Shown here in pieces: positions 1-64,000 of a stretch of 64,000 bases of DNA. The stretch covers positions 124,001 through 188,000 of the forward strand of contig NZ_SBIV01000004.1 of NCBI RefSeq assembly GCF_004765795.1, read 5' to 3'. The notes below the pieces were generated by a model, which was not told the DNA's origin, did not search any database, and saw nothing but the letters and a program-made list of their open reading frames with translations. The stretch comes from Halorussus marinus (GTDB lineage Archaea; Halobacteriota; Halobacteria; Halobacteriales; Haladaptataceae). Made by a program: the position numbers and the translations under genes. The stretch's first letter is position 1. Each line of letters opens with the position of its first letter.

Positions 1-1
1 G

Positions 2-256
2 ACGCCCGAACCGTTAGAGGGCTGGGAGTACGCCGGCGCGTACGAGGACTTCGAGGACGCGGACGGCGTCGAGATCGTCTGTGGCGGTCCCGAGACGAAC
101 GGCGAGGGGTGTGGCGGGGTGTACTACCTGAGCTTCGTCAAGTTCGAGGACGGCGAGGAACTCGACCCCCGCCGGGCCGCGGCGTTCCGGCCGCCGTCGC
201 CGTCGATCGACGGCTCGGACTCCGAGAGCGGCCAGCGCTTCGACTTCGATCCCTGA
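2..256 (+). CDS. C-terminal fragment of an uncharacterised protein
   Basis: The window opens inside this gene. The frame starting at base 2 stays open to a TGA at 254-256 and gives 84 residues, so the start lies upstream. The visible part is acidic, as expected for a haloarchaeal protein. It contains CGGPETNGEGCGG followed by a short hydrophobic strand (VYYLSFVKF), then a low-complexity tail rich in Ser, Pro and Asp. The two Cys could bind metal, but no second Cys pair is visible. I do not recognise the family. That it is coding is fairly secure from the codon pattern. Confidence 0.6.
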   Translation, partial: TPEPLEGWEYAGAYEDFEDADGVEIVCGGPETNGEGCGGVYYLSFVKFEDGEELDPRRAAAFRPPSPSIDGSDSESGQRFDFDP

Positions 257-343
257 CCGAGACGGCGGGTCGCCGCCCGGAGCGAGCTAAATCAATTGAC
301 ACGCCGAGAAACGGTTATTGTGGTTCGCGGTGAATCGCGTGCT

Positions 344-655
344 ATGACCGAAGAGGGAGGCACGTCGCCGCCGGACGCCGAGGACCCCATCGTTCACCGC
401 GAGCTGTTCGAGGGCGAACGACCGGCGTCCGAGGAGGCCGCCGAGATCGAAGTCGCAGAGATCATCGCCGACCTCGAAGGGCGCGAACCGACCGACATCT
501 CGGCGCTGTACGACACCATCGACCACCTCGTCGAACACCTCTTTTCGAACCCGCCGCCAATCGAGGCGCAGGCCGAACTGACGTTCACCTACGAGGGCTA
601 CCGGATCTGTCTCTTTCAGGACGGTCACGCCACGTTCATGAAAGTCTCCGAGTAG
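344..655 (+). CDS. HalOD1 output domain protein
   Basis: A 103-residue acidic protein beginning at the ATG at 344; an upstream in-frame TTG would add 16 poorly hydrophobic residues and is less likely. Residues about 45-100 (ALYDTIDHLVEHLF ... FTYEGYRICLF) match the small HalOD1 domain of haloarchaea, which often stands alone or follows response-regulator receivers and is thought to be an output module. No DNA-binding or catalytic motif is visible. It converges on rtcB, whose stop codon begins 5 bases away. The domain assignment is from memory; its function is unknown. Confidence 0.7.
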   Translation: MTEEGGTSPPDAEDPIVHRELFEGERPASEEAAEIEVAEIIADLEGREPTDISALYDTIDHLVEHLFSNPPPIEAQAELTFTYEGYRICLFQDGHATFMKVSE

Positions 656-659
656 CCGG

Positions 660-2162
660 TCACCCCTTGATGTTACACACCGGGAAGGTCCGTGCGACCT
701 TGTCGCCGATGCCAAGCGCGTCCGACACCCGGACGACTTCGTCGACGTCCTTGTAGACACCGGGCGCCTCCTCGGCGACCGTCGCGCCGCTCTGGGCCTT
801 GACGTAGATGTGTTCCTGTTCGAGGTCGTCCTGTACGTCGCCGCCCCAGTAGTCCTGTTTGGCCTGCGTCCGGCTCATGGTTCGGCCCGCGCCGTGGGCG
901 GTCGAGCCGAACGTGCGGTCCATCGACTCCTCGCCGCCCCGGAGGACGTAACTGCCCGCACCCATGCTTCCGGGGATGATGATAGGCTGGCCCACGTCGC
1001 GGTAGGCCTCCGGCACCTCGGGGTGGCCCGCGGGGAACGCCCGGGTCGCGCCCTTCCGGTGGACGTAGAGTTCCCGCTCCTCGGTGTCGGTGGCGTCGCC
1101 GCCCGACGCCGGACGACCGTCCGACCCGATCCCGACGGTGTGGGTCTCCTTCTTGGCGATGTTGTGGGCCACGTCGTACAGCAGATCCATCCCCAGCGTC
1201 TCCCAGTCGGCGTCGAAGACCTTCTCGAACACCTGCCGGGTCCGGTGGGTGATGAGCTGGCGGTTCACCCACGCGAAGTTGATCGCCGCGCACATCGCGC
1301 CGTAGTAGTCCTCGGCGAGCTGGCTCCCGGCGGGCGCGGCCGCCAGTTCCTTGTCGGGGAGCCGCGACAGCAGGCCGGCGTGGGCCTTCTCGATGTCCCG
1401 GAGATACTCGGTACAGACCTGATGGCCGAGCCCCCGGCTCCCGCAGTGGATCAGGACCACGATCTGACCCTCTTCGAGGCCGTAGGCGTCGGCCACCCCG
1501 TCGAGATAGGTGTCGGTCACGCGCTGGACTTCGAGGAAGTGGTTGCCCGACCCGAGACTGCCGAGCTGGTTCTTCCCGCGGTCTTTGGCCTTCTGGGGCA
1601 CCTTCGCGGGATCGCTGTCGTACCGGACGCCCTCGTCCTCGCAGTGGGCGAGGTCCTCGCGGACGGCGTAGCCCTCTTCGAGCGCCCAGTCCAGCCCGCG
1701 GTCGAGGACCGCCTCGACGGTGTCGATGTCGCCCTCGACGATGCCGCCGCCGCCGAGCCCGGACGGGACGTTCGCGAACAGGGCGTCGACGAGTTCTTCC
1801 TCGCGGCCCCGCAGGTCGTCGTAGGTGAGGTCGGTCCGCACCATCCGGACGCCGCAGTTGATGTCGTAGCCGATCGCGCCCGGCGAGATACACCCCTCCT
1901 CGGCGTCGATGCCCGCCACGCCGCCGACCGGGAAGCCGTACCCCTGATGGCCGTCGGGCATGCAGATGGCGTGGTTTCGCACGCCCGGCAGGTGGGTGGC
2001 GTTTCGGAGCTGTTCGAGCGTCTTGTCCTCGGAGATCTCATCGAGCAGGGACTCGCTGGCGAGCACGCGGGCCGGAACGCCCATCTCGCCCGTCGCGGGG
2101 ATCTCCCAGACGAACTCCCGAACCTTGTGGAGCGTCACGTCGCCGGCGTCGTAGGTGGTCAT
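660..2162 (-). CDS. rtcB: tRNA-splicing ligase RtcB
   Basis: RtcB is a Mn- and GTP-dependent RNA ligase that joins 2',3'-cyclic phosphate to 5'-OH ends, sealing tRNA exons. The 500-residue protein is of usual length and has no intein. Visible landmarks are the metal-ligand Cys103 in GYDINCGVR, the SLGSGNHFLEV segment, and the guanylylated histidine at about 423 in GSTAHGAGR, followed by the C-terminal VCNIKG. The start is the ATG at 2162. The archease gene lies about 135 bases upstream on the same strand, so ligase and activator probably share transcription. Confidence 0.97.
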   Translation of the reverse strand: MTTYDAGDVTLHKVREFVWEIPATGEMGVPARVLASESLLDEISEDKTLEQLRNATHLPGVRNHAICMPDGHQGYGFPVGGVAGIDAEEGCISPGAIGYDINCGVRMVRTDLTYDDLRGREEELVDALFANVPSGLGGGGIVEGDIDTVEAVLDRGLDWALEEGYAVREDLAHCEDEGVRYDSDPAKVPQKAKDRGKNQLGSLGSGNHFLEVQRVTDTYLDGVADAYGLEEGQIVVLIHCGSRGLGHQVCTEYLRDIEKAHAGLLSRLPDKELAAAPAGSQLAEDYYGAMCAAINFAWVNRQLITHRTRQVFEKVFDADWETLGMDLLYDVAHNIAKKETHTVGIGSDGRPASGGDATDTEERELYVHRKGATRAFPAGHPEVPEAYRDVGQPIIIPGSMGAGSYVLRGGEESMDRTFGSTAHGAGRTMSRTQAKQDYWGGDVQDDLEQEHIYVKAQSGATVAEEAPGVYKDVDEVVRVSDALGIGDKVARTFPVCNIKG

Positions 2163-2298
2163 ACTCCTCAGTTAGTCGTCGGGCCGGAATACGTTTCGCC
2201 ATCGGTCTCGCGCGCCGACGAGTCGGGCCCACCCGGTCGCGAGCGACCGGACGATATCGGTCGGGATCAGAGGTCCCCGTCGGCGCGGACCGGCCGGC

Positions 2299-2709
2299 TC
2301 ACACGTCGAAGACGACGTACGCGCGCCAGCCTCCGTCGGTCTCGGCCAGTTCCATCTCCGAGTACGTGACGGCCTTGACCTCGCGGGCCGAGACCGCCGA
2401 GAGCGGGACGCCGCGAGCGCTCGCGTCGGCGACCCACTCCCCGTCGGCCGCCCGGACCGTTACCTCGTTGTCGACGGGCAGGACGGCCCGGACGTCGCGC
2501 TGGTAGATGAGTTCGTCGAGGTAGTCGAACAGGAGCGCCTCGCGGGACTCGGCGCGGACCGACAGCTCGAACCGGTCGCCGGTCGCGGGCGGCGCCTCGC
2601 ACATCGCGGCCGCGAGGCCGTCGCCGGCGGCGGCGAAGACCGCCCCGAGCGACTCGCCGGTCGCCTCGACCGCCACGTCCGCGGTGTGATCGCGGAGTCG
2701 GTAGCTCAT
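2299..2709 (-). CDS. archease, RtcB activator
   Basis: Archease speeds RtcB guanylylation and lets the ligase turn over many times. The 136-residue protein starts at MSYRLRDHTADVAVEATG, carrying the family's DHTADV signature. It continues with the LLFDYLDELIYQRD helix and ends in WRAYVVFDV, the conserved C-terminal strand. A longer reading frame extends upstream, but the added 40 residues are Arg-rich and unlike the family, so the ATG at 2709 is chosen. It lies directly upstream of rtcB on the same strand, a common archaeal arrangement. Confidence 0.93.
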   Translation of the reverse strand: MSYRLRDHTADVAVEATGESLGAVFAAAGDGLAAAMCEAPPATGDRFELSVRAESREALLFDYLDELIYQRDVRAVLPVDNEVTVRAADGEWVADASARGVPLSAVSAREVKAVTYSEMELAETDGGWRAYVVFDV

Positions 2710-2818
2710 ACCCCGAGCGACGGACCGGGCGGGCAAAGTCGTTCGCCATTCGTCTCGGTCGCGTTCGGGTCGGTCGCGGGCGGTGGAATTATATTGACCA
2801 CGAACATACCCGGAGCTA

Positions 2819-3307
2819 GTGAGCGTCAACGTCGATATCGAAATCGCCCGTCCCGGCGACGAGAGCTACGTCGAGGAGGCGTGGCAGCTCAAAGAGCGCA
2901 TCCGGGACGGCGAAGACGTGCTCAAACAGCGCCGGGGGTTCTTCGTGGACGCCTACCGGCGCTCGACGGTCCATCTGGTGGTCTCTCGGGAGGGCGACGA
3001 CGAGCGCCTGATGGGGTTCGCGGCGGTCCGGCGGGACGGTTACATCCTCTTTCTGGCGGTCGCACCCGAGTCCAGAGGCGAAGGCGTCGGCAAGCGACTG
3101 GTCGGTCGGGTCGCCGAGAACCACGACACGGTCACCTGCCACGCCCGCGCGTCGAACCAGAACGCGCTCGGGTTCTACGAGCATCTGGGGTTCGAGGTCG
3201 AGCGCCGCATCGACAACTACTACGAGGACGGCGGCGACGCCTACTACCTGAAACTCGGCCGGAGCGGCGGGCTGACCGAGAAGCTCTCGGAGTTCGTGCG
3301 GGGCTGA
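2819..3307 (+). CDS. GNAT family N-acetyltransferase
   Basis: A 162-residue single-domain acetyltransferase. The acetyl-CoA-binding motif is visible as ESRGEGVGKRLV (about residues 82-93), followed by the ASNQNALGFYEHLGFE segment typical of RimI-like members. The start is a GTG at 2819, about 27 bases after a TATA-like ATTATATT box, so the message is probably leaderless. The substrate cannot be told from sequence. It is divergent from archease and upstream of priS, but a separate TATA-like element before priS argues against one operon. Confidence 0.88.
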   Translation: MSVNVDIEIARPGDESYVEEAWQLKERIRDGEDVLKQRRGFFVDAYRRSTVHLVVSREGDDERLMGFAAVRRDGYILFLAVAPESRGEGVGKRLVGRVAENHDTVTCHARASNQNALGFYEHLGFEVERRIDNYYEDGGDAYYLKLGRSGGLTEKLSEFVRG

Positions 3308-3369
3308 CCGCCGGGCCTCGGCCCCGAAAGAACAAGCCTTTAATCGTCGGCTTGCCTCACTCGTAGCCG

Positions 3370-4527
3370 ATGGAAGAGCGCACCCGAGCGTACCTCCGAG
3401 GCCGGTTTCGCGACCACTACCGCCGCGCCGAGGTGTCGGCGCCGCCGGCCCCGCAGGCCCGCGAGTGGGGGTACATCCCGTGGACCACCGGGCCGACCAC
3501 GATGGTCCGCCACCAGTCGCTGCTGGAGCTCGGGGAGCTCTCGGACTTCCTCCGGCGCGAGCGCCCGCGCCACGTCTACTTCTCGGCCGGGCGCTACGAC
3601 GACCCGGGCGCCGACGAGATGGACGACAAGGGGTGGCGCGGGTCGGACCTCGTGTTCGACATCGACGCCGACCACCTCCCGGGGGTCGACCCCCAGCGGG
3701 ACGGCTACGGCGAGATGCTCGCGGCCGGAAAGGACGAGCTACTGGCTCTGCTGGACCTGCTGGAAGCCGACCTCGGCTTCGAAGACGTCACGGTCGTCTT
3801 CTCGGGCGGTCGGGGATACCACGCCCACGTCCGCGACGAGGGCGTCCGCGACCTCGACCGCGATCGGCGCCGGGAGATCGTCGACTACGTCCGGGGCGAG
3901 GGCGTCGACCTCGACGCGATCCAGCGCACGGAGATGGGCGGCACCGCGACCCGGAGGGTCCTCAAGACCGACGGCGGGTGGGGCCGGCGGGTCCACCGGC
4001 GACTGCTCGGCCTCGCCGACGACCTGCTCGCGATGGACGAAGCCGACGCGCTCGACCGGCTCCGGGAGTTCGACCGGATCGGCGAGGGCCGGGCGAAGAC
4101 CATCCTCGGGGCGGTCTCTGAAGACTACGAGAAGCTGGCGAGCGGCAACATCGAGCGGGGCGGCCCCGGCATCCGTCAGCTCGCGAAGGTGATGACCGGC
4201 GAGGTCGTCGCCGACGAGTCGGCCGCGATCGACGAGCCGGTGACGACCGACGTCCGGCGGCTGATCCGACTGCCGGGGAGCCTCCACGGCGGGACCGGGT
4301 TCGAAGTGACGCCCATCCCCCGCGAGGAGGTCGAGGCGTTCGACCCGCTGGTCGATCCCATCCCGGAGACGTTCGTGGGCCACGACGTGACCGTCGAGGT
4401 CACCGACCCCGGCACGGTCGAACTCGACGGCGAAAGCTTTAGGCTCCCGGCGGGAGAGGTATCGGTCCCCGAATACGTGGCCGTGTTCCTGATGGCGCGC
4501 GGCCGGGCCGAGAAGGGTCGAGAATGA
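3370..4527 (+). CDS. priS: DNA primase catalytic small subunit PriS
   Basis: PriS synthesises RNA or DNA primers at the replication fork together with PriL. The 385-residue protein carries the catalytic acidic motif DLVFDIDADH (D97 and D99) and the FSGGRGYHAHV segment of archaeal/eukaryotic primases. The start at 3370 lies about 28 bases downstream of CTTTAAT. Its TGA overlaps the ATG of the GINS gene (ATGA), implying coupled translation. Pairing of priS with a GINS gene is common in archaea and puts two replisome components in one transcript. Confidence 0.96.
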   Translation: MEERTRAYLRGRFRDHYRRAEVSAPPAPQAREWGYIPWTTGPTTMVRHQSLLELGELSDFLRRERPRHVYFSAGRYDDPGADEMDDKGWRGSDLVFDIDADHLPGVDPQRDGYGEMLAAGKDELLALLDLLEADLGFEDVTVVFSGGRGYHAHVRDEGVRDLDRDRRREIVDYVRGEGVDLDAIQRTEMGGTATRRVLKTDGGWGRRVHRRLLGLADDLLAMDEADALDRLREFDRIGEGRAKTILGAVSEDYEKLASGNIERGGPGIRQLAKVMTGEVVADESAAIDEPVTTDVRRLIRLPGSLHGGTGFEVTPIPREEVEAFDPLVDPIPETFVGHDVTVEVTDPGTVELDGESFRLPAGEVSVPEYVAVFLMARGRAEKGRE

Positions 4528-5399
4528 ATCTGGACGAACTCCGCACGGTACAGAACAAAGAGCGTTCGAAAGACAGCCTCCAGCACCTGCGCGAGTCGTT
4601 CTACGCCGAGGTCGGCGAGTACATCGCCGACCTCAAGGCCGAACGCGAGCGCGCCGCCGAGCGCGCCGAGAGCCAGTTCGACGACCCGGAGGTCAACCGC
4701 CTCACCGACGAGATCCACACCGCCGAGGACGTCGTCGAAGCGGTATACGAGCGCCGGGTCGGGAAGGTAGTCAAGCGCGCGAGCCTCGCCGCCGCGGGGA
4801 TGCCCGCCGACGAGGAGGGGCTGACCGCCGAGGAGCAAGAGCTGTTCACGTCGCTGGTCGAGGAGATCGAGGCCAACAAGGCCGAGGTGCTCGACATCCT
4901 CGCGGGCGAGAGCGACGCCGCACGGGCCTCGGCGGACGCCGACGCCTCGCCGGTCACCGACTCGACCCCTCACAGCGACCCCGCCGAGCCCGACGACGCC
5001 GACACCGAAACGGACGTGAGCGCCGCGGACCTGATGGGCGGGGGCTCGCCGGTCGACGACGAGCCGGCGAGCGCGGCGCCGACCGACGACTCCGACGGTG
5101 ACGACCCGCGACCGGCCCCCGACGAGGCGGCCGCGGTCGCGGGCGCGCCCGACGGCCCGGAGGTGGACGCGCTCGACGACCGACAGGAGGCCGACAGCGA
5201 CCCCGACGACTCCACGGACCCCACCGAGGGGCTCGACGACCGCACCACCGTCCGCATCACCCGCGACGTGGGCGAGATCTTCGGCGTCGACGAGCGCACC
5301 TACGAGCTCGCCAGCGAGGACGTGGTGACCCTGCCCGAGGAAAACGCGGGGCCGCTGGTCGAGCGCGGCGCGGCAGAGCGACTCACCGACGTTTTTTAG
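4524..5399 (+). CDS. GINS complex subunit (Gins51/Sld5 type)
   Basis: A 291-residue acidic protein coupled to priS by a 4-base overlap. The N-terminal ~130 residues form the alpha-helical GINS A domain (MNLDELRTVQNKE ... SFYAEVGEYIADL). A long disordered Asp/Ala/Pro-rich linker follows (about 135-235). The C-terminal ~55 residues (TTVRITRDVGEIFGVDERTYEL ... VVTLPEENAGPLVERGAAE) form the small beta-rich B domain. This order, A then B, is that of the archaeal Gins51 type. GINS bridges MCM and GAN/Cdc45 in the replicative helicase. The stop codon lies inside a strong hairpin. Confidence 0.9.
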   Translation: MNLDELRTVQNKERSKDSLQHLRESFYAEVGEYIADLKAERERAAERAESQFDDPEVNRLTDEIHTAEDVVEAVYERRVGKVVKRASLAAAGMPADEEGLTAEEQELFTSLVEEIEANKAEVLDILAGESDAARASADADASPVTDSTPHSDPAEPDDADTETDVSAADLMGGGSPVDDEPASAAPTDDSDGDDPRPAPDEAAAVAGAPDGPEVDALDDRQEADSDPDDSTDPTEGLDDRTTVRITRDVGEIFGVDERTYELASEDVVTLPEENAGPLVERGAAERLTDVF

Positions 5400-5444
5400 C
5401 GGGGTCCTCGCTCGCCACGCTCGCTCGAACCCCGCCAAAAACGT
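5389..5444. terminator. long hairpin, probable bidirectional terminator
   Basis: The left arm ACGTTTTTTAGCGGGGT (5389-5405) pairs with the right arm AACCCCGCCAAAAACGT (5428-5444). The only flaw is a small bulge, and the arms carry T-rich and A-rich ends. The structure spans the Gins51 stop codon (5397-5399). This layout would end transcripts from either side. Nothing is read in from the right within several hundred bases. Confidence 0.6.
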
Positions 5445-5908
5445 CGATGGAAACGCCTCGCGTCGCTCGGCGTCTATCGTGCAACTCAGACGATCTAGCA
5501 CCCATACGTCCTATCCGATCGTTCTCAGAGTAGCAGTTGGGAAGTACAGAGCGTGGACTCACTGTTGTGCGTGACATCATCATCCGCGAGTCTCGAACCG
5601 GAACGAAGCCCTCGGACGACTCTCGATTTCAATCCGGTTGCAAACCGTCAGGCAGGGTTTTTCTTCAACTCTGTGCCGGACAAATTCTCCGTATTCGGCA
5701 CGACCACCGCAAAGACATCTCGAATATGATAGAAGCGGCGTGGTACGTTCGCGTTTCGAATTCACCAAACAAGGCAAGACAGCCCCGCCTTTGAATTTAG
5801 AGGCTTTGTTGGATTCCTATCTTCAGAGACAGCTCTACCTGAAATAGCCGGCCGATGAGAACTGCCCCTTGGCCGCCGATGATCCGACCACTTCAGAATA
5901 CTAAGTAC
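5445..5908. other. AT-richer intergenic region without a supported gene
   Basis: This 460-base stretch is visibly less GC-rich than its surroundings. Short open frames occur on both strands, but none shows acidic haloarchaeal composition, a promoter or a recognisable domain. It contains a solo copy of a transposon-like end at 5802-5827. I read it as an insertion-prone spacer, possibly with decayed mobile DNA. Confidence 0.55.
5802..5827 (+). repeat. solo transposon-like end
   Basis: The bases GGCTTTGTTGGATTCCTATC, followed by TTCAGA, match the reverse complement of the right end of the nearby cassette (GGCTCTGTTGAAATCCTATT then CTTCAGA). It is in the same orientation as the cassette's left end. 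No partner end or target duplication was found, so it is probably a relic of an earlier insertion. Confidence 0.55.
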
Positions 5909-5980
5909 ATACTACTGGCTTTGTTGAAGTCCTCAGCAGTTGATAGTTTTACACCCCAATTGCTCAGTACAGAGGGTCGT

Positions 5981-6178
5981 CTATCGTGGGTCAAACATAT
6001 AGTAGACGATTACCGTCGTAACTCCCATCATCACTGCGTGGATGGCGGTCACTCCCTGAAACAGCAGACTCCCAGCGAATACCCCGAAGAAGCTCGCAAT
6101 ACCAACTGCGATGGCAAATTTTAGTCGGGGGAGATCTTCGACCCACGCTTCAAACTGGTAGTATGATTGTAGCGCCAT
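5981..6178 (-). CDS. small two-helix membrane protein carried by the cassette
   Basis: The protein has 65 residues starting MALQSYYQFEAWVEDLPRL. Two hydrophobic helices follow (about 20-40 and 43-61), and it ends YYMFDPR. The ATG at 6178 is chosen over an upstream one at 6241 because a TATA-like GATTTTATAC at 6204-6213 sits about 30 bases before it; the longer version would start upstream of that box. The gene lies wholly within the inverted repeats, so it moves with the element. I recognise no function. Its preserved reading frame and private promoter suggest selection rather than chance. Confidence 0.7.
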   Translation of the reverse strand: MALQSYYQFEAWVEDLPRLKFAIAVGIASFFGVFAGSLLFQGVTAIHAVMMGVTTVIVYYMFDPR

Positions 6179-6203
6179 CGCCGTGATGTTGTTTGAACAG
6201 TAG

Positions 6204-6213
6204 CGTATAAAAT
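6204..6213 (-). promoter_or_regulatory. TATA box of the cassette gene
   Basis: Read on the minus strand the sequence is GATTTTATAC, centred about 30 bases before the ATG at 6178. It lies inside the mobile cassette, so the gene carries its own promoter to any new site. Confidence 0.5.
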
Positions 6214-6363
6214 CGTATGCTGATACAGGTCGGATCAACAAGCCGTTTCAGGCGAAGATATATCTGAAGAATAGGATTTCAACAGAGCCATACTACTAGC
6301 TACTGGTAGCGCTCGGCGATGCTTCCTGCCGTCGTACACCGTAATCCGCCGCGAGCGAACGGA

Positions 6364-6442
6364 GTGAGCGCGGACCAAGGAGCCCTCGAAGTCACGCGCC
6401 GGAGGCGCGTGACTGAGGGGGTGACAACGTGTTTTTCATGAA
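6364..6442 (-). repeat. dispersed intergenic repeat, copy A
   Basis: On the minus strand it runs TTCATGAAAA, then a GTCACCCCCTCAG block, a perfect 10-bp hairpin (GTCACGCGCC pairing with GGCGCGTGAC at 6391-6413, 3-base loop), then CTTCGAGG and GGTCCGC. The same blocks in the same order occur at 41067-41138 with a different hairpin. Both copies follow the 3' end of a gene, here cdc48. Confidence 0.6.
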
Positions 6443-6456
6443 AGTTTTCCAAGGGA

Positions 6457-6474
6457 GGGCGCGTTTATGCGCCC
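6457..6474 (-). terminator. hairpin after cdc48
   Basis: GGGCGC (6457-6462) pairs with GCGCCC (6469-6474) around a 6-base loop, starting 17 bases beyond the cdc48 stop codon. No long U-run follows, so termination here is only plausible. Confidence 0.4.
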
Positions 6475-6490
6475 GACCGCTGGAAACGTT

Positions 6491-8755
6491 TCATTGGAAC
6501 GTCCGACCCAGCTGGTCCTGTTCGGTCTCGGGCTCGGCGGTGTCGAACTGCTCTTCGATTTCCTCGTAGCGCTCTTTGGTCTCCTCGGTCACGCTCGGGG
6601 TGACCTCGGTGAGCGCCTGCTCGAAGTGTTCCTTGCTGACCCGGACGTTCCCGACGCTGTCGCCGATGTCCTCGGGATCGACGCTGTGGATGAACTCCCG
6701 GGACGCGGCCATCGAGGCCTCGCGGGCGACCGCCTCGATGTCGGCGCCGACGTAGCCCTCGGTCTCGGCCGCGAGCCGATCGAGGTCGACGTCGTCGGCC
6801 ACCGGCTTCTCGCGGGTGTGGACCTCGAAGATCGCCTTCCGGGCGTCCTCGTCGGGCACCGGGACGTGGACGTGCCGATCGAGCCGACCCGGGCGCAACA
6901 GCGCCGAGTCGATCAGGTCCGGCCGGTTCGAGGTCGCGATCACGACCACGTCTTCGAGCTCTTCGAGGCCGTCGAGCTCCGTCAGGAGCTGGGAGACCAC
7001 GCGTTCGCCGACCTGCGAGCCCCCGCCCTGTCCGGAGCCGCGCTCGGTGGCGATCGAGTCGATCTCGTCGAAGAACACCACGGTCGGGGCGTTCTCCCGG
7101 GCCTTGCTGAACACCTCGCGGACGCCCTTCTCGGACTCGCCGACCCACTTGCTGAGGAGTTCGGGGCCCTTGATCGAGATGAAGTTGCTGTCGGCCTCGT
7201 TGGCGACGGCCTTCGCCATCAGGGTCTTGCCCGTGCCCGGCGGGCCGTACATCAGCACGCCCTTGGCGGCCTGCATGTCGAGTTCTTCGAACACTTCGGG
7301 GTACTCGAGGGGCCACTGGATGGTCTCGCGGAGGCGCTCTTTGGTGTCTTCTAGACCGCCGACCTGATCCCACGAGACGTCGGGGACCTCGACGAACACC
7401 TCGCGGAGCGCGGAGGGCTCGATGCCCTTCAGCGCCTCCTTGAAGTCGCGCTCGGTGACCTGGAGCGAGTCGAGCACGTCGGCGGAGATCTCGTCGGATT
7501 CGAGGTCGATCTCCGGCCGGATCCGCCGGAGCGCGTTCATCGCCGACTCCTTGGCGAGGTTCTCGAGGTCGGCGCCGACGAAGCCGTGGGTGTTGTCGGC
7601 GTACTCCTCGAGGTCGATGCCCTCCGCGAGGGGCATCCCGCGGGTGTGGACCTGCATGATCTCGAGGCGGCCGTCCCGGTCCGGGACGCCGATCTCGATC
7701 TCGCGGTCGAACCGACCCGGGCGCCGCAGGGCGGGGTCGACCGCGTCGATCCGGTTGGTCGCCGCGATCACGGTGACGTCGCCGCGGGATTCGAGCCCGT
7801 CCATCAGCGACAGGAGCTGGGCGACCACGCGGCGCTCGACGTCGCCGCCGGCGTCCTCGCGCTTGGGCGCGATGGAGTCGAGCTCGTCGATGAACACGAT
7901 CGCCGGGGCGTTCTCCTCGGCGTCCTCGAACACCTCGCGGAGCTTCTCCTCGGACTCCCCGTAGTACTTGCTCATGATCTCGGGGCCCGAGATGGTCTGG
8001 AAGTGGGCGTCGATCTCGTTGGCGACCGCCTTCGCCATCAGGGTCTTGCCCGTGCCCGGCGGGCCGTGGAGCACCACGCCCTTCGGGGGCTCGATGCCGA
8101 GCCGCTGGAACAGCTCGGGATGGCGCATCGGGAGCTCGATCATCTCCCGGACCTGTTCGAGTTCGCCCTCGAGGCCGCCGATGTCCTCGTAGGTCACGCT
8201 CGGGGTGCCCTCCCCGCCGGCGCCCCCGGCCGCCCCGACCTCCTCGGCGGGACGTTCGCTGACGTTGATCTCCGTCGAGTCGGTCACGACGACCGTCCCC
8301 TCTGGGTCGGTGTTCGCGACCTTCAGGGGAATCGACTGGCCCGATCCCATCCCCATCAGCCCGAAGCCGAACGGGACGTTCTGGCCCTGCGTGATGGCCT
8401 GTCCGCTCAGCTTGTCGCGGATGTGGGGCGCGATGTTCCCGCGGATCTGGAGGTTCTGCGGGAGCGCGATGGTGACCGAGTTGGCCGGCTTCACGTCGGC
8501 GGGTTCGATCGTGACCTTGTCGTCGATACCGACGCCAGCCTCTTGGCGGAGCTGGCCGTCGATCCGGACGACGCCGCGACCCTCGTCTTCGGGGTAGCCG
8601 GGCCAGACCCGGGCGACCGCCCGGCCCTGCCCGCGGCCCTCGATGACCACGTAGTCGCCGTTCTCGACGCCGAGCTCCTGCATCGAGCGCCGATCGACGG
8701 CCGCGAGCCCGCGGCCGGCGTCTTTCTGCTTCAGCGGCTTTACTGTGAGCTTCAT
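6491..8755 (-). CDS. cdc48: Cdc48/p97-type AAA+ unfoldase
   Basis: Cdc48 hexamers use ATP to unfold or extract proteins and feed the archaeal proteasome. The 754-residue protein has the double-psi-barrel N domain (about 1-185) and two AAA+ modules. Both Walker A motifs are [17 protein letters not shown] (near residues 230 and 505), and the Walker B motifs are [10 protein letters not shown] and [10 protein letters not shown]. The C-terminus lacks an obvious HbYX motif (ends LGRTFQ). It overlaps the upstream Hsp20-like gene by 4 bases, so the two are coupled and share the promoter near 9029. A second paralogue lies at 44987-47212. Confidence 0.96.
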
Positions 8756-8997
8756 TGTTCCACCTCGATACTGAGGACGCCGTTGGTGATAAACACTTCC
8801 GCCCCGCTGTCGGGGAGGTCGAATTCGAACTGCCCGGACGCCTCGTCGTCGTCCACGACGACGATGGCCACGTCGTCGAGCACGTCGACTGCGGCGTCTC
8901 CGTCGACGCCGAGGTCGACCGCCAGCACCGCCTCGTCGCCGTACTGGTAGTGGCGGGCGAACACGTCCTCCCGTTCCGAGATACGTTTCAGTGACAT
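8752..8997 (-). CDS. small Hsp20-like protein (DUF7127 type)
   Basis: An 81-residue acidic protein with alternating beta strands ([29 protein letters not shown]) ending in [17 protein letters not shown]. That ending resembles the last strand of the alpha-crystallin/Hsp20 fold. It lacks the N-terminal arm and IxI tail of full Hsp20s, so it may be a minimal chaperone-like adaptor. The start is the ATG at 8997; the TGA overlaps the cdc48 ATG. Coupling to cdc48 and the palindromic operator in the promoter both point to protein quality control. The DUF number is recalled, not searched. Confidence 0.7.
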
Positions 8998-9005
8998 CTT
9001 GATTC

Positions 9006-9020
9006 CTAACTCAAGGTTAG
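9006..9020. promoter_or_regulatory. CTAAC-N5-GTTAG palindrome, candidate heat-shock operator
   Basis: A perfect 5-bp inverted repeat with a 5-base spacer lies between the TATA box (9029-9038) and the Hsp20-like start (8997), where it would overlap the transcription start. The same motif is the reported target of the Archaeoglobus fulgidus heat-shock repressor HSR1, which controls an hsp20-cdc48 operon there. Position and gene content fit a repressor site. Confidence 0.65.
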
Positions 9021-9028
9021 TGCCACTA

Positions 9029-9038
9029 ATATATAAAT
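9029..9038 (-). promoter_or_regulatory. TATA box of the Hsp20-like/cdc48 operon
   Basis: On the minus strand the sequence reads ATTTATATAT, a strong archaeal TATA element. It is centred about 36 bases before the start codon at 8997, implying a short leader of roughly 10 bases. Confidence 0.6.
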
Positions 9039-9150
9039 GTTTCTCCGACGAATCGCAGTAAGGCGCCGGTCCGTCCGAACAATCCTCGAATTGCGGTTCC
9101 GGCGCGACTCCGACCGGAGGTTTTTGTCCTCCGCACGCGAACGCAAACGC

Positions 9151-9930
9151 ATGCAACACGTCACCCACCACGGGCGGACGACCGGCTACCGGGTCGCGGA
9201 CCGCGGCGGCGACGGCTCGCCGCTCCTCTTGGTCCACGGCTCGGGCGGGACCCACGAGGTCTGGAAGGGCCAACTCGCCCGGCTCTCGGGCGAGCGCCCG
9301 ATCGCCGCCCTCGACCTCGGGGGCCACGGCGAGTCCGAGGACTTCGACGCCGACGCCGGGTGGGAGACGCTCTCGGCCTACGTCGACGACGTGGCCGCGG
9401 TCGCCGACGCGGTCGGCCCGGCGGCGCTGGTCGGCAACTCGCTTGGCGGTGCGGTGGCGCTCCAGTACGCGATCGGGCGCGACCACGACCTCGCCGCGTT
9501 AGCGCTCGCGGGCACCGGCGCGAAGCTCCCGGTCCTCTCGGACCTGCTCGAGTGGCTCGACTCGGACTTCGAGCGCGCGGTCGAGTTCCTCCACGGCGAG
9601 GACCGACTGTTCCACGACGCCGACTCGGAGTACGTCGATCTCTCGACGGCGGCGATGCACGGGGTCGGTCGTCGGGTCACCGCCCGGGACTTCCTGACCT
9701 GCCACGAGTTCGACGTCCGGGACCGACTCGGCGACATCGCGGTGCCGGCGCTCGCGGTCGTCGGCGAGCACGACAAGCTGACCCCGCCGGAGTACCACGA
9801 GCGACTCGCGGCCGAGATCCCCGACGGCCGGTACCGCGAGATCGACGACGCCGCTCACCTCGCCATGCTGGAACGACCCGCGGCGTTCAACGACGCGCTC
9901 CGCGAGTTTCTGGCCGACGAGGACGTCTGA
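9151..9930 (+). CDS. alpha/beta hydrolase
   Basis: The 259-residue protein has the complete serine hydrolase triad: nucleophile S97 in GNSLGG, acid D208 in GEHDKLTP, and H236 in DDAAHLAMLE. The oxyanion-hole motif HGSGG (29-33) precedes them. The ATG at 9151 begins just before the conserved first strand; the earlier in-frame start would add a non-homologous, promoter-containing leader. The substrate is unknown; relatives include esterases and C-C bond hydrolases. A perfect 6-bp hairpin with a T-rich loop (9115-9133) lies just upstream. Confidence 0.9.
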   Translation: MQHVTHHGRTTGYRVADRGGDGSPLLLVHGSGGTHEVWKGQLARLSGERPIAALDLGGHGESEDFDADAGWETLSAYVDDVAAVADAVGPAALVGNSLGGAVALQYAIGRDHDLAALALAGTGAKLPVLSDLLEWLDSDFERAVEFLHGEDRLFHDADSEYVDLSTAAMHGVGRRVTARDFLTCHEFDVRDRLGDIAVPALAVVGEHDKLTPPEYHERLAAEIPDGRYREIDDAAHLAMLERPAAFNDALREFLADEDV

Positions 9931-10002
9931 CCGCGGCCGGCCCCGCGTCGTCGCGTTCCCGTCACCGACAACGGTAAAAACGGACGGCGTGTAACGCGAA
10001 CG

Positions 10003-11304
10003 ATGACCGACACAGCCGAGTTGGGCGACGGCGGCGGCGAGGGCTCGGTCCGCGTGGTCGGGACCGCCCACGTCTCCGCCGACAGCGTCGCGGAGGTCCG
10101 GGAGGTCGTCGAGACCGACCGCCCCGACGTGGTCGCGGTCGAACTCGACGAGGGCCGCTACCGCCAGATGCAGGGGGAAGTCGCCGACGACATCGAACCC
10201 TCCGACCTGCTCGGCGGCAACACCGTCTTCCAGTTCATCGCCTACTGGATGCTGTCGTACGTCCAGACTCGGATGGGCGACCAGTTCGACATCGAGCCCG
10301 GCGCGGACATGGAGGCGGCGATCGAGGCCGCCGAGCGCGTCGGAAGCGAAGTGGCGCTGGTCGACCGTGACATCCAGACCACCATCCAGCGGTTCTGGGC
10401 CCGGCTGTCGTTCACCGAGAAGCTCCGGATGGTGTGGGAGCTGTGTCTCGCGATGATCGGGTTCGGCGGGGGCGAGGAGGCCGAGGAGTTCGACGTCGAG
10501 GAGCTCACCGACGGCGACGTGGTGACCGCGATGATGGAGGAGTTCCGCCAGTTCTCGCCGGGCGGCGCCGAGGCGCTCATCGACGAACGCGACGCCTTCA
10601 TCGCCCACCGTCTCGTGGCGCTCCGGGAGGCGGGCCACGAGGTGGTCGCGGTGGTCGGGGCGGGCCACCAGCAAGGCATCGAGAACTACCTCCTGAACCC
10701 CGAGACGCTCCCGCCGATGGACGACCTCGTCGGGACCGCCTCCGGTCGGCGGTTCTCGCTGTTCAAGGCGTTTGGCTACCTCGTGGCGATCGGATTCGTC
10801 TCGTTTTTCGTCCTGCTTTTCATGGCCGGCGTCCGACAGGGGTTCCTCCTCGAAGTGTTCGCGGCGTGGTTCCTGTTCAACGGCGTGATCTCGTTCAGTC
10901 TGGCGAAGGTCGCCGGCGCCCACTGGTCGAGCGCGGGCGTCGGCGGCGCGGTGGCGTGGCTGACCAGCATCAACCCCCTGCTCGCGCCGGGGTGGTTCGC
11001 CGGCTACGTCGAACTCAGACACCTCTCGGTCAACGTCGGGGACATCGCGACGCTCAACGAGCTCATGAGCGACGAGCAGACGCCGATCCGCGACCTGCTG
11101 GGCCAGATGCTCGACGTCCCGCTGTTCCGGCTGATCGCCATCGTGGCGATGACCAACGTCGGGAGCATGATCGCGACCGTCCTGTTCCCGCTGGTGGTGT
11201 TGCCGATGCTGAGCACGCAGGTCGGCGGGATGGCCGAAGTGACCCAGCTGATGGTCGAGGGCGCGCGAAACAGCGCCGACCTGATCGTCCGGACGTTCAC
11301 ATGA
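10003..11304 (+). CDS. TraB/PrgY family membrane protein
   Basis: The 433-residue protein has the TraB/GumN/PrgY fold in its N-terminal ~240 residues: the RVVGTAHVSADS motif, VVAVELDEGRYRQM, and a GAGHQQGIENYL motif near residue 225. These conserved His/Glu positions are thought to form a peptidase-like site. Four or five hydrophobic helices fill residues about 250-430, so the domain is membrane anchored. PrgY inactivates peptide pheromones in enterococci; the archaeal role is unknown. Its stop overlaps the ATG of an M50 protease, suggesting the two membrane proteins act together. Confidence 0.88.
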   Translation: MTDTAELGDGGGEGSVRVVGTAHVSADSVAEVREVVETDRPDVVAVELDEGRYRQMQGEVADDIEPSDLLGGNTVFQFIAYWMLSYVQTRMGDQFDIEPGADMEAAIEAAERVGSEVALVDRDIQTTIQRFWARLSFTEKLRMVWELCLAMIGFGGGEEAEEFDVEELTDGDVVTAMMEEFRQFSPGGAEALIDERDAFIAHRLVALREAGHEVVAVVGAGHQQGIENYLLNPETLPPMDDLVGTASGRRFSLFKAFGYLVAIGFVSFFVLLFMAGVRQGFLLEVFAAWFLFNGVISFSLAKVAGAHWSSAGVGGAVAWLTSINPLLAPGWFAGYVELRHLSVNVGDIATLNELMSDEQTPIRDLLGQMLDVPLFRLIAIVAMTNVGSMIATVLFPLVVLPMLSTQVGGMAEVTQLMVEGARNSADLIVRTFT

Positions 11305-11903
11305 ACATCCGATTCAGCGGCCGGGAAGTGCGCGACCTGCTCGTGGCGTGGGCCGCGTTAGGGCTGGCGTTCACGTTCTTCTTCGAGGGACCCGGCATCG
11401 TCCGAGCGCCCTCGGCGATGGCGGGCGCGCTCGTGTTGAGCCTCGTTACGGCGGGAGTTGGCTTTCTGCTCCACGAACTCGCCCACAAGGTCACCGCGAT
11501 CCGATTCGGGCAGGTCGCGGAGTTCCGGGCCGACTACGGCATGCTGTTTCTCGCGGTCGCCGGCGGGCTCGCGGGCTTTCTGTTCGCCGCGCCCGGCGCG
11601 GTCTACCACCGCGGTCGGGCGACCCACCGGGAGAACGGCCTCATCGCGCTCGCCGGGCCGCTGACCAACGTGGCGCTCGGCCTGCTGTTCGTCCCGGTGC
11701 TGTTCGCCGGGCCTCTCGTCGGGGCGTTCGCCGTCGAACTCGGCCGGCTCGGGGTCGCGGTCAACTTCCTGCTGGCGGGGTTCAACATGATCCCGTTCGG
11801 CCCCCTCGACGGCAACACGGTCAAAGAGTGGAGCCTGTCTGGGTTCCTCGCGGCCGGCGTCCCCTGCTTCGGGCTCGCGCTCGCGGCGCTGTTCCTGTTC
11901 TGA
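11301..11903 (+). CDS. M50 (site-2) membrane metalloprotease
   Basis: A 200-residue intramembrane zinc protease with the HELAH motif at residues 58-62 inside a hydrophobic helix. The second metal-ligand motif is NMIPFGPLDG, with D170. About five or six helices are present and there is no PDZ or CBS domain, so this is a minimal core. It starts with ATGA overlapping the TraB stop. Such proteases cleave transmembrane segments; no substrate is encoded nearby that I recognise. Confidence 0.9.
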   Translation: MNIRFSGREVRDLLVAWAALGLAFTFFFEGPGIVRAPSAMAGALVLSLVTAGVGFLLHELAHKVTAIRFGQVAEFRADYGMLFLAVAGGLAGFLFAAPGAVYHRGRATHRENGLIALAGPLTNVALGLLFVPVLFAGPLVGAFAVELGRLGVAVNFLLAGFNMIPFGPLDGNTVKEWSLSGFLAAGVPCFGLALAALFLF

Positions 11904-11909
11904 GCCGGG

Positions 11910-12149
11910 TTACCCGGCCTGCAACACGATCTCCTCGGCGGTGCTCTCTTCGATCGCGGCCTCCTGAAACGTGTAGTCGGCGGCGTCCTCGTCGCCCCAG
12001 TCGAGGTACCGCTTCACGCGGTCGTAGTCGCCCGCGTCGGGATCGACGTGCGCGACTCCCTGATCGACCTTCCGTACGACCCCGAGCAGTTCGCCGTCCG
12101 GTCCGACCACGCGCTTGCCCTCGTCGTCCTGGGTCAGCGTCGGTTCCAT
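11910..12149 (-). CDS. PRC-barrel-like small protein
   Basis: The 79-residue acidic protein begins MEPTLTQDDEGKRVVGPDGELLGVVRKVDQGVAHVDPD, which fits the small beta-barrel of PRC domains (a GxxVxxxDGxxLGxV pattern). The C-terminal half (YDRVKRYLDWGDEDAADYTFQ) looks helical. PRC-barrel proteins act as adaptors in RNA processing or photosynthesis; the archaeal singletons are unassigned. It is convergent with the M50 gene and divergent from purM. Confidence 0.7.
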   Translation of the reverse strand: MEPTLTQDDEGKRVVGPDGELLGVVRKVDQGVAHVDPDAGDYDRVKRYLDWGDEDAADYTFQEAAIEESTAEEIVLQAG

Positions 12150-12260
12150 GGCGGTACCGCGACGGCGAGCGCCAAGAGTACTGTGGGCCCAGACTGGGAG
12201 GACTCGACGGGGCGGTCCGCAAGCGGTGGAACTTTACTCGCGCGCCCCGGCCCCTCGACC

Positions 12261-13232
12261 ATGAGCGACGACGAGCAACTCACCTACGCGGACGCCGGGG
12301 TGGACATCGAGGCCAGCGAGGCCGCGACCGCCGCGCTGGTCGGCGCGGTCGGCGACATCGACGAGAGCGAGTACGCCGGACTGCTCGACATCGGCGACCG
12401 GTATCTCGCCCTGGCGACCGACGGCGTCGGCACCAAACTCCTGGTGGCCGAGGCGCTCGGCGACTACTCCACCGTGGGGATCGACTGCATCGCGATGAAC
12501 GTCAACGACCTCGTGGCGTCGGGGGTCGAACCGGTCGCGTTCGTCGACTACCTCGCGGTCGACGAGCCCGACGAGGGCTTCTCCGAGCAGGTCGGCGAGG
12601 GACTCTCGGCGGGGGCCGAGACGGCGGGAGTCGCGCTCGTCGGCGGCGAGACCGCGGTGATGCCCGAGGTGATCGAGGGCCTCGACCTCGCGGGAGCGTG
12701 CGCGGGGCTCGCGCCCAAAGACGCCGTCTTCCCCGGCGAGGCCGCGGTCGGCGACGCGATCGTCGGCTTTCCCTCCAGCGGCATCCACTCGAACGGGCTC
12801 ACCCTCGCTCGGGAGGCCGCCACGCGCGAGCACGACTACGACGACCCGTTCCCGCTCGACCCCGACCGGACCGTCGGCGAGGTGTTGCTGGAGCCCACCC
12901 GGATCTACGCCTATCTGCTCGAACACCTCCGCGAGCGCGAGGTCCACGCCGCGGCCCACGTCACCGGCGGCGGCTGGACGAACCTCTCGCGGATGGGCGA
13001 GCGCCGCTACGAGATCGACGACCCGTTCGACGCCCAGCCGGTCTTCGAGTTCGTCGCGGACGCGGGCGGCGTCGACGACGAGGAGATGCACCGGACGTTC
13101 AACATGGGGACCGGCTTCGTCGTCGCGCTCCCCGAGGCCGACGCCGAGTCGCTGGCCGCCGAGACCGACGGCCGCGTGATCGGCGAGGTCCGGGAGGGCG
13201 ACGTGGTCGCGATCCGCGGACTGGAGCTGTAG
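12261..13232 (+). CDS. purM: phosphoribosylformylglycinamidine cyclo-ligase
   Basis: PurM uses ATP to close the imidazole ring, making AIR in purine synthesis. The 323-residue protein shows the family landmarks LATDGVGTKLLVAE, IDCIAMNVNDLVASG, ALVGGETAVMPE, FPSSGIHSNGLTLARE and HVTGGGWTNLSRM. Start ATG at 12261 lies about 26 bases after CTTTAC, so the transcript is probably leaderless. No other purine gene is adjacent, so it appears to be transcribed alone. Confidence 0.96.
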   Translation: MSDDEQLTYADAGVDIEASEAATAALVGAVGDIDESEYAGLLDIGDRYLALATDGVGTKLLVAEALGDYSTVGIDCIAMNVNDLVASGVEPVAFVDYLAVDEPDEGFSEQVGEGLSAGAETAGVALVGGETAVMPEVIEGLDLAGACAGLAPKDAVFPGEAAVGDAIVGFPSSGIHSNGLTLAREAATREHDYDDPFPLDPDRTVGEVLLEPTRIYAYLLEHLREREVHAAAHVTGGGWTNLSRMGERRYEIDDPFDAQPVFEFVADAGGVDDEEMHRTFNMGTGFVVALPEADAESLAAETDGRVIGEVREGDVVAIRGLEL

Positions 13233-13318
13233 CCGGGCGGTCCCGCGGCCGGTCCGCCGGGCCGGCGACGCGTCCGACCCACAAAGAAGATATCGCGGGG
13301 CCACAAATCCCCGCCGAG

Positions 13319-13963
13319 ATGACCGAGTTCGTCCGTCGGCAAGCCGTCGGGCTGGCGGTGCTCGCGGGCGTCGCGGCCGCCAGCCTCCTCGCCGGTCCGG
13401 ACCGGCTGTTCGAGACCGCCCGGGCGGTCGCCGACCGGCCGGCGGCGTTCGGCGCGCTGTTGGCGGGGGCGTACCTCGTCCGGCCGCTTTTCGCGTGGCC
13501 GACCTCGCTGGTCGCGGTGCTGGCGGGCTACGGCTTCGGGCCCGTCGCGGGCTTTCCGATCGCGCTCGCGGGCACGACCGCAAGCGCCTGCCTCCCGTTT
13601 CTGGCGGCGCGCTACGTCGGCGCGGACTCGGGGCTGATCGCGCGACTCGGCGACTCGGCCGACCGGTTCTTCGCGGCCACCGGCGACCTCCGCGGGATGG
13701 TGATCTCCCGGCTCCTGCCCGCGCCGTCCGATCCGGTCTCGGCGACCGCCGGGCTGTCGGGCGTCTCCCCGTCGGCGTTCGTCGCCGGGACCGCGGTCGG
13801 CGAGATCCCGTGGACCGCCGCCGCGGTGCTGGCAGGGGGGTCGCTCGAACGGCTCGTCGCGTCGGGAGCGAGCGCCGTCGGCTGGGAACTCGTCGCGGCG
13901 GCCGGGGCCGTCGGGGTCGCGCTGCTGGCGGGGCCGGCCTACCGCGCGGTCGCCGCGCCGTAG
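13319..13963 (+). CDS. VTT/DedA-like membrane protein
   Basis: A 214-residue hydrophobic protein with about five or six membrane helices. The central part, VLAGYGFGPVAGFPIALAGTTASACLPFLAARYVG, and later SRLLPAPSDPVSATAGLSGVSP, resemble the TVP38/TMEM64 (VTT) family. In these, the re-entrant loop contains a glycine-rich G-x-x-x-G stretch and a conserved Arg before P-x-P. Related bacterial DedA proteins move lipid carriers. The archaeal substrate is unknown. Confidence 0.75.
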   Translation: MTEFVRRQAVGLAVLAGVAAASLLAGPDRLFETARAVADRPAAFGALLAGAYLVRPLFAWPTSLVAVLAGYGFGPVAGFPIALAGTTASACLPFLAARYVGADSGLIARLGDSADRFFAATGDLRGMVISRLLPAPSDPVSATAGLSGVSPSAFVAGTAVGEIPWTAAAVLAGGSLERLVASGASAVGWELVAAAGAVGVALLAGPAYRAVAAP

Positions 13964-14132
13964 AGTCGGGCCGAATTTGGAACGGAGTCGGTACCGAGCC
14001 GGTCGGAGTCCGAAAAACGCCTATTTGGGCGGCGCCCGTCTCTCGTCTCATGTTCGTGAACGCACACACTCGCGGGACCGACCGCGGGGGACCGATCGCT
14101 CGCGGTCGCGGCCGACGGCGGAGGCGGGGACG

Positions 14133-15629
14133 GTGACCGACTCCGAAACGACCCGCGGTCGGCTCCGGGCCTTCGCGGTCGCGCTGGCCGGCGGGGTCGC
14201 GGCGGTCGGCGGCTCGTACGCCGCGGCGGGGCTCACGCCCGCGTTCGCGGCCGCGCCGGTCAGCGCCGTCGTCGTCGCCAACACCCCCGACGCGGTCGTG
14301 ACGTGGTCGATCCAGACGCTCGGCGATCTGGGTCATCAGCTCGGGTTCGCGCTGGCGCTGGCCCTCACCGTCGGGCTGTTCGGGGCGGCGGTCGGCGCCG
14401 CCGGCGCGCTCGCCGACCGGTTCGGTCTGCCCGGGTGGCCGTTCGCGGGGCTGGCGGCCGTCGCGGTCGCGTTCGGGCTGTCGGGCGCGCTGGGTCCCGG
14501 ACTCGCGGCCGGCGCGGGCGCCGCCGCCGTCGTCGCGGCCGCCGAGTTCGGCGTGAGGACCGCCCCCGATCGCTCGGCGGTCCGACGGCGAGTCCTCCGG
14601 GCCGCGGCGGCCTCGGCCGCGATCGGCGGCGTCGGGGTCGTCCTCGGGTCTCGGCGGGGCGGCGACTCGACGGGGGGGTCGCCCGCCGCCGACGTCAGCG
14701 CCGACGTGCGCGAACTGCTGACCGAGGCCGACGGGAAATCCCTCGACGTCTCCGGCATCGAGCCGCTGGTCAGTCGCGACTTCTATCAGGTCGACATCAA
14801 CAGCGTCGATCCCGACCTGAACGCCGAGAGCTGGTCGCTCCGGGTCACGGGCGCGGTCGACGAGCCGCGGGACTTCGACTACGAGACGCTCACCGGAATG
14901 GACGCCGAGGACCGCTTTGTCACTCTCCGGTGTGTCGGCGAGTCGCTCAACGGCCAGAAGATGGACACCGCGGTCTGGACCGGCGTGGCGGTGACCGACC
15001 TGCTCGGCGACCTGCCCGGGGAGTGTTGCGTGATGGCGCGTGCGGCCGACGACTTCTTCGAGGAGTTCCCGCTGGCGGCGCTCGAAGACGCCCTGCTGGC
15101 CTACGAGATGAACGGCGAGGCGCTCCCGCGGGGCCACGGCTATCCCGTTCGACTGCTGGTGCCGGGCCACTGGGGCGAGATCAACGTCAAGTGGCTCACC
15201 GAACTCGAAGTGCTCGAGGAACCCCAAGACGGCTACTGGGAGAAGCGCGGGTGGCACGGCACCGGCCCGGTCGAGACCGTCGCGAAGCTCCACGCGGTCA
15301 ATCACCTCGATGACGGTCGCGTTCAGGTCGGCGGGCACGCCTACGCGGGCACACGCGGTATCGAGCAGGTCGAAGTCTCGACCGACGGCGGCGAGACGTG
15401 GACGACGGCGCGACTCTCGGACCCGCTCGCCGAGACGGACGCCGGCGAGGGCGAGTCGTGGTCCGGCCCCGACGTCTGGCGCCAGTGGGAACACACCTAC
15501 GACCCCGACGGACCCCACGAGGTGGTCGTCCGTGCCACCGACGCCACCGGGACCCTCCAGCCCCGCGAGGAGAGCGAGGCGTTCCCCAGCGGGCCGACCG
15601 GATGGGTGTCCCGGCGTGTCGAGCCATAA
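14133..15629 (+). CDS. membrane-anchored molybdopterin-dependent oxidoreductase (SuoX type)
   Basis: The 498-residue protein is chosen to start at the GTG at 14133. The N-terminal ~190 residues hold about four hydrophobic helices. A sulfite-oxidase-type molybdopterin domain follows (DFYQVDINSVDPDLNAESW ... TLRCVGESLNG); the Cys at about 267 would ligate molybdenum. The YPVRLLVPGHWGEINVKWL segment is also typical. A C-terminal Ig-like dimerisation domain (ISTDGG-like VEVSTDGGETW) completes it. The native electron acceptor and substrate are unknown. The fused membrane region may replace a separate haem subunit; I see no haem motif in it. Confidence 0.88.
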   Translation: MTDSETTRGRLRAFAVALAGGVAAVGGSYAAAGLTPAFAAAPVSAVVVANTPDAVVTWSIQTLGDLGHQLGFALALALTVGLFGAAVGAAGALADRFGLPGWPFAGLAAVAVAFGLSGALGPGLAAGAGAAAVVAAAEFGVRTAPDRSAVRRRVLRAAAASAAIGGVGVVLGSRRGGDSTGGSPAADVSADVRELLTEADGKSLDVSGIEPLVSRDFYQVDINSVDPDLNAESWSLRVTGAVDEPRDFDYETLTGMDAEDRFVTLRCVGESLNGQKMDTAVWTGVAVTDLLGDLPGECCVMARAADDFFEEFPLAALEDALLAYEMNGEALPRGHGYPVRLLVPGHWGEINVKWLTELEVLEEPQDGYWEKRGWHGTGPVETVAKLHAVNHLDDGRVQVGGHAYAGTRGIEQVEVSTDGGETWTTARLSDPLAETDAGEGESWSGPDVWRQWEHTYDPDGPHEVVVRATDATGTLQPREESEAFPSGPTGWVSRRVEP

Positions 15630-15669
15630 ATATATCCGCGCGCGAGGGCCATACGCGAGTGACTGGCAG

Positions 15670-15945
15670 ATGGACAAGGCGCTCTGGTATCTGCTCACGG
15701 CCACCCGCGGCGGAGAGAACCGCGTGCGGATCATCCAGGCGCTCTCGGAGCGCCCGCGCAACGCCAACCAGCTCGCGGACGCTCTCGACGTCCGATACAA
15801 GACCGTCCGCCACCACCTCGACATGCTGGCCGACCACGGGGTGGTCGAACCCGGCGACAACGACTACGGGAAGCTCTACTTCCTCACCGACGAGTTCGAG
15901 CGACACCGGGAGGCATTCGAGGACATACTGGACCAAATCGAATGA
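15670..15945 (+). CDS. winged-helix (ArsR-like) regulator
   Basis: A 91-residue DNA-binding protein. Residues 15-75 form a winged helix, with the recognition region NANQLADALDVRYKTVRHHLDMLADHG and the wing KLYFLTDEF. No metal-binding Cys are present, so it is not a classical metal sensor. A TATA-like ATAAATATATCC lies about 35 bases upstream. Its TGA overlaps the ATG of a 3-TM protein, the same layout as at 42173-42825. Confidence 0.88.
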   Translation: MDKALWYLLTATRGGENRVRIIQALSERPRNANQLADALDVRYKTVRHHLDMLADHGVVEPGDNDYGKLYFLTDEFERHREAFEDILDQIE

Positions 15946-16229
15946 CAATGATACAAGCAGCTAGCGCGCTCGCGGTCGTGAACATCCTCCTGCTCGGTCT
16001 GCTGACCGGCGTCTGGATCCGCAACTACCGCACGTTCGGCACCTCGCTGATCGCCGGGCTCGTCGCGTTCGGCGCGGTAATGCTCGCCGAGAACGTGGTC
16101 GCCCTCTACTTCTTTTTCAGCATGAAGATGCTCTACTCGGGCGACCCGACCGTCCAGCGGGCGGTGTTGGTGCTTCGCGGGATGCAGGTGATCGCGCTCG
16201 GGTTCCTGACGTGGGTGACCGTGAAGTAG
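15942..16229 (+). CDS. small three-helix membrane protein (DUF7521-like)
   Basis: A 95-residue hydrophobic protein with three membrane helices and a short cytoplasmic-type loop RNYRTFGTSL after helix 1. The loop plus the following helix pattern is shared with the two proteins at 42511-42825 (RGYRRNGTRL) and 42815-43081 (RGYRRHASEA). It is translationally coupled to the upstream winged-helix gene. It could be a membrane partner that holds or modulates that regulator; this is inference from gene pairing only. Confidence 0.75.
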   Translation: MTMIQAASALAVVNILLLGLLTGVWIRNYRTFGTSLIAGLVAFGAVMLAENVVALYFFFSMKMLYSGDPTVQRAVLVLRGMQVIALGFLTWVTVK

Positions 16230-16291
16230 CGTAGTCGCGGCCGGCCGAGGTTCGGGTGCGGACGGGAGTGCCACCCGCCGGGCGGGTCGGG

Positions 16292-17026
16292 CTACTCAAG
16301 CGGTTTGGGTTCGTCGTCCTCGAAGTACGGCACGTTCAACTCTTCGCCGTAGTAGTACAGTTGAAACCCGAGACCGACGACGAGCGCGACGCCGAACCAC
16401 ACCGGCGAGATCCCGCCCAGCCCCGCCTCGAGCGTGATGTCGCCAGACAGGGTCTGGCGCCAGAGGGGGACGACCGCGGCGATCAGTCCGGCGCCGAGCG
16501 CGGTCGCGGCGCCGGTGACGATGAGTTCGTAGAACTTGAGCGCGAGGATAGCACCGAGTAGCCCCGCCACGATCGCGGCCACGACGTAGTTTTGCATCTG
16601 CTGGGTCTGTAACTCGGGACGGGTCGCCAGCTCGGCGGCGGCCGCGGTCGGCCGCGCGCGCAGACTGTTCGCGAGCGTGCCGGCGAACTGCCCGCCCGTC
16701 AGGAAGACGAACGCCGACCCGCCCGTCGAGACGAATCCCGCGATCACGACCGTGAACCGGGTGAAGAACGGAAGCAAGACTCGTCCGGCCACGGCACCGA
16801 CGACGACCACGAGCAGGAGTTCGACGGCCTGGGACTCCAAGGCCATCGTCGCCGTCGTCCGGGACGACTGGAACCACCACGCGAACGCTCCGACGAGTCC
16901 ACCCGCGATCCATCCGAGCCACGCGAGGAGTTCCTCGGCGAGGGCGTATCCGAAGAGGCAGAACGCGATTCCGATGACTGATACGAGGCCCAGGATTGCG
17001 AGCGCTGGTGGGTCGGCTGAGAGCAT
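16292..17026 (-). CDS. multi-pass membrane protein of unknown function
   Basis: A 244-residue protein with seven or so hydrophobic helices, a soluble loop at about 120-140 (SLRARPTAAAAELATRPELQ), and an acidic tail ending DDEPKPLE. I recognise no transporter signature. The start ATG at 17026 sits directly next to a palindromic operator and a strong TATA box, so it is probably an individually regulated, short-leader transcript. It converges on the 3-TM gene at 15942-16229. Confidence 0.75.
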   Translation of the reverse strand: MLSADPPALAILGLVSVIGIAFCLFGYALAEELLAWLGWIAGGLVGAFAWWFQSSRTTATMALESQAVELLLVVVVGAVAGRVLLPFFTRFTVVIAGFVSTGGSAFVFLTGGQFAGTLANSLRARPTAAAAELATRPELQTQQMQNYVVAAIVAGLLGAILALKFYELIVTGAATALGAGLIAAVVPLWRQTLSGDITLEAGLGGISPVWFGVALVVGLGFQLYYYGEELNVPYFEDDEPKPLE

Positions 17027-17028
17027 CT

Positions 17029-17049
17029 ATTTTGGCACATACCAAAATC
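17029..17049. promoter_or_regulatory. palindromic operator ATTTTGG-N7-CCAAAAT
   Basis: A perfect 7-bp inverted repeat with a 7-base spacer lies between the start codon (17026) and the TATA element, exactly where RNA polymerase would begin. A dimeric regulator bound here would block initiation. It is AT-rich against a GC-rich genome, so chance occurrence is unlikely. Confidence 0.65.
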
Positions 17050-17060
17050 AATATATAAAT
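17050..17060 (-). promoter_or_regulatory. TATA box of the 16292-17026 gene
   Basis: The minus strand reads GATTTATATATTG around this position, a strong archaeal TATA element. It abuts the palindrome on its upstream side and is about 28 bases from the start codon. Confidence 0.6.
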
Positions 17061-17095
17061 CTTTCTGAGGTGCTGAGCGATCGCTCCGCACTCGC

Positions 17096-17302
17096 TCAGT
17101 AGAACGTGTCGGCGCAGTCCATGATCACGCCGTGGTTCGGACAGACGTACTTGCAGTGGCGGTGGTACATCGGTTCCTCGCAGATCGGACACGGGCGCCC
17201 GCCCGCCTCGGCGGTCGACTCGCTCGCCGCCCGTCGGTCGGCGGCCGTCCGGTCGGCCGACGCGCCGTCGCCCGCCGCGCTGGCCTCGCCCTCGTCGCTC
17301 AT
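17096..17302 (-). CDS. small zinc-finger protein
   Basis: A 68-residue protein: an acidic, Ala-rich N-terminal half followed by a compact zinc-binding part, PCPICEEPMYHRHCKYVCPNHGVIMDCADTFY. CPIC plus HC and VC give a four-Cys site, with His also available. I recall this as a haloarchaeal zinc-finger family (HVO_2523-like); that name is tentative. It lies 26 bases after the arylsulfotransferase-like gene on the same strand, so they are probably cotranscribed. Confidence 0.75.
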   Translation of the reverse strand: MSDEGEASAAGDGASADRTAADRRAASESTAEAGGRPCPICEEPMYHRHCKYVCPNHGVIMDCADTFY

Positions 17303-17328
17303 GGTATCACCTCGGTCGCGCGGGGTAT

Positions 17329-18585
17329 TCACCCTTTTCCACCGAGGCGGGCGCGCGCGATCAGATAACCGCCCCACGTCCAGCAGACGGCCCCGACCGC
17401 CGCGGCGAGGACGTGGACCGCCGAGACCCAGTGGGGGAGCGCCACCACGTCCCGGGCGCCCGCGAGCACGAGCCACAGGATCGGGACCTTGCGGTCGAAG
17501 AACCCGCGGTCGCTGGTCGCGTCGGCGTCGTACGGTTCGAGGCCCTCGGTGTCGGCGGGCTGTTCGCCGTGGGGGAGCTTGTCGGCCTCGTAGGGCAACG
17601 ACGGCACGTCGTAGCTCGCGACCAGACTCCCGTCGGCCGTCAGCTCGACCACCCGGTTGTTCCGGGTGTCGGTCACCAGGGTGTTGCCGTTCGGGAGCCG
17701 GTCGGCGTCCCGGGGCCAGTCGAACGGGATCCCCCCGACCCCGGAGACCGACCACGCCACCTCCCACTCGCCGGTCGACTCCTCGCGGTGGAGTTCGACG
17801 ACGCGGTGGTTCTCCGAGTCGGCGACCACGATCGCGCCCTCGCCGATCCAGTGGGGGTTGTGCTGTCGGTTCAGCAGGTCCTCGTCACCGTCCTCGTTGA
17901 TCACCTCGACGACGCCCTCGCCGCGCTCGACGACCAGAAGCTGGTTCTCGTTGCGGATCGAGACCAGAAACCGATCGTCGCCGACGTAGTCGACGTCGTT
18001 GAGGTGGAGCCAGTCCTCGCTTCGTGGGTCCGGAGGCGCCTCGTAGTGGTCGCTCGCGTTCCACGTCCACTCGCGGTCGCCCGACTCGGGATCGTAGACG
18101 AAGATGCTCTCCCACTCCATGTCGGCGACGAGGACGTTCCCCGACGGGAGCATCTCAGCGTCGTGGACCTCGCTGTTCCTGCGGGTCTTGACCGGGTAGC
18201 TCCGCTCGGAGACCACCGCGGGCTCGGGGACGGGATCGATGATCCTGACCCCGGTGCGCTTGCACGGCGGGTCGTAGGGCCCGCAGTCGTCGTACCCGCC
18301 GGCCGCGAACGTCGCGAGCACCGTGCCGTCGTCGAGCGACTGCACGTTCTGGTAGCTGATGATCCCGCCGAGGCTCCACTCGACGGTCCCGCGGCCGTCG
18401 AGGGCGGTCACGTTGCCGTTCGGGCCGGGGCCCTGGACGCCGACGAGCAGCGTCGTGTTATCCGGGTCTCCCGCGTCCGAGAGGCGGTCGGTGTCGGGCG
18501 CGAGCGCCCAGCTCACGCCGAACGTCGCGACGACTACCACGGTCCCCGCGGCGAGAACGAGCAGGCCCCGCCGGGACGCGGTCAT
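17329..18585 (-). CDS. membrane-anchored arylsulfotransferase-like beta-propeller
   Basis: A 418-residue protein from the ATG at 18585, with an N-terminal signal-anchor (RRGLLVLAAGTVVVVATFGVSW) and a C-terminal helix (about 385-410). Between them, repeated blade-like segments (NGNVTALDGRGTVEWSL, SGNVLVADMEWESIFVYDPESGDREWTWN, NGNTLVTDTRNNRVVELTADG) match the ASST/NHL-type propeller of archaeal arylsulfotransferase-like proteins. HDAEML and HLNDVDY are conserved His segments. Enzyme activity is not certain; it may bind rather than transfer. An ATG 60 bases upstream is possible but would add a polar extension before the anchor. Confidence 0.8.
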   Translation of the reverse strand: MTASRRGLLVLAAGTVVVVATFGVSWALAPDTDRLSDAGDPDNTTLLVGVQGPGPNGNVTALDGRGTVEWSLGGIISYQNVQSLDDGTVLATFAAGGYDDCGPYDPPCKRTGVRIIDPVPEPAVVSERSYPVKTRRNSEVHDAEMLPSGNVLVADMEWESIFVYDPESGDREWTWNASDHYEAPPDPRSEDWLHLNDVDYVGDDRFLVSIRNENQLLVVERGEGVVEVINEDGDEDLLNRQHNPHWIGEGAIVVADSENHRVVELHREESTGEWEVAWSVSGVGGIPFDWPRDADRLPNGNTLVTDTRNNRVVELTADGSLVASYDVPSLPYEADKLPHGEQPADTEGLEPYDADATSDRGFFDRKVPILWLVLAGARDVVALPHWVSAVHVLAAAVGAVCWTWGGYLIARARLGGKG

Positions 18586-18724
18586 CTTCGACACGAAAGC
18601 GCCTCCCGGCCCGAGTCGTGTGCGTCCATCGGCGTGGTCGTACACGACCGACGACCGTAACGTCTCTGGTCAGTCGGCCGAGAAACGGGCGCTAGAAACG
18701 GAGTAAGGCCTCGCTACCGCGGTC

Positions 18725-21700
18725 TCAGCACTCGCTCCAGCCACAGGACTCGCAGGTCTTGCACCCCTCGGAGTAGTACAGCGACAGCGAACCGCAGTCG
18801 GGACACTCGGGGCTCTCGCCCGAGTCGATGATGGCCTGCTGGTCGGCCTCCTTTTCGGTGGCCGCCCCGTTCGCGTCGGCGGTCGGGGCGGTCGTCCGGG
18901 CGCCGCCGTCGGTCTCGGGGGCGGTCTCGCTTTCCTGGACCTCGTCTTCGACCTCGCTCAGGTTCTTCTGCTGGGGGTAGGCCTTCTCGACCTCGCCGTC
19001 GAGGTACCGGCGCAGCGCGGTGCCGATGGCGTCGGGGATGGAGTTGATCTGCTCGCCCTTGTCCCAGGCGACCTTCGGGCTCCGGATGCCCTGCAGTTCG
19101 TCGGCGATCTCCTGGGGGTCGACGCCCGACCGGAGCGCGGTCGAGATGGTCTTGGCGAGCGACTCGGTGAACGACGCGGTGAAGCCGCCGGAGTTGCCGA
19201 TGTTGGCGAACAGCTCGAACGGCCGGCCGTCGTCGTCCTCGTTGATGTTGACGTAGAGCTTGCCGTAGCCGGTGTCGATGCGCTGGGTGATGCCGTGGAG
19301 CACGTCGGGGCGCGGGCGCTTCTCGGCGTAGGGCTCGGCCGCTTCGCCGTCGGCGGCGCCGAGGATGGACTCGACCTGCTGGTCGAGATGTGCCTGGACC
19401 TCGTCGCTCTCGACGAAGCCCTCGATACCGCCGAAGACCTCCCGGATCTGCTCGACGAGCGCCTCGGCGGCCTCGCTCTCGTCGGCGAACTCCTTGTTCT
19501 CGGCGCGGGTGGTCAGCACCTGCTTCGAGCGCGTGCCGTCGCGATAGACGGTCACGCCCTTGCCACCGTTCTCGTAGATGTACTCGTACACTTCCCGCAT
19601 GTCCTCTTTCGTAGCGTCGTTGGGGAAGTTACAGGTCTTCGAGATGGCCGAGTCGACGCCCTCCTGGCAGGCACACTGGACCGCGGCGTGGTCCTTGCCC
19701 GCGAGGTCGCTGGTGACGACGAACAGCTCGCCGATGGCGTCCGGAACGGTGTCGAGCCCCTCGACGCCGTCGAACTCGTTTGCCGCCATCTGGTCTTGGG
19801 CCTCGCGCTTGACCGCTTCGACGTCGATGTCGTTGTCCTCCAGCGTCCGGAGGAAGTAGTCGTCGAACTCCACGAGCATCTCGTCGCCCTGCACGTCGTC
19901 GGAGACGTTCTTGTAGTAGGCGACGTTGTAGATGGGCTCACAGCCGCCCGTGGTGTTGCCGACCATCGAGGTGGTGCCGGTCGGCGCGATGGTCGTGGTG
20001 TTGTGGTTGCGCATCGGGAAGCCCTCGGCCCACTCGTCGGCGTCGAGGCCGGTCTGCTTCTCGAACCACTCGCGGTACTCGGTCGGGTTCGCGTACTTGC
20101 TGTCGGCCCAGTCGTTGAACGGGCCCCGCTCTTGGGCGAGCTCGTGGGAAGTCCACTTGCTCTCGTTGTTGATGTACCGCATCAGCTGGCGGGCGATCTC
20201 GTTGCCCGCCTCGGAGCCGTACTCGACGCCGAGCTGGATGTACAGCTGGGCCAGCCCCATCACGCCGAGTCCGATCTTGCGCATGTCCCGGACCTTCTGT
20301 TCGATCTTCTCGACCGGGAAGTCCGACATCGTGACGACGTTCTCAAGGAACCGGGTGCCGTACTCGATCCGGTGGTCGAAGTCCTCCCACGCCATCGACT
20401 CGGCGAGGAAGGCGTCGACCGCCTGCTCGAAGCCGTCGTACTCGTCGCCGTGCTCGTCGTACCAGACCCGCCAGTCGGGCGCCTCCTGATCGGCCAGCGT
20501 CGAGAGGTTGATGTGACCGAGGTTACACGCCTCGTACTCCTCTAGGGGCTGTTCGCCGCAGGGGTTGGTCGCGAGGATGCGGTGGTCGGGGTGTTCCTCG
20601 ACGTCGAACGAGTGTTCTTTGTTGACCCGTTCGAGGTAGATGACGCCGGGCTCGCCGTTCTCGTGGGCGCCGTCGATCATCCGGTTCCAGATGAGCTCGG
20701 CGGGGACCGACAGCTCCTCGCCGACCTCGACGTGCTCGCCGAGGTCGAACATCTCGTAGAGCTCCTTGGTGTGTTCGGTCGCGACGTGGGGTTCGCCGGT
20801 CCGAGGGTTGGTGAACGTGAACTCCTCGTCGTTTTTCACCGCCTCCATGAAGTCGTCGGTCACGCCGACCGAGATGTTGAAGTTCGAGAGGTGGCCCTCG
20901 GCGGCGTTCCGGAGGTGCTTGGGGACCCGGCCGTCCTCGTCGATGAGCTCGCGGGCCTCCTCCAGAGCGTCGACGAAGGAGTTGTGGGTGTAGTCGTCGG
21001 GGTCGTTGAGCCGGAGGGTCCGGGCGAGGCTCACGTCCTTGTTCTTGGCGTGGATGAACTGGATGACGTCGGGGTGAGAGACCCGCATGACGCCCATCTG
21101 GGCGCCCCGACGGGCGCCGCCCTGCGCGATGGTCTCGCACATCTGGTCGTACGTGCGCATGAACGTGATGGGGCCCGAGGCGATACCGCCCGTGCTCCCG
21201 ACCGCGTCGCCGTATGGTCGGAGCCGCCAGAACGCGTAGCCCATGCCGCCACCCGACTGGAAGACCTGCGCGGCCTCCTTTGCGGTCTGGTGGATGTCGT
21301 CGATGTCGTCGTCGGGCGAGTCGACGAAGCAGGCCGACAGCTGTTGGAGCTCGTCGCCCGCGTTCATCAGCGTCGGCGAGTTCGGCATGAACGAGAGGTT
21401 CGCCATCAGGTCCTCGAACTCCTCGCGGACGTCCACGACGTGGGTCCGGATCTCCTCGGGGAGCTCGGGGACGACGGTGTCGTACGCGAACTTGTTGACG
21501 TTGTACACCGACAGCTCGGTCTCGGCGTCGTCCTCGACGGTCGTACCTTTCCCGAACACCTCGGCGGCGAGCTCGTCCCGACGGGGGTGGTCGGGCTTGA
21601 GCTGGTCGGGCGTGACGGTGACCGTCTCCTCGCGCTTGTCGGCCTCGTAGACGGCCTCCGCCAGCGCGATGTTCTTCGCGACTCGGGGAAACAGATCCTC

Positions 21701-21862
21701 TTGTTCCTCGATGAGGTCGCCGTCCGCGTTCTTCCGGAGGTACCGGGCCGGAAGGATGTTGTGGTAGGCGTTGTCGGTCAGTCGCTGTTCGATCGTCTCG
21801 CCATCGGTCCGTTTGATGGGTAGCGTGAGTTCGTCGGCCGAGAGTTCGCCCGCGCCGCTCAT
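18725..21862 (-). CDS. nrdJ: adenosylcobalamin-dependent ribonucleotide reductase (class II)
   Basis: NrdJ reduces ribonucleotides to deoxyribonucleotides using a B12-derived thiyl radical. The 1045-residue protein has the catalytic landmarks SACFVDSPDDD, QGGARRGAQMGVM, NPCGEQPLEEYEACNLGHINLST (active-site Cys near 431) and TTIAPTGTTSMVGNTTGGCEP. It ends in a zinc-ribbon-like ECPDCGSLSLYYSEGCKTCESCGWSEC. No intein interrupts it, although archaeal nrdJ genes often carry them. The ATG at 21862 has a GAGGTG ribosome site and overlaps the stop of a short upstream frame. Confidence 0.96.
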   Translation of the reverse strand: MSGAGELSADELTLPIKRTDGETIEQRLTDNAYHNILPARYLRKNADGDLIEEQEDLFPRVAKNIALAEAVYEADKREETVTVTPDQLKPDHPRRDELAAEVFGKGTTVEDDAETELSVYNVNKFAYDTVVPELPEEIRTHVVDVREEFEDLMANLSFMPNSPTLMNAGDELQQLSACFVDSPDDDIDDIHQTAKEAAQVFQSGGGMGYAFWRLRPYGDAVGSTGGIASGPITFMRTYDQMCETIAQGGARRGAQMGVMRVSHPDVIQFIHAKNKDVSLARTLRLNDPDDYTHNSFVDALEEARELIDEDGRVPKHLRNAAEGHLSNFNISVGVTDDFMEAVKNDEEFTFTNPRTGEPHVATEHTKELYEMFDLGEHVEVGEELSVPAELIWNRMIDGAHENGEPGVIYLERVNKEHSFDVEEHPDHRILATNPCGEQPLEEYEACNLGHINLSTLADQEAPDWRVWYDEHGDEYDGFEQAVDAFLAESMAWEDFDHRIEYGTRFLENVVTMSDFPVEKIEQKVRDMRKIGLGVMGLAQLYIQLGVEYGSEAGNEIARQLMRYINNESKWTSHELAQERGPFNDWADSKYANPTEYREWFEKQTGLDADEWAEGFPMRNHNTTTIAPTGTTSMVGNTTGGCEPIYNVAYYKNVSDDVQGDEMLVEFDDYFLRTLEDNDIDVEAVKREAQDQMAANEFDGVEGLDTVPDAIGELFVVTSDLAGKDHAAVQCACQEGVDSAISKTCNFPNDATKEDMREVYEYIYENGGKGVTVYRDGTRSKQVLTTRAENKEFADESEAAEALVEQIREVFGGIEGFVESDEVQAHLDQQVESILGAADGEAAEPYAEKRPRPDVLHGITQRIDTGYGKLYVNINEDDDGRPFELFANIGNSGGFTASFTESLAKTISTALRSGVDPQEIADELQGIRSPKVAWDKGEQINSIPDAIGTALRRYLDGEVEKAYPQQKNLSEVEDEVQESETAPETDGGARTTAPTADANGAATEKEADQQAIIDSGESPECPDCGSLSLYYSEGCKTCESCGWSEC

Positions 21863-21945
21863 GCGTGGGCCACCTCGGGTGTCTGTCCGGCGATTCCGGT
21901 CTCTGCGAAACGTGTCTTGCGATTCATTCGTGACGGAGATTCCAT
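21859..21945 (-). CDS. possible 28-residue leader peptide before nrdJ
   Basis: ATG at 21945 follows GGGAGGACTTAGA, a strong ribosome-binding site. The frame reads MESPSRMNRKTRFAETGIAG and continues to a TGA overlapping the nrdJ ATG (ATGA). The overlap would couple nrdJ translation to the leader. It is basic, unlike typical haloarchaeal proteins, which speaks for a regulatory or nascent-peptide role rather than a stable protein. It is short enough to arise by chance. Confidence 0.4.
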   Translation of the reverse strand: MESPSRMNRKTRFAETGIAGQTPEVAHA

Positions 21946-22268
21946 TCTAAGTCCTCCCAAATAACGCTTTGCTTTCCTGCTTTCGTTACTCCAACTGTAC
22001 TTGTACTGCGATGCCTCTGGCGGAAATTGTAGCCGATCGCGAGTGGTCCGTGCGCCGACACGCGGGCCGGAACTCGCGGCGTCTTCGCGTCTACCTCACC
22101 TTGGGGGCGGGGCATAATAAGAGTATGTAGACCGGAGCGAAAGTGGTCAGAATCCGGACCGGATCGGCGTCGCTCGGCGTCGTACGCCCGCAGTCGCTGG
22201 GTTTTTCGACCTGTCGGGATACTCGGCCGGCCGACACGTTTACGGTGTCCGGGTCTCGTCTTTCGGTC
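21946..22268. other. divergent promoter region between nrdJ and a small membrane gene
   Basis: On the minus strand CTCTTATTATGCC (about 22110-22123) is the best TATA candidate for nrdJ, giving a leader of over 200 bases. On the plus strand GTTTAC near 22240 fits a leaderless start at 22269. I looked for a cobalamin riboswitch box in the nrdJ leader and saw none. No gene is supported within it. Confidence 0.4.
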
Positions 22269-22445
22269 ATGATAGCTCCGGTCGCCGAACTGGTCGCGAC
22301 CCCGGTCGGCAAACTCCTCGTCGGACTCGTGGTCCTCGCCGCGGTCGTGCTCGTCGGTCGAATCGTCCTCAGCGTCGCGTGGAAGCTCCTGCTCGTCGCC
22401 ATCGTCGTCACGGGCGCGGTCTACACGGCGGGCGTCCTGCTGTAG
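22269..22445 (+). CDS. small two-helix membrane protein
   Basis: A 58-residue protein starting MIAPVAELVATPVGKLLVG, with two hydrophobic helices (about 15-32 and 36-56) and almost no loops. The ATG at 22269 is about 27 bases after GTTTACGG, consistent with a leaderless message. An upstream in-frame start would add a charged, Arg/Ser-rich stretch. I recognise no family; many haloarchaeal genomes have such orphan mini-proteins. Confidence 0.6.
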   Translation: MIAPVAELVATPVGKLLVGLVVLAAVVLVGRIVLSVAWKLLLVAIVVTGAVYTAGVLL

Positions 22446-22480
22446 AGAGGGGTCCGACCGGCGGGGCTGTCGGGGCACCG

Positions 22481-23116
22481 CTACGCCACGCCGTCGAGGA
22501 AGTTCCGGATCACGTCGTGGCCGACCGCGGTCAGGACGCTCTCGGGGTGAAACTGAACGCACTCGATGGGATGCTCGCGGTGGCGCACGCCCATCACCAG
22601 CTCCTCGCCAGCGTCGGACTCGCTCGCGTCCGACGAGTCGACCGACGCGTCGGTCCCGGCGGACCCGTGATACGTCGTCGCGGTCACCTCGAAACACTCG
22701 GGAACCTCGGTGGCGATCAGCGAGTGGTACCGGCCCGCCCGGAACCCCTGATCGAGTCCCCGGTAGACCCCGCGACCGTCGTGGTCGACCGGGAACGCCT
22801 TGCCGTGGATCGGCTCGGGCGCCCGTCCGACGGCCCCGCCGTAGGCGTAGACGGCGGCTTCGAGCCCGAGACAGACCCCGAGCGTCGGCACGTCCGGGCT
22901 CACCTCCCGGAACACGTCGTTGGTCACCCCGACGTCGCGGTCGTTGGCCGGGTGGCCCGGTCCGGGCGAGACCACGATCGCGTCCGGGTCCGCCTCGCGG
23001 ACGTCGGCCAGCGACGCCGTGTTCCGGACGACCTCCGTGTCGGCGTGCTCGCTCGTGTACTCCACGAGGTTGTACGTGAACGAGTCGAAGTTGTCGACGA
23101 ACAGCACGTCGGTCAT
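22481..23116 (-). CDS. trpG: anthranilate synthase glutaminase subunit
   Basis: TrpG hydrolyses glutamine to feed ammonia to TrpE. The 211-residue protein shows the oxyanion segment SPGPGHP, nucleophile C82, and the catalytic pair H190/E192 in QFHPES. The nucleophile motif is VCLGLEAAVYAYGG rather than the usual CLGHQ. I recall this as normal in haloarchaeal TrpG, so activity is still expected. Last gene of trpDFEG; its ATG overlaps the trpE stop by 4 bases. Confidence 0.94.
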   Translation of the reverse strand: MTDVLFVDNFDSFTYNLVEYTSEHADTEVVRNTASLADVREADPDAIVVSPGPGHPANDRDVGVTNDVFREVSPDVPTLGVCLGLEAAVYAYGGAVGRAPEPIHGKAFPVDHDGRGVYRGLDQGFRAGRYHSLIATEVPECFEVTATTYHGSAGTDASVDSSDASESDAGEELVMGVRHREHPIECVQFHPESVLTAVGHDVIRNFLDGVA

Positions 23117-24705
23117 CGGCTCACCTCCGGCGGCGTGGCGGTCTCGATCCGCCTGAGCGCGGTCAGGACGCCGTCCATCTTCTGTTCGGTCTCCTCGTAC
23201 TCGGCGGCGGGGTCGCTGTCGGCGACGATACCCGCGCCCGCCTGCACGGTGACCCGGTCGAGGTCGTCCCCGACCGCGTCGTGTTCGACCGTCGCAGTCC
23301 GGATGACGATGGCGAAGTCGGCGTCGCCGGTCCACGAGTAGTAGCCGACGCCGCCGCCGTACAGCCCCCGCGGCGAGCGTTCGAGGTCGTCGATAATCTC
23401 CATCGCGCGGATCTTGGGCGCGCCCGACAGCGTGCCCGCGGGGAACGACGCCCGGGTCGCGTCGAAGGCGTCGGCGTCGGCCGCCAGCCGGCCGGTCACG
23501 GTGCTCTCGATGTGCTGGACGTGACTGTACTTGAGCACGTTCATGAACTCGTCGACGCTGACGCTACCGGGCTCGCTCACCCGTCGGACGTCGTTGCGCG
23601 CGAGGTCGACGAGCATGGTGTGTTCGGCCCGCTCCTTGCCGTCGGCGAGCATCTCGCCCGCGAGCCGGCGGTCCTCGACCGGGCTCGACCCGCGCGGACA
23701 GGTGCCCGCGATGGGGTTGGCCATCACCTCGTCGCCGCGGACCGACACCAGCGTCTCGGGGCTCGCGCCCACCACCGTCAGGTCGCCGTGGCCGAGCAGG
23801 TACATGTACGGCGAGGGGTTCACCTCCCGGAGCGCCTCGTAGAAGCCGAGCGCGTCGATCTCGCCGTCGAGTTCGCGCTTGCGGGAGATCACGCCCTGAT
23901 AGATGTCGCCGTCGAGGACGTGTTCTTTCGCGGTCCGGACCGTGTCCTCGTACTCCTCGCGCGGGCCCGCGGTCTCGCCCTCGCGGACGAACCCGCCGGT
24001 CTCGGGGGCGTCGGCCGCCCCCAGGCGGTCGGCCACGCGATCGGCCTCGGCCCTGAGGTCGTCGTACACCGCGCCGGGGTCGTCGTCGGGGCCGACGACC
24101 GGCGTGAACACCAGCGAGACCGTCTCGGCGAGGTGATCGAACGCCAGCGTCTTGGTGTTGAGCACGAACTGGGCGTCCGGGAACCGCGAGTCGGGGCGCT
24201 CGACGCCGACCTCGTCGAGCCAGAGGTCGTAGACCGCGTCGTAGGCCAGAAAGCCGACGAGCCCGCCGTCGAACCGCTGGCCGTCCCCGTTCTCGAACCC
24301 GCGGCGATCCGCGTCCGGGAGCGCGGTCCGGAGCGCCTCCAGCGTCTCGCCCGACCGCGCGGGCGAGACGTGCGCGGCGGCCCGGCCACCGAGCGACTCG
24401 ACGCGCACGTCGTCGGGGTCGACGGTCACGACGGCGTCGGGGTCGTACCCCACGTACGAGTAGCGGGCGTGGCGCTCGCCCGACGAGTCGGGGGAAAACG
24501 CCCCGTCGGGATCGCTGGAGGCGGTCTTCTCCGCGCTCTCCAGCAGGAAGGCGTACTCAGAGCGGTCGGTCTCGGTCGAGCGCCCGGTCAGCGCGGCGTA
24601 CGCCGACAGGGGTGCGGTCTCGACCCCGAGTTCGGTCCCGACGCGCACGACCGCGGGATCGTCGCCGCTCGCGAGCTCGACGAACCGCTCTCGGTCCGGA
24701 TTCAT
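23113..24705 (-). CDS. trpE: anthranilate synthase large subunit
   Basis: TrpE turns chorismate into anthranilate, the first committed step to tryptophan. The 530-residue protein has the conserved chorismate-binding core: GDIYQGVISRKRE, ASPETLVSVRGDEVMANPIAGTCPRG, SHVQHIESTVTGRL, GTLSGAPKIRAMEII and GLYGGGVGYYSW. The N-terminal part likely carries the tryptophan feedback site. ATGA overlaps join it to trpF upstream and trpG downstream. Confidence 0.96.
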   Translation of the reverse strand: MNPDRERFVELASGDDPAVVRVGTELGVETAPLSAYAALTGRSTETDRSEYAFLLESAEKTASSDPDGAFSPDSSGERHARYSYVGYDPDAVVTVDPDDVRVESLGGRAAAHVSPARSGETLEALRTALPDADRRGFENGDGQRFDGGLVGFLAYDAVYDLWLDEVGVERPDSRFPDAQFVLNTKTLAFDHLAETVSLVFTPVVGPDDDPGAVYDDLRAEADRVADRLGAADAPETGGFVREGETAGPREEYEDTVRTAKEHVLDGDIYQGVISRKRELDGEIDALGFYEALREVNPSPYMYLLGHGDLTVVGASPETLVSVRGDEVMANPIAGTCPRGSSPVEDRRLAGEMLADGKERAEHTMLVDLARNDVRRVSEPGSVSVDEFMNVLKYSHVQHIESTVTGRLAADADAFDATRASFPAGTLSGAPKIRAMEIIDDLERSPRGLYGGGVGYYSWTGDADFAIVIRTATVEHDAVGDDLDRVTVQAGAGIVADSDPAAEYEETEQKMDGVLTALRRIETATPPEVSR

Positions 24706-25370
24706 GGCTTGGGGGCCGGCTCGGCGCGCTCGGCGTTCGTCACGAACGACGCGACGGCTTCGGGGTCTTTCCGGCCGCCCGCGGTCTCGTCGGGGTCCTC
24801 GCGCTCGACGCCGCTGGCGACGTCGACCGCGAAGGGATCGACCGCCCGGACGGCCGCCCCGACGTTCTCGGGGGTCAGCCCGCCCGCGAGCACGACCGGC
24901 GAGTCGAGGTCGGCCGCGACGTCGGCGGTCCGGTCCCAGTCGTGCGTCCGGCCGGTCCCGCCCGCGCCGTCGGCGTCGACCGAGTCGACGAGCAGCGCGT
25001 CGGCCACCTCGTCGTAGCGCCGCGCCCGCTCGGGATCGGCGGCGTCGACGGTCTTGAGCACCTTCGCGTCGACGCTAGAGGTCAGGTACGCCAGATCGCC
25101 GACTTCGAGGTCGCCGTGGACCTGGACGGCGTCGACGCCGACCGTTCGGGCCAGTTCGGCCACCGACCCGGGGCTGTCGGACATCGTCACCAGCACGGTG
25201 GTCACGAACGGCGGGGCCGCGGCCGCGAGGTCGGCCGCGACCCTGGGGGCGATCTCCCGCGGGGAGTCGACGGGAACGTCGACGAGGAGTCCGATCGCGT
25301 CGGCGCCGGCCTCGACGGCGGTCCGGAGGTCCTCGCGTCCGGTGATCCCGCAGATCTTCGCGCGGGTCAT
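24702..25370 (-). CDS. trpF: phosphoribosylanthranilate isomerase
   Basis: TrpF performs the Amadori rearrangement of phosphoribosylanthranilate. The 222-residue TIM barrel begins MTRAKICGITGRED, with the general-base Cys in KICGIT. It has VQVHGDLE and VLAGGLTPENVGAAV near the phosphate site, and FAVDVASGVE at the end. A short acidic extension follows. It overlaps trpD and trpE by 4 bases each. Confidence 0.95.
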   Translation of the reverse strand: MTRAKICGITGREDLRTAVEAGADAIGLLVDVPVDSPREIAPRVAADLAAAAPPFVTTVLVTMSDSPGSVAELARTVGVDAVQVHGDLEVGDLAYLTSSVDAKVLKTVDAADPERARRYDEVADALLVDSVDADGAGGTGRTHDWDRTADVAADLDSPVVLAGGLTPENVGAAVRAVDPFAVDVASGVEREDPDETAGGRKDPEAVASFVTNAERAEPAPKP

Positions 25371-26371
25371 GCCGTCACTGGCTCACAGAGCTGTTCGAGC
25401 TTCTCGGTCGCGTCGCCGTCGTCGATCGCCTTCGCGGCGCGCTCGACGCCGTCTTCGAGCGAGTCGGCCTCACCAGCGACGTAGATCGCCGCGCCCGCGT
25501 TGGCGAGGATGATGTCGCGTTTCGCGCCGGTCACCTCGCCCGCGGCGATGCCCCGGAGGTCCGCGGCGTTCTCCGCGGGACTCCCGCCCGCGACCTCGGC
25601 CACGTCGTGGCGGTCGAGCCCGAAGTCCTCGGGAGCGAGGGTGTACTCCTCGATCTCGTCGCCCCGGACCTCCGCGACCGCGGTCTCGTCGTGGACCGCG
25701 ATCTCGTCCATGCCCGAGCCGTGGACGACCAGCGCGCGCTCGACGTCCATCTGCGCGAGCGATCGGGCGAGCACGGGCACGAGGTCCGGATCGTAGACGC
25801 CGACGATCTGGCTGTCGGCGCCCGCCGGGTTGGTGAGCGGGCCGAGCACGTTGAACACGGTCCGCATCCCGAGTTCGCGCCGCGGGCCGATGACCGCCTT
25901 CATCGCGGGGTGGAAGACGGGCGCGAGCATGAAGCCGATGCCGTCGGCCTCGATGGCGGCCTCGACCGCCGGCGGTTCGGCGTCGATCTGGACGCCGACT
26001 TCCTCTAGCACGTCGGCGCTCCCGGACGACGAGGACACCGAGTAGTTGCCGTGCTTGGCGACCGGAACGCCGGCGCCGCTGGCGACGATCGCGCTCGTGG
26101 TCGAGACGTTGATGGTCGAGTAGTCGTCGCCGCCGGTGCCGCAGGTGTCGACCAGCGGCGACCGGTCGGGGTCGATGGTCCGGGCGGCGTCGCGCATCCC
26201 CCGTGCGAACCCCGCGATCTCGGTTTCGGTCTCGCCCTTCGCGCGGAGGGCGGCGAGCAGTGCGCCGATCTGGGCCTCGGTCGCGTCCTCGAAGACGGCG
26301 GCGGCCGCCTCGCGGGCCTCCGCGAGCGTGAGATCCTCGCCGTCGGTGACGCGTTCGATGTATGTTTGCAT
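25367..26371 (-). CDS. trpD: anthranilate phosphoribosyltransferase
   Basis: TrpD attaches phosphoribose to anthranilate. The 334-residue protein has the family signature VDTCGTGGDDYSTINVSTTSA (broken here at the catalytic GTGGD), KHGNYSVSSSSGSADVLE and GPLTNPAG. First gene of the operon, with its ATG at 26371. The upstream region has a TATA-like CTTAAG and palindromic sequence at the predicted transcription start. Confidence 0.96.
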   Translation of the reverse strand: MQTYIERVTDGEDLTLAEAREAAAAVFEDATEAQIGALLAALRAKGETETEIAGFARGMRDAARTIDPDRSPLVDTCGTGGDDYSTINVSTTSAIVASGAGVPVAKHGNYSVSSSSGSADVLEEVGVQIDAEPPAVEAAIEADGIGFMLAPVFHPAMKAVIGPRRELGMRTVFNVLGPLTNPAGADSQIVGVYDPDLVPVLARSLAQMDVERALVVHGSGMDEIAVHDETAVAEVRGDEIEEYTLAPEDFGLDRHDVAEVAGGSPAENAADLRGIAAGEVTGAKRDIILANAGAAIYVAGEADSLEDGVERAAKAIDDGDATEKLEQLCEPVTA

Positions 26372-26383
26372 TTTAAATCACCA

Positions 26384-26430
26384 ATGTACGTCTTCGTCTT
26401 ACGATGAACATAATCGTACATCTACTTAAG
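26384..26430 (-). promoter_or_regulatory. trp operon promoter with palindromic operator
   Basis: TACGAT (26400-26405) and ATCGTA (26413-26418) form a perfect inverted repeat with a 7-base spacer. A wider pair ATGTACG/CGTACAT sits at 26384-26390 and 26415-26421. The TATA-like CCTTAAGTAG on the minus strand (26421-26430) places the palindrome over the expected start of transcription. This suggests repression by a dimeric regulator, perhaps tryptophan-responsive. Confidence 0.5.
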
Positions 26431-26597
26431 GATGTCGGGGTCGGCGGCTCCGCGACGACGCGCCGAATTGCGGCGGGAGACGACCTAATCTTCGACCTTT
26501 AGGATCGGCGGCTCTGAAATCGCCCGCCCGCGTCGTAATTCGAAAGGTTCATTTATACCCGCGGACAACGAGTGGATGCGTTCGAGATAGGCCGCAT

Positions 26598-26671
26598 GGG
26601 TTTGTGGTCTAGTTGGTTATGACACCTCCTTGACATGGAGGAGGCCGGCAGTTCAAATCTGCCCAAACCCA
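26598..26671 (+). tRNA. tRNA-Val (GAC anticodon)
   Basis: All four arms fold: acceptor GGGTTTG pairs with CAAACCC, D arm GTC...GAC, anticodon stem CCTCC/GGAGG around the loop TTGACAT (anticodon GAC), and T arm GGCAG/CTGCC around TTCAAAT. There is no intron and CCA is not encoded. A TTTATA element lies about 45 bases upstream. I saw no repeated 3' end nearby that would mark an integrated element. Confidence 0.96.
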
Positions 26672-26785
26672 CTCCCCTTCGTTTTACCGGGATTCCCCGC
26701 TCGTACGGAGTCTCGTGCATTCGGCTCCGAACACCGACCCACTGCGATCACTCGATTTATTGAGTCGGTGTCCGTATCCGAGAGC

Positions 26786-27274
26786 GTGTCCTCCACCACA
26801 CGCCGTTCGGTGCTCGCGGCGCTCAGTTCGGCCGCCGTCGTCGCCACCGCGGGGTGTTCGTCGATTCGCTCGGACGACCCCCCGGCTGGGAGCCTCCGGT
26901 TCGTCAACGATGACGACGTCCCGCACACGATCACGATGGGAGTCACCGGCGTCGGCGACGAACCCGGCGACGGCGCCGGAATGGTAGACGGCGACCCCGT
27001 CGTCCCGCCCGCCCAGCGAAATCTGACCGCTGGCACGTCGATCGAACCGGGCGAGAGTTCGACCTACGAGAGCGTCTTCACGGAGCCGGTCTGGTACGCG
27101 GTCCGGTTCACCGTCGACGGACGGGAACCCGAAAACCAGACGGGCGTGACGGCGTTCCGCCCCTCCCCGACCGACAGCGCGGCCGGGAACACGTTAGCGG
27201 GGAAGATCTACGAGTCGGGCGAGTTTTCGTGGATCGTCAGCAGTACCGACGACGCCGGTTCGTTCGGCGAGTAG
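26786..27274 (+). CDS. predicted Tat-exported lipoprotein, unknown function
   Basis: From the GTG at 26786 the protein has 162 residues, beginning MSSTTRRSVLAALSSAAVVATAGC. The twin-arginine, hydrophobic stretch and lipobox (TAGC) predict Tat export and lipid anchoring. The mature part (GSLRFVNDDDVPHTITMGVTG ... YAVRFTVDGRE) looks like an all-beta, cupredoxin- or Ig-like fold without clear metal ligands. The start was chosen because ATTTATTG at about 26758 lies 28 bases ahead; a GTG at 26768 would add six residues. Confidence 0.75.
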   Translation: MSSTTRRSVLAALSSAAVVATAGCSSIRSDDPPAGSLRFVNDDDVPHTITMGVTGVGDEPGDGAGMVDGDPVVPPAQRNLTAGTSIEPGESSTYESVFTEPVWYAVRFTVDGREPENQTGVTAFRPSPTDSAAGNTLAGKIYESGEFSWIVSSTDDAGSFGE

Positions 27275-27363
27275 GCGGACTCCTCGCGGGACGACGTGAA
27301 CTCCGCTGCGAAGACGCGACGACCGACCTGTATAGCTAAGTGACACAACCGCCAAGGACTCGC

Positions 27364-27984
27364 ATGGCTTCTCGACTCCGAGGTGCCACCGGTTTGGCGG
27401 TCGGTCGGGTGCTGAGTGGACTCGCAGTCCTGTCTGCGGGCGTCGCAGTCGCGATTCTCGCGTTCCCCAATCCGCTCGCGGACGTGTTCTTCACCGGGAT
27501 CGTAGCGCTCGGCGTGGTTTTCGCGCTCGTCGGCGCGTTCGGCGCGTGGACGAACCGGACCGCGTTCGCCTGGGCGGGCGCCCTCCTGCTTGCGGGACTT
27601 TCGGTCGCGGGACTGATGTCGATCGGGTTCGTCCTCGCACCCGCCGCAGTCTTCCTGCTCGGCGCCGCGCTCTGCTCGCAACTGGCCGGCCCGCGGATCG
27701 ATGTTCGCGAGGCGATCGTCGCCGATCCGCCGACGGTATCGGAAATAGCTCTGAAAGCCCTGATCGGCACCGTTTCGGTCGCCGCCGGAGCGGGGGCGGG
27801 ATACGCCGGCGCCGTCAGACGGGATCTGTTCGGGGCGTGTGCGACCGAAACGCTGGAGTGTGCGCTCGCGAAGGCGAACTGGGCCGGGATCGGAACGACC
27901 CTGCTCGGCGTGGTCGCGATCAGCCTCGGAGCGTGGCTCGTCTGGAGACAGATCTACGTATCACGCGTGCTCGCATCGGCGTAG
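27364..27984 (+). CDS. multi-pass membrane protein of unknown function
   Basis: A 206-residue protein with about six hydrophobic helices; the first four fill residues 18-110. A loop with two Cys (GACATETLECALAKANW) precedes the last helix. The ATG at 27364 is chosen; a GTG 24 bases upstream is also in frame. No family recognised. Confidence 0.65.
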   Translation: MASRLRGATGLAVGRVLSGLAVLSAGVAVAILAFPNPLADVFFTGIVALGVVFALVGAFGAWTNRTAFAWAGALLLAGLSVAGLMSIGFVLAPAAVFLLGAALCSQLAGPRIDVREAIVADPPTVSEIALKALIGTVSVAAGAGAGYAGAVRRDLFGACATETLECALAKANWAGIGTTLLGVVAISLGAWLVWRQIYVSRVLASA

Positions 27985-28299
27985 ATCGAATCCGACCCGC
28001 GTTCGCGTGTCAGCGGCCGGTCGACGAACGCGGCGCCTCGGGGGAATCAGAACCGAAAGCGAGGGCAAAGAAAGGGGACGGAACGACTGCAGGGCGGCAG
28101 GAAGCGCGTCGGTGGGTACCGGGGGACGGTTTCGGGTGGTGGGACGCTCTGCCGCCACCGGAAACGTGATTCTATTCTAATATATGTCTTTTGTCTCGTT
28201 CACGGCGCTCGCGACCGACGCCGCCGGACAGAGCCACCGCAGATCTACTTCCGAAACGGCGTCGACGGCTCTCCGGTCGGTCCGACGCGTCGTCGGCCC
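27985..28299. other. convergent intergenic region, no gene supported
   Basis: This lies between two genes whose 3' ends face each other. It holds the AT-rich run ATTCTATTCTAATATATG near 28170-28186, which could serve as a terminator or chance TATA. The open frame that follows it runs antisense into the kinase gene and has no family features. Confidence 0.4.
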
Positions 28300-29931
28300 T
28301 CACGTCGGGGAGTCCACCGTCGGTTCGGCGTCCGTCCCGGGGTCGTCGGGCGTCTCGGGGCTCGCGGTCTCGAATGTCAGACAAACGACGCTCCCTCGCG
28401 GGTCTCGCTCGCGAAACGACACCTCGCCGTTCGACTTCGCGACGATCCAGCTCACGAGCCAGAGTCCGAGCCCGCTGGTGTGATCGAGGGGCGTCTCGTA
28501 GCCGCGTTCGAGCACGGCGACCTCCGCGTCCGGGATCCCCGGCCCGTTGTCCGCGATGCGGACCTCGACGGCGTCGTCCCCGGCGTCGGCGATTTCGACG
28601 TCGATCTCGGGCGACTCGGCGTCGTTGTGCTTGGCGGCGTTGTCGATCACGTTTCTGAGCGCGGATTCGACCAGCGAATGGGCGGCGACCCGACACGACT
28701 CACACGCCGGCCCGTCAGTTCGAACCCCCGAATAGTCGCGTTCGACCCGTTCGAGCTCGGCCTCGATGATGTCGGCGAGGTCGACGACCGTAGTCTCGTT
28801 CAGTTCGCTCTGGAGGACACACTCGATGTCGCGGATCTGTCTGCTCATCTCCGCGAGATCGGCCGCCTGATCCCGGATCGTCGCGGCGCTGTCGGCGTCG
28901 TCTTCGATCGCGCTCTCGGCCAGCAGTTCGGCGTGGCCCTGAATCACGTTCGCGGCGTTCCGCAGATCGTGGCGAAACACCCGGTTGAGAACGGTGAGCT
29001 GGCGGTTCAGTCGAGTGGCCTGATCGCGGGCGGCGGCCAACTGTTGCTCGCGGTCCGCACGCTCTAACGCGGTCCGGGTGTTCGCGGCCAGAATCTTCGC
29101 CAGCGACACGTCGGCCTCGTCGAAGGTGCCGACGTCGGTCGAGCCGATGTTGATCACGCCGTGGTCTCCGAGCGGAAGGATGATCTCGCTCCGGATCGGC
29201 GTGTCGCTCCGGTGGCGCTCGGGCTGGTCGCTCACGTCGTCGAACACCATGACCTCGCCCGTTTCGAACGCCCGCCACGACAGGCTCGTGCCGGCGGTGT
29301 AGGTGGGCACGTCGGAGATCAGATCGGTCCCCTCGTCGGTGACTGCGACCGGTTTCAGCGCATCCTCGTCGTCGTCGTAGAGCCAGGCACCGCTCACCCG
29401 CAAGTCCAGAATGTCGCGGGCGGTCTCGACCGCGCGGGTCGCGATCTCCTCGCGGTCCCGGAGCCGAACCAGATCGCGGGTCGCCGTGTGGAGATCGTGG
29501 AGCGCCCGCTCGCGCGTGGCGATCTCGGCCCGCTGGCGGTGTCGCTGGGCGTCGTAGAGCCCGATGACGAACCCGATGAGCGCGCCGACCGACGCCGCGC
29601 CGAGAACCACGAACTCCTGATCGACCATCCGGACGCCGTGGGCCTGCTGGGACCGGATCGTGAGCACCGCACTCGAACTCAGTGCGCCGACACACACGAT
29701 ACACCAGGCCGCGATCCGGTTGGCGGTGGCGGCGCCGACCGACCGCCGCCACAGCCAGACGCCGCCCGCGAACACCCCCAGACTGATGAGCGCCGGGAAG
29801 ACGACCCCGAAGAGGATCGTCCGGGAGGACTCGGCCGAGTGGGTCGCGTGGACGAGATGAGCCAGACACAGGCCGCCCCCGAGAGCCAATATCACGGCTA
29901 GCCCACCCATAGAATCGAAGGCCCTTCTCAT
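28300..29931 (-). CDS. membrane GAF-domain sensor histidine kinase
   Basis: A 543-residue kinase. Four membrane helices (about 5-130) are followed by a coiled-coil-like segment, a GAF domain (about 165-310), and the phosphoacceptor motif RVFRHDLRNAANV with His near 321. The ATPase domain has N-box NVIDNAAKHND, DNGPGIPD and GLGLWLVSWIV. The ATG at 29931 is supported by TTTATA (29957-29962) 26 bases upstream. No response regulator is adjacent, so its partner is elsewhere, as is common in haloarchaea. Confidence 0.92.
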   Translation of the reverse strand: MRRAFDSMGGLAVILALGGGLCLAHLVHATHSAESSRTILFGVVFPALISLGVFAGGVWLWRRSVGAATANRIAAWCIVCVGALSSSAVLTIRSQQAHGVRMVDQEFVVLGAASVGALIGFVIGLYDAQRHRQRAEIATRERALHDLHTATRDLVRLRDREEIATRAVETARDILDLRVSGAWLYDDDEDALKPVAVTDEGTDLISDVPTYTAGTSLSWRAFETGEVMVFDDVSDQPERHRSDTPIRSEIILPLGDHGVINIGSTDVGTFDEADVSLAKILAANTRTALERADREQQLAAARDQATRLNRQLTVLNRVFRHDLRNAANVIQGHAELLAESAIEDDADSAATIRDQAADLAEMSRQIRDIECVLQSELNETTVVDLADIIEAELERVERDYSGVRTDGPACESCRVAAHSLVESALRNVIDNAAKHNDAESPEIDVEIADAGDDAVEVRIADNGPGIPDAEVAVLERGYETPLDHTSGLGLWLVSWIVAKSNGEVSFRERDPRGSVVCLTFETASPETPDDPGTDAEPTVDSPT

Positions 29932-30076
29932 TAAAACACACACTGGATCGGGGCGATTTATACCTTCGGGACCAGACAGTCCCAGCGGTCTCGTTCGCCG
30001 TCGGCCGACTGCCGGCCGATCGATCCGGTCGAAGCGTCTCGTCGCTACGGGGCTCGAACCGGCGGCGTTCGGGGTA

Positions 30077-30796
30077 TCAGTCCCCGACGGAGGGCGTGAG
30101 CCACCCCGAGGAGAGACCCTCCTCGCGGAGATGCCACCGCTGTTGGAGTCGGCCGTCCGCGACCCGGAGTTCGACGACCGCGTCGAACAGCGGCGCGAGC
30201 CCCCGAACGCGTTCGGAGTCGTACGCGACCGGAAAGTGGAAGTGAGCCATCGCCTGCGCGCTCCGGATTCGACCGATCAGTACGTGGAGGAACCGAAAGC
30301 GGGCGGCGTCGTCGCGCGCCGAGGACAGCGGGACGAGCGAGTCGAAGCAGATGCGCAGTTCCGCGGGCGAGAGCCCGCCGGTGGCCGCCTCGAAGGCCTC
30401 GATCTCGCGGGCGATCGCGATCCCGAGCTCCGAGAGCTGACCGCGTTCGACCCGGACCGGCTCGATGGCGTCTCCGGACGGTTCGGACGGCACACTCGAC
30501 GCGGCGCTTCGGGACGGAGCCGTCCACGAGACCAGACTGGTCCGGTCGGGATCGGGCGGCGTCGAGAGGCGATCGCCGAGAATCGGACCGTCGGGGGTCG
30601 TCGAGACGAACAGGCGGCGCCGATCCGCGACCGCCTCGTCGCCGAGCATACAGTTGCAGGCGTCTCTCGCCACCGAATCGGGCACGTTACCGACGACGAG
30701 AAGCGACGAACCGCTTCGCTTGAGCTCCCGGAGCTTCGAGACGAACGCGCCGCGGTCGGGGTCAGCGAGCCCGCCGATATCGCCCCGAGATGTCAT
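30077..30796 (-). CDS. DUF7504-like protein, degenerate RecA/KaiC fold
   Basis: A 239-residue protein. Strand-loop patterns SSLLVVGNVPD and LFVSTTPDG, and a later RICFDSLVPLSS ... RFRFLHVLIGRIRSAQAMAHFHFPV, resemble a RecA/KaiC core without a Walker A motif. A winged or beta C-terminal part (VVELRVADGRLQQRWHLREEG) follows. The ATG at 30796 is chosen because a TATA-like TTTATGC overlaps the next upstream ATG. A related gene lies at 31373-31954. Function unknown; relatives often sit near signal-transduction genes. Family name recalled. Confidence 0.65.
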   Translation of the reverse strand: MTSRGDIGGLADPDRGAFVSKLRELKRSGSSLLVVGNVPDSVARDACNCMLGDEAVADRRRLFVSTTPDGPILGDRLSTPPDPDRTSLVSWTAPSRSAASSVPSEPSGDAIEPVRVERGQLSELGIAIAREIEAFEAATGGLSPAELRICFDSLVPLSSARDDAARFRFLHVLIGRIRSAQAMAHFHFPVAYDSERVRGLAPLFDAVVELRVADGRLQQRWHLREEGLSSGWLTPSVGD

Positions 30797-30965
30797 TACG
30801 TTACGGTACTCGGACTGCATAAATGAATGTTTTGTCTGATGTCACCCAACGGCACACTACTGATCGACCCCGACCGATCTCACCGAGCGTCCGACCCGTC
30901 GGACGCCGACAGTCGGACTGTCGGGGCGGTCGAATTTATACGCGCGCCGCCCGTCGACATACGGT

Positions 30966-31340
30966 ATGAGTTCTGAGGAGCGACAGACCGTCGAAGACGT
31001 AATGTCGACGCCCCTGGAGACCGTCTCGAAGGAGGCGACCGTGATGGAGGCCACACGCCGAATGCGCGACGAAGAGATAAGCGCGCTCGTTGTTCCGACC
31101 ACGCCGCGGTCGATCATCAGCAGCACGGACGTCCTCGACGCCGTCGCCGACGGGCGCGACGTCGCCGAGTTGCGGGTGTCCGACGTGATGACGACCGACG
31201 TCGAAATCGCCACTCCGGACCTCTATCTGGAGGAAGTCGCCGCGATGATGACCACGTACGGTATCAAACACCTCCCGGTCGTCGACGACGACTACGTCGG
31301 GATGGTCTCCTCGACCGACATCACGGCCGCCCTCTCGTAG
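30966..31340 (+). CDS. two-CBS-domain protein
   Basis: A 124-residue protein made of one CBS pair (Bateman module): VEDVMSTPLETVSKEATVMEATRRMRDEEISALVV and VSDVMTTDVEIATPDLYLEEVAAMMTTYGIKHLPVVDDD. CBS pairs bind adenosine nucleotides and sense energy state. ATTTATA at 30934-30940 is about 29 bases before the ATG. It lies between two DUF7504-like genes on the opposite strand. Confidence 0.93.
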   Translation: MSSEERQTVEDVMSTPLETVSKEATVMEATRRMRDEEISALVVPTTPRSIISSTDVLDAVADGRDVAELRVSDVMTTDVEIATPDLYLEEVAAMMTTYGIKHLPVVDDDYVGMVSSTDITAALS

Positions 31341-31372
31341 CGCCGCGAGGGCCCGGCAGTTCGGAGGATCGT

Positions 31373-31954
31373 TCAGGCGCCGTCGCCCGCGCCGCGGCCC
31401 ACGTCGCGCTCCCGATCGCAGACGCTTCGGAGTCGCTCGTAGGTCTCGGTGGCGACCGCCCCCGGGCTCACGCAGTAGACGCCGCGGAGATCGCGGGCCC
31501 GCACTCGGTTGGTGAGCGTCTGGAAGAACCGCGATACGCGCGACTCGTCGGCGTACATCAGGAAGACGCCCAGCGCGTCGACGAACACCCAGCCGCGACC
31601 GGGTTCGAGGTGGCCGACCGCGTCGGAGAACCGCATCCCGACGCCGGTGAGGTCCCCGGGCCGAACGTGATCGGTGGTCCAGAGATCGCCGTCGTACTCG
31701 GCCGCGGTCGGGGTGACCGGCACGACGCCGACGTCGGCGGGATCGTGACCGTCGCGTTCGAGTCGCTGGGCGATCTTTCTGGGGTGGTCGCGGGCCGCGA
31801 CGACGAGGAGGTTGTCGTAGGCGCGCTCGGGGAGCGCCGCGAACGGGGACCCGTTGGTCGGCGCCCGGACGAGCGTCTGTGTGCCAGCGGAGCCAAAGCG
31901 CTCGACGACCGGGTCCGATTGCCGAGACGACCCCGAGGGCACCCCGTCGGCCAT
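31373..31954 (-). CDS. DUF7504-like protein, second copy
   Basis: A 193-residue protein with YDNLLVVAARDHPRKIAQRLERDG, GVVPVTPT, and RGWVFVDALGVFLMYADESRVSRFFQTLTNRVRARDLRGVYCVS split by loops. These give a RecA/KaiC-like alternation of strands and helices without a phosphate-binding loop. It starts 3 bases after the DUF7344-like gene's stop and is surely cotranscribed with it. The pairing suggests a signal module; the biochemical role is unknown. Confidence 0.65.
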   Translation of the reverse strand: MADGVPSGSSRQSDPVVERFGSAGTQTLVRAPTNGSPFAALPERAYDNLLVVAARDHPRKIAQRLERDGHDPADVGVVPVTPTAAEYDGDLWTTDHVRPGDLTGVGMRFSDAVGHLEPGRGWVFVDALGVFLMYADESRVSRFFQTLTNRVRARDLRGVYCVSPGAVATETYERLRSVCDRERDVGRGAGDGA

Positions 31955-31956
31955 GG

Positions 31957-32625
31957 TCAGGACTCCTGTATCTCCGGTGGTGTTTCGCCCGCGCCGGCGG
32001 CGTGACGGGTGACGTACGTGTGTGCGATCGCGACGCTGGCGTAGGCGGCGACGACGATCGTCGCCACCAGTACGTCGCCGACCAGCGAGAAGGGGGGCAG
32101 ACCGAGCCACGCGCCCGTCAGGAGGCCGATGCCGCCGACCGCGAGGCCGAGATACCAGTTACACCACGGGATATCGGGCTGGGCGTCGAGATCGAGGTAG
32201 ACGTCGAGCTGTTCGGCCGCGCCCGAGAGCTCGACGATGCCGCGGTTCTGGTTGTACTCGACGATGCCTGCCTCGTCCAGTTTCGGGAGGTGGGACTGGT
32301 AGAGTGCGGTGTACACCCGCTTGCGCTCGGCGGCCGAGATCGCTCCGATCGTCGTGTCGTTCTCCCAGGCCGCGACCTGCTCGGCGAGCTCCGAAAGCTC
32401 GACCGAGTCGTCGGCGCGTCGAAGGTAGTGAAGGGCGTACCGGCGACGGCGGTTCTTGAGAACGTCGAAGACGAGGTCTCGGGAGAGCTCGGGGACGGTC
32501 TGTTCGTCGTCGTCCGACGACTGCTCGTCGGGGACCCCGCCGCCGGCGATAGCCGCCTCCTGCGGGTCGGGAGCCTCCTCCGGTTCGGTACCTCCGGTTC
32601 CGGACGAGTCACCAATGGTGCTCAT
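31957..32625 (-). CDS. DUF7344-like winged-helix membrane protein
   Basis: A 222-residue protein with a disordered acidic N-terminus (about 1-45). A winged helix follows at about 48-140: DLVFDVLKNRRRRYALHYL, LAEQVAAWEN, and RVYTALYQSHLPKLDEAGIVEYN. Two membrane helices lie at about 158-210. The order is that of haloarchaeal DUF7344 proteins, which are predicted membrane-tethered DNA-binding regulators. It is the first gene of a two-gene unit with a DUF7504-like protein. Confidence 0.8.
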   Translation of the reverse strand: MSTIGDSSGTGGTEPEEAPDPQEAAIAGGGVPDEQSSDDDEQTVPELSRDLVFDVLKNRRRRYALHYLRRADDSVELSELAEQVAAWENDTTIGAISAAERKRVYTALYQSHLPKLDEAGIVEYNQNRGIVELSGAAEQLDVYLDLDAQPDIPWCNWYLGLAVGGIGLLTGAWLGLPPFSLVGDVLVATIVVAAYASVAIAHTYVTRHAAGAGETPPEIQES

Positions 32626-32816
32626 TACTCTGCCACCCCGTGGTCGTAACCCAGCATGGATTCAACACATCGCCGGGATTAGCCTTTGTTATTCACCATT
32701 TACCGGTTTGCAACCTCTGCTTACAGACCGTTGCATTCGCGTTCCACCCCGGAGCCGTCTTGCGGTAACTGGTGGTTACGAAAGCTGTCGGGTGATTGTC
32801 GACGCCGGAAGGGGTG

Positions 32817-33155
32817 TCATAGGTTCTCGTGGATGGCGAGCACGAGCGCCGGGACGACGATCATGAAGATGTGCTCCTCGATCGGGATCCCGAGCAGTTC
32901 GACGCCGGTCCGAAGCGGGATCGCGAAGACGCCGATATGAAGCGTGTACCAGTCCCACACGTACGCGATAGGGTAAAGCACGACGATCGTACGGGCGGCG
33001 GACGCGAGCGCCCGCGCACGATAGAGGAGCCATATCGCGACAGTTCCCCACACGATCTCGGTCGCGAGGTAGGTGTACGGGCCGAACGCGGCGCCTATGT
33101 CGGGAATCACGCCGAGTAGTTGGGCCCGTACCGCCAAAAATCCCGCTGCCGGCAT
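32817..33155 (-). CDS. half-size lycopene-cyclase-domain membrane protein
   Basis: The 112-residue protein from the ATG at 33155 has three membrane helices and the motif GIPIEEHIFMI (E93, E94), characteristic of the CrtYc/CrtYd-type lycopene cyclase domain. Normal archaeal and fungal enzymes contain two such domains (about 230 residues) and some bacteria use a heterodimer, so this single unit would need to dimerise or serve another carotenoid role. No other carotenoid gene is adjacent. The frame extends 13 residues upstream, but the ATG chosen begins right before the first helix. Confidence 0.75.
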   Translation of the reverse strand: MPAAGFLAVRAQLLGVIPDIGAAFGPYTYLATEIVWGTVAIWLLYRARALASAARTIVVLYPIAYVWDWYTLHIGVFAIPLRTGVELLGIPIEEHIFMIVVPALVLAIHENL

Positions 33156-33197
33156 GAGACAACTTTCAAGACCGTCGCGCGTGAGGTTCGACACGAG

Positions 33198-34343
33198 ATG
33201 GATATCTCCGACATCGCGACCACCGAGTACGTCGAATTAGAGGCCGAATCGAACGTCGGGAAAGCCCGATCGATCTTCGAGGATCAGAACCCCAAAGGAA
33301 TCATCGTCACGAAGGCCGGCAGCTACGAGGGCGTCGTCACCCAGAAACAGCTCCTCCGATCGCACATCGAGGACCACACGAAGGTCGCGACCCTGACAAA
33401 GTCCGCACCCAAAGTCGAACGCACCGACAACGTCCGGGACGTCGCCCGGTCGCTCATCGAGGGCGGCACCAAGGTCGCGCCCGTGTTCGAGTCGGGCAAC
33501 CTCTGGGGCGTGGTCGACGAGGACCTCATCCTCGAAGCGGTCCTCGAAAACCTCGACACGCTGACCGTCGAGGACATCTACACCGAGAACGTCATCACGA
33601 TCGACGAGGACGCCACGCTCGGGCAGGCGATCAATCAACTCCGCGAGCACGGTGTCTCGCGGCTCCCGGTCGTCGACGAGGACGGCTTCCTTGCGGGCGT
33701 CGTTACGACCCACGACGTGGTCGACTTCGCGACCCGCAACGAACAGCGCATCACCGGCGAGGGCGACCGCGCCGGGGACCTCGACCGGATGCTCGACCTC
33801 CCGGTGTACGACGTGATGTCGAGTCCGGTCGAGACGACCACGCTCGGCGAGTCGGTCCGGGACGCGGTCGAGCAGATGCTCGACAACGACTTCGCGGGCC
33901 TCGTGGTCACCCCCGAGGACGACGACCGCGTGGTCGGCGGGGTGCTCACCAAGACCGACGTACTGCGCGCGCTGACCTACACCGAAGAGGAGGTGATGGA
34001 CGTCCAGATCACGAACATCAACCTCCTCGACACCATCGGTCGCGAGGACATCCGGGAGTCGATCGCCGAGATCGCCGACAAGTACCAGCAGATGCAGGTA
34101 CGCCACGCCCACGTCCGGTTCCACGAGCACAAAGAGAAGCTCCGGGGTACGCCCCTGCTCCAGTGTGCGATCCGGCTGCGGACGAACCGCGGGCAGGTCG
34201 CGGGGTCGGGCGAGGGCTACGGCGCCGAACAGGCGTTCAGCGTGGCCCGCGACAAGCTCGAACGTAACGTGCTCGAGATCAAGGGCATCGAGAGCGACCG
34301 CGAGTACGAGGGCCAACTCCTCCGAAAACTCGGCGAGCTCTGA
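33198..34343 (+). CDS. four-CBS-domain protein with C-terminal HPF/RaiA-like domain
   Basis: The 381-residue protein has two Bateman modules: four CBS units starting near residues 5, 60, 120 and 200. Visible motifs are VEDIYTENVITIDEDATLGQAI and VYDVMSSPVETTTLGESV. The C-terminal ~110 residues (EIADKYQQMQVRHAHVRFHEH ... GSGEGYGAEQAFSVARDKLERNVLEIKG) resemble the ribosome hibernation factor HPF/RaiA. The fusion would link nucleotide sensing to ribosomes. The second assignment rests on the beta-strand pattern and should be treated as moderate. Confidence 0.8.
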   Translation: MDISDIATTEYVELEAESNVGKARSIFEDQNPKGIIVTKAGSYEGVVTQKQLLRSHIEDHTKVATLTKSAPKVERTDNVRDVARSLIEGGTKVAPVFESGNLWGVVDEDLILEAVLENLDTLTVEDIYTENVITIDEDATLGQAINQLREHGVSRLPVVDEDGFLAGVVTTHDVVDFATRNEQRITGEGDRAGDLDRMLDLPVYDVMSSPVETTTLGESVRDAVEQMLDNDFAGLVVTPEDDDRVVGGVLTKTDVLRALTYTEEEVMDVQITNINLLDTIGREDIRESIAEIADKYQQMQVRHAHVRFHEHKEKLRGTPLLQCAIRLRTNRGQVAGSGEGYGAEQAFSVARDKLERNVLEIKGIESDREYEGQLLRKLGEL

Positions 34344-34354
34344 GAGGCCGCCGC

Positions 34355-35353
34355 CTATTCCGGTCGCGGTGCCGCCCGCTGTAACGCGGTCTCCGCGACG
34401 TTGCCGCCGTAGTCGCCGCTTCTGGACAGCGAGTCGACGATGAGCCCGAGCAGTTGGGCCTGCTGGGCGTCGAGGTCCCGGATCCGGTCGTCGACCGCCC
34501 GGGTGTGTTGGTCCATCTCGCGGACGTGCTCGCGGGCGTCGTTCGCGAGCTCGGTCGCGTCCCGTTCTTCGTCGAGCAACAGCGCGTCCATCGCGGTGTT
34601 GACGATCTCGGCGGCGTCGTCGTGGAGGTCGTCGAGTCCGGCCGCCACTTCCTCGGGGATTTCGCCGAGCTGACGGGCGTGCTGGGCCATCTTCGCGGCG
34701 TGGTCGGCGATGCGTTCGAGCTGTCGGGCGCTGGAGTGGTAGTCGAAGCAGGTCTCTCGGGAGACCCCGAGCTCCTCGGCGGCCTTCGGCGTCCGAAGGG
34801 TCGCCCGGAAGATGCGCGAGACCATAAACCACAGCCGGTCGACGTCGTCGTCGCGCTCGATGACGTCCTCGGCGAGCGAGTCGTCGTTCTCCCGGATCGC
34901 GGTCACCGCGTCTTCGAGCATGCTGAGCGCGATGAGTCGCATGCGCGTGACCGCGTTGTGGACCGAAAGCTCCGAGGAGTCGAGCAGGTCCTGGATGACG
35001 ACGCGGTCGCCGGTCTCCTCGATGACCTCGAGTCCGACGAGGCTCTGGGTCGCGTTCCGGATCGCCTGACGCTGGTCGGCGTCGATGCGCCCCGACTCCA
35101 GCACGATGACGTCGAAGCCGCTGACGTACATCGTCATCACGGTCCGGGTGAGGCTCTCGCCTCGGAGGTCGGTGATGTCGAGGGTTCCCTCGGACTTCTC
35201 GTCGGAGTCGCGCGAGGTGACGACCAGCGAGTCGTCCTGCGGGTAGAACGCCAGTCGCTCGCCCGCCTCGATCCCGTTCGCGGTCGCCCAGTCTTTCGGA
35301 ATCGAGACCGTGAACGTCGAACCGCCGGTCACCTGCACCTTTCGGGTCTCCAT
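34355..35353 (-). CDS. AbrB-PhoU phosphate regulator
   Basis: A 332-residue protein. It begins METRKVQVTGGSTFTVSIPKDWA, an AbrB/SpoVT-type swapped-hairpin DNA-binding domain (1-45). Two PhoU-like helical bundles follow, with SMLEDAVTAI and RLWFMVSRIF helices. The ATG at 35353 is chosen because the upstream candidate at 35380 overlaps a TATA-like element 26 bases before it. It is divergent from pstS across a 273-base control region, so it is the likely regulator of the phosphate operon. Confidence 0.88.
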   Translation of the reverse strand: METRKVQVTGGSTFTVSIPKDWATANGIEAGERLAFYPQDDSLVVTSRDSDEKSEGTLDITDLRGESLTRTVMTMYVSGFDVIVLESGRIDADQRQAIRNATQSLVGLEVIEETGDRVVIQDLLDSSELSVHNAVTRMRLIALSMLEDAVTAIRENDDSLAEDVIERDDDVDRLWFMVSRIFRATLRTPKAAEELGVSRETCFDYHSSARQLERIADHAAKMAQHARQLGEIPEEVAAGLDDLHDDAAEIVNTAMDALLLDEERDATELANDAREHVREMDQHTRAVDDRIRDLDAQQAQLLGLIVDSLSRSGDYGGNVAETALQRAAPRPE

Positions 35354-35626
35354 ATCGGGAGAATTAGTAGCACGAGCCATAAATCTACCCGTCTCTATAT
35401 ACTGCTCGCCCGACCGGGATAACTGCCCGATAGGTCGAGCGACCAAACCGACAGATAGCCGGATAAAGCCCGCCAAAACGGGCTTCAGTGCCGAGTAACA
35501 CCTCCCTACTCGCAGGTAGGTCGCGGCATCTCACTCTCGAAAACACCCATGTCACCGTGACTCAACAAAGAACTATATAGAAATCATAGTAGGGTATTTA
35601 CACGGATCGGCTCCTCCGAGTAAGTG
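35354..35626. promoter_or_regulatory. divergent phosphate-control region with two hairpins
   Basis: The region holds a minus-strand TATA (TTTATGG, about 35378-35384) for the AbrB-PhoU gene. Two plus-strand TATA candidates serve pstS: ACTATATAG near 35572 and TATTTA at 35595-35600, the latter 30 bases before the pstS ATG. In between lie perfect hairpins AAGCCCG/CGGGCTT (35466-35485) and CCTAC/GTAGG (about 35505-35520), possible operator or termination signals. Confidence 0.5.
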
Positions 35627-36625
35627 ATGACAGAGTCAGGGTTCCTTTCACGGCGGGCGTTTCTGGCGGGTACCGGTGCGACCGGTGCGGCGGCGCTCGC
35701 CGGCTGTATCGGCGAGACCGGCGGCTCCGGCGACGACGGCTCAGCGGAGACGACCGAGGGCGGACAGAGCGTCTCGGGCGGTATTACCATCACCGGGAGC
35801 AGTACGGTCTACCCCGTGTCGGTCGCGATGGCCGAGGAGTTCGAGAAGGCAAACAGCGAAGTCGACATCTCGGTCGACCCGACCGGGACCGGCGGCGGGT
35901 TCGAGAACCACTTCTGTCCGGGGAACTCCGACATCAACGGCGCCTCGCGTCCGATCACGGACGCCGAGGAGGAAAACTGCAACGAGAACGGCGTCGATCC
36001 CCGGCAGTTCCAGGTCGCGAGCGACGCACTGACCGTCGTCGTCAACAAGGACGCCACCTGGGTCGACAGCATAACCTTCGAGGAACTCGCACAGATCTGG
36101 CGCCCCGACGGGGCACAGCAGTGGAGCGACGTTCGAGACGACTGGCCCGACAAGCCGCTCGAACTGTACGGCCCCGCCTCGACGTCGGGTACGTTCGACT
36201 GGTTCACCGAGAACGTCGTCGGCGAGGCCGGCTCACACCGCAGCGACTACGAGGCCACCGAGGACGACAACAACATCGTCGCCGGCGTCGAGGGGTCGCC
36301 GAACGCGATGGGCTACCTCGGGTTCGCCTACTACCAGGAGAACAGCGACCGCGTGAAGGCCGTCAGCGTCGCCGAGGGCGACGCTTCGAACGCCGTCGAG
36401 CCGACGCTCGAAAACGCCAAGTCCGGCGACTACCCGATGGCCCGCCCGCTGTTCGTCTACCCGGCGGCCGGCTCGATTCAGGAGAAAGACCAGGTGTACG
36501 AGTTCCTGAAGTTCTACATCGAGCAGTCCGAGACCGACATCGTCACCGAGATCGGCTACGTCCCCGCGAGCGCTGACCTGCGCGACGACAACCTCGAGAC
36601 GCTCGAGGAGATCCGCAACGAGTAG
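35627..36625 (+). CDS. pstS: phosphate ABC transporter substrate-binding lipoprotein
   Basis: A 332-residue protein with a Tat/lipobox signal (SRRAFLAGTGATGAAALAGC). It carries the phosphate-binding landmarks ITGSSTVYPVS, DPTGTGGGFENHFC, DINGASRPI, and GPASTSGTFDWF. It captures phosphate outside the cell and hands it to PstCA. First gene of pstSCAB-phoU; leaderless start predicted from TATTTA 30 bases ahead (an adjacent GTG is also in frame). Confidence 0.96.
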   Translation: MTESGFLSRRAFLAGTGATGAAALAGCIGETGGSGDDGSAETTEGGQSVSGGITITGSSTVYPVSVAMAEEFEKANSEVDISVDPTGTGGGFENHFCPGNSDINGASRPITDAEEENCNENGVDPRQFQVASDALTVVVNKDATWVDSITFEELAQIWRPDGAQQWSDVRDDWPDKPLELYGPASTSGTFDWFTENVVGEAGSHRSDYEATEDDNNIVAGVEGSPNAMGYLGFAYYQENSDRVKAVSVAEGDASNAVEPTLENAKSGDYPMARPLFVYPAAGSIQEKDQVYEFLKFYIEQSETDIVTEIGYVPASADLRDDNLETLEEIRNE

Positions 36626-36663
36626 CCGCCTGCGGGAAATCACCTACCTTTACCACATCCACC

Positions 36664-37599
36664 GTGAACAACGAATCGATGAGCGAGGAACCAGCGCGAC
36701 CGGCGTTCGCGGGCGAGAACCGCACCCGGTCGGCCAAGGAGTCGGCCATCAAGTGGTTCCTGTTCGTGTGCGCGGCGCTGTCGGTGTTCGTGACGCTCGC
36801 GATCGTCGCGACGCTGCTGTTCGACGCCATCGAGTTTTTCACCAGAGTTTCGCCGTTGGCGTTTTTCACCGGCACGAACTGGAGCCCCAAGATCGGCGAG
36901 GCGTTCGGCGTCCTCCCGCTCGTGACGAACACGCTGGCAGTGACCGCGCTGTCGGCGTTGGTAGCGATTCCCGTCGGGACCGCCTCGGCGGCGTACCTCA
37001 GCGAGTACGCGAGCGATCAGGTCCGATCGGTGCTCAAGCCCGCACTGGAAGTTCTCGCGGGCATTCCGACCGTCGTCTACGGCCTGTTCGCGCTCGTGTA
37101 CGTCACCCCCGCGCTCCAGGCGGTCGGGATCCCGGTCGGGACGTTCAACCTCCTCAGCGCGTCGATCATGGTCGGCGTGATGATCATCCCGATGGTGTCG
37201 AGCCTCAGCGAGGACGCGATGAGCGCGGTCCCCGACTCGCTCCGGCAGGGCGCCTACGGGCTCGGCGCGACGAAGTTCGAGGTGACGACGACCGTCGTCG
37301 TCCCCGCCGCGGTGTCGGGCATCTTCTCGTCGTTCATCCTCGCGCTGTCCCGGGCGATCGGCGAGACGATGATCGTGGTGGTCGCCGCGGGGATGAGCCC
37401 GCAGTTGGTTCCGAGCCCGTTCGGCTCGATCCAGCCGATGACCTCCGCGATGGTCCAGCTCGCGACCAGCGACCTCGCGGGCGGAACCGCCGCCTACTAC
37501 GCGCTGTTCGCGATCGGGCTCACGCTGTTCGTCATCACGTTCTCGATGAACGTGGCGAGCAACTGGGTGGCGTCGCGCTACCGGGAGGAGTACGAATGA
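36664..37599 (+). CDS. pstC: phosphate ABC transporter permease PstC
   Basis: A 311-residue permease with six membrane helices and the cytoplasmic EAA-type loop SLRQGAYGLGATKFEVTTTVVVPAAVSGI that docks on PstB. The start is a GTG at 36664; an ATG at 36679 would remove five residues and is equally plausible. It lies 38 bases after pstS. Its stop overlaps a 10-codon frame that leads into pstA. Confidence 0.94.
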   Translation: MNNESMSEEPARPAFAGENRTRSAKESAIKWFLFVCAALSVFVTLAIVATLLFDAIEFFTRVSPLAFFTGTNWSPKIGEAFGVLPLVTNTLAVTALSALVAIPVGTASAAYLSEYASDQVRSVLKPALEVLAGIPTVVYGLFALVYVTPALQAVGIPVGTFNLLSASIMVGVMIIPMVSSLSEDAMSAVPDSLRQGAYGLGATKFEVTTTVVVPAAVSGIFSSFILALSRAIGETMIVVVAAGMSPQLVPSPFGSIQPMTSAMVQLATSDLAGGTAAYYALFAIGLTLFVITFSMNVASNWVASRYREEYE

Positions 37600-37628
37600 T
37601 CGACGCGACTACCGAGGTGATTCGATAA
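37596..37628 (+). CDS. possible 10-codon bridging frame between pstC and pstA
   Basis: ATG at 37596 overlaps the pstC stop (ATGA) and reads MIDATTEVIR; the TAA overlaps the pstA ATG (TAATG). It would let ribosomes travel from pstC to pstA without release. It is too short to judge as a protein and may be fortuitous. Confidence 0.25.
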   Translation: MIDATTEVIR

Positions 37629-39271
37629 TGGCGACCGAGCGTTCGACCCGCGACGGATCGTGGTACGGCGACGGTGAGGGAGTGAACCAGCTTCGCGGAC
37701 AGCTGTTCAAGTGGGGCTGTCTGGGCGCGATGCTGTTCGGCATCGTGATGGTGTTCGTGTTGCTCGCGTACGTCGCGATCGACGCGATCCGGCCGCTCAC
37801 CGCCGATCCCGGGTGGCATCTCACCTTCTTCCTCACGCTGGTCGCGCCGACGAGCGCGCTTCTTGGCTACTACGGCTTGCGGGACCGACGATCGGGCCTC
37901 GTGGGCGCGATCGCGACCGCGTTGCCGGCGTTCTGTCTGCTGGTCGGGGCCGGCATCTCGCTCCTGCTCGTCGACGTGTTCCGGCCCATCGAGTGGTTCG
38001 GAACCGCGGTCGCGCTGGTGGTCGCGGTCGGCGTCGTCTACGTCCACCGGCGGCTCCGGACCGAGCCGGCGGCGTTCGAACGTCCGATCGTCACCGTCGG
38101 GGCGCTGGTTCTCGCGGTCGTCGGCGTTCCCGGTGTGGTGCCCAGCCTGAGCCAACTGTTCCGTAACGCCCCGATCGCGCTCAACCCCGCGACGATGTTG
38201 CTCTACTCGTTTGCGGTCCCGGTCGCGATTCTGACCGGCCTCGCGATCGCCCGGCGCCGCGAGAGTCGGCGCGACGGTCTGATCGCGGCGGCGCTCACGG
38301 TGGTCGGCGGCGTCCTCGCCGTGATCGCGGCGCCGGCGGTCGGGATCGACGACTACCTGCTGATCGTGCTCAGTCTGTCTATCGCGGCGCCGACCGCCGT
38401 CTACGTCGAGGGCGTGGTCAGAGAGCGCGACCACCTCGTCGGCCTCGCGCTACCGATCGTCGCGTACGTCGGGACGTTTCTCGGCGCGGCGCTCGTCGAA
38501 GCCTACGGGTTCGCCGGGCCGGAGGCGTGGCTCGACTGGCAGTTCCTCACCAGCGCTCACTCGCGGTTTCCACAGGAAGCTGGCATCTACCCCGCGCTCG
38601 TCGGCTCGATCATGATGATGCTGGTCATCGTCGTCTCGGCGTTCCCGGTCGGGGTCGCGGCCGCGGTGTACCTCGAAGAGTACGCGCCCGACTCCGGTAC
38701 GGTCGGTCGCGTAGTGGGGCTCATCGAGATGAACATCGCCAACCTCGCCGGGGTCCCGTCGGTCGTCTACGGCCTGCTCGGACTCGCGCTGTTCATCCGG
38801 TACGCCGACATGAACACGGGATCGGTCATCGTCGGGGGACTCACGGTCGGCCTACTCATTCTGCCGATCGTCATCATCTCCTCCCAAGAGGCGATCCGGG
38901 CGGTGCCGAACTCGATGCGACAGGCGTCCTACGGGATGGGTGCGACCAAGTGGCAGACGGTCCGGAACGTGGTGCTCCCCGAGTCGATCCCGGGCATCCT
39001 GACCGGCACCATCCTCGCGTTCGGTCGAGCCATCGGCGAGACCGCGCCGCTGTTGATGATCGGCGCCGCGGCGGTCGTGTTCAGCCCGCCGGGCTCGTTC
39101 GCCGAGAAGTTCAGCGCGATGCCGCGCCAGATCTTCGCGTGGTCTCACGAGCCGAGCGCGGAGTTCCGGTACGGCGTCCTCGCGGCCGGCGTCGTTACGT
39201 TGCTGGTCGTACTGCTGTCGATGAACGCCGCGGCGATACTCATCCGGAACCGCTATCAACGGAGGTCATAA
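37628..39271 (+). CDS. pstA: phosphate ABC transporter permease PstA, long form
   Basis: The 547-residue protein is nearly twice the size of bacterial PstA. The C-terminal ~260 residues are the permease core, with the EAA-type loop SMRQASYGMGATKWQTVRNVVLPESIPGI. The N-terminal part adds about seven membrane helices, typical of haloarchaeal PstA in my recollection. It partners with PstC. Four bases separate it from pstB. Confidence 0.93.
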   Translation: MATERSTRDGSWYGDGEGVNQLRGQLFKWGCLGAMLFGIVMVFVLLAYVAIDAIRPLTADPGWHLTFFLTLVAPTSALLGYYGLRDRRSGLVGAIATALPAFCLLVGAGISLLLVDVFRPIEWFGTAVALVVAVGVVYVHRRLRTEPAAFERPIVTVGALVLAVVGVPGVVPSLSQLFRNAPIALNPATMLLYSFAVPVAILTGLAIARRRESRRDGLIAAALTVVGGVLAVIAAPAVGIDDYLLIVLSLSIAAPTAVYVEGVVRERDHLVGLALPIVAYVGTFLGAALVEAYGFAGPEAWLDWQFLTSAHSRFPQEAGIYPALVGSIMMMLVIVVSAFPVGVAAAVYLEEYAPDSGTVGRVVGLIEMNIANLAGVPSVVYGLLGLALFIRYADMNTGSVIVGGLTVGLLILPIVIISSQEAIRAVPNSMRQASYGMGATKWQTVRNVVLPESIPGILTGTILAFGRAIGETAPLLMIGAAAVVFSPPGSFAEKFSAMPRQIFAWSHEPSAEFRYGVLAAGVVTLLVVLLSMNAAAILIRNRYQRRS

Positions 39272-39274
39272 AAT

Positions 39275-40153
39275 ATGAGCAACGAGAACATGACGGCTCC
39301 AAACCCCGAGACAGAGGCTGAGAACGACGACGATGCGGTCTCGCCGACGCCGGGGTCCGGAGCGGTCGACGCCGGCGACCTCGAGACGGCGACCGCGTCG
39401 AGTCGGACGGTCATCGAGTCGCGCGACCTCGACGTCTACTACGGCGAGACGCAGGCGCTCGACGACGTGAGCATCCGGATCCCCGAAAAGCAGGTAACCG
39501 CGATGATCGGCCCCTCGGGCTGTGGGAAGTCGACGTTCCTCAGGTGTATCAACCGGATGAACGACCTCATCGACGCCGCCCGGATCGAGGGCGACTTGCT
39601 GTTTCAGGACAAGAACGTCTACGACGACGACGTCGACCCGGTCGCGCTCCGGCGACGCATCGGGATGGTGTTCCAACAGCCCAACCCGTTCCCAAAGAGC
39701 ATCTACGACAACGTCGCCTACGGGCTCCGACTCCAGAACAAGACCGAGAACCTCGACGAGAAGGTCGAGCAAGCCCTGAAGGGCGCCGCGCTCTGGGACG
39801 AAGTGAAAGACCAGCTCGACGAGTCGGGGCTGGATCTGTCGGGCGGTCAGCAACAGCGCCTCTGCATCGCGCGAGCCATCGCGGTCGACCCGGAAGTCAT
39901 CCTGATGGACGAGCCCGCGAGCGCGCTCGACCCGGTCGCGACCTCCCAGATCGAGGATCTGATCGACGAACTCGCCGAGGACTACACGGTCGTGATCGTC
40001 ACCCACAACATGCAACAGGCCGCCCGTATCTCGGACAAGACCGCCGTGTTCCTCACCGGCGGCGAACTCGTGGAGTTCGACGACACCCAGAAGATCTTCG
40101 AGAACCCCGAACACCAGCGGGTCGAAGACTACATCACCGGGAAGTTCGGATAG
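39275..40153 (+). CDS. pstB: phosphate ABC transporter ATPase PstB
   Basis: A 292-residue ATPase. An acidic, disordered N-terminal tail of about 40 residues precedes the ABC domain. Walker A is GPSGCGKST (about 79-87), the signature LSGGQQQR is near 188, and Walker B is [13 protein letters not shown]. It powers phosphate uptake through PstCA. Confidence 0.97.
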
Positions 40154-40289
40154 ACCCGTTTGCCGCCGGCACGCTCGGGGGTTCTCGGTTCGCTCGCCCA
40201 ACGGGTTGGCGGCGTGACTGGCCGATCGCCATTGGTAGTCGACGTAGCGCAGGGAAAACTACAACACGAAGACACGCGACACTCGAACC

Positions 40290-40967
40290 ATGCCACGAAA
40301 GGATTATCAACAGCAACTCACGGAGCTCCGCGAGAACGTCCTCTACATGAGCGAGGTCGTCATGGAGCGACTCCGGATGGGACTCGACGCCTTAGAACAG
40401 AAAGACGACGAGCTCGCGTGGGAGGTCATCGAGGGCGACGACGAGGTCAACGAGCTCTACCTCGAACTCGAACAGGAGTGTATCAACCTGCTCGCGCTCC
40501 AGCAGCCGGTCGCCAGCGACCTCCGGACGATCGCGGCTTCGTTCAAGATCATTACCGACCTCGAACGCATCGGCGACCTCGCCACCAACCTCGGCGACTA
40601 CTCGTTACAGGCCGATCAGGACGTGTTCCCCGAGGTCGACATTCAGGAGCTCGGATCGCTCACCCTCGACATGATCGAGGACGCGATGATGGCCTACGAC
40701 GAGGAGGACACAGACGGCTGTTACGAGATCGCCGAGCGCGACGACGACCTCGACGCGCGTTGCGAACGGGCGAGCGAACTCGTCGTGCGCGACCTCATCG
40801 AGACCGAACTCGAGGAGAACACCGAAGAAGAAGTCGAGACGCTCCTCCAAGACGTCTCGCGGCTCCTGTTGACGGTCAGGGACCTCGAACGCATCGGCGA
40901 CCACGCGGTCAACATCGCGGCCCGCACCCTCTACATGGTCGAGAACGACGACGAGCTCATCTACTAG
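40290..40967 (+). CDS. phoU: phosphate signalling protein PhoU
   Basis: A 225-residue all-helical protein with two PhoU repeats, each containing the metal-cluster motif: DLERIGDLATNLGDYS (about 90-105) and DLERIGDHAVNIAART (about 195-210). PhoU restrains Pst transport when phosphate is plentiful. It follows pstB by 136 bases with the operon's orientation. A copy of a dispersed repeat lies downstream. Confidence 0.95.
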   Translation: MPRKDYQQQLTELRENVLYMSEVVMERLRMGLDALEQKDDELAWEVIEGDDEVNELYLELEQECINLLALQQPVASDLRTIAASFKIITDLERIGDLATNLGDYSLQADQDVFPEVDIQELGSLTLDMIEDAMMAYDEEDTDGCYEIAERDDDLDARCERASELVVRDLIETELEENTEEEVETLLQDVSRLLLTVRDLERIGDHAVNIAARTLYMVENDDELIY

Positions 40968-41066
40968 AGCCTTTTCGTGCGGGTGCGCCGGAAGGCAAAC
41001 CGCGTCTTCCGAGTCTTGGCTCGCTTCGATCGCCAAGACGCCCCGAGAGACACACCTTGCAAAGCG

Positions 41067-41138
41067 TTCATGAAAACGCGTCGTCACCCCCTCAGGCGGC
41101 CTACGGTCGCCTTCGAGGATTCCTCGGTCCGCTCGCTC
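41067..41138 (+). repeat. dispersed intergenic repeat, copy B
   Basis: The order of blocks is TTCATGAAAA, GTCACCCCCTCAG, a hairpin (GGCG ... CGCC), CTTCGAGG, then CGGTCCGC. It matches copy A at 6364-6442 read on the opposite strand. The flanks are conserved and the hairpin differs, so the unit is a true repeat rather than a shared terminator stem. Confidence 0.6.
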
Positions 41139-41249
41139 GGACTCCGGCCTCGCTCGCGGTACCACTGCTCGAACTCCCAGAGAGACACGACTGCGTGAAC
41201 GCCGCGAGAGACAAATTTCGACGACACCGGGAACTCCGGCGACGCTACT

Positions 41250-41999
41250 TCACGCGTCGGACACCGCCCACTCGCCCGTGCTCGACCCGAGCATGACCTT
41301 GGTGTACCACCCCGAGAGGCGCGCGAGCCCGTTGAGCAGGTGGAGCGACGCCACGCCGAGCAGGACGCCGCCGCCGGCGACCGCGAGCGCCTCCGAGAGG
41401 GTCGTGACCTGCCACGACCCCACGCTGACGACCGTCTCGACGCCGACGAGGATCTGTCGCCACGCCACGTACAGCGACGGGTGGAACTCGATCGGCGCGT
41501 CGGTCACGACGCCGACGTACACGCCCGGTTGCTGGTAGACGAACGGGACCGCGAGCAGACTCGTCGCGGTGACCAGCAGGGTGGTGACAACGACGAACGA
41601 GACCACGCCGATGACGAACTTCGAGCCGAGGTAGACGAGCGCCTTCCACGTCCCGACGTCGATCACGAGTCGCTTTGCGCGCTCGATCAGCGACTCCGGC
41701 GTCGGCCCACTGGCGGTCTCGATGTGGACCCCGAGCAACAGCGTCGCCAGTTCGCGCTCGACGGCCGCCAGACCGGTCGAGACGGCGAGGACCGCGAGCA
41801 GTATCGGGATGCCGATCACCGTGATCGCCAGTCCGACTCCCAGCGACAGCCCGATCGAGAGGAACACGAAGTAGACGAGCCCGAGCGGGAACGCCAGGAC
41901 GAGATACAGCAGGTTCCGGTAGGTCTGAAGCCGGAGCGGGACGCCAAAGACCGACCGGAGGCTGTCGGTGACACTCGCCGAGCGGCGGTTCGATGCCAT
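41250..41999 (-). CDS. membrane sensor-domain protein (PF13796-like), copy 1
   Basis: The 249-residue protein begins with a charged 30-residue arm. PLRLQTYRNLLYLVLAFPLGLVYF and five or so more helices follow. A soluble part at about 100-130 (HIETASGPTPESLIERAKRL) precedes the second helix group. The same opening motif recurs at 43174-43836. I place it with the putative sensor domain found N-terminal to some histidine kinases, here without a kinase. Start taken at the ATG at 41999; a GTG 21 bases earlier is possible. Confidence 0.75.
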   Translation of the reverse strand: MASNRRSASVTDSLRSVFGVPLRLQTYRNLLYLVLAFPLGLVYFVFLSIGLSLGVGLAITVIGIPILLAVLAVSTGLAAVERELATLLLGVHIETASGPTPESLIERAKRLVIDVGTWKALVYLGSKFVIGVVSFVVVTTLLVTATSLLAVPFVYQQPGVYVGVVTDAPIEFHPSLYVAWRQILVGVETVVSVGSWQVTTLSEALAVAGGGVLLGVASLHLLNGLARLSGWYTKVMLGSSTGEWAVSDA

Positions 42000-42172
42000 C
42001 CCAACTGGCCGAACAGTCACGCCCGATTACAATAAGTATTGCGCTGGGTCGCCGAGCCAGCGAGTCCCGGTGAGCTTTAACTGTCGGCCGTTCGAACGAC
42101 TCGACGGACGGAGATGGAATGGCCGCCCGAGGACACCGGTCTGGGCCCGCGCGGCGACGGGAGGTCGCCACC

Positions 42173-42514
42173 GTGAGCGACGCCGCCACCGCGGTGTTCG
42201 ACCTGCTCGACGATGAGTACGCCCGGGCCATCCTGATCGAGACTTACGACGAGGCGCTGTCGGCCGAGGCGCTGGCTGAGGCCTGCGACGCGTCGCCGTC
42301 GACCATCTACCGGCGGATCGAGCGACTCGAAGACCAGCGGCTCCTCGACGCCGAACAGCGCCTCGATCCCGACGGCCACCACTACAAGGTGTACGGCACG
42401 AACCTCCAGCGGGTCACGGTCGAACTCACCGCCGAAGGGTTCGAACTCGACGTCGACCGGGCGGAGGACCCGGCCGACCGGTTCACCCGGCTCTACGAGG
42501 GGTTCAAAGGATGA
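42173..42514 (+). CDS. winged-helix regulator
   Basis: From the GTG at 42173, which has a GGGAGGT ribosome site, the protein has 113 residues: VFDLLDDEYARAILIETYDE, then SAEALAEACDASPSTIYRRIERLEDQRLLD with the recognition helix, then the wing GHHYKVYGTNLQRV. An ATG at 42119 would add 18 Arg-rich residues. Its TGA overlaps the ATG of a 3-TM protein, repeating the layout at 15670-16229. Confidence 0.82.
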   Translation: MSDAATAVFDLLDDEYARAILIETYDEALSAEALAEACDASPSTIYRRIERLEDQRLLDAEQRLDPDGHHYKVYGTNLQRVTVELTAEGFELDVDRAEDPADRFTRLYEGFKG

Positions 42515-42825
42515 TCGGGGTCGTACTCCAGACCGCGGTCGGCGGCTCGGAGACGGTCGTCGTGCTCGCGCTCGCGGGTCTCTTGCTCGCGACGGGCCTG
42601 TCGGCGCTCGTGGTCGCGAAGCTGATCCGGGGCTACCGCCGGAACGGCACCCGACTCATGCTGTATCTCGGGGCCGGCCTCGGCCTGCTGGTGACCGCGC
42701 CGATGGTCCTCCGGCTCGTGCTGTCGAACCTCGTGGTCGTCTCGCCCGCCACCCGGTCGCTCGCCACGGCCGGGCTCGAACTGCTCGGCCTCGCGGCCAT
42801 CCTGTACGCAATCTATGACCCCTGA
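42511..42825 (+). CDS. three-helix membrane protein (DUF7521-like)
   Basis: A 104-residue protein: helix 1 at about 15-36, loop LIRGYRRNGTRL, then helices at about 50-72 and 82-100. ATGA overlaps with the upstream winged-helix gene, and its own 3' end overlaps the next gene by 11 bases. It is related in pattern to the next protein and to the one at 15942-16229. Confidence 0.75.
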   Translation: MIGVVLQTAVGGSETVVVLALAGLLLATGLSALVVAKLIRGYRRNGTRLMLYLGAGLGLLVTAPMVLRLVLSNLVVVSPATRSLATAGLELLGLAAILYAIYDP

Positions 42826-43081
42826 TTACGTCACCCTCGCGTCGGCGCTGACCGCGGCCATCGGGCTGGTAGTCACGTATCAGGCCGCCCGGGGGTACCG
42901 GCGCCACGCCAGCGAGGCGATGGGCCTGCTCGCGGTCGGCGTGGCGTGTTTCACGGCGATTCCGTTCGTTCTCACCGAACTGTTCGCGCCCGCGCTGGCG
43001 TGGTCCGACGGCCTGACGCTTTTGTCGGTCGTCACGGCCTACAACGTGGGGCTGATCGCGATCCTCTACTCGCTTCGATAA
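42815..43081 (+). CDS. three-helix membrane protein (DUF7521-like), tandem copy
   Basis: An 88-residue protein with the same three-helix plan and loop (AARGYRRHASEAMG). It overlaps the preceding paralogue by 11 bases, so translation must shift frame locally or reinitiate. The tandem suggests duplication and possible heterodimers. Function unknown. Confidence 0.75.
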   Translation: MTPDYVTLASALTAAIGLVVTYQAARGYRRHASEAMGLLAVGVACFTAIPFVLTELFAPALAWSDGLTLLSVVTAYNVGLIAILYSLR

Positions 43082-43173
43082 CCACACTAAACTCTTTCGC
43101 CGAGTCGCTCGGCGGGCGACCGCCGACCCCGGTTTATGGATTCGGCTCGCATAGTCACAATCGAGGTGACACG

Positions 43174-43836
43174 ATGACGACTTCGCTCAGGGACGCCGCG
43201 GTCGCGTTCGTCGGCGTCCCCGCACGGCCCCAGACGTATCGGAACCTGCTGTACCTCGTCCTGGCGTTCCCGCTCGGGCTCGGGTACTTCCTCGTGCTCG
43301 CGACGGGGTTCTCGCTGGGGACGGGGCTCGCGATCACGGTGGTCGGCGTCCCGATCCTGCTGGCGACGCTGGCCGCCGCCCGACTGCTCGCGAACGTCGA
43401 GGCCGAGCTCGCGAACCGACTGCTCGGGGTCGAGGCCGCCAGCGCGGCGCTCGACACCTCCGACGGCGCCCTCGCGGTCGCCAACCGGCTCGCGACCGAG
43501 CCCCGGACGTGGCTCGGCGTGGTGTATCTCGCCGGGAAGTTCGCGTTCGGCGTCGCCGCGTTCGTCGCCCTCACCGCCGCGCTGTCTGTTTCGGCGTCGC
43601 TGCTCGCCGCCCCGCTGACCTACTCGTCGTCCTACCACGTCGGCGCCCGGTTCGGGACCCTCTCGGTCGGGCCGTTCGAGTCGGGCGCGCTCGCCGTCGA
43701 CGCTCTCCCCGAGGCGGTGGGCGTCGCACTCGTCGGCGCGTTCGTCGCGCTCGTCTCGCTCCACCTCCTCAACGGGCTCGCGCGCGCCTCGGGGCTCGCC
43801 GCCGAGGCGCTGTTGGGCCCTTCGACGACGAAGTGA
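43174..43836 (+). CDS. membrane sensor-domain protein (PF13796-like), copy 2
   Basis: A 220-residue paralogue of the protein at 41250-41999: PARPQTYRNLLYLVLAFPLG, then GTGLAITVVGVPILLATLA, and a closing SLHLLNGLARASG that matches copy 1's SLHLLNGLARLSG. About six helices. The two paralogues bracket a winged-helix gene and two 3-TM genes, so the five may form one membrane signalling locus. Confidence 0.78.
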   Translation: MTTSLRDAAVAFVGVPARPQTYRNLLYLVLAFPLGLGYFLVLATGFSLGTGLAITVVGVPILLATLAAARLLANVEAELANRLLGVEAASAALDTSDGALAVANRLATEPRTWLGVVYLAGKFAFGVAAFVALTAALSVSASLLAAPLTYSSSYHVGARFGTLSVGPFESGALAVDALPEAVGVALVGAFVALVSLHLLNGLARASGLAAEALLGPSTTK

Positions 43837-43842
43837 GCGTCC

Positions 43843-43917
43843 CGATCCCGCTGGTGCGTTCGACCCCCCATCCCGCTGACGCGGTCGACTCTCCATCCCG
43901 CTGACGCGGTCGACTCT
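43843..43917. repeat. 25-bp tandem repeat, three copies
   Basis: Two identical 25-bp units (43868-43892 and 43893-43917), each containing ATCCCGCTGACGCGGTCGAC, follow a degenerate first unit at 43843-43867. They sit just after the stop of the sensor-domain gene. They look like a replication-slippage product rather than a spaced array. Confidence 0.65.
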
Positions 43918-44033
43918 CCTTTCTGCCGGCCAACTCGGTCCGGTGTGCCGCCGGCTGACGCGACATCACACACGTCGGCGGTGACGGTACTCGATCCGAA
44001 AAACAGCGCTCGAAAGCGTCGGTCGCGATCGGC

Positions 44034-44909
44034 TCAGTCCAGCGCGGTCACCGACACGTCGCCGTTGTCCGAGCGCAGTCGTAACTCGGCGTCGGCGTCT
44101 TCGGGGCCCGCCTCGGCGTACTCGTCGGTCCGCGTCGCGACGTCGAACGGTCCGTCGATCGATACGTCGCCGCGGTCGGTCCGGAGCACCAGTCGGGCGT
44201 CGACGTCGGGCGAGACCGCCGCCTCGACGTCGCCGTTATCGGTTTCGACGCTCGTGTCGCCCCGGACCGAAGGGATCTCGACGTCGACGTCGCCGTTTTC
44301 CGAGGAAGCGCCGTCGAGGCCGCCGACGTTCCGAGCGACGGCGTCGCCGTTCTCGGTCTGGGCGGTGACGTATCCCGAGATACCCCGTGCCTCGGCATCG
44401 CCGTTGTCAGTCTGGACGGTGACCTCGCCGTCGACGTTTCGCGCGACGGCGTCGCCGTTCCGGGACTCGACGGTTGCGTCGCCGGTCACGCCACGGACGT
44501 CGGCGTCGCCGTTGCGCGTCCGGACGGCGTCGACGGTCACGCCGTCGGGGATGTCGGCGGTCACGTCGACGGCGGGCGTGCCCTGGAACCACGAACCGTC
44601 GTCGTCGGTTCGGGCTTCGACGCGGACGGTGTCGCCGTCCCTGCCGACGTCGACGCTCGCGTCCGAGAGGTCGGCGAACACCGAGCCGGACTTCTTGACG
44701 GTTTCGAGCCGCGGCGACCCCGATCGGACGGTCACGTCGCCGTTGTCGGCGTCGATCGCGAGCGAGTTGCCGTCGCCCACGTCGAACTCGTGGGTCTCTT
44801 CGAGGCGCTTGCCGACGAACGGCGTCGCGCCGGTACAGCCCGACAGGCCGACCAGCGCGGCGCTCGCGCCGGCCGCCAGAAATCGGCGTCGATCGGTTGT
44901 TCTGGTCAT
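44034..44909 (-). CDS. Tat-exported DUF4097-type beta-helix lipoprotein
   Basis: The 291-residue protein opens with RRRFLAAGASAALVGLSGC, a twin-arginine signal with lipobox. About ten short repeats then follow, each ending in NGD, such as DADNGDVTV, TRNGDADVRG, SRNGDAVARN, TDNGDAEARG and TDRGDVSIDG, giving a right-handed beta-helix as in DUF4097. Bacterial relatives occur in cell-envelope stress systems. It is adjacent to and convergent with the sensor-domain locus, which makes an envelope role attractive but unproven. Confidence 0.82.
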   Translation of the reverse strand: MTRTTDRRRFLAAGASAALVGLSGCTGATPFVGKRLEETHEFDVGDGNSLAIDADNGDVTVRSGSPRLETVKKSGSVFADLSDASVDVGRDGDTVRVEARTDDDGSWFQGTPAVDVTADIPDGVTVDAVRTRNGDADVRGVTGDATVESRNGDAVARNVDGEVTVQTDNGDAEARGISGYVTAQTENGDAVARNVGGLDGASSENGDVDVEIPSVRGDTSVETDNGDVEAAVSPDVDARLVLRTDRGDVSIDGPFDVATRTDEYAEAGPEDADAELRLRSDNGDVSVTALD

Positions 44910-44986
44910 GTACGTCGACCTACACGGGGAGACACCTTAAAATCGGAAACGCGGTCGCCGGCCGAGCGAACGACCCGAAGAGTTAT

Positions 44987-47212
44987 TTACTGGAAGCCGA
45001 TGCGTCCGCCCCGACGACCCTCGCTGGGGCCGGACGAGCCGCCCTTGAACTCTTCTTCCATCTGGTCGTAGTAGTCGAGCAGGTCCTCGGTGATGGTCGG
45101 CCGGACGTTGTCCATCGCCTGCCGGAAGTGACTCATCCCGACCTCGGTGGCGTCGTCGTCCTCGCGGAGCGCCTCGATCGCCGCCTCCCGGGCGATCGAT
45201 TCGAGGTCGCTCCCCACGTAGCCGTCGGTGATCTCGGCGAGCTCGCGCAGGCTCACGTCGGGCGACAGCGGTGTGTCGTCCGTGTGGATCTTCAGGATCT
45301 GCTCGCGGCCCTCCTCGTCGGGCTGGCCGATCATCACGAGCCGATCGAACCGCCCCGACCGGATCAGCGCGGGGTCGATCATGTCCGGGCGGTTGGTCGC
45401 GCCGATGACCATCACGTCGCCTTTCTCTTCGAGGCCGTCGAGCTCGGTCAACAGCTGATTGACCACGCGCTCGGAGACGTTCGAGCCCATCTCCTGGCTC
45501 CGGGAGGGCGCGAGGCTGTCGAGCTCGTCGAAGAAGATGACGGTCGGGGAGACCTGCCGGGCCTTCCGGAACGTCTGGCGGATCGCCTTCTCGGACTCGC
45601 CGACCCACTTCGAGAGGAGCTGGGGCCCCCGGACCGAGATGAAGTTGGCGTTGGTCTCGTTGGCGACCGCCTTCGCCATCAGGGTCTTGCCAGTCCCGGG
45701 CGGCCCGTAGAGCAACACGCCGCTGGGCGGGGAGATGCCCATCCGCCTGAACTTCTGGGGCGAGGAGAGGGGCCACTCGACGCTCTCTTTGACCTGCTGT
45801 TTGGCGTCTTCGAGCCCGCCGACGTCGTCCCACGACACTTTCGGAAGCTCGACGAGCACCTCCCGCATCGCCGAGGGCTCGACCTCGTTGAGCGCGCCGT
45901 TGAAGTCCTGGCGCTTGACGATCATCCGGTCGATGAGACTCGGCGGGATGTCCTCCTCGTCGAGGTCGATCTCGGGGAGGTAGCGCCGAAGCGCCTTCAT
46001 CGCCGCCTCCTTGGTCAGACTCTCGATGTCCGCGCCCACGAACCCGTGGGTGTCGTTGGCGAGCGAGTCGAGCGCCACGTCGTCGGAGAGGGGCATCCCC
46101 CGGGTGTGGATCTGGAGGATCTCCTCGCGGCCCGTCTCGTCGGGCACGCCGATCTCGATCTCGCGGTCGAACCGGCCCGGGCGCCGCAGTGCGGGGTCGA
46201 CCGAGTCGACGCGGTTGGTCGCCGCGATGACGATGACCTGCCCGCGGGATTCGAGCCCGTCCATCATCGTCAGCAGTTGGGCGACCACGCGGCGTTCGAC
46301 CTCGCCGGTCACGTCCTCGCGCTTGGGCGCGATGGAGTCGAGCTCGTCGATGAAGATGATCGACGGCGACTCCTCGGTGGCGTCCTCGAAGATCTCTCTG
46401 AGTTGCTGTTCGGACTCGCCGTAGTATTTCGAGATGATCTCGGGGCCCGCGATCGAGAAGAAGCTCGCGGACGTCTCGTTGGCGACCGCCTTCGCCAGCA
46501 GGGTCTTGCCCGTACCCGGCGGGCCGTGGAGCAGGACCCCTTGGGGCGGCTCGATCCCGAGCTTCTTGAAGATCTGGGGGTGTTTCATCGGGAGCTCGAC
46601 CATCTCCCGGACGCGCTGAATCTCGTTTTCGAGCCCGCCGATGTCCTCGTAGGTGATGCCACCCCCGGTCTTCTCGAAGCCGCTGATCGGCTCCTCGCGG
46701 AGTTCGACCTCGGTGTCCTCGGTGATGAGACAGACTCCGTCTGGCTCGGTCTCGACCGCGATGAGCGGGATCGCCTGTCCGGGCGACCGCATGAACGGGT
46801 GGTTGGTCGATGACATCACGGGGACGATGTCGCGTTCGACCACCGGGCGCTTGAGGATCTGGCGCTTGACCATCCCGGCCGCATCGGAGCCGAACTGGAC
46901 GCTGGCCTCCTCGGGCGGGGCCAACACGAGCTTGTCGGCCTTCTCGGCGTCGGCCTTCCGGATCTCGACGCGCTCGCCGATTCCCACGTCGGCGTTCTGG
47001 CGGGTGAACCCGTCGATCCGGACCGTGTCGGTGTTCCAGTCCTGCCGGTCGGCGCGCCACACCTTCGCCGCGGTGGTGTCGCCGCCTTCGATCTCGATGA
47101 TGTCGCCCGGGCTCAGCTTCAGGTGAAGCAGCGTGTCCGGGTCGAGGCGGGCGATGCCGCGGCCCGAGTCGTTCGGGTACGCCTTCGCCACTTCTAGTTG
47201 GACTTCATTCAT
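44987..47212 (-). CDS. Cdc48-type AAA+ ATPase, second paralogue
   Basis: The 741-residue protein has an N domain of about 185 residues, D1 with [18 protein letters not shown] (near 227) and D2 with [18 protein letters not shown] (near 501). Walker B motifs are [10 protein letters not shown] and [10 protein letters not shown]. It differs from the first copy in its N domain and in a Gly/Arg-rich tail ([18 protein letters not shown]). It has no Hsp20-like partner and no CTAAC-N5-GTTAG motif upstream, so it is probably regulated differently. Confidence 0.94.
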
Positions 47213-47437
47213 GATTGGGAGACGCGAAGATTGTTTCTGGATCCGCGCCCGTGAGGGATAAGTCCTTTGCTGTCGGGAATATCGGCCGTCGCGCGGGGAC
47301 GACGGGCCGAAGCGGTCGAGTTCATACTATGCGGTAAGATACGATTTCGCGCTACAAAGCCGTTTGGTGTGGGGCCGTCTCTCGGGCGGCGCCCGACAAC
47401 CCCGGTCTTTTTCGCCGCGAGCGCCCCACGTCTCGGC

Positions 47438-48784
<1,347 letters not shown>

Positions 48785-48952
48785 GGGGACGACGCCGCCG
48801 TCGCGCGGTTCCGTCGCCGAAACGACGAGACCGACGGAGCGTGATTCTCTTGACAGTCGACCGAACCCTCGGCCCCCGTGTGAGTCTGCCGTAGACGCGG
48901 CGGGGTCGCCGACACCCGGAGGTTTATACGCTCATCAGACAGCGTAGTACGC

Positions 48953-49444
48953 ATGACCGGAAGCGGCACCGTCGAACGGATTTTCACCGCGCCCGAGGCC
49001 GAGGCGGAGATGGAAGAACGGACCGACGTCGAGGCGATCGCCGGGAGCGGACTCCGGGGCGACCGCTACTTTCGCGAGATCGAGACGGGGACTTTCGTCG
49101 AGTGGGACGCCGACGAGGACCGCCACGACGGGTACGACCTCACGCTGATCGAGCGAGAGGCCGTTACGGCGATCGAACGCGAGGCGGGTATCGAACTCGC
49201 GCCCGGGGAACACCGACGGAACGTCGAGACCCGAGAAGTCGCTCTCAATCATCTCGTCGGTCGCCGATTCCGAGTCGGTGACGCCGTCTGTCGAGGGGAT
49301 CGGTTGTGCGAACCGTGCGCTCACCTCCAGCGGATCACCCAAGACGGCGTGTTGCAGGCGCTCGCTCACCGGGGCGGGCTCCGAGCCGACGTTCTCGAAG
49401 ACGGGACGATCCGCCCCGGCGACGCCATCGAACCGCTTGACTGA
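48953..49444 (+). CDS. MOSC domain protein
   Basis: A 163-residue protein with the MOSC beta-barrel pattern: the SGLRGDRYF motif (about 32-40), the ELAPGEHRRNVETR strand, and the Cys motif CEPCAHLQ, whose first Cys is the proposed sulfur or molybdenum ligand. MOSC proteins handle molybdenum cofactor or sulfur carriers. Leaderless start supported by TTTATA at 48923-48928. The molybdopterin oxidoreductase at 14133-15629 is not adjacent. Confidence 0.88.
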   Translation: MTGSGTVERIFTAPEAEAEMEERTDVEAIAGSGLRGDRYFREIETGTFVEWDADEDRHDGYDLTLIEREAVTAIEREAGIELAPGEHRRNVETREVALNHLVGRRFRVGDAVCRGDRLCEPCAHLQRITQDGVLQALAHRGGLRADVLEDGTIRPGDAIEPLD

Positions 49445-49492
49445 TCCGTCCCCGTCCGGCCGGGATCGGCGAGTGCGACACGGGGCGCGGGT

Positions 49493-50674
49493 CTACGGGA
49501 GCGCGGTCCGGAGGTCCTCGCGGAGGTCGTCGGCGTCTTCGATGCCGGTCGAAACCCTGACCAGCGTCTCGGGGATCTCGGCGGTGGCCGACCCGTGGCT
49601 GATCTCGTCGGGGAGCATCAGCGACGGGACCTCGACGAGGCTCTCGACGCCGCCGAGGCTGGCCCCGGGCGTGAATATTTCGAGGCCCTCGACGAACGCC
49701 TCGAGTTCGACGAGCGTGCCATCGAACTCGAAGGAGAGCATCCCGCCGTACCCCGACATCTGTTCGGACGCCAGATCGTGTTGGGGATGGCTCTCTAGAC
49801 CGGGGTAGCGGACGCGGGCGACCCGGTCGTGGTCCTCGAGGAGGCGCGCGACCGCCATCGCGTTTTCCTGGTGGTGTTCCATCCGCGCCGGCAGGGTCTT
49901 GATGCCGCGCGCGACGAGGTAACAATCGAACGGCGAGAGGACGTTTCCGAGCCCGATCCGTTGGGCAAACGCCAGTTTCTCGAAGACTGCGTCGTCGTCG
50001 GTGACGACGGCACCACCGATCGAGTCCGAGTGGCCGTTGAGGTACTTGGTGGTGCTGTGGACGACGACGTCGGCACCCAGTTCGAGCGGCGCCTGAAAGT
50101 ACGGGCTCGCGAAAGTGCTGTCGACCCCGAACGGGACGCCGCGGTCGCGGGCGATGTCTGCCATCGATCGGACGTCACACAGACGCACCAACGGGTTCGT
50201 CGGTGTCTCCGCCCAGATCAGGTCGGTGTCCGAATCGACCGCCGCGGCGACGTTGTCCGGGTCGCGGGCGTCGACGAACTCCACGTCGACCCCGAGATGG
50301 CCGGCGACGTGTTCCGTGAGCAGTTTTTCGGTGCCGCCGTAGACGGAGTCCGACGAGACGACGTGGCCGCCCGGCGGGACCAGCGACAGAACCGTCGTCG
50401 AGATGGCGGCCATCCCCGAGGCGAACGCGAGTCCGTGCTCGCCGCCTTCGAGACGGGCCAGCTGGTCTTCGAGGGCCGCCCGGGTGGGGTTGCTCTCGCG
50501 CGAATAGTCGTGTTCGTTGGCATCGTCGCCGTCTGCCCACCGAAAGGTGCTCGAGAGGTGTACCGGCGGGACGACGTCACTCGTCGGGCGTTCCTCGGAC
50601 CTCCTCGCGGTCTCGGCCGCCCCGACGGCGATCGTCGCGAATCCGTTTTCGTGGGAACTGTCGTTTCGTGTCAT
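49493..50674 (-). CDS. cystathionine gamma-synthase/lyase-type PLP enzyme
   Basis: A 393-residue PLP enzyme of the Cys/Met metabolism family: SSTFRWADG, YSRESNPTR, FASGMAAIST, DLIWAETPTNPLVRL, and the PLP lysine near 210 in VVHSTTKYLNGHSD. It ends VRVSTGIEDADDLREDL. The exact reaction (cystathionine synthase, lyase or O-acetylhomoserine sulfhydrylase) cannot be fixed from sequence. The ATG at 50674 is chosen; the frame extends 55 residues further upstream without homology. Confidence 0.92.
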   Translation of the reverse strand: MTRNDSSHENGFATIAVGAAETARRSEERPTSDVVPPVHLSSTFRWADGDDANEHDYSRESNPTRAALEDQLARLEGGEHGLAFASGMAAISTTVLSLVPPGGHVVSSDSVYGGTEKLLTEHVAGHLGVDVEFVDARDPDNVAAAVDSDTDLIWAETPTNPLVRLCDVRSMADIARDRGVPFGVDSTFASPYFQAPLELGADVVVHSTTKYLNGHSDSIGGAVVTDDDAVFEKLAFAQRIGLGNVLSPFDCYLVARGIKTLPARMEHHQENAMAVARLLEDHDRVARVRYPGLESHPQHDLASEQMSGYGGMLSFEFDGTLVELEAFVEGLEIFTPGASLGGVESLVEVPSLMLPDEISHGSATAEIPETLVRVSTGIEDADDLREDLRTALP

Positions 50675-50906
50675 AGGTGGATCACCGTTCGCCCAACTCG
50701 CACGGAGTCGGCCACCGCTGCGGTTGGTTCGTCCGTGGAAAGAGTGTTCGGTAGCACGACATAGAGGTGCAGGTCGGGGCGAAATTGGCCAGTGACGACA
50801 CACCGCGACGTGCATCGGGGTGTCGGTCGGACCTCCCACGGGAGTCTCAGTCCGCTCGCCCGCGTTCGGGTCGGCGTCCGAACGCGCAGTCCCGGTCGGG
50901 GAACCG

Positions 50907-51659
50907 TCACGTCGCGTCGTCCTCGCGGTGCTCGCGCATCGCCTCTTCGAGGGTCAGCTCTCCGGACGCCACGCGGCGCGCGAGTTCCTCGTCGATCTCG
51001 CGGTTGTCGTCGGCGCGCTCGCGCGAGCGGTTCTGGATGACCGTCAGCTCGCCCGGCGTCGGTTCGACTTCGCGGCTCTCGACGCGCTCGCCGTCGAGGC
51101 GCGCGATGTTCACCGCCGCGAGCACGTCGCCCATCCCGCGAGCGCCGGTGCCGAGGTACGGGGTCGTCCCGGTCTCGTCGACGAGCTCTACCGGCACGTC
51201 TTCGAGCGCTCGGATCAGCTTGCCGCCCTGTAATCTGGCGCCGTCGCCGATCCGGACCACCGGATCGACCGCGTCCGTGACTTCCTCTCGAACCACCTCT
51301 GCTACGTCGCCCAGCGGGACGTGGAAGGCCGCGACGACCATCTCGCCCGACAGCACCGCCACGCCGGGTCGAGTTCCCGGGTCGATCCCGACGACCGTCC
51401 GGCCGCCCTCGCCCCGCAAGAGCGCCAGCGCCTCCTCGACGGCCCGGCGGGGGTCGGCTGGGTCGGCGATCACCGTCCGGACGTCGGCGTCCGACTCCGC
51501 CGGCACGCTTTCGTCGTCGTCGGCTCGGACGAGCACGTCGGCGCTGTCGGGGGGGTCCGCGCCCGGTTCGACGGTGGTGAACGTCACGCCCCGGTCGCGA
51601 AGCTCGTTGACCACGCCGTGGTACAGCTCGAAGTCCTCGGTGGCGACGACGACTGTCAC
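50907..51659 (-). CDS. RNase H-fold (RuvC-like) protein opposite radB
   Basis: A 250-residue protein from the GTG at 51659. After an ~85-residue N-terminal domain (TVVVATEDFELYHGVVNELRDRG) comes VVGIDPGTRPGVAVLSG, then [21 protein letters not shown], and GMGDVLAAVNIARLDG. This is the order of acidic residues (D, E, D) of RNase H-fold nucleases such as RuvC and YqgF. A helical tail (IDEELARRVASGELTLEEAMREH) ends it. Divergent from radB with an 82-base gap, it may act in recombination. Activity is not shown. Confidence 0.65.
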   Translation of the reverse strand: MTVVVATEDFELYHGVVNELRDRGVTFTTVEPGADPPDSADVLVRADDDESVPAESDADVRTVIADPADPRRAVEEALALLRGEGGRTVVGIDPGTRPGVAVLSGEMVVAAFHVPLGDVAEVVREEVTDAVDPVVRIGDGARLQGGKLIRALEDVPVELVDETGTTPYLGTGARGMGDVLAAVNIARLDGERVESREVEPTPGELTVIQNRSRERADDNREIDEELARRVASGELTLEEAMREHREDDAT

Positions 51660-51741
51660 TCGCGAGTGTTCGATCCCGAGGGTCAAAACTCGTCCGCTCG
51701 GAATCCGGAGGCTTTTGCCCGGGTGGGACCAATCGGCGGGC

Positions 51742-52437
51742 GTGAACAACGAGGCCATCCCGACCGGGTGCGGGCCGCTCGACGACCTGCTCGACGGCGG
51801 GTTCGAGCGCGGGACCGTGACGCAGGTGTACGGCCCGCCAGCCGCGGGCAAGACGAACGTCGCGCTCGGGGCGGCGGTCGAAGTCGCCGCCGCCGGCGGG
51901 ACCGCGGTGTACATCGACACCGAGGGGCTGTCGCTCGCGCGGTTCGAACAGGTCGCCTCGGCGAAGGCCGACGACGTCGAGGAGTTGACTTCCCGCATCG
52001 TGATCGAGGAGGCCTACGACTTCGAGGACCAACAGCAGGCGGTCCGGGACGCCGGCGAGTTCGCCGAGCGGGCGGATCTGGTGGTGCTCGACAGCGCCAC
52101 CGGCTTCTACCGGATGGAGCGCTCGGAGGACACCGAGGGCGGGGAGGCGCTCCGGAAGGTCGCGAGTCAGGTCACCCACCTGCTGTCGCTGGCGCGCAAA
52201 CACGACCTCGCGGTCGTGTTGACGAATCAGGTGTACACCGACCCCGACAGCGACCGCACCCGGCCGCTCGGGGGCCACACGCTCGAACACTGGACCGGCA
52301 CGGTCGTCCGGATCGACCGGTTCCGGGGCGGGAACCGCCGGGCGACCCTCGAAAAACACCGCGCGAAGCCCGCGGGCGAGACCGCGCAGTTCGAGATCAC
52401 GGACGCGGGGCTGTCGGGCGTCGAAGAACGGGTGTAG
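51742..52437 (+). CDS. radB: DNA repair and recombination protein RadB
   Basis: RadB is the archaeal RadA paralogue lacking the N-terminal helix-hairpin-helix domain; it assists RadA-driven recombination. The 231-residue protein starts with a GTG, has Walker A GPPAAGKT (31-38), Walker B LVVLDSATGFY and the TNQVYTD loop. Length is typical. It converges on the S8e gene, which begins reading from the other side 7 bases away. Confidence 0.94.
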   Translation: MNNEAIPTGCGPLDDLLDGGFERGTVTQVYGPPAAGKTNVALGAAVEVAAAGGTAVYIDTEGLSLARFEQVASAKADDVEELTSRIVIEEAYDFEDQQQAVRDAGEFAERADLVVLDSATGFYRMERSEDTEGGEALRKVASQVTHLLSLARKHDLAVVLTNQVYTDPDSDRTRPLGGHTLEHWTGTVVRIDRFRGGNRRATLEKHRAKPAGETAQFEITDAGLSGVEERV

Positions 52438-52444
52438 AAGCGAG

Positions 52445-52816
52445 TTACTCGACGAGGACGGCGTTCACGTTGCCGGTCTGGCCGGGTCGGGACGTGACGC
52501 GGGCCCGACCCTCGCTGGTCTCGATGACCGCGCCCTTGGTGACGATGTTCCGCCGGACGTAGTTGGGGTTGGCGGCGTTCTCGACGACGTCTTCGATGTC
52601 GGCCTCGACGGTCTCGCCGTCGATCGCGACGCTCGCGACGTTCGTCGACAGCGCGCGGACCTTCTGGGTGTTGCCCCGGGAGTCGAGGGTGCGGAACTTG
52701 GGGTCGCCGACCGTGGTCTCGGTCGGTTCGCGGCCCAGCTGGTGCTTTTTCTTCTTCTGCGCCGGGCGGAGTCGGCCGCCGGTGCGCTTGCGCGTCGAGT
52801 GTCCTTGGTCTTTCAT
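52445..52816 (-). CDS. rps8e: 30S ribosomal protein S8e
   Basis: A 123-residue protein, with a basic start (MKDQGHSTRKRTGGRLRPAQ) and the family motif VRALSTNVASVAIDG, then YVRRNIVTKGAVIET. It binds the small subunit rRNA. AGATATATAAG upstream on the minus strand (about 52838-52848) is a strong TATA box. The 123 residues match the usual archaeal length. Confidence 0.97.
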   Translation of the reverse strand: MKDQGHSTRKRTGGRLRPAQKKKKHQLGREPTETTVGDPKFRTLDSRGNTQKVRALSTNVASVAIDGETVEADIEDVVENAANPNYVRRNIVTKGAVIETSEGRARVTSRPGQTGNVNAVLVE

Positions 52817-52929
52817 ACCCGTGAAATCGGCGAGCGCACACTTATATATCTCGGTTCCGCGCAATCGGCGGCTCCGGGCCGGCCCGCGGACCGACAGCTT
52901 TAGGCCGACCACGCGTCCGATTCGTACCG

Positions 52930-53382
52930 ATGAGTCTCCGACGCGCAGTCGCGGCCCCGTTCAAGCAGAAGGGCCGCGAGCGCCTGCCAGAGAGCGAGCT
53001 CGTGGTCGCGCTGTCGCTGGACCGCGATTGGTTCTCGCCCGATCAGGCCGAGCGGCTGGTCGACGTGGCGACCGGACAGGGACTGCTCGACCGCCGGGAC
53101 GACGGCGTCGTCGCGGGGTTCGACCCCTCGGCGGTCGAAATCCCCGACGGGTTCGTCCCCGACGAGTCGGTGCTTCAGGAGCAGTCGACGTTCGAGCGCC
53201 TACTCGATCAGGTGGTCGCGGCCGGCACCGAAAAGCAGACCGCGGTCGCCGAGATCAACGAACTACAGGGCGACCTCGGCGTGACAATCGAGGCCGCGGC
53301 GGTCGTGTACGCCCGCCGGCGCGGCGTCGACGTGCGCGAGGCGGCCGCCGACGCCCGCGAGGAACTGAAAGCCGAAGGGTAA
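52930..53382 (+). CDS. DUF2240 family protein
   Basis: The 150-residue protein runs MSLRRAVAAPFKQKGRERLPESELVVALSLDRDWFSPDQAERLV, then GLLDRRDDGVVAGFDPSAVEIPDGF, and a helical C-terminus (TIEAAAVVYARRRGVDVREAAADAREEL). This fits the archaeal DUF2240 family, a winged-helix-like fold with a helical tail. Function unknown. It is divergent from rps8e. Confidence 0.85.
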   Translation: MSLRRAVAAPFKQKGRERLPESELVVALSLDRDWFSPDQAERLVDVATGQGLLDRRDDGVVAGFDPSAVEIPDGFVPDESVLQEQSTFERLLDQVVAAGTEKQTAVAEINELQGDLGVTIEAAAVVYARRRGVDVREAAADAREELKAEG

Positions 53383-53407
53383 TTCCGCCCCCGCTCGTAC
53401 CGTGCGT

Positions 53408-53809
53408 ATGGTCGAGGAGCGAACCACCGACGGCAAGCGTATCGCCCAGTTGCTCGCCTCGGAGGTCGACGGCCGCGAGGATTCGGGACTGTCGGCGCTC
53501 GACGTCGCCGACGCCGACCCAGACGTCGAGGGGTCTGCCGACGGCGAACTCGCGTACCGCATCGTCAGCCACGCCGGCGACGAGACCGTCGCCTTCGCGG
53601 CGGTCTACGCCCACGAGGACCGTACCAGAGTGGAGTTTCAGGCGGGCGTCGACGCCGCGGCCGAGGCCGCCGCGGACGCCGGCCTGCGGGTGCGACCGAA
53701 GGCGGTCCGGCCGCCGCGAACCGTCGTCTTCGTCGAGGACGGCGCGGCGGTGAAACGCGCCACCGACGCGGTGGTCGCGGCCCTACAGGCTCTCGAGGAG
53801 ACCGGGTAG
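53408..53809 (+). CDS. uncharacterised haloarchaeal protein
   Basis: A 133-residue acidic protein, MVEERTTDGKRIAQLLASEVDGREDSGL, with a beta strand core (LAYRIVSHAGDETVAFAAVYAHEDRTRVEF) and a final helix. A GTG six bases earlier is also in frame. It follows the DUF2240 gene by 25 bases and is probably cotranscribed. Its last 27 bases overlap the HAD gene on the other strand. Looks like a conserved haloarchaeal DUF, which I cannot name with confidence. Confidence 0.7.
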   Translation: MVEERTTDGKRIAQLLASEVDGREDSGLSALDVADADPDVEGSADGELAYRIVSHAGDETVAFAAVYAHEDRTRVEFQAGVDAAAEAAADAGLRVRPKAVRPPRTVVFVEDGAAVKRATDAVVAALQALEETG

Positions 53810-54442
53810 CTCGGCCGCGAGCCGATCGCGTTCGACGTGGGCGTCGGCCGCCGGCGCGGGGTCGGGGCCCCCGTCGAAGACGACCTGTATCGCCGCCATC
53901 CCGGCGGCCTGCGCGCCGTGAACGTCGGCCTCGGGGTCGTCGCCGACGTAGACCGCTCGCTCGGGGGCGACCCCGAGTTCGTCGAGGATCGCCGCGAACG
54001 CGCGCTCGTCTGGCTTGCCGGCGTCGAGTTCGCCGGTCACGACCGTCGCGTCGAACGCGTCCACCCACTCGAACGCTTCGAGTTTGCTTCGCTGGGCGCG
54101 GGTCGACCCGTTCGTGAGGAGTCCGAGCCGATAGCGTTCGCGCAGGTCCGCGAGCAGGCCCGGGACCCCCTCGACCGGCGCGAGCGCGTCGCCGAGCGCC
54201 TCGCGGTAGGCCTCGGCGAGCGCCGCGGGATCGGCGTCGCTGTCGGCCGCGTCGAGGATGTCGGCGAAGATCGGCGTCCTGCTCTCGACGTCGAGGTAGT
54301 CGGCGTGGACATCTAGGTAGGTCGCCCGGTCGATTCGGGGCGCGCCGACCGCCTCGGTCGCGTCGTCGAGCACCTCCTGGCGGGGGCGATCGGGAACGGT
54401 CAGCGTGTAGTCGAAGTCGAAGACGACGGCGGTGACGGTCAC
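53783..54442 (-). CDS. HAD-superfamily phosphatase
   Basis: A 219-residue phosphatase-type protein with all four HAD motifs: FDFDYTL (nucleophile Asp and acid Asp), LLTNGS, the K of ELDAGKPDERAF, and VYVGDDPEADVHGAQAAGM. The cap is the C1 helical type, as in phosphoglycolate phosphatase. The GTG at 54442 is chosen, placing the first strand at residue 5; an ATG 45 bases upstream is possible. Its 3' end overlaps the neighbour by 27 bases. Confidence 0.9.
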   Translation of the reverse strand: MTVTAVVFDFDYTLTVPDRPRQEVLDDATEAVGAPRIDRATYLDVHADYLDVESRTPIFADILDAADSDADPAALAEAYREALGDALAPVEGVPGLLADLRERYRLGLLTNGSTRAQRSKLEAFEWVDAFDATVVTGELDAGKPDERAFAAILDELGVAPERAVYVGDDPEADVHGAQAAGMAAIQVVFDGGPDPAPAADAHVERDRLAAELPGLLESL

Positions 54443-54518
54443 GCCACGCTCTTGGACGGAGTCCGACTTGATACCTGCGGAGAGCAAGAGCCATGAGGGC
54501 CCGCGGGCAACTGTCGGC

Positions 54519-55367
54519 GTGACCTGTTTCGACCGGCTTCGGAACCGGATACGCGAGACCGGCGGCGGCCTCGCGGTCGGGCTGAACCCCGAGCGTTCGC
54601 GGCTCCCCGCCGACTGTCGCGAGTACGACTACCCTCGGCGGGCGTTCACCCGCCGCATCGTCGACGCGACCAGCGACCGCGCGGCGGCTTACACCCTGAA
54701 CCCGGCGTACTACGCCGACGCCGACGGTCGGGTCGCGATGGCCGAGACCGTCGCCTACGCCCGCGGACGGGGCGTGCCGGTCATACTCGACGGCAAGTGG
54801 ACCGCGATCCGCGGGTCGCGGGTCGGTCTGCTCGATTCGGTGGACGCGGTGACGGTCGCGCCAGCGGTCGGCGTCGGCTCGGGCGCGCTCGGCGACGAGG
54901 CGCTCGCGCGACTTCGAGACACCGAGACGGCGGCGTTCGCGGTCTGCCGGACGCCCAACGCGGGGGCGAGCGACCTCCAGGCGCTCGCGGTCGCCGGCGA
55001 GAGCGACCCCGAGGAGACGGTAGCCGAGCGGGTGGCCTCGCGGGTCGCCGAACGGGCGGCCGACGCCGAGACCGCGATCGGACTGCTGGTCGGCGGCCCG
55101 AGCGAGACGCTCGAACGGCTCCGCGAGCGCGCCCCGGACCTGCCGTTTCTCGCGGTCGGCGAGACGAGCAACGACCCCGACGTCGCCGACTACGTGACTC
55201 CCGACGACGCGGGCGAGCCGGGCGTCGGCCTCGTGGAGGCCGGCCGGGAAGTCATCTACGCCGGCGAGGCCCCCGGCGCCGCCCCCAGCCGCGATCGGGA
55301 CCGGGACGCCGACGCGTACGCCGCCGCGGCCCGGCAGGCGGCGGGACGACTCAGCCGCCGGCTTTAA
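54519..55367 (+). CDS. PyrF-like (OMP decarboxylase fold) protein lacking catalytic residues
   Basis: The 282-residue protein aligns over its length with type 2 orotidine-phosphate decarboxylase: CFDRLRNRI, RIVDATSDRAAAY, VAMAETVAYARGRGVPVILDGK, VCRTPNAGASDLQALAV and VGLVEAGREVIYAGE. Key residues differ: VGLNP has Asn23 for the ribose-binding Asp; YTLN has Thr59 where active enzymes have Lys; DGKWTA keeps D91 and K93 but has Ala96 for the second catalytic Asp. It is unlikely to decarboxylate OMP at normal rates and is probably a diverged paralogue. Start: GTG at 54519. Confidence 0.8.
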   Translation: MTCFDRLRNRIRETGGGLAVGLNPERSRLPADCREYDYPRRAFTRRIVDATSDRAAAYTLNPAYYADADGRVAMAETVAYARGRGVPVILDGKWTAIRGSRVGLLDSVDAVTVAPAVGVGSGALGDEALARLRDTETAAFAVCRTPNAGASDLQALAVAGESDPEETVAERVASRVAERAADAETAIGLLVGGPSETLERLRERAPDLPFLAVGETSNDPDVADYVTPDDAGEPGVGLVEAGREVIYAGEAPGAAPSRDRDRDADAYAAAARQAAGRLSRRL

Positions 55368-55564
55368 AAGCGCATCACGTCCTCGTCGTCGAGATCGTCG
55401 GGTACCGTGGTCGCGCGCCCGTCGTCCCCGTCGGTCGAAGCGCACTGGACACAGAGGTCGAACCGCTCGCTCCAGTGGTCCTCGCAGGCGAGAGTCCCGC
55501 AGTTCGGACACGAGTGGGCCGCCTCGTTGCGCTCGCAGATCTGACAGAGGCCGGTGACGCTCAT
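55364..55564 (-). CDS. HIT-type zinc-finger mini-protein
   Basis: A 66-residue protein: LCQICERNEAAHSCPNCGTLACEDHWSERFDLCVQCAS. CxxC, CxxC, C/H and CxxC make two zinc sites arranged like a zf-HIT finger. An acidic tail follows. It overlaps the end of the PyrF-like gene by 4 bases, tail to tail. Such single-finger proteins are abundant in haloarchaea; partners unknown. Confidence 0.8.
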   Translation of the reverse strand: MSVTGLCQICERNEAAHSCPNCGTLACEDHWSERFDLCVQCASTDGDDGRATTVPDDLDDEDVMRF

Positions 55565-55684
55565 GGCGAGTACGTACGACGCCCGGCCCAATGAGTGTGT
55601 GGGCGACCCGCGATTCGGGCGTCGTCTCAGCGCGCCGACGACTCGATGACATCGGTGTCAGCCGGTGGCGCCAGTGTTGCCGAG

Positions 55685-55693
55685 ATTATATAT
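55685..55693 (+). promoter_or_regulatory. TATA box upstream of doxX
   Basis: ATTATATAT is a strong TATA element. It lies about 29 bases before a GTG at 55718, not before the doxX ATG at 55804. Transcription would therefore begin at or near the small upstream frame. Confidence 0.6.
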
Positions 55694-55717
55694 CGGTTCC
55701 GAATAGAACTACGTTCC

Positions 55718-55804
55718 GTGACGAAACCCAGTAACCGATCGAAACCTGAATCGCGCCCACGGACCCTCGAACCAGACGCCCGATCGCGGGAGGTGTCGGT
55801 CTGA
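55718..55804 (+). CDS. possible 28-residue leaderless peptide before doxX
   Basis: GTG at 55718 sits where transcription should start. The frame reads MTKPSNRSKPESRPRTLEPD and continues 8 more residues to a TGA that shares one base with the doxX ATG (TGATG). That arrangement couples termination to reinitiation. The peptide is basic and Pro/Ser-rich, with no hydrophobic part. Confidence 0.45.
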   Translation: MTKPSNRSKPESRPRTLEPDARSREVSV

Positions 55805-56220
55805 TGGCGGTCACCGGCGTCGAAGGGATCGCGCTCCTCGTCGGTCGCGTCCTGTTCGGGGGCGTCGTCGCGTTCATGGGGTTCAACCACTTCGTGCAGA
55901 CCGAACAGATGACCGGATACGCCGAGTTCAAGGGCCTCCCCGCTCCGACGCTCTCGGTCCTCGGGTCGGGGGCCGTCCTCGTCGCCGGCGGCCTCGGCGT
56001 TCTCGCCGGCGCGTTTCCCGTCGCGAGCGCGATCGCCGTCGCGGCGTTCCTCTTACTCTCGGCGGTGACGATGCACGACTTCTGGGCCGTCCCCGACGAC
56101 CAACGGCAAGACGAGATGACCCAGTTCCTCAAGAACGTCGCGCTGGCCGGCGGTGCTGTCGTGGTCGCGGCGGTCGGCACGCAGGCGTGGGCGTACGACC
56201 TCGGCCTCCGTCTCCTGTAA
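55804..56220 (+). CDS. DoxX family membrane protein
   Basis: A 138-residue protein with four membrane helices and the opening ALLVGRVLFGGVVAFMGFNHF typical of the DoxX/DoxD family, then LGSGAVLVAGGLGVLAGAFP and MHDFWAVPDDQRQDEMTQFLKNVALAGG. DoxX-type proteins are linked to quinone or thiosulfate redox reactions and to detoxification. The role here is undefined. Translation is probably coupled to the leader frame. Confidence 0.85.
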   Translation: MAVTGVEGIALLVGRVLFGGVVAFMGFNHFVQTEQMTGYAEFKGLPAPTLSVLGSGAVLVAGGLGVLAGAFPVASAIAVAAFLLLSAVTMHDFWAVPDDQRQDEMTQFLKNVALAGGAVVVAAVGTQAWAYDLGLRLL

Positions 56221-56313
56221 CGCCGCACGACTGTTCTCAAAATTCGTTCTCGGGTCGGGACGGAGCGAGCAGTCCGACGCGGCGAATCGCAGGGCGGACG
56301 GATCGAAATGCCG

Positions 56314-57243
56314 TCAGTCGTCGGCGACTTCCTCGCGGAGCGTCCCCAACTCGGCCATCCGCTCGGCGTGGGCGTTGTGCTGGTGGATGGACTCGTCGTT
56401 GCTCTGTTTCATCGTGACGACCGCGTCGTCGGGGAGGTCGGGGAACTGGGCCACCACGCCCTCGGCCATGTCGCGCACGCAGTCCTCGACAAACTTCGCG
56501 TTGGCGTGGGCCTCGAAAGTCATGTGGTCCTCGTCGGGACGCTTCGCGAGGTTGTAGATCCGCGCGCTCATCGAGTCGCGGGCCACCTCGATCAACTCCA
56601 GGAGGTTCACCTCGGGCGCGCCCTCGCTCTCGACGGTGAGCGTCGCGTGACCGCGCTGGGAGTGGCCCGCTTGGGGGACCTCCCGCAGGAACTCCCGCAC
56701 CTCCTCGTCACCGACTCCGAGGTCCTCGAGTTTCCGGCGGGCGGTCTCGCTCATCATCCCCTGCGAGCAGGGACAGACGGTCATGCCGGTGACCCGCGCG
56801 CCGATCTTCTCGCGGGTGCCCTCGTCGGTGGCGGTCGCGCCCGCGAGGATGTCGACGGTCGCCTGCGTCGGGCGCTCGCTCGCCGGGGTCTCGTCTTTGA
56901 TCATGTACTCGGCCTCCATCTGGACCTCGGCCTTGGAGGTGTAGTCGTGTTTCTCGAGGAGGCGCTCGGCGGCCTCCCCGCAGACGTCCTCGACGCGATA
57001 GGTGGGTTCGGTCACCGCGTCTTCGAGGATCTCGTCGACGACTTCCATGTTGCGACTCATGTCCGCGCCCTTCCGCCAACTCGGCAGGTCGACCAGCACT
57101 TCGAACTCCGCGGTCAGCACGATCGGCCGCTTGTCGGGTCGCGCGAGTTCGACCAGCTTGGTCACGCCCGTCACGCCGACCCGGTTCAGGCCGACTTCTA
57201 CGTCCGGCTCGGACGCCTGTACGTCCGGCAGTTGCTCGTCCAT
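56314..57243 (-). CDS. mptA: GTP cyclohydrolase MptA
   Basis: MptA is the archaeal Fe(II)-dependent GTP cyclohydrolase that starts pterin (folate or methanopterin-type) and queuosine-like pathways. The 309-residue protein has [23 protein letters not shown], the metal-site motif [16 protein letters not shown] (near 150-165), and [11 protein letters not shown]. Length fits the MptA/FolE2 family. Start ATG at 57243, 50 bases from the NAD kinase stop, so the two genes may share a transcript. Confidence 0.95.
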
Positions 57244-57293
57244 TACCCGAGGATAGCGAGCGGGGCTGATTAGGGCTTTCCCTTTCGGAAAAG

Positions 57294-58115
57294 TCAGTCG
57301 AGCTTCCCGAGCGCCTCGAAGAAGTCGCTCGCCGGTTCGGCGATCCGGGCCGGCTCGTCGGCGACGCCAACTCGGACCCACTCGGGGGTCTCGATCCGCT
57401 TGCGGGTGCTGTCGCCGCTGACGAAGCCGTGTTCGGCGTCGGCCGCCCGAATCTCGACCTCGCTGTCGCTCGGGATCACCAGCGGCGCCATCGACTCGGC
57501 CGCGCACATCTCGGTCACGATCAGGGCGTCGACCTCGGGGTGGACCACCGGGCCGCCCTCGCTGAGGTTGTACGCGGTGCTACCGGTCGACGTCGAGACC
57601 AGCACGCCGTCGCCCCGACCGCCGGCGAACAGCCGACCGTCGACCCTGACCTCGTACTCGATCCCGTTGCCGTGGCCCCGCTGGGCGCCCTGGACGACGA
57701 TCTCGTTGAGCGCCGGCGGGAGCGTCCAGTCGCCGTCGCCGTCGGCGATCAGCCGGGGCGCCTCCCGGACCGGGATCGATCCCGATTCGCGGTAAACGGC
57801 GACCACCGACTCGACCGTCTGGACCGCCTCGCGAGGTGCGACGCCGTTGAGGAATCCGACCTCGCCGAGGTTGACCCCCAGAATCGGCGTCGAGCCCGCG
57901 CCGCGGGCCGCAAAGAGGAACGTCCCGTCACCGCCGATCGAGACCACGAGGTCTGTGGCGTCCATCTCGTCGACCGGCCGACCGTCGCCGTCGACCGTCG
58001 CGGCCGTCGCGGCGTCGAGCCAGACGGTCACGTCGTCGGGCAGCGTTTCACGTATTCGTGCGGCCAGAAAGGCGGCGCGGGAGTTGCCCTTCTGGGCGAC
58101 GATACCGACTTTCAT
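57294..58115 (-). CDS. NAD kinase
   Basis: A 273-residue protein that makes NADP from [14 protein letters not shown] (61-71), [31 protein letters not shown], and [20 protein letters not shown] are the nucleotide-binding motifs of the family. The start ATG at 58115 gives [11 protein letters not shown], the usual opening strand. It is divergent from the KaiC-type gene and 50 bases upstream of mptA. Confidence 0.95.
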
Positions 58116-58233
58116 CGATGGCACTTCTCGCCCGGTCGGCAAAAGTCCGCCGACACCGAGAAACATTCAAATGCGGTCGGTCCGACGTGTCACACATGTT
58201 CCCGCGCGCTCGACGGTCACGGAGGTGGACGGC

Positions 58234-59604
58234 GTGAGCGACGACGACTGGTTCGAGCGCGCGCTCGACGAGGCGTCCGACGAGGAGACCGACGACTCCG
58301 AGTCCGAAGACGGCGAGCGCTCGGCCGACGCCGAGGCGCCCTCCGAGATCGGAGACCGGGAGAATGCAGGCGCCGACCCGGGCGGAATCGAGCGCGAGGC
58401 AGACCGCGGCGAGTCGGAGTTCGGCGGCGACGCCGACACGGACGCCGGATTCGGCACCGATTCCGGGACGGACACCGGGTTTGGCGACGCCGGCGGCGCC
58501 GACGGATTCGGGGATACGTCCGAGACTGACCCCGGATTCGGGGATGATGCCGACACGGACTCCGGGTTCGGCCCAGACGCCGAGGGCGGTGACGTCGTCG
58601 GCGACGATCGGGACGCCGGGGACGGCCCCGACGGCGAAGCCGACGGGTTCGCGGACGCCGACCCCTACGAGGCCAGCGACGACGAGGGGCTGTTCGACGA
58701 GGACTTCAGCACCGCCTTCGAGAACGCACCGGGCGGCGGTGGCGCCGGCGGCGACACGGAGTTCGGCGACGCCGGCCTCGGCGACGCCGCCCCCGAGGGG
58801 TTCGGTGGCGACGACGCCGGCTTCGGGATGGGCGGTGGCGGCGGGTTCGGCGAGACCGACGAGCCGTTCGAGGAAACCGAGTTCGACGAGGAGTTCGAGT
58901 CGTCGATCCCGCGAGTGGACGTCGGAATCGAGGGCCTCGACAGCATGATTCAGGGCGGGGTGCCCGAGCGGTCGCTGTTGACCACCATCGGGTCGGCCGG
59001 GACCGGCAAGACCACGTTCGGGCTCCAGTTCCTCAACGAGGCGCTCGAAGCCGGCGAGAACGCGGTGTTCATCACCCTCGAAGAGAGCCGCGGTCGGATC
59101 ATCAACACCGCCACCGAGAAGGGGTGGTCGTTCGACGACTACGAGTCGGAGGGACGGCTCGCGGTCATCGACCTCGACCCCATCGAGATGGCGAACAGCC
59201 TCACGTCGATCCGAAACGACCTCCCGCGGCTCATCGAGGACTTCGGCGCGTCGCGGCTCGTCCTCGACTCGGTGTCGCTGCTGGAGATGATGTACGACGA
59301 GCAGGCGACCCGCCGCAACGAGGTGTACGACTTCACGCGGAGCCTCAAGCAGGCGGGCGTGACCACGATGCTCACCAGCGAGGCCAGCGAGGAGAACTCC
59401 TACGCCTCCCGGCACGGCATCATCGAGTATCTGGTGGACGCGGTCTTCATCCTGCGGTACATCCGATCGAGCGACGACTTCCGGGAGACGCGGCTCGCGG
59501 TCGAGATTCAGAAGATTCGGGACGCGAACCACTCCCGGGAGATCAAACCCTACTCCATCACGAACGACGGCATCAGCGTCTATCGGCAGGCGAATATCTT
59601 CTGA
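58234..59604 (+). CDS. KaiC-type RecA ATPase with GFG-rich acidic N-terminal tail
   Basis: A 456-residue protein. The first ~225 residues are acidic, disordered and repeat GFG units (about eight) spaced by Asp, Thr and Ala. The C-terminal domain begins IPRVDVGIEGLDSMIQGGVPERSLLTTIGSAGTGKTTF (broken around Walker A near 253-260), and continues through FITLEESRGRIIN, LVLDSVSLLEMM and SRHGIIEYLVDAVFILRYI. This is the Rad55/KaiC family, called HTR-like in haloarchaea as I recall. Start is a GTG; another GTG nine bases earlier is in frame. Confidence 0.82.
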   Translation: MSDDDWFERALDEASDEETDDSESEDGERSADAEAPSEIGDRENAGADPGGIEREADRGESEFGGDADTDAGFGTDSGTDTGFGDAGGADGFGDTSETDPGFGDDADTDSGFGPDAEGGDVVGDDRDAGDGPDGEADGFADADPYEASDDEGLFDEDFSTAFENAPGGGGAGGDTEFGDAGLGDAAPEGFGGDDAGFGMGGGGGFGETDEPFEETEFDEEFESSIPRVDVGIEGLDSMIQGGVPERSLLTTIGSAGTGKTTFGLQFLNEALEAGENAVFITLEESRGRIINTATEKGWSFDDYESEGRLAVIDLDPIEMANSLTSIRNDLPRLIEDFGASRLVLDSVSLLEMMYDEQATRRNEVYDFTRSLKQAGVTTMLTSEASEENSYASRHGIIEYLVDAVFILRYIRSSDDFRETRLAVEIQKIRDANHSREIKPYSITNDGISVYRQANIF

Positions 59605-59814
59605 GGCGACCTGTTGCTGTCTTTGCGAGCACCGGTTCGGAAGCCCGGCGGTCTTCGGGTGCGGGCGGCGCCTGCACGCGCGGCCCTTGCAGACGCTCGA
59701 TCAAAAACACCGGGAGAGCGTAGTGGTGAGAGGGGTTGGCACGGACGCTGAGCGCGTCTCGCCGGGGGCGGCGCGACTCGCGGAGCCCGTCGGACGGCGA
59801 CAGCGAGGCGTAGC

Positions 59815-60243
59815 CTACCGCACGACCGTCACCGGCTTCGTCGCGCGCCGGACCACCGTCTCGGCGACGCTACCGAGCAGGATTCGCGAGACCCCCGATC
59901 GGCCGTGGCTCCCCATGACGATCTGGTCGATTCCTTCCTCGTCGGCGTACTCCACGATGACGCTGGCGGGGCGGCCCATCTCGGTGACGGGGTTCAGGGT
60001 GACGTCGTACTCGTCGGCGGTCTCCTGTGCTCCCTCGAACAGCGATTCGCTCTGCTCGCGGGCGTTCTCGTACCACTCCTCGGAGCCGCCGGGCATCCCC
60101 ACCGGGGCGTTGTAGCCGGCGTCGATGGGGTCGATGACGTTGAGCACGGTGATCGTGTCGTCGGCGAACTCTTCGAGCGCGAAGTTGAGCGCGGTTCTCG
60201 ACTGCTCGGAGCCGTCGATCGGGACGAGTATCTCTTTGCTCAT
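59815..60243 (-). CDS. universal stress protein UspA
   Basis: A 142-residue protein with the Usp nucleotide-binding pattern: ILVPIDGSEQSRTAL at the start and VMGSHGRSGVSRILLGSVAETVVRRATKPVTVVR at the end, where the G-x2-G-x9-G-S element binds ATP. The ATG at 60243 is about 27 bases after a TATA-like GAGTTAAATG on the minus strand. Convergent with the KaiC-type gene. Confidence 0.93.
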   Translation of the reverse strand: MSKEILVPIDGSEQSRTALNFALEEFADDTITVLNVIDPIDAGYNAPVGMPGGSEEWYENAREQSESLFEGAQETADEYDVTLNPVTEMGRPASVIVEYADEEGIDQIVMGSHGRSGVSRILLGSVAETVVRRATKPVTVVR

Positions 60244-60425
60244 GGCCACGGGTAGACACGGCGTTCATTTAACTCTACATGTCGCCGTCGCGAGTCGAGA
60301 ACGGCGACAGGCCCGGGCGGGGAGTCGGCTTCGCTCGCCCGTCGGGTCGCTCCGAGAGAGCGGCGTTGGGCGCCTCGCTACTCGCGGTTTCACCGCTCGT
60401 GTTCCCGTGAGCCGGCCGGCTCACG

Positions 60426-62219
60426 CTACTCCCGGCCGTGTTTGGTCACGCACTTGGGCAAGCCGGTGATCTCGACCGGCTCGGAGTTGTCCGGCGAGTA
60501 AACCACCATCTGGCCCTTCTCCATGTACGGCACTTTCCCTTCCAGCTTCGAGGGGATGTTGACGCTCTTGATCGCGTCCTCGTCGCCGAGGTTCAGCACG
60601 ATCGTGGTGTTGATCTGCTTGAACACCGCCTCGTGGATGTCTTGGGGGTCCTGGGTGATGAGAAACAGGCCCAGACGCTCCTTGCGGCCCTGCTTTGCGG
60701 CCTCGGTGAACTTCCCGATGACCTTCCGGGCCTGCACGCTGTCGGCGTCGGTCAGGAAGTTGTGGGCCTCGTCCATCCCGACCACGAGCGGCGTCTCCTT
60801 CACGCGGTCGTACCGGGGCGCGTTCGAGAGCTTCTCGTCGACGAGCAGGCTGGCGAGCGCCAGCACCACCACCTCGGTCGCCCGCGAGTCGTTGACGTGA
60901 TAGGTCGGCACCACGGTGAGCCCGCCGGGCCGGACGAACCGGCGTATCTGGTCGGTGATCGGTCGGGCGTCCTGATCGAACACGTCGTGGAACGCCGAGC
61001 CGATGACCCGGCGCTTGACCGCGTCGTAGGTGGCCTCGTGGACTCGGCCCGACTCGTCGAGTTCCTCGCGGAGCGCGGGGTCGTCGACGTAGTCGACGAA
61101 CTGCCGGTAGGTCCCCGAATCGCCCGCCTGCTCGAAGAAGCGCTCGATGAGCAGTCTGAGCGCGTTGTACTGATTGTCGTTGAGGCTCGCGCCCGCGACC
61201 AGCCACGGCCGGCGCCGGACCATCGAGAAGGGGATGGTGAACTCGACCTGCTCGGCGCGGTGGTGGTCGGCGGCGTAGCCGCCGGCGCCGACCTTCGGCA
61301 CGAACGCGACGGTGTCGTCGTGGCCGCCGCAGGCGACGCCCTCTCGCTCCCACCGGCGGCGGTCGGCGTCGGTCACGTCCGGGTTGTCGTCGTGCATCTG
61401 GGCGTACTCGTCTTGGGGGTCGAACTGGACGACAGCGGCCCGGCGCTCGGCGCCGTCGGCCATCTCGTAGCGGCGCTCCTCGCCGAGGAACTGCCGGAGG
61501 ACGTTCTTCGCGCCGTGGGTCTTGCCCGACCCGGTGCCCCCGGCCACGAGGGTGTGACGGAACACGAGCGGATCGCCGTCGCCGTAGTCGTCTTTCAGCC
61601 GGTAGTCGATCGTGGGCGGCTCGGCGGCGGTCCGGACCTTCTCGCCGCCGACCGAGAGGTGGCCGAGGAACACGCCGTCTTCGGGCATCTTGAGCCCGGT
61701 CTTGATCTCGGGCTTGTCGTCGGCCTGCCGGACGACCGCCTTCGGCTTGGGGACCCGGTCGGTCATCCGGCGCTTGAGCTCGCCGTCGTCCGAGTAGAGG
61801 ACCGCGACCGGCTCCAGCGTGGCGAGGAGTTTGTAGTCGGTCTCCTCGATCTCCTCGCGGCGCATCGCGCGCTTGGAGTGAATCTCGGTCGCGTCGTCGA
61901 CGCGGTACTCCTGCTCGTACGAGAGCGCCGAGACGCGACAGAACAACTTCTCGTCGTCGGGGTAGGGCGCGAGGAGGTAGGTGCCGACGCGCACGTCGTC
62001 GCGGTTGTCGGCTGTCACGTACGCCCGGAGGTGGGTCTCGTCGGACTCCTCGCTGATACGGAGGCCGTCGGCCGCCGAGAGGGTGCCGATGCCGCGGTCG
62101 CTCCCGACGGGGTCGGGCTCGATCCGCTCGAACGTGTCGCCCTCGTCGGCGGCGCCGTCCGCGGGATCGGACCCGGAGGCGTCGCCCTCGAAGCTCTCGA
62201 AGTCGCCGAGGTCGGTCAT
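60426..62219 (-). CDS. HerA-like ATPase
   Basis: A 597-residue protein. The first ~185 residues include a HAS-barrel-like N domain after an acidic tail. The ATPase core has Walker A VAGGTGSGKTHGAKN (near 225), Walker B VVGMDEAHNFL (near 478), ITQDPQDIHEAVFKQINTTIVLNL and the C-terminal brace. HerA pairs with NurA nuclease for DNA end resection; no nurA gene is adjacent, so it may be a HerA relative with another partner. Start ATG at 62219. Confidence 0.88.
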   Translation of the reverse strand: MTDLGDFESFEGDASGSDPADGAADEGDTFERIEPDPVGSDRGIGTLSAADGLRISEESDETHLRAYVTADNRDDVRVGTYLLAPYPDDEKLFCRVSALSYEQEYRVDDATEIHSKRAMRREEIEETDYKLLATLEPVAVLYSDDGELKRRMTDRVPKPKAVVRQADDKPEIKTGLKMPEDGVFLGHLSVGGEKVRTAAEPPTIDYRLKDDYGDGDPLVFRHTLVAGGTGSGKTHGAKNVLRQFLGEERRYEMADGAERRAAVVQFDPQDEYAQMHDDNPDVTDADRRRWEREGVACGGHDDTVAFVPKVGAGGYAADHHRAEQVEFTIPFSMVRRRPWLVAGASLNDNQYNALRLLIERFFEQAGDSGTYRQFVDYVDDPALREELDESGRVHEATYDAVKRRVIGSAFHDVFDQDARPITDQIRRFVRPGGLTVVPTYHVNDSRATEVVVLALASLLVDEKLSNAPRYDRVKETPLVVGMDEAHNFLTDADSVQARKVIGKFTEAAKQGRKERLGLFLITQDPQDIHEAVFKQINTTIVLNLGDEDAIKSVNIPSKLEGKVPYMEKGQMVVYSPDNSEPVEITGLPKCVTKHGRE

Positions 62220-62302
62220 CGTTCCCGACGACGAACCCCTCGGTCAAACACGTTTCGCCGTCAGTCGCGCTCCTTTTACCTCCGGGCGCCCTATCGGAGG
62301 CC

Positions 62303-62653
62303 ATGTTACTCATCCGCGGCGAAGGCGGGGGGACGACCCTGACGGGGACGCTGTACGAGCGCGGGGAGCGCGCGCCGCGGTTCAAGGGCGCGCCCGACGA
62401 GGACGCCCCCTACGTGTGGGTCTGCGACGAGTTCTACGAGGTCGAGAGCGGCGGGACCGTCCAGAAGGTCAACGGCGAGGAGGTCAACGTCGCGTTCGAG
62501 TCGCCGATGCCCCGAGGGTTCGACACGAAAGAACAGGCGACCCAGGCCGCCCGCGAGCACGTCAAGACCCAGTTCGCCCGCATCGGGGTCGATCCCGAGG
62601 ACGTGACCATCACCGTCGAGAAGTCCGAACACGAGGCCGCCGAGCCACAGTAG
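62303..62653 (+). CDS. DUF7113-like small protein
   Basis: The 116-residue protein runs MLLIRGEGGGTTLTGTLYERGERAPRFKGAPDEDAPYVWVCDEFYEVESGGTVQ in strands, then a helix (DTKEQATQAAREHVKTQFARIG) and an acidic tail. I associate this with a conserved haloarchaeal family; its function is unknown. It is divergent from the HerA-like gene across 83 bases. Confidence 0.7.
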   Translation: MLLIRGEGGGTTLTGTLYERGERAPRFKGAPDEDAPYVWVCDEFYEVESGGTVQKVNGEEVNVAFESPMPRGFDTKEQATQAAREHVKTQFARIGVDPEDVTITVEKSEHEAAEPQ

Positions 62654-62704
62654 TCGGGTCCGCGCGGGCCAAGCCTATTTTTGCCGGGCGACCCAAACGC
62701 CGGC

Positions 62705-62845
62705 GTGAAGCTATCCACGACGCTGATCGCGGTCGGCCTGCTGTTGATCGTGCTCCCGATCCCGATCCTGCCGCCGTTCGTCGGCGCGACGGTCGGGGTC
62801 GTCCTCCTGCTCGGCGGGCTCGGCCTGCGGCTGTTCGGCCTCTGA
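62705..62845 (+). CDS. 46-residue membrane mini-protein
   Basis: The frame from a GTG at 62705 to a TGA at 62843 encodes MKLSTTLIAVGLLLIVLPIP followed by a second helix ending LGLRLFGL. Two helices joined by a Pro-rich turn fill nearly the whole protein. It lies 51 bases after the DUF7113-like gene. Composition and lack of antisense competitor support it; function unknown. Confidence 0.55.
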   Translation: MKLSTTLIAVGLLLIVLPIPILPPFVGATVGVVLLLGGLGLRLFGL

Positions 62846-62903
62846 GCCCGGCCGCGGGGCGGCGACCATTTATCTCGGCTCGGCCCGAACCGGGAGCCAG
62901 ACA

Positions 62904-63365
62904 GTGACGCTCGCTCTTCCCGACGACGTCCGCGAGGAGATACTCGCACACGCCCGCGAGGGCGCGCCCGAGGAGGTGTGTGGCATCCTCGCGGGCAGGC
63001 GCGACGGCGACGACGCGGAGGTCCTCGCGCGCCATCCGGCCGCAAACGCCGCCGCCGACCCGCGGACGCGCTACGAGATCGCCGCGCGCGAACAGCTCGA
63101 ACTGCTGGAGGCGATCGACGAGGCCGGCCGCGAGGTGGTCGGGTTCTACCACTCGCACCCGCGCGGGCCGGCCGAGCCGAGCGCGACCGACGCCGCCGAG
63201 GCGACCTGGCCCGGCCGGTCGTACGTCATCGCCGTCCCCGGAGAGTCGGGCGGCGGCGAGGCCGACGATCCGACCCCGAGCGCTCTCAGATCGTGGCGCT
63301 GGACGGGCGAGCGCTTCGTCGCCGAGGACGTCCGGTCGACCGAGGCCTCGGACCCGGACGCCTGA
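62904..63365 (+). CDS. JAMM/MPN+ metalloprotease, probable desampylase
   Basis: A 153-residue stand-alone JAMM domain with complete zinc site: E24 (APEEVCG), H83 and H85 and D96 in FYHSHPRGPAEPSATD. In Haloferax a similar-sized JAMM enzyme (HvJAMM1) removes ubiquitin-like SAMP proteins, so this is probably a desampylase. The start is a GTG at 62904. No samp gene is adjacent. Confidence 0.88.
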   Translation: MTLALPDDVREEILAHAREGAPEEVCGILAGRRDGDDAEVLARHPAANAAADPRTRYEIAAREQLELLEAIDEAGREVVGFYHSHPRGPAEPSATDAAEATWPGRSYVIAVPGESGGGEADDPTPSALRSWRWTGERFVAEDVRSTEASDPDA

Positions 63366-63409
63366 GCCGTTGAGGTACAGTTTTACCCCCGGAACCCCAC
63401 GCTTCGACT

Positions 63410-64000
63410 ATGCAAGCCGTCCAGTTCACCGACCACGGTGACCGCGACGTCATCGAGTACGGCGACTTCCCGGACCCGACGCCGGACCGCGACGAAGTGC
63501 TCGTGGACGTGAAGGCGGGCGCGCTCAACCACCTCGACGTCTGGACCCGGAAGGGGCTCCCGGGCGTCGACCTCGAACTGCCCCACGTCCCCGGTAGCGA
63601 CGCGGCGGGCGTCGTGCTCGAAGTCGGCGAGGACGTGACCCGGTTCGAGCCCGGCGACCGGGTGGCGCTGTCGGCCGGCGTCTCCTGTGGCCACTGCGAG
63701 TTCTGCCGGCACGGCGAACACTCGCTGTGTGAGAACTACCACATCATCGGCGAACACGTCCGGGGGGTCCACGGCGAGATGGCCGCGGTGCCCGCCGCCA
63801 ACCTCGTCTCGGTCCCGCAGGGCGTGTCGTGGAACGTCGCGGCGGCCGCCCCGCTGGTGTTCCAGACCGCGTGGCGGATGCTGGTGACCCGGGCGGACGT
63901 CGACCCCGGCGAGAAAGTCCTCGTGCTCGGGGCGTCGGGCGGCGTGGGCCACGCCGCGGTCCAGATCGCCGACTACCTCGGCGCGACCGTCTTCGCGACC
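63410..64000 (+). CDS. zinc-binding medium-chain dehydrogenase/reductase, N-terminal part
   Basis: The gene runs off the window after 197 residues. MQAVQFTDHGDRDVIEYGD opens a GroES-like domain. The structural zinc Cys cluster is intact (C93, C96, C99, C107 in CGHCEFCRHGEHSLC), and LVLGASGGVGHAAVQIA begins the nucleotide-binding domain. The catalytic zinc ligands are absent: Asn40 in GALNHLD replaces Cys, and PGSDAAG replaces the GHE motif. It is therefore more likely a quinone- or enoyl-reductase type than an alcohol dehydrogenase. Confidence 0.9.
   Translation, partial: MQAVQFTDHGDRDVIEYGDFPDPTPDRDEVLVDVKAGALNHLDVWTRKGLPGVDLELPHVPGSDAAGVVLEVGEDVTRFEPGDRVALSAGVSCGHCEFCRHGEHSLCENYHIIGEHVRGVHGEMAAVPAANLVSVPQGVSWNVAAAAPLVFQTAWRMLVTRADVDPGEKVLVLGASGGVGHAAVQIADYLGATVFAT

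Follow-up and report, generated by a model that had tools for sequence, protein, structure and literature searches.

The element at positions 5917-6289 of the window, by which we mean the whole 64,000-nucleotide stretch of Halorussus marinus DNA that was analysed, is a hitch-hiking mobile cassette with insertion-sequence-family ends and no transposase of its own. It is highly probable that it represents a non-autonomous transposable gene cassette mobilised in trans by a transposase of the IS5 family (NF033579 group), and it is one member of a large and widespread set of cassettes that carry dozens of unrelated genes.

Anatomy of the element

The element is 373 bp long and is bounded by 17-bp inverted ends, alike at 15 of 17 positions, which are flanked by a perfect 8-bp duplication. 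Its features, together with an older remnant beside it, are as follows:

5802-5867, plus strand: decayed right end of an older cassette, at a distance of about 107 bp to the intact element
5909-5916, no strand: left copy of the target duplication, ATACTACT
5917-5933, plus strand: left terminal inverted repeat, GGCTTTGTTGAAGTCCT
5934-5976, plus strand: left subterminal region (CAGCAGTTGATAGTTTTACACCC...CAGTACAG), of the type found at the left end of transposase-less cassettes and common to L002, L054, L055 and other loci
5981-6178, minus strand: passenger gene for a 65-aa protein with two predicted transmembrane helices and without a match in Pfam or NCBIfam
6206-6211, minus strand: TATA-box-like TTTATA, 27 nt ahead of the ATG, in an AT-rich block retained in most homologues
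6226-6272, minus strand: right subterminal region (ATTCTTCAGATATATCTTCGCCTGAAACGGC...), common to transposase-bearing IS elements
6273-6289, minus strand: right terminal inverted repeat, GGCTCTGTTGAAATCCT (read inwards)
6290-6297, no strand: right copy of the target duplication, ATACTACT

A scan for pairs of 17-bp inverted ends, allowing up to 2 mismatches and a separation of 200-2500 bp and requiring a perfect 8-bp duplication on the outside, returned exactly one structure in the window and 0 in 20 shuffles. The right subterminal region is 85% identical to the right-end consensus (positions 18-50), compared to a mean of 30% and a maximum of 55% at random positions (n=5000), and the element is AT-rich, with 48% GC against 68% for the host. 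No transposase was found within 5917-6289, and no phage matches to the element were found. The ends are short, as they would be if short repeats had merely come to lie around an ordinary gene by chance. We consider this explanation already refuted and its probability negligible, since the structure never arises in shuffles and dozens of siblings carry both subterminal regions together with an 8-bp duplication.

A first-pass annotation of this DNA had placed an element at 5909-6297, and its coordinates, inverted ends and ATACTACT duplication proved right to the base. It had also described a single gene without a transposase, a two-helix membrane protein as the product and a TATA box belonging to the gene, and these readings hold, with the gene best read as 65 aa, the two helices as predicted and the promoter role as probable. 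For the recent insertion that it proposed, the perfect duplication is the one basis.

The passenger gene

The passenger is read on the minus strand from an ATG at 6178 to 5981 and encodes a 65-aa protein in which a hydropathy window predicts two membrane helices; searches of this protein against Pfam and NCBIfam found no match. We preferred this reading to a longer 86-aa frame starting at TTG because the ATG is common to the homologues and the TATA-like TTTATA ends 27 nt upstream of it. At the promoter spacing usual in haloarchaea, transcription from this box would start so near the ATG that the transcript would be almost leaderless. Judged from its sequence, TTTATA at 6206-6211 is probably the element's own promoter and may well be a working one, and a passenger with its own promoter would be expressible wherever the cassette lands.

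Homologues that are 75-83% identical occur in five other genomes, including those of Haloplanus ruber, Natrinema thermotolerans, Halobacterium sp. KA-4 and Haloglomus irregulare, and with weaker relatives included the protein family reaches 47 of the 245 Halobacteriales genomes sampled. One of the weaker relatives (32% identity) lies on contig C5 of the element's own genome. In the close homologue set dN/dS is 0.16-0.49 in all 15 pairs, and the protein is therefore kept by selection: the gene is under purifying selection. The left end still lies just downstream of the gene in two close homologues, and others retain its inner part only. With the ends decayed or partial in this way, the gene seems to outlive the ends of its cassette. 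That the passenger is kept by selection even where the cassette ends have decayed indicates that the host probably profits from some of the cargo, and this gene may itself be of benefit. Two other candidates were set aside: a Halobacterium salinarum match (H4) covers part of the coding region only, with no gene annotated there, and the 62-aa protein of a similar-sized cassette from Halorubrum PV6 is not related to the 65-aa protein.

A family of elements with shared ends

Across the sample of 245 Halobacteriales genomes, 135 contain a mismatch-free copy of the end pattern GGCTYTGTTGAAATCCT and none contains the reversed control pattern. We collected loci by the end pattern, by similarity to the element or by the transposase. 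Many were chosen for having two facing ends and none for a duplication, so that the duplication test is a fair one and the proportions of cassettes and transposase-bearing elements are not a census. We examined 94 adjacent inverted end pairs, of which 34 have a perfect 8-bp duplication and 13 one that matches at 7 of 8 positions, compared to 0.4 and 0.3 in shuffles, and no duplication length other than 8 bp stands out. In this non-census collection a near-full transposase lies between 24 of the 94 pairs, fragments of one between 5 and no trace between 65; for the 47 pairs with a duplication of at least 7/8 the corresponding numbers are 12, 3 and 32. Past the inverted repeat the left and right ends differ from each other, and each subterminal region is conserved across elements.

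A second member of the family is present in the element's own genome (C7:197666-199064; L002 1501-2899). It is 1399 bp long, with two cargo ORFs and a 6/8 duplication, and the insertion recurs in a relative (L038), between the same flanks. At another locus (L169 1131-2830), a cassette with a 7/8 duplication encloses two complete nested cassettes, each with its own perfect 8-bp duplication.

Evidence of movement

Several siblings bear signs of movement. An identical 462-bp transposase-less cassette is found at two places in Halorubrum lacusprofundi pHLAC01, one of them with a perfect duplication, and a cassette of 329/327 bp, 91% identical between two genomes, has different perfect duplications in the two. 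Empty sites are clean for two sibling cassettes. At the position of a 448-bp cassette in Halobacterium sp. DL1, a lone GATGAACT is present in Halobacterium hubeiense pSTJ001, and Haladaptatus QDMS2 is continuous and 80% identical, with no gap across the junction, where pR1SE2 carries a rhodanese cassette. The end type of the pR1SE2 cassette is the same as that of the window element, and the DL1 cassette is of a somewhat different subtype.

For the window site itself, an empty allele was sought in relatives and not found, because the left flanking stretch is absent from them. The element's neighbours are an ORF at 4524-5399 on one side and, on the other, a two-domain AAA ATPase at 6491-8755 that by eye is CDC48-type. 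Both neighbours are retained in relatives, where the gap between them ranges from about 80 bp to 1.6 kb, and the left flank (5400-5908) gives just short weak matches. Within this flank, the remnant at 5802-5867 is 67% identical to the right-end consensus, a higher value than at any of 5000 random positions. The first-pass annotation had not noted this remnant, which matches the end pattern at 5802-5818; taken alone, that match is not independent, as the pattern was derived from the window element's own ends. This decayed right end shows that the spot was used by a cassette earlier.

The probable helper transposase

Between matching ends the transposase is a 273-aa DDE enzyme of the IS5 family, which scores 206-210 bits against NF033579 (cut-off 140), matches PF01609 and, in intact copies, begins at an ATG 52 bp inside the left end. 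We take its place to be in the ISH1 subgroup of IS5. Transposase-bearing elements with matching ends occur in other haloarchaeal genomes, some of them of the same genus; in the 37 contigs of the element's own genome, neither a transposase of the matching group nor an IS with matching ends was found. The nearest IS5 transposases there are 38-39% identical to the matching group, and these copies were rejected as the helper on that identity and on the GGGYGTGTTTAGA ends of the readable one. An IS5-type element on contig C7 (L248 1347-2281) has GGGYGTGTTTAGA ends and a perfect 8-bp duplication, AAATATTG. Separately, a 1193-bp transposase-bearing element at four loci (L101, L154, L160 and L161) is 99.9-100% identical across genomes matching Halobacterium sp. 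DL1 and Halorubrum lacusprofundi, which are members of two families.

We had first suspected an IS6 helper from the 8-bp duplication and the GGC...GTTGAA ends. Mobilisation by the transposase of a different element with similar ends, for instance one of the IS6 family, would fit the 8-bp duplications that IS6 members make (PMC7986276) and the IS6 transposases that occur in the element's own genome. Yet the IS5 enzyme is the only transposase found between matching ends, and the own-genome IS6 copy with readable ends has GGCACTGTTCAGAT ends, which makes such a helper very improbable.

At the right end, the resemblance between cassettes and transposase-bearing elements extends well past the inverted repeat, whereas the left subterminal sequence of the cassettes differs from that of the transposase-bearing elements. 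Because of this difference, the true helper could be an unsampled relative. The same left end bears on whether the element is a plain deletion derivative of a transposase-bearing IS, a MITE-like relic in which the small ORF is incidental. Its shortness, its lack of a transposase and the relation of its ends to IS ends would all suit such an origin. However, its left end is of the cassette type, unlike that of the transposase-bearing elements, no IS remnant was found inside it, and the ORF is 75-83% conserved elsewhere, has dN/dS of 0.16-0.49 and has a well-placed TATA box; we regard this origin as improbable.

The preferred reading is thus of a cassette with two distinct ends that would be recognised by an IS5-family (NF033579 group) transposase supplied from another element. 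The enzyme would insert the cassette and duplicate 8 bp of target, and the cassette carries one host-type gene, here that of the 65-aa protein with two predicted membrane helices, in the transposase's place. An NF033579-group transposase would have moved this very copy while its source was in the cell. The first-pass annotation had likewise proposed a non-autonomous element moved in trans with a passenger, a proposal that is well supported by the end-sharing IS, the sibling cassettes and the two sibling empty sites. The further copies with different 8-bp duplications that it anticipated exist as dozens of transposase-less cassettes with the same ends, and the full IS elements with matching ends in the other haloarchaea mentioned above; the empty sites that it called for are those of two siblings and not of the window site.

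Diversity of the cargo

Grouped by blastp at 1e-4, the main cargo proteins of 84 elements make up 75 unrelated families, a count that takes in all 84 elements with a passenger ORF of at least 58 aa, some short ones possibly spurious. Passenger ORFs of this size are also carried by 23 of the 24 transposase-bearing elements, where they represent 20 families and lie between the transposase and the right end. Examples of cargo include a rhodanese, a universal stress protein, a bile-acid-type transporter, BrkB, a luciferase-like monooxygenase and GNAT, and two elements (L124 2824-3512 and L176 1486-2244) carry nothing but a HicA toxin and a DUF7387 partner. Just five PADLOC models match any of 80 cargo proteins, which indicates that defence is not a main theme.

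A broader reading, which we offer as possible rather than probable, is that haloarchaea share a large pool of single-gene cassettes, similar in effect to integron cassettes. One IS5-type transposase system with fixed left and right ends would continually pick up and reshuffle host genes unrelated to each other (toxin-antitoxin pairs, transporters, enzymes and small membrane proteins), which would travel both in cassettes without a transposase and as exchangeable passengers behind one, and would form a main route of gene exchange between Halobacteriales families. Mobile insertion cassettes are usually described singly and mostly from bacteria, and here one set of ends occurs in more than half of the sampled Halobacteriales genomes. 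Most of the cassettes lack the transposase that annotation pipelines would flag, so that this would be a largely unannotated route of archaeal gene transfer. The defined ends make more cassettes easy to find and test.

Comparison with known systems

The element has what characterises a mobile insertion cassette, namely IS inverted repeats, a passenger without a transposase, a target duplication and a cognate IS, in this case in other haloarchaea. MIC231 and other such cassettes are known from Bacillus cereus, where they are moved by IS231A (PMC3913671). Common to MIC231 and our family are IS ends, a target duplication, a passenger replacing the transposase and mobilisation in trans, the last of these being predicted here from sequence. 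The family differs from MIC231 in being archaeal, in its IS5-type helper, in its 8-bp duplication and in its far more varied cargo (75 families in 84 elements). IS231, the helper of MIC231, belongs to the IS4 family.

Among haloarchaea, ISH2 is a coding MITE of Halobacterium and Haloquadratum that is moved by ISH8 (PMC10264941, PMC3119063), with a duplication of mostly 10 bp (PMC10264941). It resembles the window element in being about 0.5 kb long and transposase-less, with one small ORF, for which there is evidence of expression in ISH2, and in moving in trans. By their descriptions the two are set apart by the ISH8-related ends, mostly 10-bp duplication and one fixed cargo of ISH2, in contrast to the 8-bp duplication, IS5-type helper and variable cargo of our family, and we rejected ISH2 as the identity of the window element on the length of the duplication. 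ISH1 of Halobacterium makes an 8-bp duplication (table in PMC10264941); it and our family, both haloarchaeal, are likened here by description only.

In the open-access literature, we found no paper that treats the whole family. The kind of element is a known one, like MIC231 and ISH2, from which the family differs in its ends, the length of its duplication, its helper and the much greater variety of its cargo. What the first-pass annotation saw as an unusual mini-element, perhaps of a distinct class, is one member of a family with very diverse cargo that occurs in 135 of the 245 sampled genomes.

Insertion sequences with passenger genes (tIS) have also been described, among them a Halorubrum lacusprofundi transposon with Hlac_3088 as its passenger (PMC10544981). 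The window element differs from a tIS in lacking a transposase, while the transposase-bearing members of the family, like a tIS, carry a passenger. At one of our loci (L164), whose genome matches H. lacusprofundi, the passenger is 233 aa long and has a PGF-type C-terminus, as described for Hlac_3088; the element there is probably the same as the Hlac_3088 transposon, which would hence be a member of the family.
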